Of a stretch of DNA of 64,000 bases, positions 1 through 64,000 are shown piece after piece. The translations under genes and the position numbers were made by a program. The DNA lies in NCBI GenBank assembly GCA_947652115.1, contig OX393561.1:35133031-35197030 (forward strand). The letters are read 5' to 3'. The DNA is from Blastomussa wellsi. Its lineage: Eukaryota; Cnidaria; Anthozoa; Scleractinia; Plerogyridae. Below the pieces are notes generated by a model. That model ran no database searches. It was not told where the DNA came from and saw only the letters and a list, made by a program, of their open reading frames with translations. Numbering within the stretch: position 1 is the first letter of the stretch; each line of letters begins with the position of its first letter.

Positions 1-674
1 TGGTCATTAGGTGCCAATCAGCTCGCTACTCCAAAATCTGGACTAAACCGATTTAAACAGGCCTGTCGTTGGATCGGCGTAATCAAAGAAATAGCGCTCC
101 GGTCCAGAGGCTTGTCGCGCGGGTCAAAACAAAGACAAAGACCGAAACCGCAAACCGCGCATGAAAAGCCTCTGGCACCCAGGGTAGAGGTTTATTGCTT
201 TGACCAAACATTTGTTCGCTTTAATACTTTACAAAAAGACTATAAGATTGTTTGGATACTAGTTCGACTAAATGGAAAGCTAATTTATTGGCGTAATCCA
301 GGATAAAACTTGAAATAGCGATACCCAAAAGCTCAATGTACAACACTCAGGGTAAGAGACTTAAATGGACTGATCATTTTTTCTGTTGCTTGTTTGGAAT
401 TAACTCCAATGGCCCTTCCTTCCTACTTAAATAGCCTATTATTGTGCCAAGTTTCAAGTTTCTAAGCTTAATCGATTTCGAATAAAAGCGGTTTTCCTGT
501 ACGCAGAAACAAAATTTACCAACACAATTTCCCATTCGAGGAAAATGACCAAAACTCATTAGACCTCCTCTGTGAAGTTATTTTCACCTACAGTTATAAA
601 TCACTTACCTCTTCAAAAAGAGGGTTTGTTGTCAATCTTTCGTACCCAAACATAAAACACTTGGAAGGTAAATA
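1..674. other. Intergenic, no gene recognised
   Basis: No supported gene, RNA or repeat boundary was found here. The short open frames have no recognisable domain and no convincing splice structure. The stretch could be the flank of a gene left of the window, but nothing shows this. Confidence 0.4.
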
Positions 675-1526
675 ATGCGTGGTTCAATTTTCCCTGTAAC
701 CAACCCCCCCCCCCCCCCCCGGCCACCCCCGGGACAAGTCCAGCCCTTTTGGCCCGGGGATGGGGAATTGTTTTAAAGCGGTCTAGATCTTGTCCCGGGG
801 GGTGAGGGGTGGGGCAAATCTAAAGTGCTTTCTTGATGTTCTTCCAAGAACGTCACTTATCGGTTGACACGATTGTGGCATACCGCGCTAAGGAGATTGC
901 CTATATCCAGAGAAAATCTGTAACAATTGTAGCCGTCTGGTTAGAGAAGAATAATCTTTTAAAATTTAAATATGCTTTTGAAGGTTTTTTGCTTTCCCTT
1001 TATCGTTCTGTTCGCTGTTTGCAAACTCCTTTCCTATTCTTTCGAGGAAGTGGCGAGACGTACGGGTTACATTCCTTCAGTTTTCTTTATAAAATGTAGT
1101 GTTCAAGATTTCGTATGCTATATATGTAGTCTCAGTTATTTATGATATGTATACAGTCTGCAAAAGCGTTCAAATTCATGAGTAGACGTGCAGCATTGCA
1201 AGTCGGGCCTAATAACTTTATTAAGGACGACGTTGCGAAAATAAGTCGCGAGAAGCCAGGAACGTTGCGGTCGCTTTCAGAAAAGTGTAGTTCTTGAAAA
1301 AACTTCTTCATGTACTTCTTTTGCTATTTTTACAGAAATCAGTATTTTTATCTCGAATTTGTACACAAAATGACGTACTTGTGGTCGACGAAGAGTCCCG
1401 GGCGTGGGGAATTATCTTTTTCTGTGTGCCCGGGGTGGGGAATAGACCGCAAAATAGCTAAAAAATGGCAAATGCCCGGGGTGTGCCCTGGGGGGGAATG
1501 GTTACAGGGAAAATTGAACCACGCAT
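675..1526. mobile_element. Inverted-repeat element with CCCGGGG-rich interior
   Basis: About 27 bp at 675-702 (ATGCGTGGTTCAATTTTCCC and onward) recur as the reverse complement at 1499-1526, giving an element of about 852 bp. Just inside each end lie GC-rich tracts built on CCCGGGGTGGGGAAT-like units, plus a poly-C run near 704-720. No transposase frame is present and no target duplication is obvious, so this is a non-autonomous element of unassigned superfamily. Confidence 0.6.
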
Positions 1527-1829
1527 AAGTGGAGGAAATCAGCTTGCAATGGGCCTTAATCACACGGCGGCCATGTTGAGTCCCGAGGGATTGAAAACTT
1601 TTGTTTTGCTACGCGGGAACTCGTTCCCAAACATTTGAACTCGAGGCTCGGGGTACAAAATCTATTGTCTATGGCCAACATGGCCGCCTCGCGAATAAGG
1701 CCCATGTTGTTGTTTTGCCAAGACGCGGGCGTCATTCTTCGTGACGTCACGATGGCTACGCGCGTACAGACAGTGGAATTTGACGAGTTGACCCCTCCCT
1801 CCTGGAAAAACTGAAGAATGATTCACCAA

Positions 1830-2340
1830 TAGACGTGAAAACTGCAAAGGGCCGCGAACGATAATGCTGCTAGTTTACGTGGGATCTGCAAGAGACCTAA
1901 TCAGCCAAAAATAAACTGTAACACAAACATAACTGCAAGGCTGATACTACGTGAAAAAATTGACTTTGCGAGACAACAACCCGACAGAAACCGATAAAGG
2001 CTGCAACCGTGGACAGCTGTTTCGTTCTTATTGGAACTCGTCAGCACGGTGCAGCCAGAAAGCCAGCTCAAATAAAATGCAACAAAACCCACGCTTTATC
2101 AAGTTCCGTACTTTGAACCCGTCCGCCCCCCGAATCACGCGCTGCCAAATCACGTGTTTCAGGGACAAAACAGGCAAAGTATCGAATTCTTGTCTCGCAA
2201 AGTCAAAATGTAGATGGCTAAACCATCTCAACATTGTAAAATAGACATGAAAACTGCAAAGGACCGCGAACGATAATGCTGCTAGTTTACGACCTAATTA
2301 GCAAAAAATAAACTGTAACACGCCTGACTTCGTGAAAAAT
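1830..2340. repeat. Direct repeat pair upstream of M20 copy 1
   Basis: A segment of roughly 110 bp near 1830-1950 recurs near 2242-2345. It contains GAAAACTGCAAAGG, CGCGAACGATAATGC and TGCTAGTTTACG, followed by AAAATAAACTGTAACAC. The second copy lies about 80 bp from the M20 start codon, so the duplication covers the likely promoter region. The block between the copies is not repeated. Whether it is a regulatory duplication or a transposon trace cannot be decided from sequence alone. Confidence 0.6.
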
Positions 2341-2425
2341 TCACCAATAACCGCTGACCGTGTAGCCCGTGGACTTTTGGGACCGATTGGCGTTGCACCC
2401 GTTACGATCACGTGACACAGAAAAC

Positions 2426-5400
2426 ATGGCGAGCGTTCAGGCAGAGGTTCTGAAGCAGAAAGCAAAAGAAGCAATCGATATATATTCTACTGACTTATAT
2501 GATCTAAACAAAAGCATATGGGAAAACCCAGAGCTATCTTTTAAGGAGACATACGCTCATAATCAACTGACGGAGTTTTTGGCGGAGCGAGGTTTCGATG
2601 TGACCCCCCATTACACTTTGGATACTGCTTTTCGTGCTGAAAGCGGCGAAGATGGAGGTTTAACAATTGGTCTGATTAGTGAATATGATGCTTTACCAGA
2701 AGTAGGACACGCTTGTGGACACAATCTGATCGCTGAATCAGGTGTAGCGGCGGCATTAGGTGAGCACGAATGACCTATGCGTAAGTAAGGCCTCAGTTAT
2801 ATAGTCTCGAGTACCCGAGACAACCCTCCCTACCGAGCGTTTATATGACAAAATTTGTCCCTGTCAGTCCCTGTCAGCTGACCCTATTTGATTATTCATC
2901 AAGTATTTTAATATTCAACTGACCAGTTATCCTTCTTTCTTTGAATTTCTTTCGTTTATTCGATCACTGGAGGCCTTGCTGGGTTTAATTATATTTCTTT
3001 AGTGCATTTTTTGGCTTAAAAACCTGAAATTCGGAGTGTACGTGACACTCGGCACGTTCAGAGTTGTCCCGGGTAGGCGAGCCAAAGTGTTTATATGAGA
3101 AAAAGTTGTCCCGCCTGCCAGGGTTACCCTACCTACCGAGACGAGACAACTCGCCTACCCGAGTTGTCTCCCCCCCCCCCCCCCCCGAGACAACTCGGGT
3201 AGGATCATGTAAACGGTTGGTAGAATATTTCAACGTTTTAGTGAAAAGAGGGTCTCAATGGGGTTAACCGTTAGCCGTAAAATGGCCAAAAATTTAGCCG
3301 TTAGGCGTAAAAATGAAAGAATTTTAACTGTTAGCCGTAAAAAATGTTAACCGTAAAAAATCTAATTACAAAAGTAAAGGCCTCGAGAACTTTTTTGAGT
3401 CTGATGTGTTGTGCGTTTATGTGTTCTGGTAGCGAGAAAAGCCGCTCGAAACCGGAAGTGTCTGCATCATTTCCTTGTTTATTTCCCTTTAAGTAATTTA
3501 AACTCTATCTTATTTTGGTATTCTTAATATTTTTCCACCTCAGTAAAATCATAAGAGTTATAGTTCACTGGGACACACAAATACACACACAAATACTTTT
3601 TTTTTATCTCAAAATGGTCCAAAGACTTTCAGTATGTTTTACAACAATGGAAATTAATATTTAGCTTCTTAAAACGATAGCAATTGTTTTTTAACTCCTC
3701 CTGTTAACCGTAATGGAACAAAATTAACCATTAGCCGTAAAAAAGCCAAAAAGTTAACCGTTAACTGTAAAAGCCACTACCCCATTGGGACCCTCTGAAA
3801 AGTTAGCTCGCCCAGGGTAACTCTGGGGGAGGGTTGTCTCGGGTACGCGAGACCACCTAAGTGGGGCCTAAGCCTGGCTGGGAAAGGGGCCATCTTGGAT
3901 CACCGTCTTGGTTTTCCTTGATTTTTCAAAGATACCTGCATACCACCTAACGTAACCCGAGCAAAAAATAAAGTCAACCAAAAATGGATGCTAAAATCAT
4001 AAGCATTTTTAAAATTATCCTGTTAAAATGTGGTTGCCATGGAAAGATCACGTTCAGGAATGTCATATCCTACAAATATATTAATATTGTTGCCACTTCA
4101 CATACACAATTAGTTTCAACAAAGTCTGTGATGCATGAATATACTGTAGATTACCAAGCTGTCTCTCTGCAAGTCTGAAACTTCCAGGTTTCATTTGGTT
4201 TATAATTATTTCATGTGAAATAATTGTAAAAAAGATTAACAATTGTGGTTCTAGCTATGTTGGCAAATGTTATTTATCCTTTCAAGAACTGTTGATGATA
4301 CCATTTGTTAAAAGGCTTCTCCCAAACTTATTCAGAGAGTAATCATTTCTCGCATGACCTGCCCACATGGATGAAAACCATTTCAGCCTCCTTCATGATT
4401 ATGTTGTTATTACATGTATGTGTGCACAGGTCTCAAGATTGCTTTGGAAGCAATCAATCAGAAACCAAAGGTGAAAATAGTTCTTCTTGGAACTCCAGCC
4501 GAGGAAGGAGGAGGCGGCAAGATTTTGATGATCAACAATGGATGCTTCAAAGATATCGACTTTTGCATGATGGTTCATCCTGCCCCACAAGACATTCTCA
4601 AGCCAGTATGTTTAGCTTGTCACAGTGGCTCAGTTACATACAAAGGTCATGCAGCTCATGCCGCAGCATTCCCCTGGGAAGGAATCAATGCACTGGATGC
4701 AGCAGTCATGGCTTATAACAACATAAGTGTATTACGGCAACAGATGAAGCCTGCATGGCGAATTCATGTCATTATTACAGAGGGCGGTGTTAAACCAAAT
4801 ATCATACCAGACCGTGCTAAGCTCAGTTATTATATTAGAGCTCCAACAGATGAGGAATATGCCATTTTGAAGGAAAAGGCTATAAGTTGCTTTGAAGCTG
4901 CAGCATTAGCCACTGGTAAGTGTTCAAAAATATAGCCTTTTCCAAGCTCTCAAACAGTTGAGGGCAAACTAAGAAAGCAGGTGAGCGAGGAAATTGAAGG
5001 CGAGCTAAATCTGCACATTTCTTGCTCCTTTCTTAGAGCTTGACTGTCCAGAAAATCTCAAACAGCCGTTAAAAGATGTAATGCAAATAGGCTTCCTCTA
5101 AATCACGCATGCAGACCATGTTCAACATTTTTCTGATTGACATGAAATGAGGCATGCCATGAGGTGTTGACATTAATTCTCAAAATCAACCACTCAGAGG
5201 GGATAGCATCTCATGCTCTACATGTGTACCAGAAGAGGTTTATTGAAGAAAATCGTACAGGCCTCTTTCCCATTCTCACCTTAGTCGTCCCTTGTTTTTT
5301 CATCCACTTCCTTCACAGCCCCAACTATTCAAGAGCTTGCTTGGAACCGTCTATCAAAAATATTGCAGCATTCATTGAACCGGACTTGGAAAACAACTTC

Positions 5401-6021
5401 AATTCCAGCTTTTCCTAATTCAGATAAGCATCTTTAATTTTATTTGCACAGGGCAGTTGAAAACTACATTTGTAATGTTTAGTTGGCAAAATACGAGTTG
5501 CCTCTGCAGTGCCATTTGCCCTGATTGTGTAAAGTAACAAGTACGCTACATGTATAATCCTAAGTCTTACCAACTTGACCTGCTTCTGTTGAAGTTTTGG
5601 CTAATCATTGTTGCTCTTTTTTCTGTCATTTGCAGGGTGCAAGATGTCCATTGAGTGGGATCCATGTCCTTATTCCAACTTAGATACTAATTCCACACTC
5701 GCTGGCCTCTACAAAGCAAATGTAAGAACATTTGGAGTAACATATGGCCCACTGAGTGATGAAGAAGGACTTGGCTCAACAGATATGGGTAATGTCTCCA
5801 AAGTTGTACCTTCAATTCACCCAACATACAGTATTAATTGCAAAGCTGTGAACCATTCTCATGCATTCACAACAGCAGCAGTAACAGATACTGCTCACGA
5901 GAAAACCTTGATCGCAAGCAAGGCAATGGCTATGACTGCTATTGATGTATTGTGCAATCCTGAATTGATGGTGAAAATCAAGAAAGACTTTGAAAAATCA
6001 CACACAGATACATGTAATTGA
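2426..6021 (+). CDS. M20 metallopeptidase, PM20D2-like, copy 1
   Basis: Three exons: 2426-2759, 4430-4915 and 5636-6021, 1206 nt in frame for 401 residues, near the usual length of this family. PM20D2-type enzymes are dinuclear metal dipeptidases that clear unusual dipeptides such as beta-alanyl-lysine or Xaa-Arg. Visible motifs: EYDALPE and GHACGHNLIAE near residues 86-102 (metal-binding His), GTPAEEGGGGK near 132 (catalytic Glu pair), MMVHP, GHAAHAAAFPWEG, LRQQMKP, GGVKPNIIPDRA, then GSTDMGNVS and HSHAF in exon 3. The start at 2426 is chosen because copies 2 and 3 begin with the same MAS; an in-frame upstream ATG exists at 2369. No signal peptide is seen, so it is probably cytosolic. Oddity: the conserved WRVHGIITEGG reads WRIHVIITEGG here. 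Substrate is not determinable. Confidence 0.9.
2804..3853. mobile_element. Inverted-repeat element in M20 copy 1 intron 1
   Basis: Ends match as inverted repeats of about 25 bp: GTCTCGAGTACCCGAGACAA at 2804 and, at 3853 read backwards, GTCTCGCGTACCCGAGACAA. Further copies of the CTCGCCTACCCGAGTTGTC motif occur inside near 3060-3200, partly as a palindrome around a poly-C tract. No coding capacity and no clear target duplication. A second element is nested at 3247-3796. Confidence 0.7.
3247..3796. mobile_element. Nested inverted-repeat element with TTAACCGTTAGCCGTAAAA units
   Basis: Left end AGAGGGTCTCAATGGGGTTA is mirrored at the right end by CCCATTGGGACCCTCT. TGAAAAG lies at both junctions, consistent with a short target duplication of 7-8 bp, although the duplication and the repeat end overlap by a base or two. 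Subterminal zones carry a degenerate 18-20 bp direct repeat, GTTAACCGTTAGCCGTAAAA-like, at 3262-3360 and again at 3704-3772. It sits inside the larger element 2804-3853, so it inserted later. Confidence 0.6.
4916..5635 (+). other. M20 copy 1 intron 2, no gene
   Basis: This intron runs from a GTAAGT donor to a TTTGCAG acceptor. Nothing beyond ordinary AT-rich sequence was recognised in it. Confidence 0.6.
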
Positions 6022-6380
6022 TGACTTTTTATATTTTGCGAAGGACAAGGGCACACTACCAGTGAGATAGAAGAAACAAAATTCTAAAAGTTGCCCATAG
6101 GATTGCTGGTAAGAGTTGTGAGCCCTTACAATTTGGGCAATGTTAGTGTGGATTGTGTGTATTGTAGCTAGGAATTTTTATCATCATTTGCTGAGTGATG
6201 CTGGGAGTATTAGTTGATAGCAACAGGGGACGGCGGAGCTTTCGTATTACTCTTTATTATAGACTGTGAAGTGTTCCTTGAATAACCGAAATGGAGCTAC
6301 TCCCTCTCTAGAATCCAAGATTCCAATCAGTATGCAAGATGTTCGTGGGCAATTATTAAAACATACGTGCTTAGATTTAA

Positions 6381-6504
6381 GCAATAGAGGACTTTTGCCG
6401 TATAGCCTCATCTAAACACGAGAGGATCCATAACTTTCGAGAATTCTCCCAAACCCCTGAGTGTTTAGATGAGGCTATGTAAACACGGAAAAGTCCTCTA
6501 TTGC
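6381..6504. mobile_element. Short hairpin MITE, about 124 bp
   Basis: GCAATAGAGGACTTTTGCCG at 6381 is matched by the reverse complement ending at 6504, and the arms continue through CCTCATCTAAACAC. The two arms pair over most of the element. A related CTCATCTAAACGCG fragment follows near 6560. No coding capacity. Confidence 0.65.
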
Positions 6505-6925
6505 TTTCATAAAATATTTCTTTTTTTCTACGCACAAAACTAAAACGTCACTGTGTTTACATACTCTCATCTAAACGCGCCTATCGACCAATAAGAGTGT
6601 GCGTAGTATCTCACTTATTTTATAAAAATTGTATACATTGCTCTTAGATTTTGCCATCAACTCGTATTAACATTTTAGTTCAATGTTTATTTATTTGTAA
6701 TTGCTTGCAATGCTTCAGGTACTGTAAATGTGCGTACATGTAAGTGTCAAATGAATGTAATGTTTGCCAGTTTCGCAAATAGTCCAAACTATATTGACAT
6801 GTACTTATGTGCAATGGATACACATGTGCATATTAACAAACCACAGGACGTTTGAATTTTTCAGTCACTCAAAGTGCTTGCATTTAGCTATACATGTTTT
6901 CAACTGAGTGTCGTAAAATAAAAAC

Positions 6926-7082
6926 CAATGTAATTACTTTGGTCAATCACAAAGATCCAACTCAGAACGCGGGAAAACGTGCGCGCGCGAGTCACGATTG
7001 GTTTTAATTGATTGGTTGAAAAAGTGGCGCGCGATTTTTATACCAATCACTGAGTGTGGCAATGCAAAACCAAAGTAATTTG
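6926..7082. mobile_element. MITE-like repeat with GATTGGTTGAAAA core
   Basis: TTACTTTGGT near 6936 and ACCAAAGTAA near 7070 form the inverted ends. The interior contains GCGAGTCACGATTGG, GATTGGTTGAAAA, GTGGCGCG and CCAATCACTGAG. A second diverged copy of the interior is present at about 38190-38290, which shows this is a dispersed family. Confidence 0.55.
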
Positions 7083-7103
7083 CCAATTGCTTTCTACGCT
7101 TGA

Positions 7104-7377
7104 TGGGAGGCACGGTGGCCTCATGTCCGGGTTCGAGCCATTGTTTTGTATTCTCGGGCACGACCCTTCACTCTCACAGTGTCTCTCTCCACCCAAGTGT
7201 ATAAATGGGTACCGGTGAATTTACTGCTGGTGGGTAACCCTGCGATGGACTAGCATCCCATCCAGGGGGGAGTAGAAATACTCCTAGTAAGATAAGTCGT
7301 TTCATGATAAGGAGACCAGAGATAAGCGCCGGCCTGATGAGTCACTTAGGCTCGAACGCAGACTTACTTTACCTTCG
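7104..7377 (+). mobile_element. tRNA-derived SINE with deleted head
   Basis: Flanked by an exact 8-bp duplication, ACGCTTGA, at 7096-7103 and 7378-7385. It starts GGGAGGCACGGTGGCC, then loses about 40 bp compared with the full copy at 35685-35984, and resumes at the B-box-like GGGTTCGAGCC. The body holds AAATGGGTACCGG, GCGATGGACTAGCATCCCAT and a CTTACTTTACC tail. The A-box spacing is destroyed by the deletion. Confidence 0.75.
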
Positions 7378-7621
7378 ACGCTTGAGTGAAAGCCGCTCTA
7401 TCCATAACAATGAAGTATCTGTTTGTTGTTGTTCTGAAATTATCTAGTCAGTCATTTCCAGTGTTACCCCGATCCCAGATGTTTTCTCTCTTCTTGCTTC
7501 AAATGGTACTCAAAGCGACTAAAATATATAAAAAGAGAAACCTCTGGAACCTGCAGGCTATTCCATAGTTTTAAAATTGGTATAATATTGTAAATATAGT
7601 TAGTATTCTAAATATAGTATT

Positions 7622-8072
7622 GTAGGAGGGGGTGAATGGGGGTACGTGAAGCCTCCAATCCGTGCTATTTTGCAAATCCGCATCCACATTCCTTGAAAAC
7701 TTTCTGTGTACTGTAATAGTTTCACTGAAAGGAAGGTGGATGTTTTTGAAGGCAATTTTTCAAGAGCTTTCGTTTCATTGCTTCTTTTTCCTGCAGTTCT
7801 AATGCAAAGCGGCGGTTTAGGTCTTGTCCAAATTAAAAAAAAATGGACAAAACGATAGCACTGAGGTCAAGACTGAAGATGCGCCAAGGCCACGATCCGA
7901 ACGGCATTCAGAGTTCGCAATCCGAGTTGATCCGTAAACTTAACAGCTTATCCGTGATCCAGAGCATTTTCGAAATCCGCGAATCCGCTTAATTCTTCGT
8001 TAAAATCCGCAATCCGTGTTCTTTTCAATGCTAAATCCGTTGATCCGCGAACCTATTCACCCCCTCTTGTAG
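7622..8072. mobile_element. Inverted-repeat element with AATCCGC clusters
   Basis: TAGGAGGGGGTGAATGGG at the left is mirrored by CCTATTCACCCCCTCTTGTA at the right, consistent with a TA target duplication. The interior carries many scattered copies of AATCCGC/GATCCGC on the plus strand, particularly at 7660-7690 and 7915-8060. No coding frame. Confidence 0.6.
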
Positions 8073-8877
8073 TGATAAAGGTAATGGTATAATTATTTAA
8101 TAAAATTTGAGTATAAAAAAATTGTTCAAAAAGTTATTCAAGACAAAGCGTACATAACTGGTCATAACTGTGAATGGACTGTATCGATCCTTATTTCATC
8201 AACAGAGTAATTCTTTGTAGCATTTCATTTCCCTACAACATGTCCTTTCAGCTTACTTCATTGAGCATTTATTAGGTTACGTCATCATTTCTAAAAGGGT
8301 TGGAACTCCAGTCCTTGATGTAAGATGGGATCTTGGGACTTTGGATAAACCTGCAGCAATGTATAATATCAATGTTAACCATAATCCAGCTGTTAAGGCG
8401 TTCGTTTAGTTGAGGAACAGTACGAAGAACGCTATTTTGTCCGTCTGTTGACTTTTCACTGCATGCGATTTAAGTGCAAATGTGTGAAAGCCGGAACGAT
8501 AATTTTTAGTTTTAAAATGCTTGTGGTATTTGAGTGCGAATAAGTGAAAACGTGTCATATTCACACGGCCGCCGAAGTGAGGGAATATTGTGCAGTAGGA
8601 AGCGCATGGCAGCCCACTGAACAAGTAGGAATCAACAGAGACGCAAGAAAATGCACTTCTATGCAAACAATGTAACTTGAGTTTATCAAGGCTGCTTCCT
8701 GTCATGACGCACAAAATATTTACGATTTAAGTTGTTTGAGTCACATGGCGAGTGGCATGTTCCATATATATTTTGCATTTCTGTTCTATTTTTGCAACAC
8801 TACCACTAAATGTTAATTTACATGGTTGGCGCCCCAGCCTCCCGAGTGTTAGATGACGCTTTGTAAACACGGAACGG

Positions 8878-9310
8878 AAGGTTTTCACGTGACGTCAGAG
8901 AAAACTAAAATTAAAACTTTTGAGTTTTCAACCTCATCAGGTAAAAGTCATTTTTAAACATATATCTGCTGGCCTGTTTTCAGCTCGATAGACGGCTTTG
9001 TTTTGAAAATAGAACATTTTGAATTTCAAATTTTTCACAATTCGTGACATCGGCATTGCTTCTGTACGTGAGCAAAAATATCGAGGGGCCCCAACATGGC
9101 GTCTCCATACTAAACACTATAATTTTCTGTGATACACTTTGCCGAATAACTCGAGTTCGGAATATCGTACATCCCCGAAACTTTGGCACGTTGTTTATTT
9201 ATTACTCTTCTACGATATTTCAATTTCTTGACTCAATTTATTGAATGGTAAGCGATTTTATTTCTTGCGTGCGTGAAATTTGCGTGATACTTGCGTGACG
9301 TGAAAACCAC
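8878..9310. mobile_element. Inverted-repeat element, GGTTTTCACGTGACG family, copy A
   Basis: Left end AAGGTTTTCACGTGACG and right end CGTGACGTGAAAACCACC are inverted repeats. The interior includes ACATGGCGTCTCCATACTAA and GCCGAATAACTCGAG. A diverged inverted copy follows at 9822-10195. No coding capacity was recognised. Confidence 0.6.
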
Positions 9311-9821
9311 CAAATGCTTTTATAAAATATTTGTCAACGGGTGATTCCTCAGAAATAAAAGTTGTTGAACGAGTTTTTGAAACTTTCCCTGAATGTTCCC
9401 TTCCAAGCACTGTTTCGAAAAATACAATAAAATGGTAGGTCACCGTGCTGGCAAGAGATATGATGGGCCAATCTTACCCCTCACTCGTGCTATTTTATCG
9501 TTTCACTGTACATTTCTACGTTAGTTACAAGTTTTTCGATTCATTGCGACTATTCAAACCATGGGGCTCCAATGTCCCCACTAAACCTGTTAAAAAGGAC
9601 TCTGACTTTTCTGATCGAGTCACGTGAGGAGTGGATTAGTTCAAGCGGGCCGATTTAGTGACCCATTGGTTAGGATGAGAAAGAAAATGTTCGGCAACAG
9701 TAGTGGGTTTGGATTTAATGTTCTGGTTCTGGTGATGCAGTCATTAAAATGAATAACAAAATATAATCTACAATAGGAATATTCATTAAAAAAAAACGAA
9801 CAAAGCTCAAAATTGGTAATA

Positions 9822-10195
9822 GGTGGTTTTCACTGTCACGCTATCAAAAACTAAATTCGAAATAGTTCAACTACGGAAGCTTAGAATTTCAGCGAGTGTA
9901 GATGATAAATAAAAACTTTCTCCAAGTATCATACCTGTGCGGTGCCCCGTTCGCGAGTTATTTGCCGAAACGTTCCACGCAAATTTACAAAGCTTAGTAT
10001 GGAGACGCCATATTTGTATCCTTCCGAGGGGCACAAATATGGCCGCCGTGATGCACGCGAAACCATCTGGAATTCAATTGTGCTATAATAGCGACTACTT
10101 TTTGCTCATGAGCAACTATACTTACACACAAATACCGCTTATTATATCCGAAATGTTCAAACATCGAAAGGATAGGCTTTTTCTAAACAAAACAC
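9822..10195. mobile_element. Copy B of the GGTTTTCAC family, inverted
   Basis: It begins GGTGGTTTTCACTGTCACG. It carries CGAGTTATTTGCCG and TTAGTATGGAGACGCCAT, which are the reverse complements of segments in copy A. The right boundary is approximate. Confidence 0.5.
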
Positions 10196-10270
10196 TTTAG
10201 TCACGGTTCTCAGCTTGATGTCACATACTGCCAAGAACTCAAATATCCAAGATGCTCTGTTTTCAGAACA

Positions 10271-10273
10271 AAG
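10271..10273. repeat. Left AAG target-site duplication of the CACTA element
   Basis: AAG directly precedes the CACAGG terminus and is matched by AAG at 20680-20682 after CCTGTG. Confidence 0.85.
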
Positions 10274-10319
10274 CACAGGAAAAAATTTAAGATTCCAAAT
10301 TGGAATAACATTGGTAAAC

Positions 10320-11160
10320 ATGTGAAATGATAATCCAATGTTGGTATATTATTGGTTATTTTATGGGCTACCAATAATACACCAACCTTACAACAAGGAT
10401 GTAAATTTTGATATCCCAACATAGGCACTTTATTGGATAGTAATTGGAAAACCTAACAACACCCATACCAATAATGGGAGATTATTGGAATCCCCTAACA
10501 CATTTACCAATAAAATACCAATGGTATCCCAATATTAGACAACAATTGACACTTAAATATACCAATATAGGTATTTCATTGGACAATGGTTGGTTGATCT
10601 GTCAACATAATTACCAATATTGGTAAATTATTGGAATTCCGGAACACATTTTCCAATAAGATACCAATGGTATTCCAATTTTAGACAACACTTGATACTT
10701 ACATATATCAATATAGGTATTTCATTGGACAATGGTTGGTAGATCTGACAAGATAAATACCAATACTGGTAAATTATTGGAATTACTGAACACATGTACC
10801 AATAAGATACCAATGATAATCCAATTTTAGACAACATTTGATACTTACATATACCAATATAGGTATTTCATTGAGCAAGGATTGGTTGATCTGACAAGAT
10901 AAATACCAATACTGGTAAATTATTGGAATTCGTGACCATATTTACCGATAAAATACCAATGGTATTCCAATTTTAGACAGCATTGGACACTAAAACATAC
11001 CAATTTAGGTTTTTCATTGAAGAATACATGTAGTTGGGAGATCTTATAAGATAGATACCGATACTGGTAGATTATTGGAAATTCTGAACACATTTATTAA
11101 TAAAATACAAATAAAATTTATTAATGGTATATGTATGCCAATTAATTTCAATGTTACGGA
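10320..11160. repeat. Left subterminal array, about 146-bp units
   Basis: The phrase ATTATTGGAA recurs at 10481, 10627, 10773, 10919 and 11071, giving spacings of 146, 146, 146 and 152 bp. Each unit contains ATACCAATGGTAT, TACCAATATAGGTATTTCATT and ACCAATACTGGTAAATTATT-like blocks. All are variants of a CCAAT-N-ATTGG palindrome. CACTA elements typically carry transposase-binding subterminal repeats, so these are probable binding sites (inference). The last unit, nearest the transposase gene, is the most diverged. Confidence 0.85.
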
Positions 11161-11365
11161 CATTTTCATGGCTAGTTTAATACTGTATTGAGATAAATTG
11201 GAACTGGTAGATCTATATCGTAATATATTTGGCAAACATTGGAGCATGTACTTATTGTACCAACACTGGACAATTAATGAAATTGGAGTTTCTTTATACC
11301 GTACATGTTGTAGTCTGTTTGGTGTAAAATGATACAAAGCTGAATACTACATGTACACCCTTCAG

Positions 11366-14300
11366 TCATGAATCACGCCAAGTGGTAAACTGGATCACCC
11401 AGTCACCTGCAACAATGCCAAGAATACTGTCAAACACAATTTCTTGATTTCTAGTGCCCTCTGGCACCCACATATTGTCACCATCTCTTTTCTTGAAAAA
11501 CCGGCCCGTTACAGTGTGCCTTCTGATATTAAAAGCTACAACTCTGGCTCTCCAGGTGGTGTCTTCATCGTATCCTCGGACAAAAACCATGTCATTTACA
11601 CAAGGGTAATATGGAACAACAACAGTTCCTGGTGTCACTGGAAAAATGCGGCGCAAGTAATCTACCACCAAGTAGCTTGGGAGCCCAGCCACATCCTCGT
11701 CTTTGGCAAGAATAACTTTGCGACTGATGTTTTCGACACGGAAAATGCTTATCTGGTTACCTTCCTGAACTAGGCGCCCCCCATTGTCGGTGAAGCCCAG
11801 ACTTCGAAAAGACTTAGCATTCACAAAATACATACTATGACCAGCAACAGGAACTCGGAAAATTTTCTGTAGCTGTACAACAACTTCACCATCACGATGG
11901 CTGACAACAATTGCATTTTCATTGACTCTGTACAACAAACCATTAAATCCATGACTTGGCTTCCAGATACTTCGATAGCTTGTAGCACTATCCTGGATTT
12001 CATCATCAGCAACACTACAAAGGTTTGCAATTTCATGTTGTAGGTGATGGGGCAGTACATAAGGCTTTGGAGCTCCAACTAATACACCTATGGCATCACC
12101 TTGATTGCGAACAGCAGGACTTGCTTTATACAGCTTCTTTGCTTGATCAATGGACTTTGCCCAAAGCTGAAAGAGAAGATAAATAACATAATTAATGATA
12201 GTGAATTTAAACTTTCCCTAAAGCAGCATCTACATGTACAATGAAATCAACATATATGATATACTGACTACGCAAACAACTGTTTAATTCTATTAGTTTC
12301 ATGAACAACAAATTATCACACGTATGATAACATTGTTGTTAATGCTGATTGTTACCTACGCAAGAATAAGCACCTACCAACTGCTCATTTGCACAGTGTG
12401 GATCATATGGTTGAAACTCTTGCTCACTCCTCATCTTAATGAACTCACGTCTAGACTCGGCAGATGCAAAAGTGCACTCTATGTTTTTGCAGTTGCTGGA
12501 CTGTCTGACGTATCTTCTCACTGCTCTCTCCTTTGTCCAGCATGAATAGTTGTCAAGTCCGCTGAACCTTTTAATGTCATCCTTGAAATGGAGAAGGTTA
12601 TGCACAATAATGACACAGGCAGTCGGACCCCTCCTTTCTTCCAACAGAACAGCATATCGCAACGCCATTTCATGAAACGTTTGTGCATCTTCCTCACTCC
12701 ATCCATTTCTAGCATGATTCTGTACGAATTCTACCAATCGGGCAAGGCAAGACCACTCCTCCTTTTCCCTTGCTGGAAGAAGCCCTCGAAACACCACCTC
12801 CGATGCAGGAAATGCAAACTTTGAGAAGTCTTCGGCTATATTTTTGAGGAAATAGACACAATTCAGCAAGGCATACATGTCACAGGCATTTTATGCCCTT
12901 ACTAATAAATGAAAGGAAGTAAATTGAAAGCGGTATGGAATGAACATCCACAGTACACTTTATAACACTGACAAAAAATAAGTTATTTGAAATGTTCAGC
13001 ATGCAAACAATAAAATTTACCTTTCCAGCGTCCAATTGTTTTCGTCAATTTCTTTGGGTACCTAGATGACTTCAGCTCTGAAAGGCAATTCAGATTAAAA
13101 GGCTATCTTTATATGCATCCTGTTAACACAGATAATTTTGATAATCCCCTTAGTGTCCATAAACAGGGCTTCCCTGTATTAGCAAGTCAACTCAATCTTT
13201 TCACTTGTACTGGTACAGTAGTGCAACTGACTATTATCAAGAAAACAATTGTTACTGACAGTTGAAAATGTAACTAGACAGATACTGCACACAGTGTAAA
13301 CTGAGCTGCAATTGCCAATGCTCACTCTGTTACAAATTTAAAGAATAAAACAACAACAGTGAATTGAAAACTTGACAGAAACATACCACTTGGCCATGGT
13401 ATGTGGTCAAGTCGGTCATCTACTACGGACCAGTCAATACCATTTGTGTCATCATCTAACAAGTCCAGAAGAGCATTTTTCACCACGTTTAGAGAGATGG
13501 TATGCATTTCATCATATACAATGCTTTCATCATATAGGAAACCATACAGGGGGTAAAGCCTGTGTAACACAGATAGACCTGTATAACCAGTGTCTCTCGA
13601 CATCCTCTGCCTCACTGTCGACCTTTCCTCTTCGTCAATGTCCCGTATTTGATCAAGTTTGTCAATAATACTCTTCTTGTTTGCTGGGAATCTACCCTGT
13701 TCACGGAAACCTGTATAGTAGTAGTGAGAGCTCTCTCTAACGTAAATACCTTCATGTATAAAAGGAAGAATAGATGCACATTACATTAAATTCCTGAACC
13801 TAATGGTACCAGATCCAAGTTTACAGTTAGGTCACACTTCAAACAATACATGAAGATTGTGTTAGAAAAAAAGATTGTGTAGTGGTATGTGTCACTATGT
13901 TGGTAATTACCCTACATTAATTTTACTACTTTTTTTTTCACTGATTCTTGTTCGAGAGAGAAACTGTTTAAAGTGGTCTAATGTACTCTACAGGTGGTGT
14001 AATTTCTTTGTTTTTCATGTTTGGCATGCTTCGTTTGTTCATGTTTGGGGTACATGTAAATCATGTCAAGACTCGTCACATGATATTATCTAGTATGCAT
14101 TTGTTTTGAAGTAACACAAATAAAACACTTGCATTCAGTTACAACACTAATAGAACAAAGGACATTAAGGGCTGCAGTTGCTTCCAGTGTCTGCCGTTAA
14201 TACAGTTATCCACAGATTTATCATGCAATACTTATGACTGAATTTTATTCTCACTTGCAACACAACAGCGACGACAACCACACTTCCCCATTTTTACAAA

Positions 14301-16694
14301 TTTGCCAACTTCACATAGTCCATTGTGGTCACCAGACCAGCACAGAATTAGATGTCTTATAAGAGCTGGTCCTTTTGGCTTGCCACAAACTGAAGCTGCG
14401 CAGCTAACTTGGATTCCTGTTGATATAGCAGTAACATACATATTGCATCAGAGTGACTGACTACCTCTTGTGTAACTTACTGAACACTCTTTACTGCAAT
14501 GTATTCACAGTCAAATAATTCAGTGAGGGTGATATTACTTTCAGCTTCCAGTGAGTAAGCCCAGAAAGATCTAAAAGTTTACTAGAAAATATCATTATTC
14601 CTTCCAGAACTCTACTGTAACGGTTACCTACACAAATTCATTTCAATATATAAAGCTGCAAATTACCATCAATGAATCCATCTTCAATGTCCGTCATCAG
14701 TGGGTCGAGAAATGGATCCAAGGATATAGGACGCTTTTTTGGGAGAAGGTAAGAGGGTACAAACCCTACCACGTACACTTCATCTGTACTGCATCTATGT
14801 TCTTTGGACATGGTTGCTATAGTAATTTCAACAGCTCCTAGTTATAACCAGAAGCAAAAAGGCTTACTTTGTACCAATAATACACATATTTAACAGTGTT
14901 TAAAAATCAACAATATTGTTCTATGTCATAGTTAGACTGTGTAGAACTCACCTGACCCTCGAGACATGGATGAAAATGGCTGCCATCCATCCCAGTGAGC
15001 TAGCAAATTAAATAAAAAGTACAATATTCATAAATTTCTGATGTTTGCTCTGAGCCAGACAAACAACAAGTCTAAATGAATATGCCAGAAGACTATGTCC
15101 TTCCAAGAAAAATTCCCACCGTGACAATCTTTTTGATTCAGCTATCATTTTGTGTATTAAATAACCACTACCGTCTCGGTTACATGTACAAAGTATAACA
15201 CATAAATAAATTATTGTTATGACCAACCCAATTGCTTTCATGAAAATGTGTGAAATTCCTTGTGTCATAAGAGAAAAAAATCATGCCTTAGCCTATTAAG
15301 TACTGTAGGCGATTCCCCAGACTCTGGAAATTAAGAAAATCTTAAATATCAATAAATATATTCATTTGATGAATAATTATTATAAGCTTACCAACATTTT
15401 AACCCCAGAATCCTACAATTCTATTGAGTCACATCTTTCATGTCTGATTTTGAAAAGTAATATGCATACCATCATAAGCTAGGTTCCGTGGGTCACCTCT
15501 CGTTTTCTTTGGAATGTGATCAAAGACATTGAAGCATCCAGGGCATTCAACTTCACGTGTTTCACCATGGCCAGCACCTTTGCATGGAGAATTATTTAAG
15601 TGCTCAGCTGAAACAACAGTTTTGCAACCAGGTGCCGGGCATTTAGTTGGCAGTGTCCATTCTTTATCGGGATCCCAAAAGTAGGACAATTTTGCAAACT
15701 GTGTACCATCCCAAAATTCCTTTTTTAAATGCCATCCCCAGTCCTCTTGCCTTTCAGGAGGCAACCAGTGTTCCCTGTCTTGCCAATGTGCTGTCATCCT
15801 CTCACACATTTGTTCAGAGGCAAACCACCTTTTCACTTTGTCTTGCACACTCAGGTAATAATATGGAATTGTTCCTTGTTTTCCACAGTGGGGGCAAACA
15901 TCTGTTTTGGACTCCAATAGTGCATACAAACAAGGATGACTAGAATCCAGACAAATGTAGTATAACTTGGGTATCTTAAAACCAATGTCACCTAGCAGGG
16001 TTTGCACATCTTCCCATGATGACGGCCAGTGACCTTGAGCTGCTTCATTGTTCTCACAGTGCAAGTTGGCCCCCCATTTCAAAAGATCTTCAAATGTGCT
16101 GATTGAAAATCCAACAGTTCCCTTTATTTCCACCAATTTTAGTACAGCTTCCCTAATAAAATCCCTCATACCATTTGCTTCTTCTTCAGCTACATCGGAA
16201 AGCGTGTCCGACTCACTCTCTGATCCCTCGCCCGAAACAGACTCGCTGAAAACATCACCCGAATGAGAACTGTCAATGTCTGACACCTCTACCTCCTCCG
16301 TTTCATCATCGTCCCTTGCACCACCACCAGCCAGCAAACAGGAGGTCGACGAAAAATCAAATTCGGCGTAATAGTGCGAGACGCTAAAACAGTCATTGGA
16401 ATTGTTAGTTTCTGAAGAAGTTGCGATCACTTTGTTAGTAGAAGGTTGAAGCGGGTTGGGTGCAATGTCTACTTCTACATCATCCGCATTAACATCAGAA
16501 TACCTGGCTCGCTTTTGCATATGGCGCCATGCGACCATCGGGTAAACTGCACGATCTTCGCACTTCTCACAGGGGCAATGAACATGGCTTTGACCTTTTG
16601 ACGTAAAATAATTTGCCTCTGGGGTACTTGAACATTTACAAATACTGCGTTTTGCTGCCATACTAACATCGACATTTTGCCGAAATCTCGGCAT
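11366..16694 (-). CDS. CACTA TNP2-type transposase, 8 exons, 1089 aa
   Basis: Minus-strand exons: 15470-16694, 14952-14999, 14667-14837, 14255-14416, 13387-13734, 13021-13077, 12378-12835 and 11366-12166. They sum to 3270 nt in frame with GT-AG junctions and no internal stop. Order of features: a zinc-binding CPCEKCEDR...WRHMQK stretch, an acidic Ser/Glu segment, YICLDSSHPCLYALL and CPHCGK followed by RWFASEQMCERMTAHWQ, then WDGWQPFS and LDPFLDPLMTDIEDGFIDG. Then CWSGDHNG with a Cys cluster (CGCRRCC), HYYYTGFR, YDEMHTISLNVVKN, and FPASEVVFRGLLP with VHNLLHFKDD. These match the TNP2 family layout; the Asp residues in WDGWQ and CWSGDHNG are catalytic candidates. The C-terminal part (VNDMVFVRGYDEDTTWRARV) resembles an SH3/Tudor-like barrel (inference). 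The acceptor of exon 5 is the least certain. Confidence 0.85.
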
Positions 16695-17223
16695 GCAACT
16701 CCCACAAGATCATGATCCCGCAGACCGCCATGTTGAATTGTCGGCTCGTAGTTGTCAGCGGTACTTTTCGTCCCAGTACTTCTCGATGCGCGGAAAGTTG
16801 CGCAGTGGTTTCGCGCGTTTTTGTGACACCAGTTCAGCTGAAGGATTTTTCACAGTTTTCAGGGCGATAAATGGCGGCAGAAATTCTTTCTCCACTTCCT
16901 TCTTCTTGTGATGAATCAGAAGAAACCGTTCCTGAATCAGTGTGGAGGACGAAAGATGTAAAATGTGGGTTTTAACAGTAGTAAGAATGCGTATTGTTGG
17001 ATTTTAACGGTGGAAAGACACTCCTAATGTGCACGAGTTTCCAAATCAGTAAGCTTATTTGTGTACACGTCACGTATTCGGCTGTTTGCTCGGTTTACTG
17101 TTTTCTTTTACCATGTTAAACTTTAAATAACAGAGCACATTTACAAAGCTTAAGCTATTCCCACGCCGCGGTAAGTCTTTCGAATAGAATTATTGCAGTC
17201 ACTGCTGTTGTTTTAAAATTCTA
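16695..17223. promoter_or_regulatory. Divergent promoter region of the CACTA genes
   Basis: The transposase start codon (16694, minus) and the SAM-gene start (17224, plus) are 529 bp apart, so their transcription must start divergently from this region. A plus-strand ATG at 16871 opens a 35-codon frame, but its possible GTAAAA donor does not fit the phase of the next exon. A good CG|GTAAGT donor at 17171 suggests a non-coding first exon. No TATA box is assigned. Confidence 0.5.
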
Positions 17224-19747
17224 ATGCATTTGTCTAACAAATCATTAGGCTGGACAGATGGGGAAGTGAATAAGTGGCTGTGTTCCATCGGGTATGAGGA
17301 AGAAGCTGCCCTTTTCTCAAGTAAGCTGTATATTCATGAGCGACCATTGTGTTTGTAAACTACGGCCTAATCTTAAAAGCAGTAATGGGGCACTTGTATT
17401 TGATTCTACCCAGTATAAGCATGACGTACATACATAAATACATATTTCTTCTTTTTATTTTCTCCTTCTAAAGGGCATCCAATGTAAATGACTTAATTTT
17501 CATTATTTATATATCAGCTGCAAATTTATCAATAGGCAAGATGTTACTGATTGAATTTGAGGTTTCTAGACTGCTAGAAATGGAATTATGTTCTTCCATT
17601 TTCAGGGTTTTAAACAAGGGTTCATCCTTGGTAGCACAGCTATATACACCCTGTACATACCTCAGATATGGAAAGTAAATTCCTTGGCATGGTACTATCT
17701 TGTCATTTACTTGCATGCAGGTTCATACTAATATTTCTCTTTTCCAATTAATTAAATTTACAGATGAGAAAATCACTGGTGAAGCATTAGTGGCAATTGA
17801 AAAAGGTGACTTAAAAGAGTTGGGTGTTGAGCCTATGGGACGTCGTATTGCACTCATAGCAAAGATAAGTGAATTATTTAACACTCCAAAACAGGACAAG
17901 CATCCAGATGTGGTGAAAAAATCAGAGAACGTCACAGTAATGAAGAAAAAAATAACAGTAGAGGACAAGAAACTGTGGGATGCCAAATCTAAAACAGCAT
18001 ACCTGGAAAAGTAAGCATAATTTTAAGTACCTCAATGATTAGTGGTGATCTATTGATTTAAAGTAATCTGATAAAGTCTATACTTGTGTAAGAGTTCATA
18101 TTTGTTGCAACTTAAAACATTTTAATGTTCTGTTTATACTCAAATTCAAATTTAGCATGGCTTGGTTTCTAAATCAACAACTCTTCTTAATTGTAGGACG
18201 TCACTCATTGTTCGAGAGGCAGGAAAAGTATGGCCTGGGAATAAAAAAGTACACTATAAAAACAGCCAGACAGAAGCTTTAAAATTAGAAGAGCTGGTGT
18301 CAAGACTGGAACAAACATGCCAAATATCACAAATTGGCTTTGGACGAGGTATGTTTTGGTAGAGGTGTGGATAAAAACAAGGGGAAGGCCATGACCTACC
18401 AGTTGTCATCAGGGTTGTCAAAAGTAGCTACAGTAGCAGCATGTAAGAATCATCACCAATTTCATGTTTTTTTGGGTGGCTACTCTACTGGCCATTCTTC
18501 TTACATGCAGTCTTAAGTAAAAGATGGCAAAATCAGGTAGCTACTTTAACAGTATAGCCAGTGACAGGTAATTAAAAACTTTCTCAATTTGCGTGTTGAA
18601 GAATTCTTGTACTGATCATTTGGTTGATAGTGCAGTATGTCTAAAAAAGCTGAGTTCTGAGTACTTGCTGTGGACATGACTGTCAGTTAGGAAATGCCAA
18701 TAACTGAAATTTATTTTGTTTGTAGAGTGCATAAGGCAACACATTATACAATGGGCACATGAAAAAAACAGGCGCCTCAGTGATGGTTATGACTATGAGG
18801 TAAGCTGATAATAACAAGTGGACTTGAGCAGTACTTTTAGAGGATTTTTCTCATAACAATTTTCTGTTCAAGGACTGTTAACTTTTTAATCTTTCTCACA
18901 GTTCTACACTTTGACTGTAATGATGACCTCTGCACAGGTTATTGAAATGTGTGTCACTGTCAACAACAGGACTACAGTCAGCAGGAAGATAATATTTCAC
19001 CTACTTATGACATGAATACTAGGTTGAAACCTTTTATAAGTAGTATCAATATTTTTTAAACAGGCTGAACATACACCTGCCAAAAGAGCAAAGAAGACAA
19101 AAGATGTTGACAGTAGTAGTACCAACTCTGAAGAAGGTAAAAAGTAATTTTCAAGGTATATTTTCCTTATAGGTGACATGATTCTTTGAAATGGTAAGAT
19201 GTCCACAACTGAGTTAAGAATTAATGTTAGGAAATACTAATCAATTTTCTCAATAGGATGATACCAACACTGATTCTTATTACTTTTTATTGTTCTACAA
19301 CTAGATCTTGGTCCTTCCCAAGAATCAAGCATTAAGGAGAGTGCAGAACTGGAAGACATTACAACCCAAAGTTCTGTCATTGTGATGTTAAGTTATTTTG
19401 GTACTAGCTCAATGCGCAATATAGTTGTTACAAAACAATTGTATCCACTTGCAAAAGGGCTTAATGTTAAGTACAGATCCTTAGGCAAATATGAAATGTG
19501 TGTTCCTTTGGCTAAAGCTCTAATTTTGCAAGGTTTTGTTGAGGTAAAAGCAGAACCAGGGCAACAGATCAACTACCGTTGCTTAAAAAGGAGTAACATT
19601 GTTGTTGTTAAAAAAATGAAAATTGTTAAACATCAGCCAAAGCATGACAGCTTTTCAAAAGAAGTGGGGACCAAAGAGGAGGAGGAGGATGGAGATGAAG
19701 GAGACACAGACTCTGTAGGCACTGGTTCATCTTCTGTTTGTGATTAA
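17224..19747 (+). CDS. SAM-domain accessory protein of the CACTA element, 361 aa
   Basis: Exons 17224-17320, 17764-18010, 18197-18348, 18726-18799, 19064-19136 and 19305-19747 give 1086 nt in frame. Residues about 9-70 form a SAM (sterile alpha motif) domain: GWTDGEVNKWLCSIGYEEEA, then FSNEKITGEALVAIEKGDLK and ELGVEPMGRRIALIAKI. SAM domains mediate protein oligomerisation and sometimes nucleic-acid binding. Next come a Lys-rich linker, a helical segment (TEALKLEELVSRLEQ), a basic stretch (PAKRAKKTK) suited to nuclear import, a compact C-terminal segment of about 75 residues with winged-helix-like composition, and an acidic EEEEDGDEGDTD tail. AATAAA lies at 19772. The start is chosen because ATG 17224 is in frame with the SAM domain; an upstream coding exon is not excluded. 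It is unrelated to the transposase and may be a TnpA-like cofactor (inference). Confidence 0.8.
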
Positions 19748-20089
19748 GTGTTTGCTTCAGAGTGCAAGTGTAATAAAGAAAACCAGATGTCATGTTGTGT
19801 TGCAGTTATTAAAAGTTGCTTTCAGAATCATGTAACTTCTTTATCAGTAAGAAATTTTATTAGAAATATTGTATGTAGTAAACATAATGCTTGATGCCAT
19901 ACATTTATAATGGCATGCCTATGGCCTGGTCCGGTTGATGGCACTATCCACCCAAACAACCAGGCGCTGATGTTTAGATTTTTTGTACATGTTAAACAGA
20001 ACCTGAGTATACGTCGGCACATATAATATTAAACCACATTTTGAACGGTGAATGTTTGTAGTGTGTTATTATTGGAAACTTCTCCTTTA

Positions 20090-20660
20090 GTCTAAGGTAC
20101 TATTCCAGTGTTGCAAAAGGTTCCCAGCATCATCTTTGCATTTTAAAACAGCATCCCATTGTTTGAGGCCTGTTTTCCCAACATTAGTATTTGAAAATAA
20201 TATCGCCATATTGGAAGAATAAATTCCAACATTGGAATAATACATATAGTATACCAATATTAGGGGACTGTTTCCCAACATTGGGATATTAAATATTGAC
20301 TATGTACCAATATTGGAGGACTGCTTTCCAACATTGGGATAACATATATAGACTACCAATATTGGTGGACTGTATCCAACATTGGGATATTAAATATAAT
20401 ATACCAATATTGGAGGACTGTTTTCCAACATTGGGATATTAAATATAGTATACCAATATTGGAGGACTGTTTTTCCAACATTGGGATTATTAATATAGTA
20501 TACCAACATTGGAGGATTGTTTCCCAACCTTGGGATAATAAATTTAGACTACCAACATTGGTATATATAACATTTTACCAATGTTGGTATTTCATTTTCA
20601 TTATCCAATGATGTCCCAACCATAGACCAACAATAGTCCAATCTTCTCCCAATGTTGGAA
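20090..20660. repeat. Right subterminal array, about 60-bp units
   Basis: About six units of roughly 58-62 bp, each pairing TACCAATATTGGAGGACTGT with CCAACATTGGGATATTAAAT, lie between about 20160 and 20560. Looser CCAATGTTGG palindromes continue to the terminus. The unit differs in length and sequence from the left array, although both use the CCAAT/ATTGG palindrome, so the two ends are distinguishable. Confidence 0.85.
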
Positions 20661-21278
20661 TCTTATTTTTTTTCCTGTGAAGGGTACTATTGAGTTGAAA
20701 ATTTGCGAGAAGATATATTTTTAGTTAGCCTTACACCTAGTGGCAACGAAAATTTAGCAGGCCTAGAGAATTTTTATTTCAGAATTTTAAGACGTCACAT
20801 GAAAACCAAGAATAGAATGAATGAGGGAGAAACACTTACAGTGCATATCGTTTTATGTAACAACGTTTGGTTTGATAGTACGCGAGTATCAAGGAACAAA
20901 AGAAAACTATTTTCTGCTATTTACAACAAAAATTTTAATAATATACGCCGCCATATTCTAATAATAAACTCCTCCATATTGTTCATGTGCGCGTGCAAAT
21001 CACACGTATAAGTGTGCGCAATGTAATATTGAGGAATCACCCAATGAGAGAGCATGTAGTATCCCTGTTCTTTTAGCAGTCATATCAATCAGTGGCCATT
21101 TCCCGATGATGGGGGATAAACCAAACAAACCACAACCTTAGCTGTCAACATCTTAACCTCCCATGCAGTTGTTTTCGGGGCATCGCGTTCACTTTGTGGG
21201 GAAAATAAAACGCGATCCACTGAAACCTTTGAACCTAGATGCGCCCGCGCTCATATCCGCTGCTAGGTTGCGTCAAAC

Positions 21279-24200
21279 ATGGCGAGCGATCAGGCAGAGG
21301 TCCTGAAGCAGAAAGCAAAAGAAGCGATCGATATCTATTCTGCTGATTTATATGGCCTAAACAAAAGCATATGGGAAAACCCAGAGCTATGTTTTAAGGA
21401 GACATACGCTCATGATCAACTGACGGAGTTTTTGGCGGAGCAAGGTTTCGATGTGACCCCCCATTACACTTTGGATACTGCTTTTCGTGCTGAAAGCGGC
21501 GAAGATGGAGGTTTAACAATTGGTCTAATTAGTGAATATGATGCTTTACCAGAAGTGGGACACGCTTGTGGACACAATTTGATCGCTGAATCAGGTGTAG
21601 CGGCGGCATTGGGTGAGCATAATTATTCATTATCAGCTTCTCTTTAAAATCATAAAGATGATTTTTTTTGCGGGGGGTGGGGGGGGGGGGGGCGGAGGGG
21701 GGGGGGGTAATAAATTGAACATAAACATAATTTGACTTGACCCTATTTAAAGTCATGCAGGCACACCTTTGTTGTTGTTTACATGCGAGTTTAGTATTAT
21801 ATTTTACCCTTAGCGTATCGAAACGGAAAAGATCATTGAGAGACTTGCTAAACACTCCCAGTAACATAACTTACAGCAATGTAATACGATTTCGCTTCAT
21901 CATACAATTTCCATAATTTCGATGGCACCAAAAATGACAGAGGTTGACTAGGGCCCTTATAGGATAAAGAAAATGGAATTTGATACCCTATTTAAGGTGG
22001 ATCGTACCAGTTTTTCGTACGTGGGAAGTCTGGTGACGAGCTCTCGCCTCACGCGAGATTTCAAAACAAATATGGCGGCGCGTGGGTTAAATACATGCAA
22101 GGTTGCTTTTGTCCTGTTTATCAGAGATTGGATCAACAAGAAAGTTGTTCTTTGAGCGCCGGTTCTTGGACAATTCGATATGCGTCAAAAAGTTTTTTTT
22201 CCGAACTCAATGCCCGAGTTACAAAGTTAAAATTCCCGTTTGTGCTGCGATCGATCCTGTCGGCGATCGCAAAGATCTTAAAACTGAAGCGGTTAATTCC
22301 TACTCCCGATTCTCTCGTTTTGTGTACTTTGCCGGACTAGTAGGTTTTTACACCTACTACTCCTCGTCCACCGCTTATGCAGAAGAAAGTGACGAAGAAA
22401 AAGAAAATAATGAAGTTCAGTCCCGACCTCGTCACAAAGGTTGTTTTACTGCCAAAAGGCGAGTTTCAAAACTAACAAATCTCACAAGGGCAAGACAAGC
22501 AAAAACAAGCACTTCGAAAAAAACAACCGCGAAGAATGAGAACAAATATTCCGTGAAGTTCTTCTGCAATGAAGATCGACATCCAACCATGTGTCGAGTT
22601 GATTTCACTTATCGTTTCTGACAGCTTCGTGTTCAACAAAATATGGCAAATCAAACGAAAGTTTGAAAGGAAATCGTTAAAAGGGAGGCCAAACGTTCAA
22701 TAAAACAGTTCACGACACAACTACTAACTAATTTCACGGCAGCGAAGTCGAGATTCTCGAAGATGACCCTCAAAGTAGTGTCGAAGACCAAAGAAAACAA
22801 AACGACGGTAAGTGCGTGGTCGCGCGCGTATGAACGCGAATAGGTCAGCGGTAGTCAAAACTGAGCATGAGTAAATGCCAGTCATATAAAGTCAAGATTT
22901 TGAAGTGCGTGACGACGTGCGTGGATATTATTGAACTCGCGAAGGCTTTTCCGAGAGAACAAGCCCGGTGACCCTATTTTTTTATTGTTTCAATGTCTTC
23001 CAATTACTGAGAGGAAACGTCAGACGTAATTTTAAAAAATTCTACGGAAGGAATTTTTCTCTACTCACAAATTGCCTTTTTTCACGTTTATAAAAAAATC
23101 TGCTGCGTAGAATTTTGTTAAAATTATTATACAGTTTCCTTTCCAAATGCCAAAAGTTATAACGTGAAAAAATTGGGGGTCACCAGGTTGGTTTTCAAGT
23201 TTTATGCACCAGACGCTGAAAAGTAGGTCCGAATAATCATCAAGTACCGTTACCATGGTGACAACTGATGACGAAATACTTTTATTTTTATACGTTATTT
23301 TTGGTCAAGAACAAAATATGGAATTGAATCATACGAGCATTTTGTTATGGCCTTGGACTGATATTTTGCTCTTTTCCTCCAAAGTTTAGACAGTCAAAAA
23401 CCTGAAAACTGGTACCATCCACCTTAAGGACGTTCATGCTAATTGTTTGTGCGTATCGTTACTGCGCACGGAATTCGACATGCCACGTCATCCATCGAGC
23501 ACGCGCACTGAGGAAAAACAAAGGGCCAGAAGCCGTTTCTTAGCTTTGCTGGTAGTTTACTCTCTTAAATGGTTGGTGACCCCTACTTTTTATTCCATGA
23601 ACTTATTTTATTTACAATTCTCGGCAGATTGTCAAAAAATGAACAAAAATCAATGTGGGAAGTTTGAAAATTTAGTAGTTTTGCCCACAGGATATCGAAT
23701 CCTACAATCTTGCGGCTGTTAGGCGAGTGGAAATGTGGTCGCTAAATGCAATTTTTTTCTTTAAGGAACCACACCAATTGAATAAATTCACTTTATGGGT
23801 CCATTTAAACAACATTTGACGGAAATACGTTCATTTCAAAGATTTATTTGCAATATTTTTGTGCTTACAGACACTGTACCTGTATCTGCTAGATTTACGT
23901 TGTTTTTCTGGGCATGTTACCTCCAAAACGAAGTCGGTGACCCCCAATTAATTTTTTCATTTCTGACATCAGTTACTCATTATCTTACAGTGGTGAGAGT
24001 TTCAGAAAAAATCAATGGTAGAAATTTTTTGCGCGAACGTCCTTAAGGCCCAAACTCGATAAATGGCACCCTATTCAACAAAAATATGAAAACTCAGAAA
24101 GGCATGATTCAAACAGGTCAATATTTTGTACCTGCAAGGATAATACTCTTAACGGGTTGTTCAGTTTATAGCACATTTCAGAAACGTGCAAACTATGGTG

Positions 24201-27200
24201 ATGTCGACGATTACGTTCTTCATTGCCATCACTCATCAAGTGACCTATTAGGTAACAGAAGTTTGCTTCGACAGGGTCAAAATTATTTTATCGTAGAGTT
24301 TCAAGGCCAAAAATAAGAATTACTGGCATCCTCTGACAAATATCATCCTTGTTATTATCAGTACATAGGTCGACCGGCGTCTTTGCAAGCCAAATACCTA
24401 TAAACTCAAAACCCAGACCATAAACAACGCATACCTTCATTATAAGTTATTCAATAATTGTTGAGTGGTTGCCGATTTATTGGAAATTTCTTTCAAAAGT
24501 CAAAAACTACAAAAGCAAAGTGCAAAAAACTGTAAAACAAGCAGCCATGAGTAGACAAACTTTGCCTTGCATCTTCTGTGCATGATCGTTTGCAGTTTGT
24601 GTTGTTTCGCCAAAAGCTGTCCTTGGCTTCTGATTGAATAATCCACATGGAAGAATTTTGGGCTCCTTGCTGTAAACGTACCTAAACCAGCTGTCTCAGA
24701 TGCTATGCATTAAAACATTATTGAGATCTGACATGATTTTATAAAAGCAAGTGTTACACTGAGAACGGAAGGCGGTGATGATTGACAGCCGCTCAAATGC
24801 ACATGTAAACTGACTAACTGACGAGTATGCGCAGTTGTCCCTGGACCCTGCTATGACAAGTTGCTCCATGTATAGACCTGTGTGCTGCTTCCAGAACACA
24901 TTCTTGTGACAAGACACAGGCAAAAGGTGCCTGCCTGGTGTGGCACAATGCTTTTTTGTGATAATATTGACACTGTGACAGAATTTTGTCACTGCAACCA
25001 GTCGCAATGAGTGAAAACTCACCAAGCCACACCTGGCGAATTGTCGCAGCAATTTGTCTCCACAATATGTGTCACAGTGACGTTCACCTACATGTTGAGT
25101 GTGTCACCTAGTCTGCTTATTTGCACCACCCACCAGACCTGCAACTTCCCCGCCCCCCAACTCCTTCTCCACCCACCCCTGTGTAATCACATAATAATAA
25201 TAACCTTTAATAATAATAACCTTTATTTAAGTCTCAATCGTTGTAGCCGAACACGAGTGCTCTACTAATTGGGGAGACTGTAAATCAAATAAACTCTAAA
25301 TCAAATCAAATGTTGGTTTTTTGAGGAGAGGGGAAAACCGGAGTACCCGGAGAAAAACCTCTCGGAGCAGAGTAGAGAACCAACAAACTCAACCCACATA
25401 TGACGCCGAGTCCGGGAATCGAACCCGGGACACATTGGTGGAAGGCGAGCGCTCTCACCACTGCGCCAACCCTGCTCCCCACATAAGGCTTCAAGAACAA
25501 TAGCATTTTATAGTAGACCTTTTTTGTGATAATGTATGCCATTTTGAAAATAAGGCAAATACTATGCTGCAAGATACAGAGGATGTTATGAAAATTTCAG
25601 GGATTTTGATGCCAATTACTACTGCACTGCTTTTTGTTTCTGAATATCGTGAACCTAAGTGATTAGGTTAACAATTTTACTGATGAAATTTGACGCCAGC
25701 AGAGGAAACCCTCAGAACCCTTGCACCTTCACACCACAAAATGTTTTTCTACTTGGCTTCTTGAAAATCAGTTAAAGTCCTGTGACAAAACAGTTTCTCG
25801 TCTAAAAATAAGTGATGGTGAGTGACAAAACCGTTTCTCGTCTACAAAATAAATGATGGTAACAGTTGCATAAAAAACTGATAGCAACATTTACAGTACA
25901 GCCGTTGGTTTGGGTGATACCAGTCTTGAGAAGTATGCAACAGTGTGACACTGCTACCCCTCTTGGAAGGCTCCCTTATTGTTTGGCCTGTTAGGACTGG
26001 GGATTAGGACTAAATGATAGTTACTGGAGGTACTGCAAAAGCCATGAAATTGAAAGTTCAGTAAAAAATACTTAAAATATAAAATTTGGGAAAATATACT
26101 CATCTGATAAGGATTGCCATGGAGACATCAACTTTAAAGACCCATGATGACATTTCGCATGTCAACTGCAGTTGCCATCTTTTATGTGAATCGAAAAGTG
26201 CCTATCACACGATGGCACTTTGATCCTGCATTCATCAAAACAATAACAAATGTGTGCAATGCATTTAATTAAATTTATTAAATTTATTCCTTCCCCCTTC
26301 AGAAACAAATGTACTCCATCTCAGTAAAGTCATTACTGTATTTCTTACATCTTGGGAGTTGAATTCATTACCCACTTTTGACTCACTCCTCGTAAGGACA
26401 TGTACCTAAAATAAAATTAATACGCCATTTACAGGTGCCCTAATAGAGACAGGGGGTGACAACTCTAACAAGGGCTGTTTCGGGAGAAAAACAAAATTTT
26501 TCCGGGAATCTCAAGATTTTGTCGGGAATCAGGAGACTTGGAAAATTTTCTGGGAAACACGAACTAATGAAGTTAAAATTTTGGGAATTTTGAGATATTT
26601 GGGGGAATTTCTCCCAAATATTCGGGACAATATTCCAGATTTTCAGGAGGACTTTTATTTACACACAGTACTGCTCAAACAGCATTTGCTAGAGCTGTCA
26701 CCCCGTAATAGAGGATTAATGGTATAATAGTGAATGGGACGATGGTGCCATAATTTTAATCTTTCAGATTATTGTCATGTCTTGCAGGACTTAAGATTGC
26801 TTTGGAGGCAGTCAATAAGAAACCAAAGGTGAAAATAGTTCTTCTTGGAACTCCTGCTGAGGAAGGAGGAGGTGGCAAGATTTTGATGATCAACAATGGA
26901 TGCTTCAAAGATATCGACTTCTGTATGATGGTTCACCCTTGCCCTATAGATGCTCTCAAGCCAGCCACACTGGCCATTCAGCCTGTTACAGTTACTTACA
27001 AAGGTCATGCAGCCCATGCCGCAGCATTCCCTTGGGAAGGAATCAATGCATTGGATGCAGCAGTCATGGCTTATAACAACATAAGTGTATTACGGCAACA
27101 GATGAAGCCCACATGGCGTGTCCATGGCATTATCACAGAGGGTGGTGTTAAACCTAATATCATTCCAGACCGTGCTCAGCTCAATTATTACATCAGAGCT

Positions 27201-28375
27201 CCAACAGACGAGGAACTTACACTTTTGATGGGAAAGGTCACAAGTTGCTTTGAAGCTGCAGCATCAGCCACTGGTAAGTGATACAAATATTGTAGCATTC
27301 ATCAAAGTATCATCATCATCATCGATCCCTTGAATGAATTATTGAAAATTTATTGAACACTCCCCTAAGGGGCTTTTCGGTGACCAATACATCATGTTAA
27401 AAACCTAAAATAAAAGAAATTAATTTATGTATAAAAACAATACATGAAGGGGAGAATATGACCAGAAGTCTAATTATATCTATTAGTAAATATCTAATAA
27501 CATTTGCTTAAGTTTACGATTAAAAACTTCATGATTTTTACTTAGTTTATGATCTTCATCTTAGCTATTCCATAAGCTGACATAAGCTAACTGTTGTGAA
27601 TTGTGTGTCACGTGTCCTAGTAACTACAGTAGCTTGGATCCTTGTCTCCTTGTGGAGATTGGCACCACTGAGCCTGGGGTATCTGCACAAGAGCAGATCC
27701 AGGACTTTTCATAGGAAGGGGTGCACCACTAAGGAATGACATGACTACCAGTAAAGCTGTAGGTCATCTCAGGAGAGGGTGTACACCCCCTGCATCCCTC
27801 CCCTAGATCTGCCCCTGCTGCAATACATTAGAATCATGATTAATGGAGAATATAGTACCTGCATGACTTTTAGATGAAGTGGTGCTTATACTGACGTTAA
27901 GCCCCATTGTCAGAGAGTTGTCTGGTCCTTGTGATCCTTAGGCAGGCTTGCTGATCAGTATTAAAATAATAATTGTTTTCTCTTATTTGAAGGCTGCAAG
28001 ATGTCCATCGAGTGGGGTTCATTACCTTATTCCAGCTTAAATACTAATTCGACAATTGCTGACCTTTACGAAGCAAATGTGAAGACTCTAGGAGTAACAA
28101 TTGATCCACTAAATGGCAAACAACCACGTGGTTCAACAGATATGGGCAATGTATCCAAGGTTGTTCCTTCAATTCACGTGATGTACAGTATTGGTAGCAA
28201 CGTTCCAACCCATTCTCATGCGTTCACCGCAGAAGCAATAACAGAAATTGCTCACGAGAAAACCTTGATCGCAAGCAAGGCAATGGCTATGACTGGTATT
28301 GATGTATTGTGCAATCCTGAATTGATGAAGAAAATCAAGAAGGACTTTGAAACCTCACACTCAAAAGCTGATTGA
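21279..28375 (+). CDS. M20 metallopeptidase, PM20D2-like, copy 2
   Basis: Exons 21279-21612, 26788-27273 and 27993-28375 give 1203 nt, 400 residues. It has the same phases and the same 334-nt first and 486-nt second exon as copy 1. GHACGHNLIAE, GTPAEEGGGGK, MMVHP, WRVHGIITEGG, GGVKPNIIPDRA, GSTDMGNVS and THSHAF are all present, so the active site looks complete. It differs mainly after MMVHP (CPIDALKPATLAIQPV), a region that may shape the substrate pocket. Intron 1 is about 5.2 kb and holds TTAA elements, a SINE and other repeats. Confidence 0.9.
21992..23427. mobile_element. TTAA-flanked piggyBac-like element, about 1.43 kb
   Basis: TTAA at 21992-21995 and 23424-23427 bracket inverted ends GGTGGATCGTACCAGTTTTT and, at the right read in reverse, GGTGGATGGTACCAGTTTTC. 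TTAA duplications are characteristic of piggyBac. No piggyBac transposase was recognised, so it is non-autonomous. It contains an open frame at 22103-22621. Its right TTAA is shared with the next element. Confidence 0.75.
22103..22621 (+). other. Open frame of 172 codons inside a TTAA element
   Basis: Uninterrupted frame without an ATG at its 5' end; the first codon is TTG. The translation has a basic N-terminal half, then a hydrophobic segment (RFVYFAGLVGFYTYYSSS), an acidic run (EESDEEKEN) and a Lys/Thr-rich tail. That layout resembles the start of a mitochondrial membrane protein: basic presequence, one membrane span, acidic loop. I do not recognise the family. It may be a captured host exon or a chance frame. 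Confidence 0.3.
23424..24046. mobile_element. TTAA-flanked piggyBac-like element, 0.62 kb
   Basis: TTAA at 23424-23427 and 24043-24046 with inverted ends GGACGTTCATGC and GGACGTTCGCGC (right end read in reverse). No transposase. It abuts element 21992-23427 so exactly that they share one TTAA, meaning one inserted into the terminal TTAA of the other. Confidence 0.7.
25195..25479 (-). mobile_element. tRNA-derived SINE, minus orientation
   Basis: Exact 7-bp CACATAA duplications at 25188-25194 and 25480-25486 flank it. On the minus strand it begins with a tRNA-like head: GGTTGGCGCAGTGGTGAGAG (A box) and GGGTTCGATTCCCGG (B box). A body follows with TTTTTCTCCGGGTACTCCGG and GTTTTCCCCTCTCCTC, then a 3' tail of AATAAAGGTTATTATTATT repeats. 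This is a different SINE family from the ones at 7104 and 35685. Confidence 0.85.
26450..26706. mobile_element. Inverted-repeat element, about 257 bp
   Basis: CAGGGGGTGACAACTCTAAC at the left and GCTAGAGCTGTCACCCCGTA at the right are imperfect inverted repeats, extended inside by GGCTGTTT/AAACAGC. The interior is rich in GGGAATTTT-like phrases. It lies in M20 copy 2 intron 1, just upstream of exon 2. Confidence 0.55.
27689..27818. mobile_element. Short MITE with CAGATCYAGG ends
   Basis: CAGATCCAGGAC at the left and CCCCTAGATCTGCCCCTG at the right form inverted ends, with GGGGTGCACCACTAAGGAATG inside. A diverged relative is at about 36858-37020 (GGATCCACGATTTTTC, CACTAAGGAATGACG, CACTAGATCCGTCC), so the family is dispersed. 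Confidence 0.55.
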
Positions 28376-28544
28376 CGACAAGTGTCAGAGTATACACATT
28401 TGTTGATGTTTGAAAAATGGACAATTCAGGGGAGGGGCACTGCCAATGACCTGTCAAGAAAATAGATCAACAAAATTCTAAAAGTGGACCATTGAATTAC
28501 TGGTAATAGTTGTTAGCGCTAATTTGATAGGGTTAGGTGTTGGT

Positions 28545-28775
28545 CAATCTCGTCCTCAGAGCCCGCTTTTCTTTTTGTCAACACCAAGAACACGGGCCGA
28601 TCCCGGAAGTCCGCATTTCACAGACTTCCGGCCGTTATGTGCAAACTCAGAACTTTTTCACTTAATATGATTGGCCGAGAATAAAAATAGTGCACTATGC
28701 GCATGCTCCAAGCATACGTCCTGGCCGTGTTCTTGGTGCTGACCAAAAGAAAAGCGGGCTCTGGGGACGAGATTG
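28545..28775. mobile_element. MITE with CAATCTCGTCC ends, about 231 bp
   Basis: CAATCTCGTCCTCAGAGCCC at 28545 pairs with the reverse complement ending at 28775. The arms extend about 45 bp through GCTTTTCTTTT and CCAAGAACACGG. GGTGT is found close to both outer junctions. The terminal motif is shared with the much shorter element at 55842-55913. Confidence 0.7.
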
Positions 28776-28799
28776 GGTGTCAATGGGGTGTTAATCATG

Positions 28800-31021
28800 A
28801 CATTCTTTTATTAGTCGGTACGAATTTTTAATATTATTTGCTGATGCTAAACGCATGAGGGAATACAAAAAGCACCAAAGCTGTCTTAATACAATTGATC
28901 TGAGACTGGGAAGTGTTTCTTGTTCACAATGTCTTTAGAATTACCCAGATGAAGCTACTTCCCTCTCTAAAATCCAAACGCCAGGAATCAATACACATAT
29001 AATATTTATAACGCATGCTTTTATTGCTAATTATTATAATTGTATTTTATGACAAAGCTAATTAAAATAGAATCTTGTGTGTGTCATAGTTATGTAGGGG
29101 TGGTACTGAATTATCCCTGAAAAAAAAAAACTAAGGGTCTCGCAAAATTTTACTCACATACAACGTGTCTCCAAGTCTCGTTTTTGAGCGGTTCCCAAGG
29201 CCTCACAGTCTCGAGTTTTTTGTACAGCTGTTTTGGTGTCTCAATCTCAGTCTCACAATTCAAAATCTTAAAAAGTCTTGGTCTCGCAGAGAAAAAACGC
29301 CAGTCTCGCCGTCTCGTAAAGTCTCGCCCTTCATGTAAACACAAGTTCCAGTTTCCAAGAACATGTGCTTCTCGATAAACTAGCTGGCGCAGGACTTTCG
29401 GCCCAATTCGAGTTTTCCAAAGGCGCTAAACTCGTTTGCCTTTTGCTACTTTTGCTACTTGCACATCAAAACGAAACACCTGTTTGTCGTTGTTGCCTGA
29501 GCTTTTATAGTTATAATGATAAATGTAATGATATACGTGTTCATAAATAAAATTGGTGTAAAAAGTGTTTACACAGTGCTATGTGCCCAACGAGTATTAA
29601 GTGTGTGCACAGGCAGCCCAAGCCGTCGATGACGCGAAACGTGACAAGCGCACGTCCGTATTATGGAGGTGTTGTATTACAACGGATTGAATTCAAAATT
29701 TTAAAATAATAAAATCAACTTACCGTAGCTTTTTAGGCGAAAACAAAAGCCATAACTCACCTGAAAGGCTTCGGATCAGCTTGAAAAGCCAGACAACAAC
29801 AGATAAAACAACAAGGCATTGAGATAAGTTGATTGTCACAGTATAGTCTATACTTTTGAGTCCGTTTTTTTCCCATACAAACCTTTATCAATTCAATGCA
29901 AAACCGTCATGTCACGTTTCGCGCATTGTGCAACCGTATCGAGAGCTTCGGCCGCTTGTGGTGTGTACTGTACGATTCCTTATCGGCTCGCCATGTATAT
30001 AAATGGACATGAACCAATTTGTAGCGTTGCTCGTTTATCATCTTTTGAAGACAGAAAGTAAGCAATACAAGTAAATTGCCGGGTTCATGCAGTCCAAAGT
30101 TTTCAACGTCAAATTACTAAGCCTTTGCACTGATGAAAATCCCGAAAATGTTCTTAAGACATTCAAAATAGCCAGTAGCACAGCGCTCAGCATGGTTCAT
30201 TTCGTTAAAGGCGCAGAGCTTACAAGCCACTCAACATAAAAATTAGCAACCGTCTCCATTTATCGTACCATATATACAGGACTAAAGGACTGCAGGACTA
30301 AAATGAAACCATCAGTAACATATGGTTAAGAGAGAGCGACATGAACAACTTTCCCGCAGGTTGTATTTCTTGACTTGCAACCCTAAACGAGACCTTGACG
30401 GCAAAAAATATTGGCGCTTTTGCCCGGAACACTCTAAGCGACACCAATCAAACAATTTTACATTCCTTAGCGAGGCGACGATCATCCCCAACTTTTACAT
30501 ACCAGAGGGAGGCTTTCAAGTAGTGTGGAAACTGGAGATCGTTGTTCAAATCAGACGATTCAGTAAAAATATACATTGTGGGGGGAGAAAACTTATTTAT
30601 TAATTTGCTCTTTTGCCGTCAAAATTGTTTGGGTTTTTGGAGTAACGGGTAAATATTTCGATCATTTATTATAACCAGTACTGAGCCGGACGCGGGCCGA
30701 GCCGTAAGAGTCTGTACATGTAAACGCAACCTGCATAATGATGTCATTCGTATCGAGTCACTGACTGGCTAACCGTAAATTATTCTTTGGTTACGTTCTC
30801 GTTATTATCTTGGAAATAAACCGAGTTCTGTGTACTCAATGTAGTCTCCAGTCGCCTGTATTTTTGATAACAATGTGAACGACTTTAACAGATTAACGTG
30901 CAAAGAAAAAAAAACAGCCACAAGCTAGACCTTCGTTCCCAGCTCTAACATGAAATATCGGCAGCTCAGGTTGGAGCTCAGATACGTCATACATCATTCA
31001 AGTGGTCTCACTTCCAAAAAA
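28800..31021. other. Intergenic between M20 copies 2 and 3
   Basis: No gene is supported. Around 29150-29330 there is a cluster of scattered GTCTCG motifs. The frame at 30322-30603 is uninterrupted, but no family is recognised. M20 copy 3's promoter should lie at the right end. Confidence 0.4.
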
Positions 31022-34000
31022 ATGGCGAGCGCTCATGATCAAGCTCAGATAAGACAGACAAACGAGATGTTGAAACAGAAAGCAAAAGAAGCGATTGATA
31101 TCTATTCTGCTGACTTATATGAGCTAAGCAAAGGCATATGGGAAAACCCAGAGCTGGCTTTTCAGGAGACATACGCTCATGATCAACTGACGGAGTTTTT
31201 GGCGCAGCGAGGTTTCGATGTGACCCCCCATTACACTTTGGATACTGCTTTTCGTGCTGAAAGCGGTGAAGATGGAGGTTTAACAATCGGTCTGATTAGT
31301 GAATATGATGCTTTACCGGAAGTGGGACACGCTTGTGGACACAATCTGATCGCTGAATCTGGTGTAGCGGCGGCATTAGGTAAAAGTTGTCTTCTAATTA
31401 CAGAATTAAATATCGAATCCCTCCTTTCCAGATCTCCTAAAAGCACCCAATTGGGAATCCCGAATCCAGAAACGATATCTAGAATTCCAATTCGAAATAT
31501 AATGAATCCTAGGGCCTGATTACAGAGCGAATTTCAGCTTGGTTAGAAGAGCTGAGATTTCAGCTCGGCTTCCAGGATAAATCTTCTCAAATAGGCGTTT
31601 TCGAATACATGACAAGAGTTTTCAGCCAGCACTGAAATTGAAATATGAAATTTCAGCCAGGGCTGAAACAAAGCCATCAACGAGATAAGTACATTTTTGT
31701 AGCTCTATGAACACGCATGACGTTCGGAAAATATTAAACAGTCATGTATAAGCCAGTAGCATCCCTACCTACATACTGCAATGTCAACAAGCATATATTT
31801 TTCAATAATGCAACATGAACACGCTCAGTACCAGTATGCTCCTATTAATTGTTAATTCCGTCAAGGTAGAAAGGCCTCTTTCCGCAACGAATTCGTCAAC
31901 GACAGTTTTAAGCTCTGTTCAAAAGAAATCACAAAGCGCAGCCATAATTTTAGTTCTGAATATGTCGTCTTACGACTTCGTTTGACCAGAATTTGCATGC
32001 ATTTGACTTGCGTTTACGATATGATTGAGACTAATTTTTTCGCACCACGGGTTAGGGTACTACTGAGTTTCAAGGTACACCAGGAAAATAGAGTCCTCGG
32101 GATCTACCAGTGTTTTTGAACTAGTTTATTCAGCAAGTTTTCTCTTGCACACTCTAGCTAGTCAACTGAAAGCGAAAAATACGCGTGCGGGTCGCCTAAA
32201 AACGACTTATAAATAGAATGTAACGAGAACAGAAACTTAACCTCTCCAGAATATAATCTCGGTATACTCACAATTCTGTAAGGCGTTATCCCACTAAAGA
32301 CGAGTTATTTTCCAGTTCTCAAAGGCAGAAAACACACTTCCGATAAAGCAGTCCTTTCAATCCCCAGCTATTGCTCACTCAAACCTAAGTCACGAACATG
32401 AACTGATCTGATTGGCTAATTTACGAGAAAGAACGAGAATCTAGCGTGACCGGTTTGATCACGTAACACAACAAAAACAAAACATGCTTTAAATGAATAC
32501 ATCTGTCAACGAAGTGCAAAATACTAATTTACACGCAAGTGAGCACAAGCTTCGCACAGGTTGGTCATCCAACGCAAGGCACCTGCAGTCTTGTATTTTT
32601 CTCCGAGTACTGAATTTATAGCGCACTCTGTAGGATGCTGCTCCGGGGTGGGTCGGGGTGGGAAGAGGACGGTGGAGCTTGTCGACAAAGGGTTAAAGCC
32701 ACTATTCAGCCCCCTTGTAATTTAAGCTGTCAATAATCTTTCACAGCATGTCATCAACTACGCGGGGATGCATTGGAATGTAAATAGACTCGCACGAAAA
32801 TATACACTTCACTCGGGTTTATCCAGCTCTTTGCAAATTAATCTCCATTGCCTATTTTGTAAAAAGCCGTTAACCTGTAATTCTCAGTATGCTAAAAGAA
32901 TAACCTCGCTACCGGCCGATCTTCAACGTTTCCAAAAATATGGAACTACCTGTTGTCCCTGGTCAAAGCGTGGCCGACGAGCCTCGCTAAAAGAGATTTT
33001 TTCCAACCTGAGTTGTATGTCATGTGTACAAGCTGTTTGTCTTTCGCATTCAGTTTCCATCTTTACAAGTCACTGCATGAGCCGGCTGACAGTTGATAGT
33101 TTGCTAGACTTAGTGCATCTCCAAGACAAGACCACAAATCGATAAATATCAGAGTCGCTTCGTTCGGTTCTCCGGCTGGAATTATACATTCAGCGAAACG
33201 AAATTAAGACGAGAGTTTCGCCATGGGAATACGAAGCGAGACGTCTACGAAATTCCTCATCGAAAGGCTCATAAATGTTCTTTTTAGATCTGTAAACCGC
33301 TAATAAACAGCCAGAAGATAGCAAATTTTTGATCGAATCGTGTCGGTAAAATGGAGACGACGATCAAACCTGTCAACCTCCTCCTGATACTGACCAATCA
33401 GAGCTTGCACTAGAATCTCTTTCAGAGCACTGCGGCATGAAACCTTTGTCGACAGGCTCCAATGCCCAGCCTGCCCCCGACTCACCCCCGTCCAGCCGGA
33501 GCCTAATTCATATGTAGTCTGATTTGTTGACCTTGCCCAGTCCCTGGTTGGCTGATAATATGCAACTCAAGTCCTGAACTCGGTAATGGGATCATGTTGA
33601 CCGATCCTGTAAGAAATAAATTATATATTTAACCTCAACAGCATCCCTACATCAGTGAAATAAGAATATTCAGGACAGGCAAGTCATCTTTACTTTTTTG
33701 TAGGTCTTAAAATTGCTTTGGAGGCAGTCAATCAGAAACCAAAAGTGAAAATCGTTCTTCTTGGAACTCCTGCTGAGGAAGGAGGAGGTGGCAAGATTTT
33801 GATGATCAACAATGGATGCTTCAAAGATATCGACTTCTGCATGATGGTCCATCCTTCCCAAGAAGATATCCTCAAGCCGGTGGTTTTAGCTCGTGATAGT
33901 CTTACAGTTACATACAAAGGTCATGCAGCTCATGCTGCAGCATTCCCCTGGGAAGGAATCAATGCATTGGATGCAGCAGTCATGGCTTATAACAACATAA

Positions 34001-35451
34001 GTGTATTACGGCAACAGATGAAGCCCACGTGGCGTGTGCATGGTATTATAACTGAGGGTGGTGTGAGGCCTAACATCATTCCTGATCGTGCTCAGCTCAG
34101 CTATTATATAAGAGCACGAACTGACAAAGAGCTTGAAGTGTTAAAGGGAAAGGTGTCAGTTTGCTTTGAAGCTGCAGCAATAGCCACAGGTTAGCGGTTA
34201 AGTGAGGGGGGTCTTAAGTAGCTGTGGCATCCACAGACTTCACAAGAGCACATGCAACAATGGGATTAACTAACTATTTATTGGTGGATCCAATGGTGCT
34301 TAAGAGGGGAGGGGTCCCAAGTTAAAGACGAGCCTTTCCTATACAAGGGAGGGAGGGGTGATGGAGTTAACAGCAGTAGCACTGGCTTGTTCCCCGCCGT
34401 GTTAGCGGGTGCTCCTTGATTTTTTGAATGTGTTGTGCCGCCGGATCGCTGGGAGAACCTTCTGAGGCGAGGGAATGGAGATAGATGCTGTGTTGGCTGA
34501 GCATATTTTTTCTTTTTACTGAATAAAAGCACGGCACTTGCCCAAAAGCGATGAGATGTAGCTTGTGTATGACAGGCCATTACTTTTGTCACTGTCAAGA
34601 ATGACTGAGATTCTGTTGTCAGAGCTGGTCCTGGAGCCACTTTTTGTTTTTATTTTCTGCAAAAGGTCGTCTGTAACAAATTCTTTGTTAGTTCTCATTC
34701 TATCTTCCACGGATTAGTTCCCTATCCGTTAATTGTTCGGGCATCAGGATGGCGTGCACATCATAGTCCATCAATGAGACACACACGAGTTGATGACGTA
34801 AATAACTTGTTTTCGATCTGTTTCACGCTGGGTTTCGAGTCCGTTTATCGACCGTTTAGGAATGGCAAAGCTATCTTCGACTTCTCCTGAAAGTGATGGG
34901 CCCCTTTTTTGCTCCAGTAAGGGATGTGTGTGGGCTCTTTGTCCCGTATGTTTTTACGGTATAGAAGGAAGTCGGGTTCCATAGTTTGAATCCACCATTG
35001 GAGTACACGTAGAGCCCCTATACTTTTGCCCCCAGCTCAATATGTACACTGCTTTTTCTCGTTTAAAGGATGCAAGGTAGCCATGGAGTGGAATCCACTA
35101 CGTTATTCCAATGTTGACAGTAATTCCACACTTGCAGAGCTCTACCATGCAAATGCGAAGACTGTGGGAGTAACATTCAATCCTGCAGTGCAACAGCTAC
35201 AGCGTGGCTCAACAGATATGGGCAATGTTTCCAAGGTTTTTCCTTCAATTCACGTTTTGTACAGTATTGGTAGCAAAGCTGTGAGCCATTCTCATGCATT
35301 TACAAGAGCAGCAATCACAGAGAATGCTCACGAGAAAACCTTGATCGCAAGCAAGGCAATGGCTATGACCGCTATTGATGTTTTGTGCAATCCTGAACTG
35401 ATGGTGAAAATGAGGAATGACTTTGAAAAATCACACTTGACATCTAATTGA
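31022..35451 (+). CDS. M20 metallopeptidase, PM20D2-like, copy 3
   Basis: Exons 31022-31379, 33704-34189 and 35069-35451 give 1227 nt, 408 residues. The extra length is an eight-residue insertion near the N-terminus (MASAHDQAQIRQTNEMLKQK). GHACGHNLIAE, GTPAEEGGGGK, MMVHP, WRVHGIITEGG, GGVRPNIIPDRA, GSTDMGNVS and SHSHAF are intact. The segment after MMVHP reads SQEDILKPVVLARDSL, differing from copies 1 and 2. An in-frame ATG at 30950 would add 24 residues; the shared MAS start argues for 31022. Intron 1 contains GGCTGAAATTTCAGCC-like repeats at 31530-31680 and no recognised gene. Confidence 0.9.
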
Positions 35452-35684
35452 TGAAGACATTTTTTTGTTGCAAATGGAAAGAAATAGATGGAATGGCCAA
35501 TGGCAAAGAATCACCAACATTTTAAAAGTTACACTTCATATCAATGATTCACAAAGGACCTCCCTGAAAAGAGTCTAAAATTAGTGGTGCTTATTTGCAT
35601 TGTTACACGTATATGTCCTGTTCTGCTACATCCTGTTCTGCTACATTGCTATAATCTGCTATATTGTTACTACATGTACGCATG

Positions 35685-35984
35685 TGGGAGGCGCCGTGGC
35701 CTAATGGTTAGTGCGCTGGACTCTGGATCGGACGGTCCGGGTTCGAGTCCTGGCCGGGGCACTGCGTTGTGTTCTTGGGCAAGACACTTTACTCTCACAG
35801 TGCCTCTCTTCACCCAGGTGTACAAATGGGTACCGGCGAATTTACTGCTGGGGGGTACCCTGCGATGGACTAGCATCCCATCCAGGGGGGAGTAGAAATA
35901 CTCTCTGTCGCTTCATGCTTCGGAAACCGGGGATAAGCTCCGGCCTGATGGGCCACTAGGCCCGACAGCAGACTTACCTTACCT
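35685..35984 (+). mobile_element. Full-length tRNA-derived SINE, 300 bp
   Basis: A perfect 14-bp duplication, TACATGTACGCATG, lies at 35671-35684 and 35985-35998. The head is tRNA-like: GTGGCCTAATGGTTAGTGCG (A box) and GGTCCGGGTTCGAGTCCTGG (B box). The body contains AAATGGGTACCGGCG and GCGATGGACTAGCATCCCAT; the tail ends CTTACCTTACCT. The long perfect duplication points to a recent insertion. It lies downstream of M20 copy 3. Confidence 0.9.
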
Positions 35985-37588
35985 TACATGTACGCATGCT
36001 TTTAATGTCCATCCAGAAAGTGGACTACGTCAAGTTCTGAGACAATTTACAAATTTAATAGAAAGCTGTTTTTGTATATAGGAAAACATGCTCTGCAATT
36101 ATACAATTAGCTCGAACAATGCTAAACAATAATTACTGCAGGAACTACATGCAGTTGCTTCTCACTAAGTACTGTTATGATATAATTTATCGCTTGTATT
36201 GCACTAGACAGTATCCCGTACAAGGGCTTGCTTGTATGTATAGGCTCATTGTTATTTGCCTCTGCTTTGAACATCAAGAAAAAACATAATCTAAAATCTA
36301 TTATTTCTTGCTTGCCACTGACAATAGAATAAGGTACCTAACCTTTTCAGGGTTTATCAAGATATCACTTGTATGAGGGTCCTGAAGGGGTAAAATGGGA
36401 ACTGGGATTAGCCTGTTTTTGCACTGTGAAAATTAGATTTGGGTGACTGGGACTGGGATTTGGTCACTGGGAATAGGGAAAAGAGCCAAAAATGGGAATG
36501 GGATAAATATCTTTTACCCATGACAAGGCGAGACATCACTTATTTCCTGGATTGAGAAACGAAAGAAAATTGTTCCAGTGTCTTGTTCGTGGCAATTTTT
36601 AGTATTTTTAGCCAACATGTTTTATTTCCCCGAATCAACGGTCTCGACTTGTGGTGAATGATACTTCTGTACAGCAGTGTGTGTAATAAAAGTGCGTGTG
36701 TTAAGCCAAGTTTTCAGAGAATGCATATTTTTGACACAAAACTTAAAAATGGCAGAAGCATGGTTCTTATGCCAGAATCCCACGATCTCTAGCGCCTGGT
36801 GACAGTGACTTTGAGGAAGAGGTGGAAAGCGCTCTTGAAACAACATTGAGCATGATCCGCAGGGGTGGATCCACGATTTTTCTTCGGAGGGGTTGCAACA
36901 CTAAGGAATGACGTAATTGACGGGTGACGTAAGCAGAATACTAGTTATATTAGAAAGCCTCGGGTCATCTGAGGGGATGGGGGGGGGGGGGGGGCGTACT
37001 CCTGCACTCTGCACTAGATCCGTCCGACCAGGTTTGGAAAAATAAGAACGCTTACTAGTCGGACCGAGGGAATGTGCTCTAGTTCACATTTGTTATACAT
37101 TGCAGTAACTATCTATCTTCTTATTGGCCACAATGGCGGAAGCTTCCATTGAGAGACAAAGTTGCGAAGGGACTGTTCCCAAATACTTTTAAACATTCAG
37201 GAGTCGGAGGACAAAAAGGAGTTAGCATAAGTGTTATAATATATTATGTGGAAGCGCGAAATCTCGTTATTTCTTGACAACAGTAATGTATGATAAAACA
37301 ATTATTAGATCATTCATGTTGTGTGGTATCCGGAATAATTAAAATCTCGGTAAGCGTTCTCATCCGAAGCCGGATATCACAAAAACCTCATCCAATAATA
37401 ATTATGTGTACATTTCGCCACTAAAATATATTAAAAATTAAGGTTAAAAGATGTTAACAAAATCTCACTAAACGTTTCCGATCTATTTGATCATCATCAG
37501 AGTAAAAATCTGCATGAAGCTGGGTGTTTTATAGTTGAGGCTTACGTTACGTAATACCAGTTCCCATGGCGAACAAGGTTGGGTAGCT

Positions 37589-37959
37589 TTAGGTCAAATG
37601 ATATAATTGGACTTGTTTGTTAAGTTCTGGATGGAAACGTGCGATATAAAACACTTCTTTCATTCTCCTATTCAAACTTGAATGAGCGGTGGTTAGGACG
37701 TCCCACGAGAACTTGTGATTTGGGTGTTTCTTTATGTGTTTAGCTGTCTCCGACTGCCCGTCAACATCGGAATACTGGTTGACACGAACCTCCAGGTTGC
37801 CGGCTGTTTCACCAATATATGTTTTGTCCACAAATACATGTGCCTTTGTAAATGACGTGCGACGGATGGAAGTTTTTGTAAACGAAGTTGTTCGTGGCTT
37901 TGAAAGCCCAAGAGGTGATGAGACGATAATCCCTGTCCATTGGTTTGATGAAAGAACAA
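37589..37959 (-). pseudogene. GIY-YIG endonuclease remnant of a Penelope-like retroelement
   Basis: The minus-strand frame 37589-37831 contains KTYIGETAGNLEVRVNQYSD, then SETAKHIKKHPNHKFSWDVL and NRRMKEVFYIARFHPELNKQ. This is the YIG core, the catalytic Arg, and a C-terminal Glu as in GIY-YIG nucleases that end Penelope-like reverse transcriptases. Upstream sequence to 37959 continues only in another frame, and no reverse transcriptase motif is found, so this is a 5'-truncated, broken copy. A GIY-YIG gene of other origin is less likely. Confidence 0.6.
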
Positions 37960-38179
37960 AACTCGGAATCCGTCTACCTATCTGCTACAAAAACGAAGTG
38001 GAGATTCATAAAGGAACTAAACACGTATACCAAATGGAATTTCAACTTCTTTATCATTTGGCAAACGCGCAAGATTGAATCAATATTCAAGTTAAAAGAC
38101 AAAAACTTACATACGTCGCACGTCATTGCGTCTTTGTTGTGCTGTATTTTAAAGCCGTAATTTTGAAGCGATACGATGT

Positions 38180-38300
38180 ATAATAGCGTGCGCTCGAGTC
38201 ACGATTGGGTTTGGATTTACTTCTGATTGGTTGAAAATGTGGCGCGAGATTTTATAAGCCAATCACTAAGCGTGTTAAGACTGTTAATGCAAAACAAAAA
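38180..38300. repeat. Second copy of the GATTGGTTGAAAA repeat
   Basis: GAGTCACGATTGGG, CTGATTGGTTGAAAATGTGG and GCCAATCACTAAGCGTG correspond to the element at 6926-7082. Ends are not defined here. Confidence 0.5.
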
Positions 38301-40362
38301 AAAAACAAACGCGAACGGATTTCGACACTCAAGTGAAAACTGCCGTTTTGCAATTTACTGTAACCAATCAGGCCAATTTTTCTGTCTACTCTTGCCAATC
38401 AAGCACACGACGGAACTAATCACGTACGTTTTTCGATCTAAGAGCTCTGAATGGTTAAATGCACGTTTTCTACATTTTCTGAAAGTCTCCGACTTAAAGT
38501 CAGTCGTTAGTAATACGCTCTGTTTGACAATATCAAAAGAAGTATTAAAGGGAACATGTAACTTAAAAAGTTGTAATCATGTCCAACGCAGTCTTTGGCC
38601 ATGAATCGTCGCGGTTATACATATTTTAGTATATAATTTCCAGGGGTAAATGCAAGAATGGGACGTTCTGATTGGTCGAGAAGTTCGGCGTATGATTGTT
38701 CATTTCTTAGAACAGGTAATATCCGCGGACAAATGTCCGAGCATATTTCCGCGCCAATTGGAAGCTATTGTTTATATAATATTGAAAGTTAGTTATCTTG
38801 AAGGCATTTATCTCTCAAGCGGTGTTTCGTATATCCTTTTAAACGACACCGGAACTAAAAATATACCCGAGGAACTGATTAATATATTATAAATTTCTCA
38901 TTTGTCATAAATTATTTTCTTCTACGGCTCCTGGTGGGTGAACATCATATCCCTCGTTAACGCCTTCTTTTCCCTTATCCTGTTGAGGAAACAAAATTGG
39001 TCTTTAATTTGACAACACGTACAACACAAATGAAAAGTGGCGTACACCCTGCAGTGGTCGCTCATGGCAGCCGGGGTTTGCCTCCGAAAAGAATTTTTCG
39101 TGGTTATTCCCGGTCAGCCGGTGGAGAATCCAGTTTAAATTCCAAATTGAGCCTCTTTTTGGTCCTCACCCGGAGCCAAACGAATGTTTAGGCGGAGCGT
39201 TTAGGGTTGGCATACAATTGGAGCAAACGAGCATGATTGTTCAAAAACAGCGCTGCTCAGCATATTTAGAGTTTCGCACGTTTTGAAGCATTATAGGCGA
39301 TAACAATTTCATTCTTGTTTTGTTTTAGTGTCTCAGAGTAATCGCAAGTCGTTTTCACATATTAAGAAAAGTTTGGAAATGCCAGTACCGGAAGTGTTTT
39401 GACTTACTTTTACTAACACACTTGCCTAGTTACTAGAACTCTTTCTCTTCCCGTACGCGATGGCAGCGCGGTCAATGACTGCCAAACTAAAAAATTGTGT
39501 ATGGTAAACGTGCTAAACATTGCAATTATTTCGTCCTGAACTATCTTTTTACTGTTATATACAAAGAAACGTTGCCATTTTTCTGCATAATTTTGGATTG
39601 TAGGAGCATAAAGGAAGTTGGAACTTTGGCGTAATTTTTATGGAAATCAGTTCGAACAAATATGTTCTCAAAAGGTTTTCTTGGACTTAAGAAAATGGTG
39701 AAACGCTGGTTCTTTTCGACTCAATCTGTGAATTTTTTTACACCTTTATCCCTTCACTTTCCACGCGTGACGAGAAAAGAGCTTTGAAATCTTGGTAAAA
39801 CACTCGTAAAAGTTTAGATTTGTTGTCACACAATCATTAACGTTTCAAACATCTTTTTTAAGTTGATTGTATATCAAGATATACATTACCTTGCACATAT
39901 ATTGTTCTTTCGTTCTGGACAGGAGGAAAATTGTGTCAACTTGACATTTGTAAGCTGGAGTTGGTGGCAGCTCTTCATCAACGCATGGATATACCCTGTT
40001 CTTAGCCAGTTTTGCTCTGATGACAAAAGAAACAGAATTGCAAAAACTACCTAGGTTTATATGTGTTACCAAGCCATAATGCGGCAAGCTAATGCAAAAA
40101 AATACGATCAACTGACTCGTCCGAAGATGTACATAGACTAGTTCGACGATTGCTCTAAGAAGATTTCTGAGGAGCGACCGAGATTTTCCGAAGATCACAT
40201 TGCAAGTTAGACGTCATTCATTCTGTGTCGCTGGCCAAAAGTAAAACACTTGGGTCATTTAGTGTAAAGGATATTTAATCTAACGACTAGCCGAACGCTA
40301 AAATCTCTAGACTGCTAGCTTATTCACCGTTTCAACTAAGAACTGGATTAAACCCACCCCTC
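38300..40362. other. Intergenic, no gene recognised
   Basis: AT-rich sequence with no supported gene. The frames at 38227-38604, 38650-38892 and 39845-40198 show no known motif and no coherent splice structure. Confidence 0.4.
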
Positions 40363-43300
40363 TCACCTAACAACTAGGAGTATCACAACGAGGATCAATC
40401 CTGCGCCTGCGAAGCCAAAAATATAGGGCAGCGGACTTGTGTTCTGTCTTGACGAGACACGAGATTGCTGATCGGGGATTTTATAAGCGCTTGGAGTAGT
40501 CAAACCAAAACCACGCGTCCAGGTGATGTTTGCTTGCGTTGCACTTTCAAGATCGTCTTTGCTTGCCATTAAAACTTCCATCAAGGTTTGGAGACGAACC
40601 ATCCCTCAAGACAACAGAAAGACAGTTAACTGTCATGGACAGATAAGAAATTCCATGCTTCATGAAAATAGTTGACAATGAATCATGCTTATGTGCCCTA
40701 AGCTTCTATTCATTATTTGTCTTTTTTAGTTCTGAAGAAGCTTAGAATCAAGTCAGAGAAAATGAGAGGATAGAGAGGGGGACTGAGTGCGTCGGCTGTT
40801 ATGTCAATTCCACAAAAGTTATTTATAGATTTGCTCTGGAACGGAAGTCTGCTTCGCGTGACCGTGACGTCGACGAAACTCGGAAAACACATACCATTCA
40901 AAGTCAGTCTAAAAACAAGTTCTCTTGGACTTCTAAAATGCATTATTTAACTGAAAAAATACTCTAATGCTTGACTCGTCTCCGGCCGTCTGTCCGTCTC
41001 CGGCGTGAGCGAGAGTCGACTGGGGGGAAGTGATAAAGCAGGAGATGATGGGAAGGAGTCAGCGAGGGGACTTTTCTTCTTCTTTCTATCACCCCGCGCG
41101 CTCCTACGCTCAATGCGTCCCTCGTTAATATTAGAGACGACTGGGGACGAGTCAGCTATAATGCTAGGTTTCCCATTATCCTCGCCACCTGTCGCCACAC
41201 AGAAATTGTTAGGTAAGTTTCTGTTGTCAGAGGCATTAGGATAAGGGACCATTCAAACAAGCAAGCAAGCTTCAGCCGAATGTTTAGAGCCCAGAAAAAT
41301 AAGAATAGGTCTTCTTGTACCAGAATAACGGAGCGGAAAAGGGATATGAAAGGAAGGTCTGTTACGGTTGTCTTGAAAGCAGCATGCTACGTTATTTTAA
41401 GACGTCATCGGTTGAAATTTACCGTTTAGCGGTGGCGGTAGCGAGGAAGTTACTTTGAAAGACACGCCATTTCCCGTGACGTCAAGAATTTCAACATTTA
41501 CATCACGAGGACAGAACCAGATACTGCAATGAAAGACAAAATAAAACGTAAGTGGATAATTTTCAGGTCAAATATATCTTCTTTTATATTAGCGGAGCTG
41601 CGGCGGCGGAGGAAACCAGCAAAAATACGGAGCTCCGCTTTTAGGCTTGGCTAAATCTATATATTAAGTAAAAAAACCTTCATTTATTGTACTCTGTAAA
41701 GGTGTGAAAGTGAAACTGTAATGGTGAAACGCTGCTTTATAACCAACCGGGAGCAAGTCCAATCTCGCTTGGCTTGTGCGCCTTTGACTGCACCAACTGC
41801 ATGTTTTTACTTCGTGTTCTGATCATTATTTGCCCTATGTACTGTGTGATTGACAAGAATGATACGAAATCTATTTGGAAACCTTCATTCATTCTCATTC
41901 TTCACGTTTGAATTCACCGATGAGCATATCTGGACTTGACCTGTTTAAAGCCATGCAATTGACAGTCCCTAATAAGTCTTTAACTCGATTAACTCGTATT
42001 GCATCAATTCATAGGCAAGTACCAATATCGATCCCGGACCCGAGGTTATTAAGCCATGTACCACGAACAGTGCTTCAACTTACCTGTACATTTCTTCTTC
42101 CGAGGAATCACACGCCTCAGAATTTCTTTGACAAATGATGTTCAATTGCTCTGCCAGAACCGTCTTAATCATTCGTACTACCGAGGGTATCGCCTTTTCA
42201 AAAGAAAAAGAAAAAGAAAGACAGGCATTTGTAGACTGTTTTCTTCACATAGGATAGCAAACTTTTATATCTTTTCTAGTCCTTACCAATTCCTGACTTT
42301 CCCTGATCGGTTGGAACTCCACTATAATTCCGGGAATGGCGGAAATTTCTTCAGGTTGAACAGTTGGTGGCGCTGTAATCTCAGCTTGATTTGTGTTACA
42401 ACGCGTTTGAAGAGATGGAGTTGACATCAAAGTTGGCACATCTGTATGTGGACTGGAACAGCTCGGGTTTATAAATGTTTGGGTTGAAGACGTCTGATAT
42501 TGAGGGCCTAAACTACTATGAGAAGTAATTATTGTACTTTTAAATCTTAAGGGAACGGTTGTCCTCTGTATTTCAGTTGGTTCCGTTGTAATCTCTTCAG
42601 TTGTACTGCGAAGTAGCCAAATGGTGGGCGCGAGGGTCTGGAACCTGGACGCGCTTGATGGTGAACTCAGTTGAGGCAACGACGTTTGATTTTGAAATCC
42701 CAATGTGCTCACAAGAAGCGACGAGGATAACGCCATCCTGGACTTCCCAGTTAGATGGTCTGTTATGTAAGGAGATACTACAGAAGGGCTCGGAATTAAA
42801 GTAGAAGCGACAGTTTGTGTACTGATAGGGCTCCCTTCTAGAGATAAAGACGTCTGACGAAGTGATTCTCTAGTCCTATCAAGCTTTGAAGAGATTACCA
42901 CTCTCATAGTTTCCGTTGATTGCACTTTCCTTAATTTCCTAGAAGTTGTAGGCAGTGATGGACGCAAATCTAGAGAACTCAATACCAGGGAGGACTCGAA
43001 GATATCGCTTGTACATGTGATTGGAGTAGTTACTCTTGCAGTTGCAAGAAAGGACAAACCGCAGGTCCCGACAGTCCGTTCAGACTGCAGTAAACTGGTT
43101 TTTGCTGTAGCATTAGCTGAGGAATGAAGCAGTAAATATGCTGATGAGGAGGTTAAGGGGTCTGTGACTCTTGGTCCTGAGGCTGTATATGGCAAGGAAA
43201 CAACTGTGTATGAACTTGTGCCGTTCGCTGTGGGATAAAAAAGGAAACAGTTTTCTTCTTTTTATTGCCATTCGGCACAACGCTGAGACAGAGTTGTGAT

Positions 43301-44510
43301 CTATATCAGCTACTTAAAAATACTACATGAAAACAACAATACAAGTAATTACATACTGAGCAGGACAAAGAAAGAAACTCTATGTCAGAATCAGATTTCA
43401 CCACATCTGGGTGTCACATGCCCAGCTTAACATATATGACAATATCCCGACTCTGTGGATGTCACCCGTGCTGTGTTTTCTTATCTCACCTTCAGTGCAA
43501 TTGCTCCCTCTCCACCCAGGCAGGCATTCAATATAGCCAGTGCTGTTGCACGTGTAATGTCCTCGCGTGTCATTCACAGGCTTACAATAAACCAAGCAGT
43601 CTAGGCCATACCAGTAGTCCAGACACTGTTTCTGTCCGTTTCCACCGCAACTGTAATGTCCTAAATTGTCATTCCTGGGCTTGCAGTAAACCAAGCAGTT
43701 CTGTCCATACCAGTTGCTCAGACAGCGCCTTTGTCCATTGCCGTCGCAACTGTAGTGCCCCAAAGTGTCATTTCTGGCCAAACAGTAGATGAGACAGTCA
43801 CTGCCGTACCAGCCAGACAGACACACTTTCTGGCCTCGTATGTAATCGCAAGTGTAATGTCCAGTGTTGTCATCTCTTGCCTCGCAGTATGTGGAGCAGT
43901 CCGGTACAAAGTAGTTCGCATCGCAAAACACTTTCACCTCTACGTTTAAATACGAATATCCCGGACCCGTCAGTTTGTTACGTTTTGCAGTTGCAGAGGC
44001 AAGATTCGGAGATGGGGTTGTTTGAATGGTTAACGAGTAGCGATCAACAAAGTCCTTATCCTTGCCTATGATATTACTATCATCGTTGTCCCACACTTCG
44101 ACGTCAAACACAATTGACTGAAAGTGAAATTCAGTGACACTTTGTTAGTTCTACGATACTGTAGGATTGCAACAATTGCACAAAAGCGCCAAAACACTAT
44201 AATTACTATAAAATACGAGCAAACAAATCAAAAACAAATTCCTTTCCCCGAATCTCTTGCCTTAGGTATTTTAAATAAAACTGACAAGACTAGAACATTT
44301 TGTAATATTGTATGCATGTCTCTGCTGTTTTATTAGGATAATACATAAAAACACTAATGAATAGTTTCATTTACATAAGCTTATATCTACAGTTCAATTC
44401 CCGTCAGAGTGAATGGTTTAATATGAATACAATCACTCCAACTTCAAGAAGGTTTGTTATTTGCATTCCATTTTATAACTTTATAGCAAGAATGAATGAG
44501 TACAAATAAA

Positions 44511-44541
<31 letters not shown>

Positions 44542-46684
44542 ACAGTTTCCTATGCATTTTGAATCCATGATAATGCAACATGTGGACATGCCAAAGCCAG
44601 CACTTCCCTGCCCTCTGTACATCTCACCTGCCAACGTGTAAAGGTGTAAGACAAAGGATTCGTGATTCCATTCCCAAGACTCCCTCCAGCATTTGGAAAG
44701 GAAAAACTATCGCCCCCAAGCACTGATGTCCAGCCCTTCCACAGGGCGCACTTGTCAGAGGAAGAGGCATAGGCGAAACATAACCGGAAGAAATTATCAC
44801 AACTACTAATGCACCAATTGAAGTTGTCACAGCAACTGCCATCGGCGAGTTGGGATTTACTGTTGCCGTAGTTGATAAGGAGAATTGTCACCTTGCCTGA
44901 TCCGGATATACCCTAAAACAAACAGATCACAAAATGACGCCAGTTTTTAATCTTTTTATGAAGCCTTAAGAATCAATTGTTCTGGTACAGCAACATCTAG
45001 ACAGTGTCCCCAGTAGTCGATGAATTTCGTTATTCTCAGCACCTTTCTAGTGGAAGATAAATGAAGGTTTCCTAAAGAGAATATGGTTGTTGATCAATTG
45101 GCTTTCCTTGAAACTAATGACGTTTCGTCAAGACATTCATACCTGCAGAGAAAAGATACCCATTCCGCACAAAATAGAACGTTGACATTTTTGAAGATTT
45201 CTTTGCAATTTCTAAGTAATGCGATTTACTTCATAATGTTTTGGTGTTAGATAGAAAAGAGATTCTCACTGAAATCAATACTTTAGGTAAACGCAACTTG
45301 GGCTTTCTGGGGCTTTCATAACAAGATCAACTTGTTCATCTTTTTTAACCTGTTAAACCCGTTAACGTTGGCACCTAGAGTCCCTGCAGTTTTTTCGATC
45401 AACTGAAGATTTGTTGCGTATAAGAGAAAGGTACATATATCAGAATAATTTTTAATACTCGTACGTGTTACTTTTGTTATTCATTGAAGACTATTCGATT
45501 TAGGACAAGGTGTGTATTAGAGAGCAAGAGCTGAACAAATAAAGATCCTCAAATGAAGATTTACGAGGTTTTTACAGTAATGCTTTTCCAGTGGCTAAAT
45601 TCAGTTAATGGAGTTTTGATAATAAGAAGTTATTTATCATGAGGCAAATAAACATTGCTAGCTACATTTTAGAATCACAGTCACTCTTCAAGCACCCGCT
45701 AACAAAATAAACATTGAAAAGTAATTAATGTTTGGCCAAAGGAATGACTTAGCTTCTCTGGATATCTGCTTACTGGTAACCGATCCCATGAGGAGTACGC
45801 GATACACGTACTTCTTTCTTGCCCTAATTATATAAACGCACATTTTTATGTTGTTAAGATATACCTGCTTATCCGAAATTTACTGTTTGACTGGTCTGGT
45901 GTAAAATCCCTGGGAATAAAAGGCCTTTGACCCTACTCGGCTAAGTTTTGCCCCTTTCCCTTGAAAACAGGCTATGAACGTTTGACAGCTTTTGAAGTCT
46001 ACCACTTTAGCATCTAATTGCTGGCCGGGGGCACTTTATTTAATTTAGTGTCTTACTATATTGTCAATATTGCAAGACTGTGTAACTGTTCTGAACGGTT
46101 ATAGCACAAAGCTTTGCGTAAGGCAGACATTATATGGACTGTGCACATTGGCGGATCGCGCAAATTGAGCGAATCCGTTGCGTGCATGTGCAAAATATAA
46201 GTGACTAAAAAGAAACTGGCTTCAATGAGCAAGGTTGAAACTAATGCGATTAGATGAACAAAATCTAAAGCGATGTCGAATTATAGTCAAGTCAGGCACT
46301 TAACTCTTGCGCCAGGTACTGGAAGGAATAGCTATAGGTCACAGGCTAAACCGCAATATTCTGTTTTTCGGCTCTTTCTATCATCAGAAGGCAATACGCG
46401 TGATAGCAATGTCTGGGCTTTCAATGATGTCCGTCGAATATACAGAGCTTTGCGCTTCTTATAAAATTTTAGATCAATAACTACCGAGGCCATGAAATAC
46501 CTCTCAGCTGGTCTTAATGATCAGTTTTAAACAGTTATAGTAATCTATGTGCAATGACTTCACAGCTAGACCAAACCTGATGTGTACACAACCTTAGGGC
46601 ATCCTTAGGGTTTACCTTGAATGTCGAAATGAGGGTTAAACTCCAAAATATCAGGGCAGAATGCTGGTTCAAGTTGTTCAACAT
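40363..46684 (-). CDS. Notch-ligand-like membrane protein with four DSL-type repeats
   Basis: Minus-strand exons: 46616-46684 (start ATG; signal peptide with ALIFWSLTLISTF), 44628-44912, 43490-44117, 42287-43227, then 40895-40932 and 40363-40604. Exon 2 resembles the MNNL N-terminus of Notch ligands: VTILLINYGNSKSQ, DGSCCD, CDNFFRLCF, LGGDSFSFPN. Exon 3 has a DSL-like unit (FCDANYFVPDCSTYCEARDD, GHYTCD, CLSGWYGSDC) followed by three more YC-x-(A/P)-R/V-ND-x-x-GHY-x-C...W-x-G-x-x-C units. Exon 4 codes about 310 Ser/Thr-rich residues, a mucin-like stalk. The last exon ends in a transmembrane helix (IFGFAGAGLILVVILLVV) with one basic residue after it, so there is almost no cytoplasmic tail. No EGF repeats are seen. 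One linking exon between 40932 and 42287 must be missing, because the phases do not join. The first four exons are solid; assigning the transmembrane exon to this gene is likely but inferred. Confidence 0.7.
44515..44539. repeat. TTGA microsatellite
   Basis: Tandem GATT/TTGA repeat of about six units, lying in the intron between exons 2 and 3 of the DSL-repeat gene. Confidence 0.7.
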
Positions 46685-47770
46685 AGCCCACTCAAGTGAA
46701 CTTTCTATTTTGCAACAACCGTGAGGCTTAATTTCCACATTCGAAGCACCAGTACTGTCAGTTGCGTACCAAAAACAAACATTTAGCAATCAGCCGGCGG
46801 AGTCAATCATTCCCGGATGTAGGGCGGGAAAAGGACGCGTCGATCAGGCATCGACCATATTGTATTTCTGATATTCAGTAGTTACCTGGGTCACTGGGGC
46901 TAATCTACTTTTCTCATTCCGTTCACGTGACTTGTTTAGGAAAACCTTTGCGCAAAATACACAACTGCAGTTCGATCTCGCAGTTCTTTTTCCAGAAAAC
47001 ACATCTAGGAGACAAATTATAAAAAATTTAAGCATCTCCCCTCGGTCTTGGCACTTGGCACCCTTAGTTTCTGATTGTCGAAAGACCTGTTTTTAGAACT
47101 TTTCATCAACAGTATTCATCTCCGCAATCTAGGGTGGTCTTGGTCTGTCCCTATTTCTATCGCTCGTCCGGTATTTACCCTGTAGCATTTCCTGTTAGCG
47201 GATTCGAAGATCTTTTAAATAAGTTGTGGGTCTTTCCGGCTTTTACTGCCCTGAGTTATCGCGACAGGCGCCAATGTCAGCGAATGTATAAAAACAGAAG
47301 CTGTATTTGAATAGCTGAAAACTTTGGTTTGAAAAAATATTGAGCTTGGCATTTATTTTTATGGTATACATTTGTTGTATGACCTTAAAAAGGGAAACAA
47401 GCCCTTCAAAAACAGCTTGGTAACAAAAACAAAACATGGGTACGCTACTGTAAATAGCGGCTTTCCATTTAAGTAGTAGTAACTTATAGTACTTGTTCGC
47501 AGTACTGTGCTTACATGCTTACTTTTGTTTTATTCGCGCTGTTTATTAGCTTATTTGCTAAGTATTACTAAGTGAAGTCCAGGAGAGGAGGTTACTGCAC
47601 GAGCGCGCTCACCATCTGCATCTCTGCATTTCACTGTTTTAGTGGACTTTCTAACAACAGTTTATTGACTTTTAGGGAATCATTTGACCATCCACAAATA
47701 CCCTGCGGCAGGGCATATGAACAGAGAATCTCAGCCCAGTTCAGAAGCCCCGCCTATGCCCCCCCCCCCC

Positions 47771-48015
47771 TTAAATAAAGTTTTACTACTACTACTACTA
47801 ACTTAAAAACGTGGATATTACTCAGACTTTTGAACTTCACAATGGATTTTTTGGCGCAGAGACTACTTTACGCATGTATTTTACATATAAATAGAGGATA
47901 ATGTCACTATTTTAAATAACAAAAATAGAAATACAGTTGAAAATCCGAACAGAACTATACTATACTATATAATATACACTTTCTTTTTAAAATCGTTGTT
48001 CATGCAACAAAAAAG
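47771..48015. repeat. 245-bp direct repeat, copy 1
   Basis: Begins TTAAATAAAGTTTTACTACT and ends CAACAAAAAAG. The copy at 49065-49309 is the same length and nearly identical. Confidence 0.85.
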
Positions 48016-49064
48016 CTTATAAACATATTTTTCTTCTCAGTAACTGGGGCGAGTAACTGATGAGAGAGAAAGCTAAATTTTACCTAGTGGGTGTAAAACG
48101 GGTGTATATTTTCAAGGTCAGATTTGAAAACGGGTATGGATTATTGAGGCCAGGTCTAGCTAGGTCTGAAAATGGGTGTCGAAGATGGCATGTATTGCCA
48201 AGAAGGCTCTTGGCATTGCTCTGAAATAGGGTCTGGATTTGGCGATCCGGGCGGCACACCCCCACCAAATATTACAAGGAGTCCCCCCCGGGTGTTGTTC
48301 TCGTTACAGTCCTGAAATCAAATCTTTGTTCACGCGTCTTCTAGAATCGAATGTCCAAGTGAATGTCCTGACCTGCATTCTGTCATCCTGTTATTACTTA
48401 AATGTGTTTTGTTCATTTGCAAAAATATTTAATTCACACTTTCCTTACATTGGCCCTAAAATGCCCAATGAGATTGATTGGTCAAGTCAGAATTTTACTA
48501 ATTGATAGTTTGAATTCTCCTCATGCACATAACATTAGAAATCCCAAACATTTTCCCAATTTTGATGCATTGTCCTTGTTAAAGCCCTGTGATAATAAGG
48601 AGGAAAAATGCTTTCGCTAGGTCAATTGTCATAATCAAATTTTAAGCAAAAAAACATCCAATGTGGCGCTGGAGCATTTTCGTATGTTTTTCTCATAAAT
48701 TTCTCGTTATTTTGTTATTAAAGAACAAGATACCTTACGTTCCAAAGGCTGCTACGCTCCAAGACCCTCCAAACAGGCGACGACAGCGGTAGCTTCACTT
48801 CTAATTATAACCAGATTCCCAAATGGCCATAACGAGGACTGGCCGCTTACAAGAGGTATCGGAAAGAGATCTTCGCCTGTATTTCCATTCCACCCCACCC
48901 CCCCCCCCCCCCCAAAAAAAAAAATAAATAAATAAATAAATAAAAAATTGTGAAACGTTGGAAGATAACGTTGTCTGATACCGTATTTCGCTCGATTTGA
49001 AAGCAACATGATACGACAACAAGCAGCCAAAAGCGAACTTAGCTTAACTGATGATTCTCCGTGT

Positions 49065-49309
49065 TTAAATAAAGTTTTACTACAACTACTACTAACTTAA
49101 AAACGTGGATATTACTCAGACTTTTGAACTTCACAATGGATTTTTTGGCCCAGAGACTACTTTACGCATGTATTTTACATATAAATAGAGGATAATGTCA
49201 CTATTTTAAAACAATAAAATAGAAATACAGTTGAAAATCCGAACAGAACTATACTATACTATATAATATACACTTTCTTTTTAAAATCGTTGTTCATACA
49301 ACAAAAAAG
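49065..49309. repeat. 245-bp direct repeat, copy 2
   Basis: Near-identical to 47771-48015, with a handful of substitutions such as GGCGCAG to GGCCCAG. The two copies flank about 1.05 kb. They lack TG...CA ends and a flanking duplication, so an LTR pair is not supported. Confidence 0.85.
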
Positions 49310-51789
49310 TGGACCTCCGCAGCTTGTTGAGGGGGGCAGGGGAGGGGATGCGAGCGCATCCATCGCATGTTTCTAATAAACCCCCCAAGCGGAAACGCTA
49401 GAATACAAAAACTAATAGCAAAACATATATTCGAATGCTTTGAAAAAAGGAAACTGAAACACGGCAAGAAGTAAATACCCTAGGACTTAATTAATTAATA
49501 ACTTATTAGACATATATATATTTTTGGTGTTTGTAAGTTTTAGCTATTTGGAAATCATAGTCGATATGCTACTTATTGTATAAGACTCCAAATAAACATG
49601 TCTTCCTGTCTGTCTGTCGCACTCCCCCCTCCCTCACATTCCCCCCCCCCCCCTTCCTACGGGCCTGTATTATCGCGACTTCGTTTTTTTTTTCAAAGGG
49701 GTGGCTGCAAGCTGTGGGTCACGTGACTCGGGGAGCAGGAAGGCAGCAGATGGCTATTGAGATGGAAGACTGGATAAAGTCGGCGTTCTTTGATATTTTT
49801 CATTAGGGGATGCTTTAGTTACCTTAATTTTATAACTACGCACGAAACATGGTGCAAAAATAAACATGTTAAAGTGCACTTTGCTCACTTGCTAAAATGG
49901 CTTCTTTAAGTTGTGATCTATTTTAGATTCCTCTTTTAGTCAATAAGCGAAAATTAAGCTGCTTAACTGATGTGAACACTCCCCGTTGATCAAGGGAGTG
50001 TTGCTGACGATATAAATCAACAATATTGTCGTAATAATTCAAATTGTTCCACAATTAATATGTTCTTGCGAAACAAGAATTATAAGATTACAGCTTCAGC
50101 ACAGCTTAGCGAAATTGGAAATGGCGCATTAAAAAAAATTGTATAATTTATTACCATCAAAACCCAAGAAGCGACTTTTGCTCTTTTCTCACGAATGAAC
50201 TGATATAGAACTGATCTGATAGTATAACTCATAGAGAAGACAGGAAGACTGAAATTCAATAACTTTCTAATTTGAGACAAAACTCAGATCATTGTTGTCT
50301 TAATTTAGTTCTTTGCATTTTTAACATGAACAAATGAGGTTTTAGTCCCTGGGGGTATCAAACTGAACAATGCTTAATTTGGGGCACGATCTTATATATC
50401 GCGCATAAAACCGCAACGATGTCTGCTGGTTTCAATAAAACTCCGTATTTTTTTATCATCTATACCCGTGATCGCTTCATGTAGAGCCATTCAGTATGTC
50501 CAATTGACATTTCATCTCAACAGAGAGTGTAAATTTTGTCAACGACAAGTAGTTATTTAAGTCGGCGTCAAAACAACCAAGCTGATAAAAACGAAAAACA
50601 AAAGGGTAATGCCGTCCTCAGCACATTTTGTCTGTTTAGAAAAATATTATTAATTTATGTTAATATGTTAATTTGAAACATGAGTGATGAAGATCTTCAA
50701 TCATTAAAAAGGAAAACTGTCTGGTAAAGCGCCGTTTCGTCTAATAAAATAACAGCAAAGTGTTTAAAGCCGCTGTTGCCGTGCATTAAATTGTCTTAGT
50801 TTTTCTCCTGTTTCCTCGGGGTTAATGGATCTTTTCGTAACTAAAGCGAAAACAACGACAAATAGCTTCTTCTCCGGGGGAGACTGGCAGGGGTGAGTAT
50901 GGACAGTTTGATTCAATCATTTTAGTTTATATATTTTTTCCCATATGTTTTCTCTAGTGCTGTCTTTGCTGTTTTCCAAAAGGTGCTAGTTAACTGATGT
51001 ATGTATAATAAATATCAGTTAATCATGGATCTGAAAAATGCACCATACGGACCATTAGCTACCATCTGTTGTGGGTGTTACTAAAAGAAGGAATGGGGAA
51101 TTGGAAAGGAGAATGGAAGATGGGAATGAGGAATGGTGAATGGAAGTAGAAATGGGGATGATGGGAAATGAGTCGAGATACAAACTTCGAAAGTCTTTAT
51201 TTGTTTTCATCCAAGAAAATTGCTTTGCTGCTTAAAATGAAAAGGGACTGATACATCAAAGTGGGCGGGTTTCAAGTAGCTTTGAAACAACAATTAGTCT
51301 CCCTCAATGGCGCAGTTTACCGAAGCCATGATTTTTGATACCTTTTTCCTTTGTAATGTGACTGGACAATTGTCAGCCCAAAAGTAAAACGAAAACCACT
51401 TTTTAATAGCGACTTTTAGCTGGCTTTAGGTTATGATATTTCGCTTGCGTGACAGCTCTCCGTTACTTGACACATCGAGCTGTTGTGGGAAGTTGGCAGG
51501 ATTTCACGATTTAATAATTCTTCATTCTTCATTACAGTTGACCGGGCCAGCTTTTTACTTCATCTTTTTTAATTTCCCATTTTCAGTTTTCCCATTTCAA
51601 TTTCCCATTCCCCATTCCCCATTTCAACAACATGCATCTGTTGCCTGTCTATCGAGATCATTAACAAATAAGCACTCAGAAAAAATGGGCAAGAATTTTT
51701 ACACCTGCTGGGCTAAAACCAGTATAAAACGGATGGCGAAGTTGCCCCATGCGTTCTGACTGAAGGCACAACTTACCGCGTTCATCAAG

Positions 51790-52449
51790 ATGTTTAATCT
51801 ACTTTCCTTGGTTTGGCTAACGTATATTCTCTTGGAAGTGGAATCCGCTCCGAATTTCAAGAGAGAAGGTACGTGCCCTTCCAGTTGGGTCAGCTTTTAT
51901 CAGTTTCTTTCGTTGATATTCTAAGTACTGTGAAAAGTCCACCCTTTAGTACTTCTATGAATTTGTGAATAATTTTCACGTCTTTACTGGGTGATTTGTG
52001 GGGAAAATTCGCTGGACAGTAGTATTTTTTATTTGCTTCGCTATGTTCAATAATATTTTAGGCCTCACATGTTGCTTAAATTTCAAATGAGTTAATCATA
52101 AGCTTATGCCGTAAAATTTCGCGGAAAGAATTACCCTGCAAAAGAAAGAAGTAATCGTTGGCAAATTTAAGTGTCCCGAGGTTTAGAATGGCTGAAAAAT
52201 TGCTATCATTGCACGGCAGTTATCCTACCAGTGTGCCCTTACATACTTTGGGAACTTTACAATATATTAATTGTTAAGCAATTTTGTTTGCTTGTTAATA
52301 AATCAGATCTGAGGCTTGAGCGACAGATTTCAGACTGCCATGATTGGAAGCCAAGAGAATGTCAGCAGCTGGGGGTGAGAGCTTGTGGAACGTTCGCCGT
52401 CCAGAGAGATTGTCCAAGAACCTGTCAGTTATGCGAATTTTCCGCCTAA
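51790..52449 (+). CDS. Small secreted ShKT-domain peptide
   Basis: Two exons, 51790-51868 and 52307-52449, encode 73 residues. Exon 1 codes a hydrophobic signal peptide of about 20 residues. Exon 2 codes a short basic/acidic spacer and one ShKT-type domain that runs to the C-terminus. Its six cysteines are spaced C-x7-C-x7-C-x8-C-x3-C-x2-C. ShKT domains occur both in cnidarian channel-blocking toxins and as modules of ordinary secreted enzymes and developmental proteins. There is no Tyr in the domain, hence no Lys-Tyr pair of the kind used for potassium-channel block, so toxin activity cannot be assumed. AATAAA at 52496 follows the stop by 47 bp. The splice phases agree. A nematocyst, mucus or immune role are all possible. 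Confidence 0.75.
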
Positions 52450-53067
52450 ACGTGCAGTTCTCAACAGTTTAACAATGCGACATCAAAATTGTAGCAATAA
52501 AACGTTTGAACTGTAAATGTTTTCATCTTTATTGACATTATAAGGCTGCATTTGGCTAGAAAGGACCCGCTTAGAGCTATTGTTCCGTGGGGCAATTGAT
52601 CGAGAACAAATTCAAGGTACCCTCTCATCTCCCAAAATGAGTTCATCGGCCTATGAGACGTGCGCGCAGGGAATCATAGTATAGTTTTGTGCATCTCATG
52701 CACAATATGTTCTGACATGGGGCCATGCATCCTAAAGAATATCAAAAAGGACACTTGTTGCATCTGTGTACAGTTGACAAACTGCAAAACATCGAGATTT
52801 TCCTGAGCTTCTCAAACGCTTTTAAACATATTTCCTATGCTGAAATGTTAAAAGAAAAACGTACAGTGCAGAGGGTTCGTGTCAAGTCGCCAGCTTGTAA
52901 ATCGTCTAGATCTCTCTGAACAGCCTTAATACCCCCTCCCTACTCCTGTCTAAGCTCTGTTCTGATTAAAAACATGCACGACAACACGGTTTTAGTTGCT
53001 ACTAGCAAGCATCAGTGTTTAAGACAGCATTGACTGATTTGTATCAGTGGATGTTTTCTTGGTATAG

Positions 53068-53310
53068 GTGAATCAGGACTGTCCCCAAGGGTCACCACCT
53101 TATCGTGGTGGGACGGTTTGCGTGTCTCAATGACCCCTAGAGCTATGTCGGCTGAAGTCTTGTACTTCTGGTAGGGCCACCCATGCCGAACAGGTCGAAG
53201 GGTAGAGACCAGACGAAGAGTGACCCGCCAGTCCTCCAGGTTGGGGGTTGGGCTGGGGGTTGATAACCCACTCCTGTAAAACAACCATTATTACAGAAAC
53301 GGAAGACATT
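53068..53310. repeat. Dispersed repeat, possible LINE 5' fragment
   Basis: GTCACCACCTTATCGTGGTGG, GGTAGGGCCACCCATGCCGA and CCTCCAGGTTGGGGG look like the conserved non-coding leader of a retroelement. No reverse transcriptase frame follows. The class is uncertain, and this rests on recognising its style rather than on a second copy in the window. Confidence 0.35.
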
Positions 53311-55840
53311 CAAATCTTTACTAACACCGGTGACGCGGCGAGGGCTCTTAGTAGCAGCATGACGTCTTTGGGCCAAGGTGAATCAGGAAGAGGAAAGAAA
53401 TTAGAAAACAAAATTCCCCTAAAAGACAATTTGGCTACTTTCTTTGAAAGTGTGCGACACGGCATTCGCTAACTCTGTCATGGGCCATAAGCGTGGGTGT
53501 GGGGGGGGGGGGGGGGGGGCAGCTAAAGTGCTAAAAAATAGATCCTTGTTCACACTGTCCAGACTTTTCTTGTCCAAGTTGTGGTCGCGTACATCAACAG
53601 GACTTGCCCAAAGCATTAATTCAGTAATGTGTTCAAGTAAAGTGGTTCTTCCTCTCATTTTTTCCGCTCAGGAAAAAAATAAAAATAGGAGTGCACGCGA
53701 AAAAACATTTATGATCACTAAATGGCAGTACTCCATGTAAAAAGCTTGACGAAACAATCGGTTTTATTTAATTGTGTTCAGATACAGTCGGATCAATTCA
53801 TTAACAATTTGAAGGTTTGAGATGAGGTCCGCAAGAGTCGAAGAATCTTTATTTGAATTCAAAATTATTTATCTTTCGATACTTCTTGGACTTGCCACTG
53901 AGCAAACCAAAGTGATACTGAAGCCAAGCTTGTAAAACTGTTTACGTTAATCTGGACACGATAATTGTCATAACGTCGACTGAAAAAATTGTCCTCTCAG
54001 CTGCGAGGAGTGTACCTCATCTGTACGGAAGTCATTCCGTAAGAGCAAGTAACTACAAGTGGTTGCAATTATTAACTCCCTGTAAAATGAAAAGGCTATC
54101 TTGGACAAGAGCTGTAAACAATCCCGGTTTTCCTACTTCCCACAACAAAAAAATTATCCACCGATGTAACTTTGATGATGCTTTACTAGTTTAAAACCAC
54201 ACGCGAAGCGATCGTGGCGTATATGGACCTCTCTGTAATTACCTGTCTTTCTAGAGCTGCTGTGGATCAAAGCTACATTGTAGCAAATAAAAACGGACGT
54301 AAAATAAAATCACTGGGGTTTTCAGTTTATATCTGCAGTGACCCTGCAATTTTGAGGGAGTTTTGAAACTGATTTCACAATAATTCCTCGGATGTTGAAT
54401 ATTTCTAGTATTTTGCGTGTAAAGCTAAAAATTTCAAGGTTTAGACCCAAGAATAAAAATTTAAATTAAATCATCAAAAGTACGTCCTGATTTTGATTTC
54501 GACTCATTCATTCATAAAGTTTTTTAGAAACTGAAGTATTCCATGTGTTAAGAATCAACAAAATTACCCTTTTAAAATGAAACTCAACTGAATCATTACA
54601 AGGGATCAGATCATGACCTTACCTGAAAAGTTATGAGCAGAGAAGATGAAAGAAGAAAGAAACTACCAGCGTTCGTGGAAGCGCAGAGTTTTATACCCGA
54701 TAGCATGTAACGCTTTCTTTTTCAGCTCGCAATCAACTCTAAAGCTGTACAAGTAGTACAACCAAATGCACTGCTCAAAACTAAGAACATCGTGACCAGC
54801 GAGCTTCCAGTGGATCACGAAAAAACTTCTTTCCTAGCGCACGCACACTTGAAAAGCGATAAAATAACAAGCCTGCTAAAGCGGGCATTAGGTTTGTGCA
54901 ATCCATGCGCGCAGCTAGAGTCAAGCTCGTTTCCGGTAGCGCTCCGTTGTTTTGAAACGGGAGGACGTCTTTTAGATTTGTTTACCGCTTTTATCCGGCA
55001 CAAGCTATGTGGACTGTTTGGATCCATTGTGAGCCTACGGAAAAATTATTTTCGTAGACTGCGAGCAGACCCTCTTTTGCTCTAAAGTCAATGGGAACGA
55101 ATGCGAAAATAGTGATAAGGTGCGATCAGGATACGAGGCCGAACGGGATTAATGTAAAAATAATGAAAGAGCTAAAGCCGTATATTATTCTTCTTAAAAC
55201 GTTGACAAACAGCCCACTCGGGTTCTCTTTAGAAACACGCTTGAAAACGTGTGTGTGGAGATGTCTCGCGCTGTCGTTACATTTGTTGACACTTAGCCTT
55301 CGAAGAAGGCGTGTTCTAGCAAGTGTGTGTCTGTATGATCACCTACTTGAAATGTAGTGAAATGTTGATGTCTAATTTTTGGCTCTGTAAAAGACCAGTT
55401 CACATAAAATTTGCCAGACGGAATGTTGCTAAATTACCGTAGCGTTCCGAGGGTAACGACTCCCCGAAAGGAACGGGCCAGAGATAGCTTTTGGCTGTTT
55501 TCCAAACGCCTATTTATTCAAACATCACTGTCGGGTTGTTTTGGTTCCTCCGCTCCGCGAACGAGGATTGACGAGGTGACAGTTTTTGGCGGGGCCGCGT
55601 CCCTAGATGAAACTTCGTCGTGTATTCACTCATCATTCCTCACGGTGCTGCACTCAGCTTCTCGTGCCTATCAGCTCAAGACCTTCTTTCAAGAAATCTA
55701 GACTAAATAGGTATATAGCACGTTTGACAATATCTCAAACACACTCTCAAACAACAACAACAACATCAAGAAAGGAAGTGCTTGACAATGAAAATTTATT
55801 TGGGTGCAACGGATTTGCTTGTATCAAATGTGGTGCGTGT
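53310..55840. other. Intergenic, no gene recognised
   Basis: Contains a poly-G tract near 53500-53519 and AT-rich sequence. The frame at 54792-55085 is uninterrupted but carries no known motif; repeat origin is as likely as coding. Confidence 0.4.
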
Positions 55841-55841
55841 C

Positions 55842-55913
55842 CAACCTCGTTCCCAGGGCTTTTTCCTTCTTCATGGCGCCACGAGGAAGGAAAAAGCACT
55901 GGGAACGAGATTG
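55842..55913. mobile_element. 72-bp MITE with 9-bp target duplication
   Basis: GTGCGTGTC at 55833-55841 is repeated exactly at 55914-55922. The element is almost entirely two arms, CAACCTCGTTCCCAG and, in reverse, CAATCTCGTTCCCAG, extending through GCTTTTTCCTTC. A 9-bp duplication suggests a Mutator-like mobiliser (inference). Confidence 0.85.
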
Positions 55914-56845
55914 GTGCGTGTCAAACATCTGGAAATGAAGAAGCAACCACGGCGACACGATCTGTATTGTATTCAGATTTCCAACCATGACAAAAAAGAT
56001 ATACATTAAACAATTATTATAATGACAATACCTAGATGCACTTCATTGCGATTTATATAAAGCACAGAATATACAGCTATTTGCCTATTATTATCTTTTC
56101 TTCCTCCCTCACGCGTTCTCGTACAACAACGTTGCGTGACGACCCAAAGAATGACTTGGAAGTGAGAATATACATGTAGCTTTTGATGGCCCTGTTGTTC
56201 AAAGCTGATTAACACTAAAGTGGGATTCGAAGTTAACCAAGACTTGTTTCTCTTGTTTACCGACTCTTTATGCATTTTTTAAGTTTAAACAAGTGTAATG
56301 AAGGAGGAAAACAAATCCCTCCAAACTGACAACTTGTAAAGCTGGCTTAGAACGTGTGGACGCTTTTTCTGGATTAGCGTAACCGTGCTCTGAACAACCT
56401 GGCCTTCGTTTATTAGCTTCGTTTTGTTTTTGCCTAACATATCACGGTTAACTCGCTGGTGTTGGTCCCTATAAGCCGTTCACCTCTCTAAGACGGACAA
56501 TTGGTACCAGTGACTATTTTAAAGAGAGTTGACTTTAAACTTACCAAGAACATTTATATTTACCAATTTACATTCTTTTATCATTAAACTACGGAATAAC
56601 CAGCATATTATGTCGAATGCAGCTTAGAGTGAACGATGTATATATACTTAATCGCGGACCTATTTTGTATCAAAAAGTTTATTAATAAAAAATATCTTAC
56701 TGTAAAATAATCTTAATAAACATATAATGACATGTACACCTTCGGTTTTAGTTTCTTCCTGTCAGATTTGCGTCAGCGTACCTAAACTCAGCGGCTGGAA
56801 AACAAATAAGCTCTAATTAACATTCCTAATAACTTAACACATTCT

Positions 56846-59800
56846 TTATAGCGCTGTATCGGCTCCAGAGGTTAATATTTTCTCCAAAGTAGCGGCATCA
56901 GGACTTTTCGGTATCGTTCCGTTTTCTGTCGTCACTTTGGTTTCGTCTTTTCTCTCCTCTTGTCCTGATGTTTGGTCTTCTTTCTTGGAGGCAGCAGCAG
57001 CAGCGGCAGCAGCAGAACTAAAACAAGAACAGAATCCCGGTGTGACCAGGAAAAGCCACCAAACCAAAACGAAACAAGACAAAAGGAAACCAGACGAAAC
57101 GAATCGAAGCGAAGCGAAAACGAAAACGAAACGAAAGAGATTAGCAATGCTAATCTGCATCCTTCCTTCCTCTCCTCTCCCCGAAATAAATGAAAAGCCC
57201 CACCCTGGGCTCATAGAGCGTTGTCACATGACGCCAATGCGGCTATATAACCAATCCTGCGGGAATTGAACTCGATTTTTATGCAAAGGTGAGTAGTTTG
57301 TTTCAGTAATCCAACATCACGGAAAACGTTCTACAAGACCGACTTACTATGTTATTTGATTTGCTGTGGTTTTACGTTGCGCGACCTAAGACATATACAG
57401 GACTACGAGCATCTGACACGCCATGTTTTCTCAAGTGCAAGCGAAATTGTTTGGCTGGCATTTATAATTAAAAAAAGAGCAACAGAAGGGTCGCAACCTA
57501 TCTCTCGGAAGGAATCGCGTCATTGGTTCTTAAAACAAAATGTAACGGGTCTTAACAATGCCCCTAGTCCTTCGAAACAATAGAGGTAGTATTAAAGGAG
57601 ACAAACAAAAATAAAGGTTCCAGAGAGGTACTGGCTTACTGCAACAGTTACTTACGTCTTCGAGTTTTGATCCTCCGACACCTCTGGGATGGGTCTCCCT
57701 GCACTACTCGCACTTCGCTCTTTCTTTATCCTTCGGGTAGCATCTTCATCACCGACTTTTGGCATTTCCCAGCTTAACGTTCTTGACAGCATGCTGGAGG
57801 GTGCCTGGCCAGGTGACCAGGGTTTTGGCAAAGTTGCAGACCGCAACGAAGGCGCCATCTTTTCTGTTGCAGATGTGCTTCGTTGCACCTTCATCGACAT
57901 GGATCGACCACCTGGTCTGAGTGCTTCTTTACCAGAATCTTGCTTTACCCACAAGTCGTCTTTTGATACAGCTGTTTCACTGTCGTTTTTCTTCTCTTTG
58001 ACCTGCGTCTCTCCGTTGGTTACTTTCCCATCCACATTCTCTATGCTTTCAACTTCTTTGCTAAGCCTTACTGCAGTGTCAGAACCAACAGGTTCTAAGT
58101 GATGTTTCACTTCTTCTTTTGATTCCTCCAATTCTTTGCTAGGCTTCTCATCTTTCTCGTTCGTTTGAGTTTCTTCTTTTTTGTTTTCATCCTCCTCTTT
58201 CTTTCCTTCTTCAACTGAAAGTTTCGCTGCGGGTTTCACTTTATCTTCCACAGCTTCTGTTTTCTCTTCCTCCTTGGGTTCTACCTCTTTTTTCCCGTCT
58301 GGTTCGTCGTCTTTCTTTTCCACCGGTTTTCTCTCCTTTTTATCTGCCGGTTTATCCTCCACTTCCGGTTTTTCTTCTTTCGTCACCTCCGGTTCAACTT
58401 CTTTCTCGACTTCCGGCTTCTCCTCTTTTTTCACTTCCGGTTTCTCCTCTCGTTTCTTTTCCGGTTTTTCGTCTTTCTTAACTTCAAGTTTCTCCTCTCT
58501 TTTCTCTTCTTTCTTTTCTTCTTTTGACTCTTTCCTCTTATCAGGTCGTGGAGCAGGTTTTGGTGGAGTACCAGACGGCAACCTGGGCCTCTTAAATGAC
58601 GACGGTTTCACGAGACCTTCCTTGGCGACTTCCACATCAGTCTCTTTAGTTTCAGAGGACACCTTCACTGGCTCGGCTGGCTTGCTGTCAGGTGGCTTGT
58701 CAGCGGGTTTGTTCTGTTAAAATGTTCAACAATGTCAATAGAGAATACTGTGACTATAAACACCCAAGTCAATTGCAGGAGAGTTCATCAACAACTAAAT
58801 AAATAAACAAACAAACAAACAAACAAACAAATAAAGTAATAAATAATAACGATATTAAAAAATAACAACAAGCCTCATCATGCAGCCCTAGGTCATTTTC
58901 ATGCAGGTTTTCTATCCACGTCGAACTAGAACTTGAAATGCAGATTTATTTCGGATGCGCTTAATTTCGAAGGGGTTTGTTAACGAATGGAATTTTGCGC
59001 TTCAAATGTGTCTGGGATTATATTTGAATCGCCAAACGCTCTAAGCATAACTTTATTATAAACAGTGATGCAACAAATCAGAAAGCAGGCACGGACTATC
59101 GGTGTACAAAATACCCATGCTGTTTATTACTGAATAGACTGAAACCATCTAAAAACTGTCGCTAACTACTCACCCTTCCTAAACTAGCCGCCCTCTCCTG
59201 CCTCATCTTCATTTCAGCCAAAAGTCCTCCCCCGGCTGCCCCACCTATCCCAATCCCAAATTTGGGTGGTCCGCGTTGTTTAGCAGGCTCCTCTGGGGTG
59301 GAAGGCTTCGCGAGGGTCTTGTCACCTGTGGACGCCCTATCACGTGGTTGGGCAGCCAGTGGGCGAGGCACCAACTCTGTGGCTACCCTGTCCCGCGGAA
59401 GACCGAATGGCTTCACGCCCAGTATGGGTGGTGGTTTACCTCCCGATGGAGCCCTCTCTCGTTTAGTCTGCGATGGAACTCTTTCTTTAGAGACGGCTTC
59501 GCTTTCTTCAGGAGTTCTCCTTTCTATCGTCACTGCAGGTATCTTTTCGGAGGGTGTGCTTTGTTTGGGTTGTTCTTTCTTCTCGGAGGGTGCCTTCTGT
59601 ATAGACATTGCTGGTTCTTTCTCGGGGGCCTTCTTTTCTATGGTCACTTGAGGTTTCTTCTCAGAAGGCACCCTTTCTTTTGTCACCTCTGGTTTCTTTT
59701 CGGAAGGTACCCTTTCTTTGGTTACTTCTGGTTTCTTCTCAGAAGGCACCCTTTCTTTTGCCACTTCTGGTTTCTTTTCGGAAGGTACCCTTTCTTTGGA

Positions 59801-62800
59801 CACTTCTGGTTTCTTCTCAGAGGTGACCCTCTCTTTAGGAGCCTTTGGCTCTTCCTTGGAAGAAGGTTCATTTCGAGGTTCTGCAGTTTTCTTTTTATCA
59901 GCCTCTGAAACCCAAAAGGAACGAGCGACATCAAACAAACAAACAAACTTCCGCCATAAAAAAAAATAAACATAACAAAAATGCGATAGAACTAGACAAT
60001 GGGTATTCTCGTAAATGGAAGCTCTCAGTGTTGTTATAACAGTAATTGTATAATCAGGCTAAAGAGATTTAATTAAGTGACCATGGCAGGATCGGCAAGG
60101 TTATTGGACGATGACAAATGGAACCACAACCCATGTATCCACCATATTGGTTTGCTGTCGTGTTTGATATGTTACATGATGCCAGATATACACAACCTTA
60201 ACAAGTTGTTCTGCTTACAAATTTCACACAAGAGTGGAACAATTGCGAAAGTGACGAGTACGGGTCGTTTTGTTTTAACATTGTTTACCGTTATTCGTGT
60301 ACCAAGCCGTGGAAGCCGTGTCTGAGTTTGGTGCCGTGGCGGCACGATCCCTGTTGGGTTTCTTTTTGAAAAACCCAGGAAGACTGATTCCTCTGCAAAA
60401 AAGAAAATATTTGTTGTTTCTTGATCGTTAGTTGTACTCTACGAAGCACAGTTGGATAATAAATCAAAATTCTGGCATGACTCCGAGGCTTTCAGGTTTA
60501 AAAATGCGAATTTATGACTATTCCTTTGTCAGTTGATTCCCATAACAGACTTGATATAAAGGAAGCAAAACCAAGACCAGACGCCTTAGTGCGATGTTTG
60601 ATGTTGGAACATCAATAAGGCTGTCGCGATGTTACATCAAAACGCTACATACACGCTCAGGAAAACAACGGCAATGAACGAACTACATCACAAAACAGGT
60701 ACCAATCAAGTTCTTTCCACTTACCCTTTGGGCATCCAGCCGGATTTTTTATTTTCCTATATTATGAAGACAAAATTGCACACGAAGGTTAGACATGACA
60801 ACAAAACGTTACCGCTAGAAAACGTGAAATTACCTTGCGTTTTCACGTTGATTACATTATGACAAGCGTTTAGAGTGGTTCTCGCTCGAGTGTTACTCGA
60901 ACTTGCTTCGGTTTTGTTACTCGTGGAAGTTACTGGAGTATTACAAACACTTCCATTGAATTTACACGCGTTTATAATAATTTGATTTCTCACCTCGTCT
61001 TTTGGCTTGGGTGTAGGTTTTGGTTTGGGTGCAGGTCGTGGAGGTGTGGTCTTGCTTGTGGGTGTGAGAGTCGGGGATGGTGACTTTGACGTTGATGTCT
61101 TTTTTACTTTCTTATCAGGCGTCACCGAAACACTCGGCCTGAAAGAAGACAAAGAAGTTTCGCTGTTGATCATGTTCGGTTAGGGAAAATAACACGCACG
61201 GTCCATTGTGTGGGTTGTCCAGAAAACTATAGGGTTCGTACAACCTTTTTAAGCCTTCATGGCCAACGACAACGTATTCACGAAATCATAAACCCATAAA
61301 ACAAACCGCGACGTTCCCTCTCCAAGCTTGTCTTTGAAAGTATTAAACATGTTCACTTAAAGGCCATTTCCAGTCCGTACTGCGCAGTCTCGGGATTTGT
61401 TCACATTTCTGTTTTGAATTCGTCGATACGTTACACTTTGGTAACTGTGTACACGAAGTTTTTGGGTCCGCCATTACGGGTCGTTTCGTTTGGGAGTTCT
61501 CGATGAGCTGAAACGTCGGTTCGTCTACTCTTTATTATTGTTTTGCAAGGATATCGGATGTTAATAACGAAGAAAAAGGTTAGTTCTTATCAGTAATTTT
61601 CATTTTGGCTTGTTTACATTCCATCAAGAGAGGATAAAGGGTAAGATAGGTAATCCCCCATATGGGCCCTATTCCTAAGGTAATCCGTCTCAAGTTAGTT
61701 TTAGATCACCCCAATCCGAAAGGGATCAGTAAATAGCCAATCATATGGCGCGAACTTTGATGACGTAGATAGCCCGCGCAGATCATCTACGCAAAACCCT
61801 CGCGCATTCTGCGAGGCAACCTCAAATGAAATGGGGGAAGACGTGGAGATATGTTTTGTAGACGAAAGCAATTACAAGAAGGTTTGTACACGAGAAACAA
61901 GGGAGTGACAAGGGAAAACGACGATGGAAAAAGAGTCGTCCGTCGTGGTAATATTATACGCGCGAGAAAGAGTGCGTTCTAAAATAACTTGAGACGGATT
62001 ACCTTAGGAATAGGGCCCATATTGGGGATTACCTCTCTTACCCTTTATCCTCTCTTCATTCCATCGTGTGAGATAAGATAAACATTGCAGGCGGAAATTG
62101 CGTAGTACGGCCTGGAAATGGCCTTTAAGGTGAATTTGGAGTGTGCAGATCAATTCCGTGCTAGTCATTGCTTAATCAGTTTATTCGAACCAAAAATACT
62201 CCTGCAGAATTGCCAAGAAGAAATCAAATGAAAATTTAGCAGGGACAGCAAACCATAATAGTTGGTTTCCTATTTTTTCAGACGATGGCTTGAAGATTTG
62301 AAAAAATGATATTTTTTTTTCAAATTTTAATCCACTAAGTTACATCCTCGTCATCTGTAACAACGACAGTAAATGGATTCAATGCAGTAATATAGGTAAC
62401 AAAACTAAACCATTATTTTTGGCTTTCGTCTGAGCGAAGACAAATTTTAGCCTTTTAAAGTTTTCCTAAAATGGCGTAACAATGCCCAAGTGTCATGAGT
62501 AGGGTAAGACTAATAACCTCTTTTTACCAAGCATTCTCACACATCGACAAACGAAATTAGTTAAAGGTTTGAACCCTGTTGCGAGAACTCGAAATTTATC
62601 GTTTCTATTTGTCACTGACAGACTAACATCTTCCTCATATTTCGTATAGAGTGTGTTCGCGTGACGTCACGGCGGCCATGTTGGAGGAGTAGTCTACAAC
62701 AAAGAAATGGCAGCCATGTTGGAGGAGTGAACGAGTCTTTTGGGAATTGAACTCTATTTTCATGCAAATTCTTCCTTTTGTTTCAGTAAAGCAATATGGA

Positions 62801-63773
62801 TGCTAGTCTCGTGAGCGAAAACACTCTATACCAATCTTGAACGTACCATCATTTCGTTGCAAAAGTGGTTTTTCTTGTAAGAAACGCAACTGGTTGCTTA
62901 CACTAACACAAAGTAAAAAGAACTCAACACTTACTCTTCTACTGTTTTGCTCCAAAATACTTCGATATCTTCGTCCTCGTTGTTTTCGTCCTGGGCAGTG
63001 TCTTTAGCCGCCGCTGGTCTGTTTGAGGGACGGGTGGGCAGGCGCCTTTTTTGAGGGGGCCGAGCACGGTCCTTAACTAAGTGCTTCAGATCCGAGCCCT
63101 TGGTCTCCATGTCAGTGAAATCTGAAATATCGCACCAAAGTTAAAAAGCGATAAAGCTTCTGACAGCCATTATTCGTGCTTAAAATCGACACGTGTGACT
63201 GGCAGTGTATTGATTTCGAGACTTGGGGTGAATTTGAACAAAACAACGACAAAATAGGATCAGTCCTATACATCTTCTTGGAAGTTATCTTTTATCTGGA
63301 TGATATTCAGTTTGATATCAAATGAAGGCCTACTACTGGGGAATTATGGTTATTAGTCATCGATCAATGTCCTGGATTCGTTTTCCTTTTACCAACCACT
63401 CTTCTACAAAATCCACTTATCATTGATGGATTGCAATGACAGAAGAACGCATTCCATTTTCTCTAAATCACACAACAAATCAGTGATCGCGACCATGGAC
63501 GAAACGACAAAAAATAACAGCCTACCTACCAACATTTTTAACCGCGACAACTGGAGCTGGAGAAGCCTCCTTCGGCTCTTCCGTAACCACCTTGACGACC
63601 ATCTCCTCTTCCTTGTTGTCTTTTTCGTCCTCTTCAGGGACCCTGCTGGGGGACGGACGCCTGGTGACCGTCGGTCTCCTCTTGTGGCTCCTTCCGGCTG
63701 GGCCATCTGTGCCGTCTGACACGGGCACCGTCAGTTGAGCTGAGCTGAGGCGATTACGCGCTGTTCGAGCCAC
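56846..63773 (-). CDS. Disordered Lys/Glu/Pro-rich protein with CPI-like motif (5' end outside window)
   Basis: Minus-strand exons: 63530-63773, 62935-63121, 60994-61138, 60289-60392, 59174-59904, 57656-58713 and 56846-57017 (stop). Phases agree except between 61138-60994 and 60392-60289, where a small exon appears to be missing. The exon at 62935-63121 encodes LKHLVKDRARPPQKRRLPTR, which fits the capping-protein interaction pattern (L-x-H-x-x-x-x-R-x-x-x-x-x-R-R-x-P-x-R) of CARMIL, CD2AP, CKIP-1 and CRACD proteins that regulate actin capping protein. Next come SLPGFFKKKP, a 12-residue tandem repeat (KERVPSEKKPEV, five good copies, 59650-59850), a long KKEEKPEV-type charged region, Ser-rich basic segments (MLSRTLSWEMPKVG) and an Ala-rich C-terminal exon. 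No folded domain is visible, so assignment to a named family is not made. The first seen exon starts at an acceptor, so the 5' part lies right of the window. Confidence 0.7.
58797..58832. repeat. AAAC/AAAT microsatellite
   Basis: A run of AAAC units bordered by AAAT units, in an intron of the CPI-motif gene. Confidence 0.8.
59650..59850 (-). repeat. 36-bp coding minisatellite, 12-residue units
   Basis: Five near-identical units encoding KERVPSEKKPEV with changes only at the eighth-from-last and last positions, followed by about five degenerate units. The nucleotide units are also very similar, suggesting recent tandem expansion. Confidence 0.85.
61357..62128. mobile_element. TTAA-flanked piggyBac-like element with nested insertion
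   Basis: TTAA at 61357-61360 and 62125-62128 enclose inverted ends AGGCCATTTCCAGTCCGTAC and, at the right in reverse, AGGCCATTTCCAGGCCGTAC. It is about 764 bp long, of which 440 bp is a second element and its duplication. It lies in an intron of the CPI-motif gene. No transposase. Confidence 0.8.
61626..62056. mobile_element. Long-arm MITE, 431 bp, 9-bp duplication
   Basis: CATTCCATC at 61617-61625 is exactly repeated at 62057-62065. Inverted arms of about 70 bp begin AAGAGAGGATAAAGGGTAAG and continue through GGGCCCTATTCCTAAGG and GTAATCCGTCTCAAG. Long arms with a 9-bp duplication suggest a Mutator-like family. It is nested in the TTAA element 61357-62128. Confidence 0.88.
62645..62830. mobile_element. 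TA-flanked MITE with GGCGGCCATGTTGG core
   Basis: TATAGAGTGTGTTCGCGTGA at the left and TCGTGAGCGAAAACACTCTATA-type sequence at the right are inverted ends. The interior has CGGCGGCCATGTTGGAGGAG and a second GCAGCCATGTTGGAGGAGTG. A related GGCGGCCATGTTG stretch is at 1565-1577 with its inverse at 1677-1690. Confidence 0.65.
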
Positions 63774-64000
63774 CTGGGAACCAACAACGAATTAATATGA
63801 CGTAGGTTTAGCAAACCATGTCAATAACAGCAACGAGAACGTCGATAAACAAAAGGTTTGAAAGGGTTAGGTCATGGCACGGTAAATCCGTCCGCATATT
63901 TTGTTAATTGCGAGTTCTTAACTTGAAATCTGCCAAGCAACAGTCTTTAATACACCACTTTGCTAATGCTTGTGGGGACAAAATTTGATCTATTTACTGA

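Follow-up and report, generated by a model that had tools for sequence, protein, structure and literature searches.

A CACTA transposon in the coral Blastomussa wellsi carries a transposase gene and a divergently oriented SAM-domain partner gene

Results

Organization of the element

Within the window, that is, the entire stretch of 64,000 nucleotides of Blastomussa wellsi contig OX393561.1 that we analysed, positions 10274-20679 are occupied by a transposable element of 10,406 bp with CACAGG at both ends and 25-nt inverted repeats (Table 1). The element contains two genes placed head to head on opposite strands, one for a transposase and one for a SAM-domain protein, hereafter the partner. 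Several traits of CACTA (EnSpm) elements are present: terminal inverted repeats starting with CAC (shared with families F2, F3 and F5, and with F6 at its left end), a 3-bp target-site duplication (AAG), and a motif, CCAANNTTGG, repeated in the subterminal regions. This palindrome is largely confined to the ends of the element, where 17 of its 18 matches in the window are located, against an expectation of 1.84 for the whole window; the five elements that were scanned (two copies of F1, and F2, F3 and F5) had none in their interiors. The interval of 209 bp that separates the two start codons has a CpG observed/expected ratio of 1.34, compared to 0.42 for the whole element, and is likely to be a promoter shared by both genes.

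Table 1. Features of the element, in window positions
Feature	Position	Strand	Remarks
Target-site duplication AAG, left	10271..10273	.	
Left terminal inverted repeat, CACAGG...	10274..10298	+	25 nt, 92% complementary to right arm
Left subterminal repeat region	10297..11110	.	~146-bp repeated units rich in CCAAT/ATTGG half-sites, 2 full CCAANNTTGG palindromes
Transposase exon 8	11366..12166	-	ends in stop codon
Transposase exon 7	12378..12835	-	contains E784, kept in 17/18 alignment rows, 1 gap
Transposase exon 6	13021..13077	-	
Transposase exon 5	13387..13749	-	contains D604/H607, both kept in 18/18 rows
Transposase exon 4	14255..14416	-	contains D500, kept in 18/18 rows
Transposase exon 3	14667..14837	-	
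Transposase exon 2	14952..14999	-	HWDGWQPF motif, D401
Transposase exon 1	15470..16661	-	ATG at 16661
Interval between start codons, likely shared promoter	16662..16870	.	209 bp; CpG observed/expected in text
SAM gene exon 1	16871..16964	+	ATG at 16871
SAM gene exon 2	17249..17320	+	SAM domain, first half
SAM gene exon 3	17764..18010	+	SAM domain, second half
SAM gene exon 4	18197..18348	+	middle domain, WPGN...IGFGR
SAM gene exon 5	18726..18799	+	middle domain, HIIQWAHEKNRR
SAM gene exon 6	19064..19136	+	linker, basic PAKRAKK stretch
SAM gene exon 7	19305..19747	+	C-terminal helical domain, acidic tail, stop
Right subterminal array	20190..20658	.	15 CCAANNTTGG palindromes
Right terminal inverted repeat	20655..20679	-	
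Target-site duplication AAG, right	20680..20682	.	

The transposase and its partner

The transposase gene is an open frame of eight exons that encodes a TNP2-type protein of 1083 amino acids. CACTA/EnSpm transposases have conserved acidic catalytic residues (DDE), and the candidates here are D500 and D604 (18 of 18 rows of the lineage alignment), E784 (17 of 18), and D401 within the HWDGWQPF motif. A first-pass annotation had described a complete TNP2-type transposase with eight exons; the exons are indeed open, but the match to the TNP2 profile (PF02992, Transposase_21), at 17.9 bits (E 0.0019), falls short of the Pfam cut-off of 28.6. Among seven relatives scanned with this profile, only P0010 passes (28.8 bits); P0009, P0011, P0012 and P0020 are below the cut-off, and P0007 and the F5 protein have no match at E 0.01. 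When the 18-row lineage alignment was compared by hhalign to five canonical PF02992 loci from the same genome, homology of the lineage transposase to TNP2 was detected with a probability of 98.0 (E 1.7e-13, 144 columns). Because P0010 passes the cut-off and the profile-profile comparison matches canonical loci, we assign the window transposase to TNP2.

The best model of the partner gene has seven coding exons, all introns being GT-AG, and encodes 384 amino acids; the gene is intact and on the opposite strand, as originally proposed, whereas the proposed count of six exons did not hold. Its SAM_2 domain (residues 30-93) scores 41.9 bits against a Pfam cut-off of 20.5, and the cut-off is likewise exceeded in F1, F2, F3, F5, F6, P0001, P0003 and P0004. 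The partner domains can be aligned over ten rows. In the predicted structure, the folds nearest to the SAM domain, among the matches listed, are those of PHC3, Scm/Sfmbt, Shank3 and SARM1 chains, and SAMD1 and L3MBTL3 are also among these neighbours. The C-terminal domain has a net charge of +7. Its secondary structure is suggestive of a winged helix, a fold that we do not claim because Foldseek and VIA-align gave no convincing match. Apart from SAM-domain matches that cover a small part of the protein, homologue searches, one of which scored just the 8000 candidates with the most shared words, found relatives of the partner among named organisms in four anthozoans only. No related loci were present in viral contigs or in phage records.

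Copies and families

A second copy of the element, on another contig (C8), is 99.7% and 99.9% identical to the window element over two main blocks and 92.8% identical in a repeat-rich piece of 460 bp at the 3' end. The left terminal inverted repeat matches without mismatches, and the coding sequence of the SAM gene is the same in both copies (0 of 1155 nt differ). The boundaries, CACAGG ends and AAG duplication initially assigned to the element were all confirmed, and the independent copy has a duplication of its own, AGT. In four other families, F2, F3, F5 and F6, the partner is only 28-44% identical, with the SAM, middle and C-terminal domains all kept. F2, F3 and F5 combine CACAGG ends, perfect 3-bp duplications and the partner, F6 has a CACAGG left end and the partner, and F2, F5 and F6 have the transposase and partner in the head-to-head arrangement. 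Beyond the two copies above, the duplications are AAC and ATT in F2, TGT in F3, and AGT, TCA and TAT in F5. Overall, the duplication is perfect in 8 of the 9 end pairs checked, with 7 distinct sequences in elements on five contigs; two copies for which a single end was found are left out of this count, and the ninth pair (C1:18885461-18894094) has unlike flanks. A third-codon-position excess is seen in the partner coding sequences of F2, F3 and F4 and in the transposases of F2, F3, F5 and F6. Two derivatives were also identified: an F3 element that has lost most of the transposase and retains the partner gene (C8:8357606-8363228) and a transposase-poor F5 element of 3.5 kb that still has partner exons (C1:16731985-16735539). 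Sequence differences within families are too few to gauge selection.

Association of the two genes across the genome

The partner was detected within 10 kb of 20 of the 31 clusters of lineage transposases, in divergent orientation in all 20 cases. Shifted controls gave 0.79 such clusters on average and never more than 4. In the same genome, none of the 35 canonical PF02992 clusters has a partner. Reading of the sequences added one more partner, for a total of 21 of 31. Among the 10 clusters without a detected partner, 3 are mostly or partly unreadable, 4 were left unread, and the 3 that were read contain broken or partial transposase matches, the reading having covered 4.5 kb upstream in two of them. 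The upstream reading took in five of these loci, namely the three mostly or partly unreadable ones and two readable ones that lack a partner; in these two, the transposase match is partial (C12) or contains two stops (C5). All four elements that were read end to end and have a transposase frame (the window element, the C8 copy, F2 on C16 and F5 on C4) carry the partner, so that no full-length copy without the SAM gene was found. The C1 element with unlike flanks was considered as such a copy and rejected as not intact, because it contains only pieces of a transposase between those flanks; it appears to be chimeric.

The genome contains 48 clusters of partner-related exons, which rules out a single-copy host gene. 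The suggestion in the first-pass annotation that the SAM gene is a component of the element is borne out by the association itself, and SAM genes indeed lie beside transposases within CACAGG ends in this genome, including F2 and F5.

Discussion

The transposase and SAM partner genes, divergently arranged, move together as a single unit, and the pair is seen again in families of this genome that have diverged separately. Because the same pair is found in several distantly related families, the SAM gene seems to belong to the regular equipment of these elements, and the partner is almost certainly a genuine part of the element that is maintained by selection. The restriction of the palindrome to the ends, along with the fold neighbours of the modelled SAM domain, points indirectly to a possible role of the partner in binding the ends, polymerising or bridging them. 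On balance, we favour the interpretation that this is a complete, recently mobile cut-and-paste element of a divergent animal CACTA lineage that encodes two proteins, the partner being a TNPA-like end-binding or assembly factor. For the stronger proposition, that the partner is required in this capacity, we consider the case to be evenly poised.

Under the model that we favour, the partner would be the element's own counterpart, in function, of plant TNPA. The CCAANNTTGG palindromes and half-sites of the subterminal arrays would be the targets of the partner's middle domain, its basic C-terminal domain, or both; self-association of the SAM domain would then hold together many bound copies and, with them, both ends, allowing the transposase to act at the CACAGG tips. 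With a promoter region in common, the two proteins would be kept in step. A more specific version of this model, tentative and somewhat doubtful, is that this anthozoan CACTA lineage encodes a Polycomb-like polymerising protein, which would cover the arrays of palindromes at either end of the element and, by polymerising, provide the scaffold for the transposition complex. Derivatives without the transposase that still encode this protein may persist as regulators of related elements.

Two-protein transposons are known from other systems. Unlike the window element, PIF/Harbinger belongs to a different superfamily, and its ORF1 product is Myb-like. As here, two separate proteins are encoded by the element, and in PIF/Harbinger both ORF1 and the TPase are needed for mobilisation (PMC2836001). 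The window element resembles plant En/Spm, Tam1 and Tgmt* in its CAC-type inverted ends, 3-bp duplication, TNP2-type transposase, asymmetric subterminal arrays and a second element-encoded protein (TNPA/TNP1 beside TNPD/TNP2); in plants, TNPA binds the subterminal repeats, and both TNPA and TNPD are required (PMC2613891). However, alternative splicing yields TNPA of Spm from a transcription unit shared with the transposase (PMC1636069), whereas the second protein here comes from a separate divergent gene and has a SAM domain. The proposed likeness to TNPA is one of function. SmTRC1 of Schistosoma mansoni, to which other animal and fungal CACTA elements are related, is likewise an animal CACTA element, with a second product proposed to do the work of TNPA; unlike in the window element, its second products arise by alternative splicing and were reported to have no detectable relatives, and the available portion of the source does not mention a SAM domain (PMC1636069). 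In Kolobok, too, lineages of the superfamily are marked by accessory proteins of their own (KolX, nucleases, helicase), although this is another transposase superfamily, and the part of the source at hand makes no mention of a SAM protein (PMC9587614).

TNPA has also been reported to reactivate a methylated promoter and to repress an unmethylated one (PMC1636069). In line with this, the partner could be mainly an anti-silencing or transcription factor that binds the subterminal arrays while its SAM domain engages or poisons host chromatin proteins of the Polycomb/SAMD1/L3MBTL3 type, keeping the element expressed and taking no part in the cut-and-paste complex. The presence of PHC3, Scm/Sfmbt, SAMD1 and L3MBTL3 among the listed neighbours of the SAM model and the retention of the partner gene in the F3 derivative are compatible with such a role. 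However, several kilobases separate the palindromes, in the outermost parts of the element, from the promoter interval at its centre, and a SAM fold by itself names no binding partner, so we regard this possibility as unlikely.

Less probable still is that the element makes the partner to limit itself, as a repressor or a regulator of dosage, in the manner of the suppressor function with which TNPA is credited in plants (PMC2613891). Divergent genes with a common interval of 209 bp would suit such a regulator, as would the persistence of the transposase-poor F3 and F5 derivatives. These derivatives, however, may simply be mobilised in trans, and retention by five diverged families is not obviously expected of a pure repressor. 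Many host proteins have SAM domains, and a host gene could have been captured as a passenger with no role in transposition; this is very improbable given that the same three-domain gene occupies the same divergent position in several deeply diverged families and that its relatives among named organisms are anthozoan, within the scope of the searches described above. A mere coincidence of assembly or annotation is scarcely credible because independent copies exist, with their perfect duplications on five contigs.

Literature searches joining CACTA, SAM domain and transposase found no report, within a scope that leaves room for an entry in Repbase Reports; those on EnSpm and SAM domain returned nothing on topic, as judged from titles and the beginnings of abstracts, and none of the matches listed in looser searches was pertinent.

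To our knowledge, the way in which CACTA ends are found and paired outside plants is largely open. A recurrent, dedicated SAM partner, together with a candidate binding site, makes CACTA end pairing directly testable in an animal system. The partner also links DNA transposition to a domain that is familiar mainly from Polycomb proteins and signalling scaffolds. For the annotation of coral genomes, there is a practical corollary: orphan SAM genes, such as Oculina LOC144661207 (P0001), may be transposon genes.

Results

The element in the window (F1, a name that also covers its copies) has terminal repeats that are 92% complementary over 25 nt, with AAG directly outside each end, and carries a transposase gene and, divergent from it, a partner gene encoding a SAM-domain protein (see the table). 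The SAM domain occupies residues 30-93 of the partner (SAM_2, 41.9 bits; cut-off 20.5). The start codons of the two genes are 209 bp apart, and because CpG observed/expected is 1.34 in this interval as opposed to 0.42 over the entire element, the interval fits a promoter common to both genes.

Elements, genes and other features in the window and in the host genome
Feature	Position	Strand	Description
F1 element	window 10274-20679		Inverted repeats of 25 nt at each end, starting CACAGG
F1 transposase gene	window 11366-16661	-	8 exons, GT-AG introns, 1083 aa, no internal stop
F1 partner gene	window	+	7 exons, 384 aa
F1 complete copy	C8:19566683-19577105		Own AGT duplication
F1 broken copy	C1:18163382-18166392 and C1:18271266-18278813		Spread over ~105 kb
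F2	C16:20394620-20405185		Identical 16-nt ends, AAC duplication; transposase and partner divergent
F3	C8:8357606-8363228		TGT duplication; partner retained, transposase mostly deleted
F4	near C1:22.62 Mb		Partner locus; no transposase readable beside it
F5	C4:19405581-19415385		AGT duplication; divergent partner with all three domains
F5 derivative	C1:16731985-16735539		3.5 kb, TAT duplication, partner exons still present
F6	start (CACAGG) at C1:22480629		Left end read; transposase and partner divergent
L047	C9:8803000-8812999		F3-type C-terminal exon downstream of F6-like partner gene
Hammerhead ribozyme match, Type I	window 2006-2050	-	39.4 bits (cut-off 34)
Open coding stretch	window 21267-21647	+	Just right of F1
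tRNA	window 25404-25475	-	Rfam, 34.3 bits; absent from ARAGORN output
tRNA-Gln	window 35691-35762	+	ARAGORN; absent from Rfam output

The two genes have moved together. A search of the entire host genome (367.8 Mb, 124 contigs) with the SAM protein recovered the window copy, a complete copy and a broken one. The two main blocks of the complete copy match the window element at 99.7% and 99.9% identity, and a repeat-rich 460-bp piece of the 3' end aligns at 92.8%. Its SAM coding sequence is the same as in the window (0 of 1155 nt different), and its transposase shows gaps of 2 nt in exon 4 and 30 nt in exon 7. We attribute the split state of the broken copy to a large insertion or rearrangement.

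The F1 transposase matches the Pfam TNP2 model (PF02992) weakly, at 17.9 bits and under the cut-off, and therefore belongs to a divergent lineage. The 18 relatives found, two of them named and from Nematostella vectensis, show 36-63% identity, and one of the seven scanned (P0010) narrowly reached the Pfam cut-off. A profile of the lineage matched five canonical PF02992 loci of the host genome with a probability of 98.0 (E 1.7e-13). Of the acidic residues that are candidates for catalysis, D500 and D604 are kept in all 18 alignment rows and E784 in 17, with a gap in the remaining row.

The pairing of this transposase with the partner recurs across the genome. Partner matches from three queries (56, 43 and 38) were merged into 48 clusters, and 52 matches of the lineage transposase, from a search that scored 42 of its 262 candidates, into 31. 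Of the 31 transposase clusters, 20 had a partner within 10 kb, a count that includes the source elements of the queries, two of the three partner queries being derived from elements found beside transposases. All 20 pairs less than 10 kb apart were divergently oriented. In 1000 control runs with all partners shifted jointly by 30 kb-1 Mb, the count averaged 0.79 and peaked at 4, and none of the 35 canonical PF02992 clusters (41 matches), one of which overlaps a cluster of the F1 lineage, had a partner. The count was 19 of 31 with two partner queries; that of 20, from all three, rose to 21 when the partner's SAM exons were read upstream of one C15 transposase locus where it had seemed missing. 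Direct reading covered six of the ten transposase clusters for which no partner turned up: it found none at three, and at the other three the sequence was unreadable in part or for the most part. For 28 of the 48 partner clusters, the matches listed include no transposase at 10 kb or less; direct reading showed a transposase neighbour for at least one of them (C1:22482948).

Several other families carry the pair or its remnants. Compared by segment, F2 is 39-60% identical to F1 in the transposase and 34-64% in the partner; a second F2 copy has an ATT duplication, and one end of a third was found. The F5 transposase is an intronless frame of 1053 aa (39% over 1079 aligned positions), as opposed to the eight exons of F1, and two further F5 insertions have duplications TCA and TAT. 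The partner gene, unlike the intronless F5 transposase, is apparently exon-split in F1 and F5 alike. The arrangement at L047 suggests nested or recombined elements.

SAM_2 was above the Pfam cut-off in the partners of F2, F3, F5 and F6; at two other loci it scored 19.1 bits, just under the cut-off, in one, with no SAM match in the second. Eleven positions across the SAM, middle and C-terminal domains are invariant in a ten-row alignment that combines partner proteins with composite exon peptides. Where relatives of the partner carry a species name, that species is an anthozoan: Oculina patagonica (58%), Porites lobata, Acropora digitifera and Paramuricea clavata. An anthozoan host is therefore probable. 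Separately, the middle domains of P0025 (Acropora digitifera) and P0024 (Porites lobata) are 94% identical over 98 residues, and this pair shows 96% identity to P0004; P0003 (Porites) and P0004 are only 44% identical, far below the Acropora-Porites value. Recent horizontal transfer or contamination is a possible source of the high identity.

Between families, the partner codons of F2, F3 and F4 changed most at the third position and least at the second (0.49, 0.38 and 0.65 for positions one to three in F2), and the transposase codons of F2, F3, F5 and F6 show a similar pattern. In the F6 partner the second position is low and the first about equals the third (0.59, 0.35, 0.60; 63 codons); in the F5 partner (71 codons) the third-position pattern is absent. 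Copies within families are too similar, with few differences, to give a clear signal of selection.

Elsewhere in the window, the open coding stretch looks by eye like what we take to be an M20-type peptidase exon. The hammerhead match could be part of a retroelement, and both tRNA calls may be SINE-like or decayed, because Rfam and ARAGORN each miss the other's.

Discussion

The element ends contain a candidate binding site. Of the 18 copies of the motif CCAANNTTGG in the 64-kb window, 17 lie within the F1 subterminal regions (2 left, 15 right). Shuffling the whole window yields 1.84 copies on average and 5 at most. Half-sites predominate in the left arm of F1. The ends hold 17 sites in F1 of the window, 18 in its C8 copy, 13 in F2, 14 in F3 and 3 in F5, and the interiors of these five scanned elements have none. 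Because the motif is a palindrome, its sequence suggests a dimeric or multimeric binder.

In maize, the subterminal repeats are bound by TNPA, and both TNPA and TNPD are needed (PMC2613891). A like division of labour can be proposed for F1, by analogy with the maize proteins: the partner would attach to the subterminal arrays, its SAM domain would let the bound protein self-associate or polymerise, and the transposase would cut the element tips, and the partner may be required. What has been observed is the anatomy of the element, the joint movement of its two genes and their repeated pairing.

Accessory proteins are already known for CACTA elements, as well as for Harbinger (PMC2836001) and Kolobok elements (PMC9587614). 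Literature searches, with Repbase Reports outside their scope, found no SAM-domain accessory protein for a CACTA lineage in the papers retrieved.
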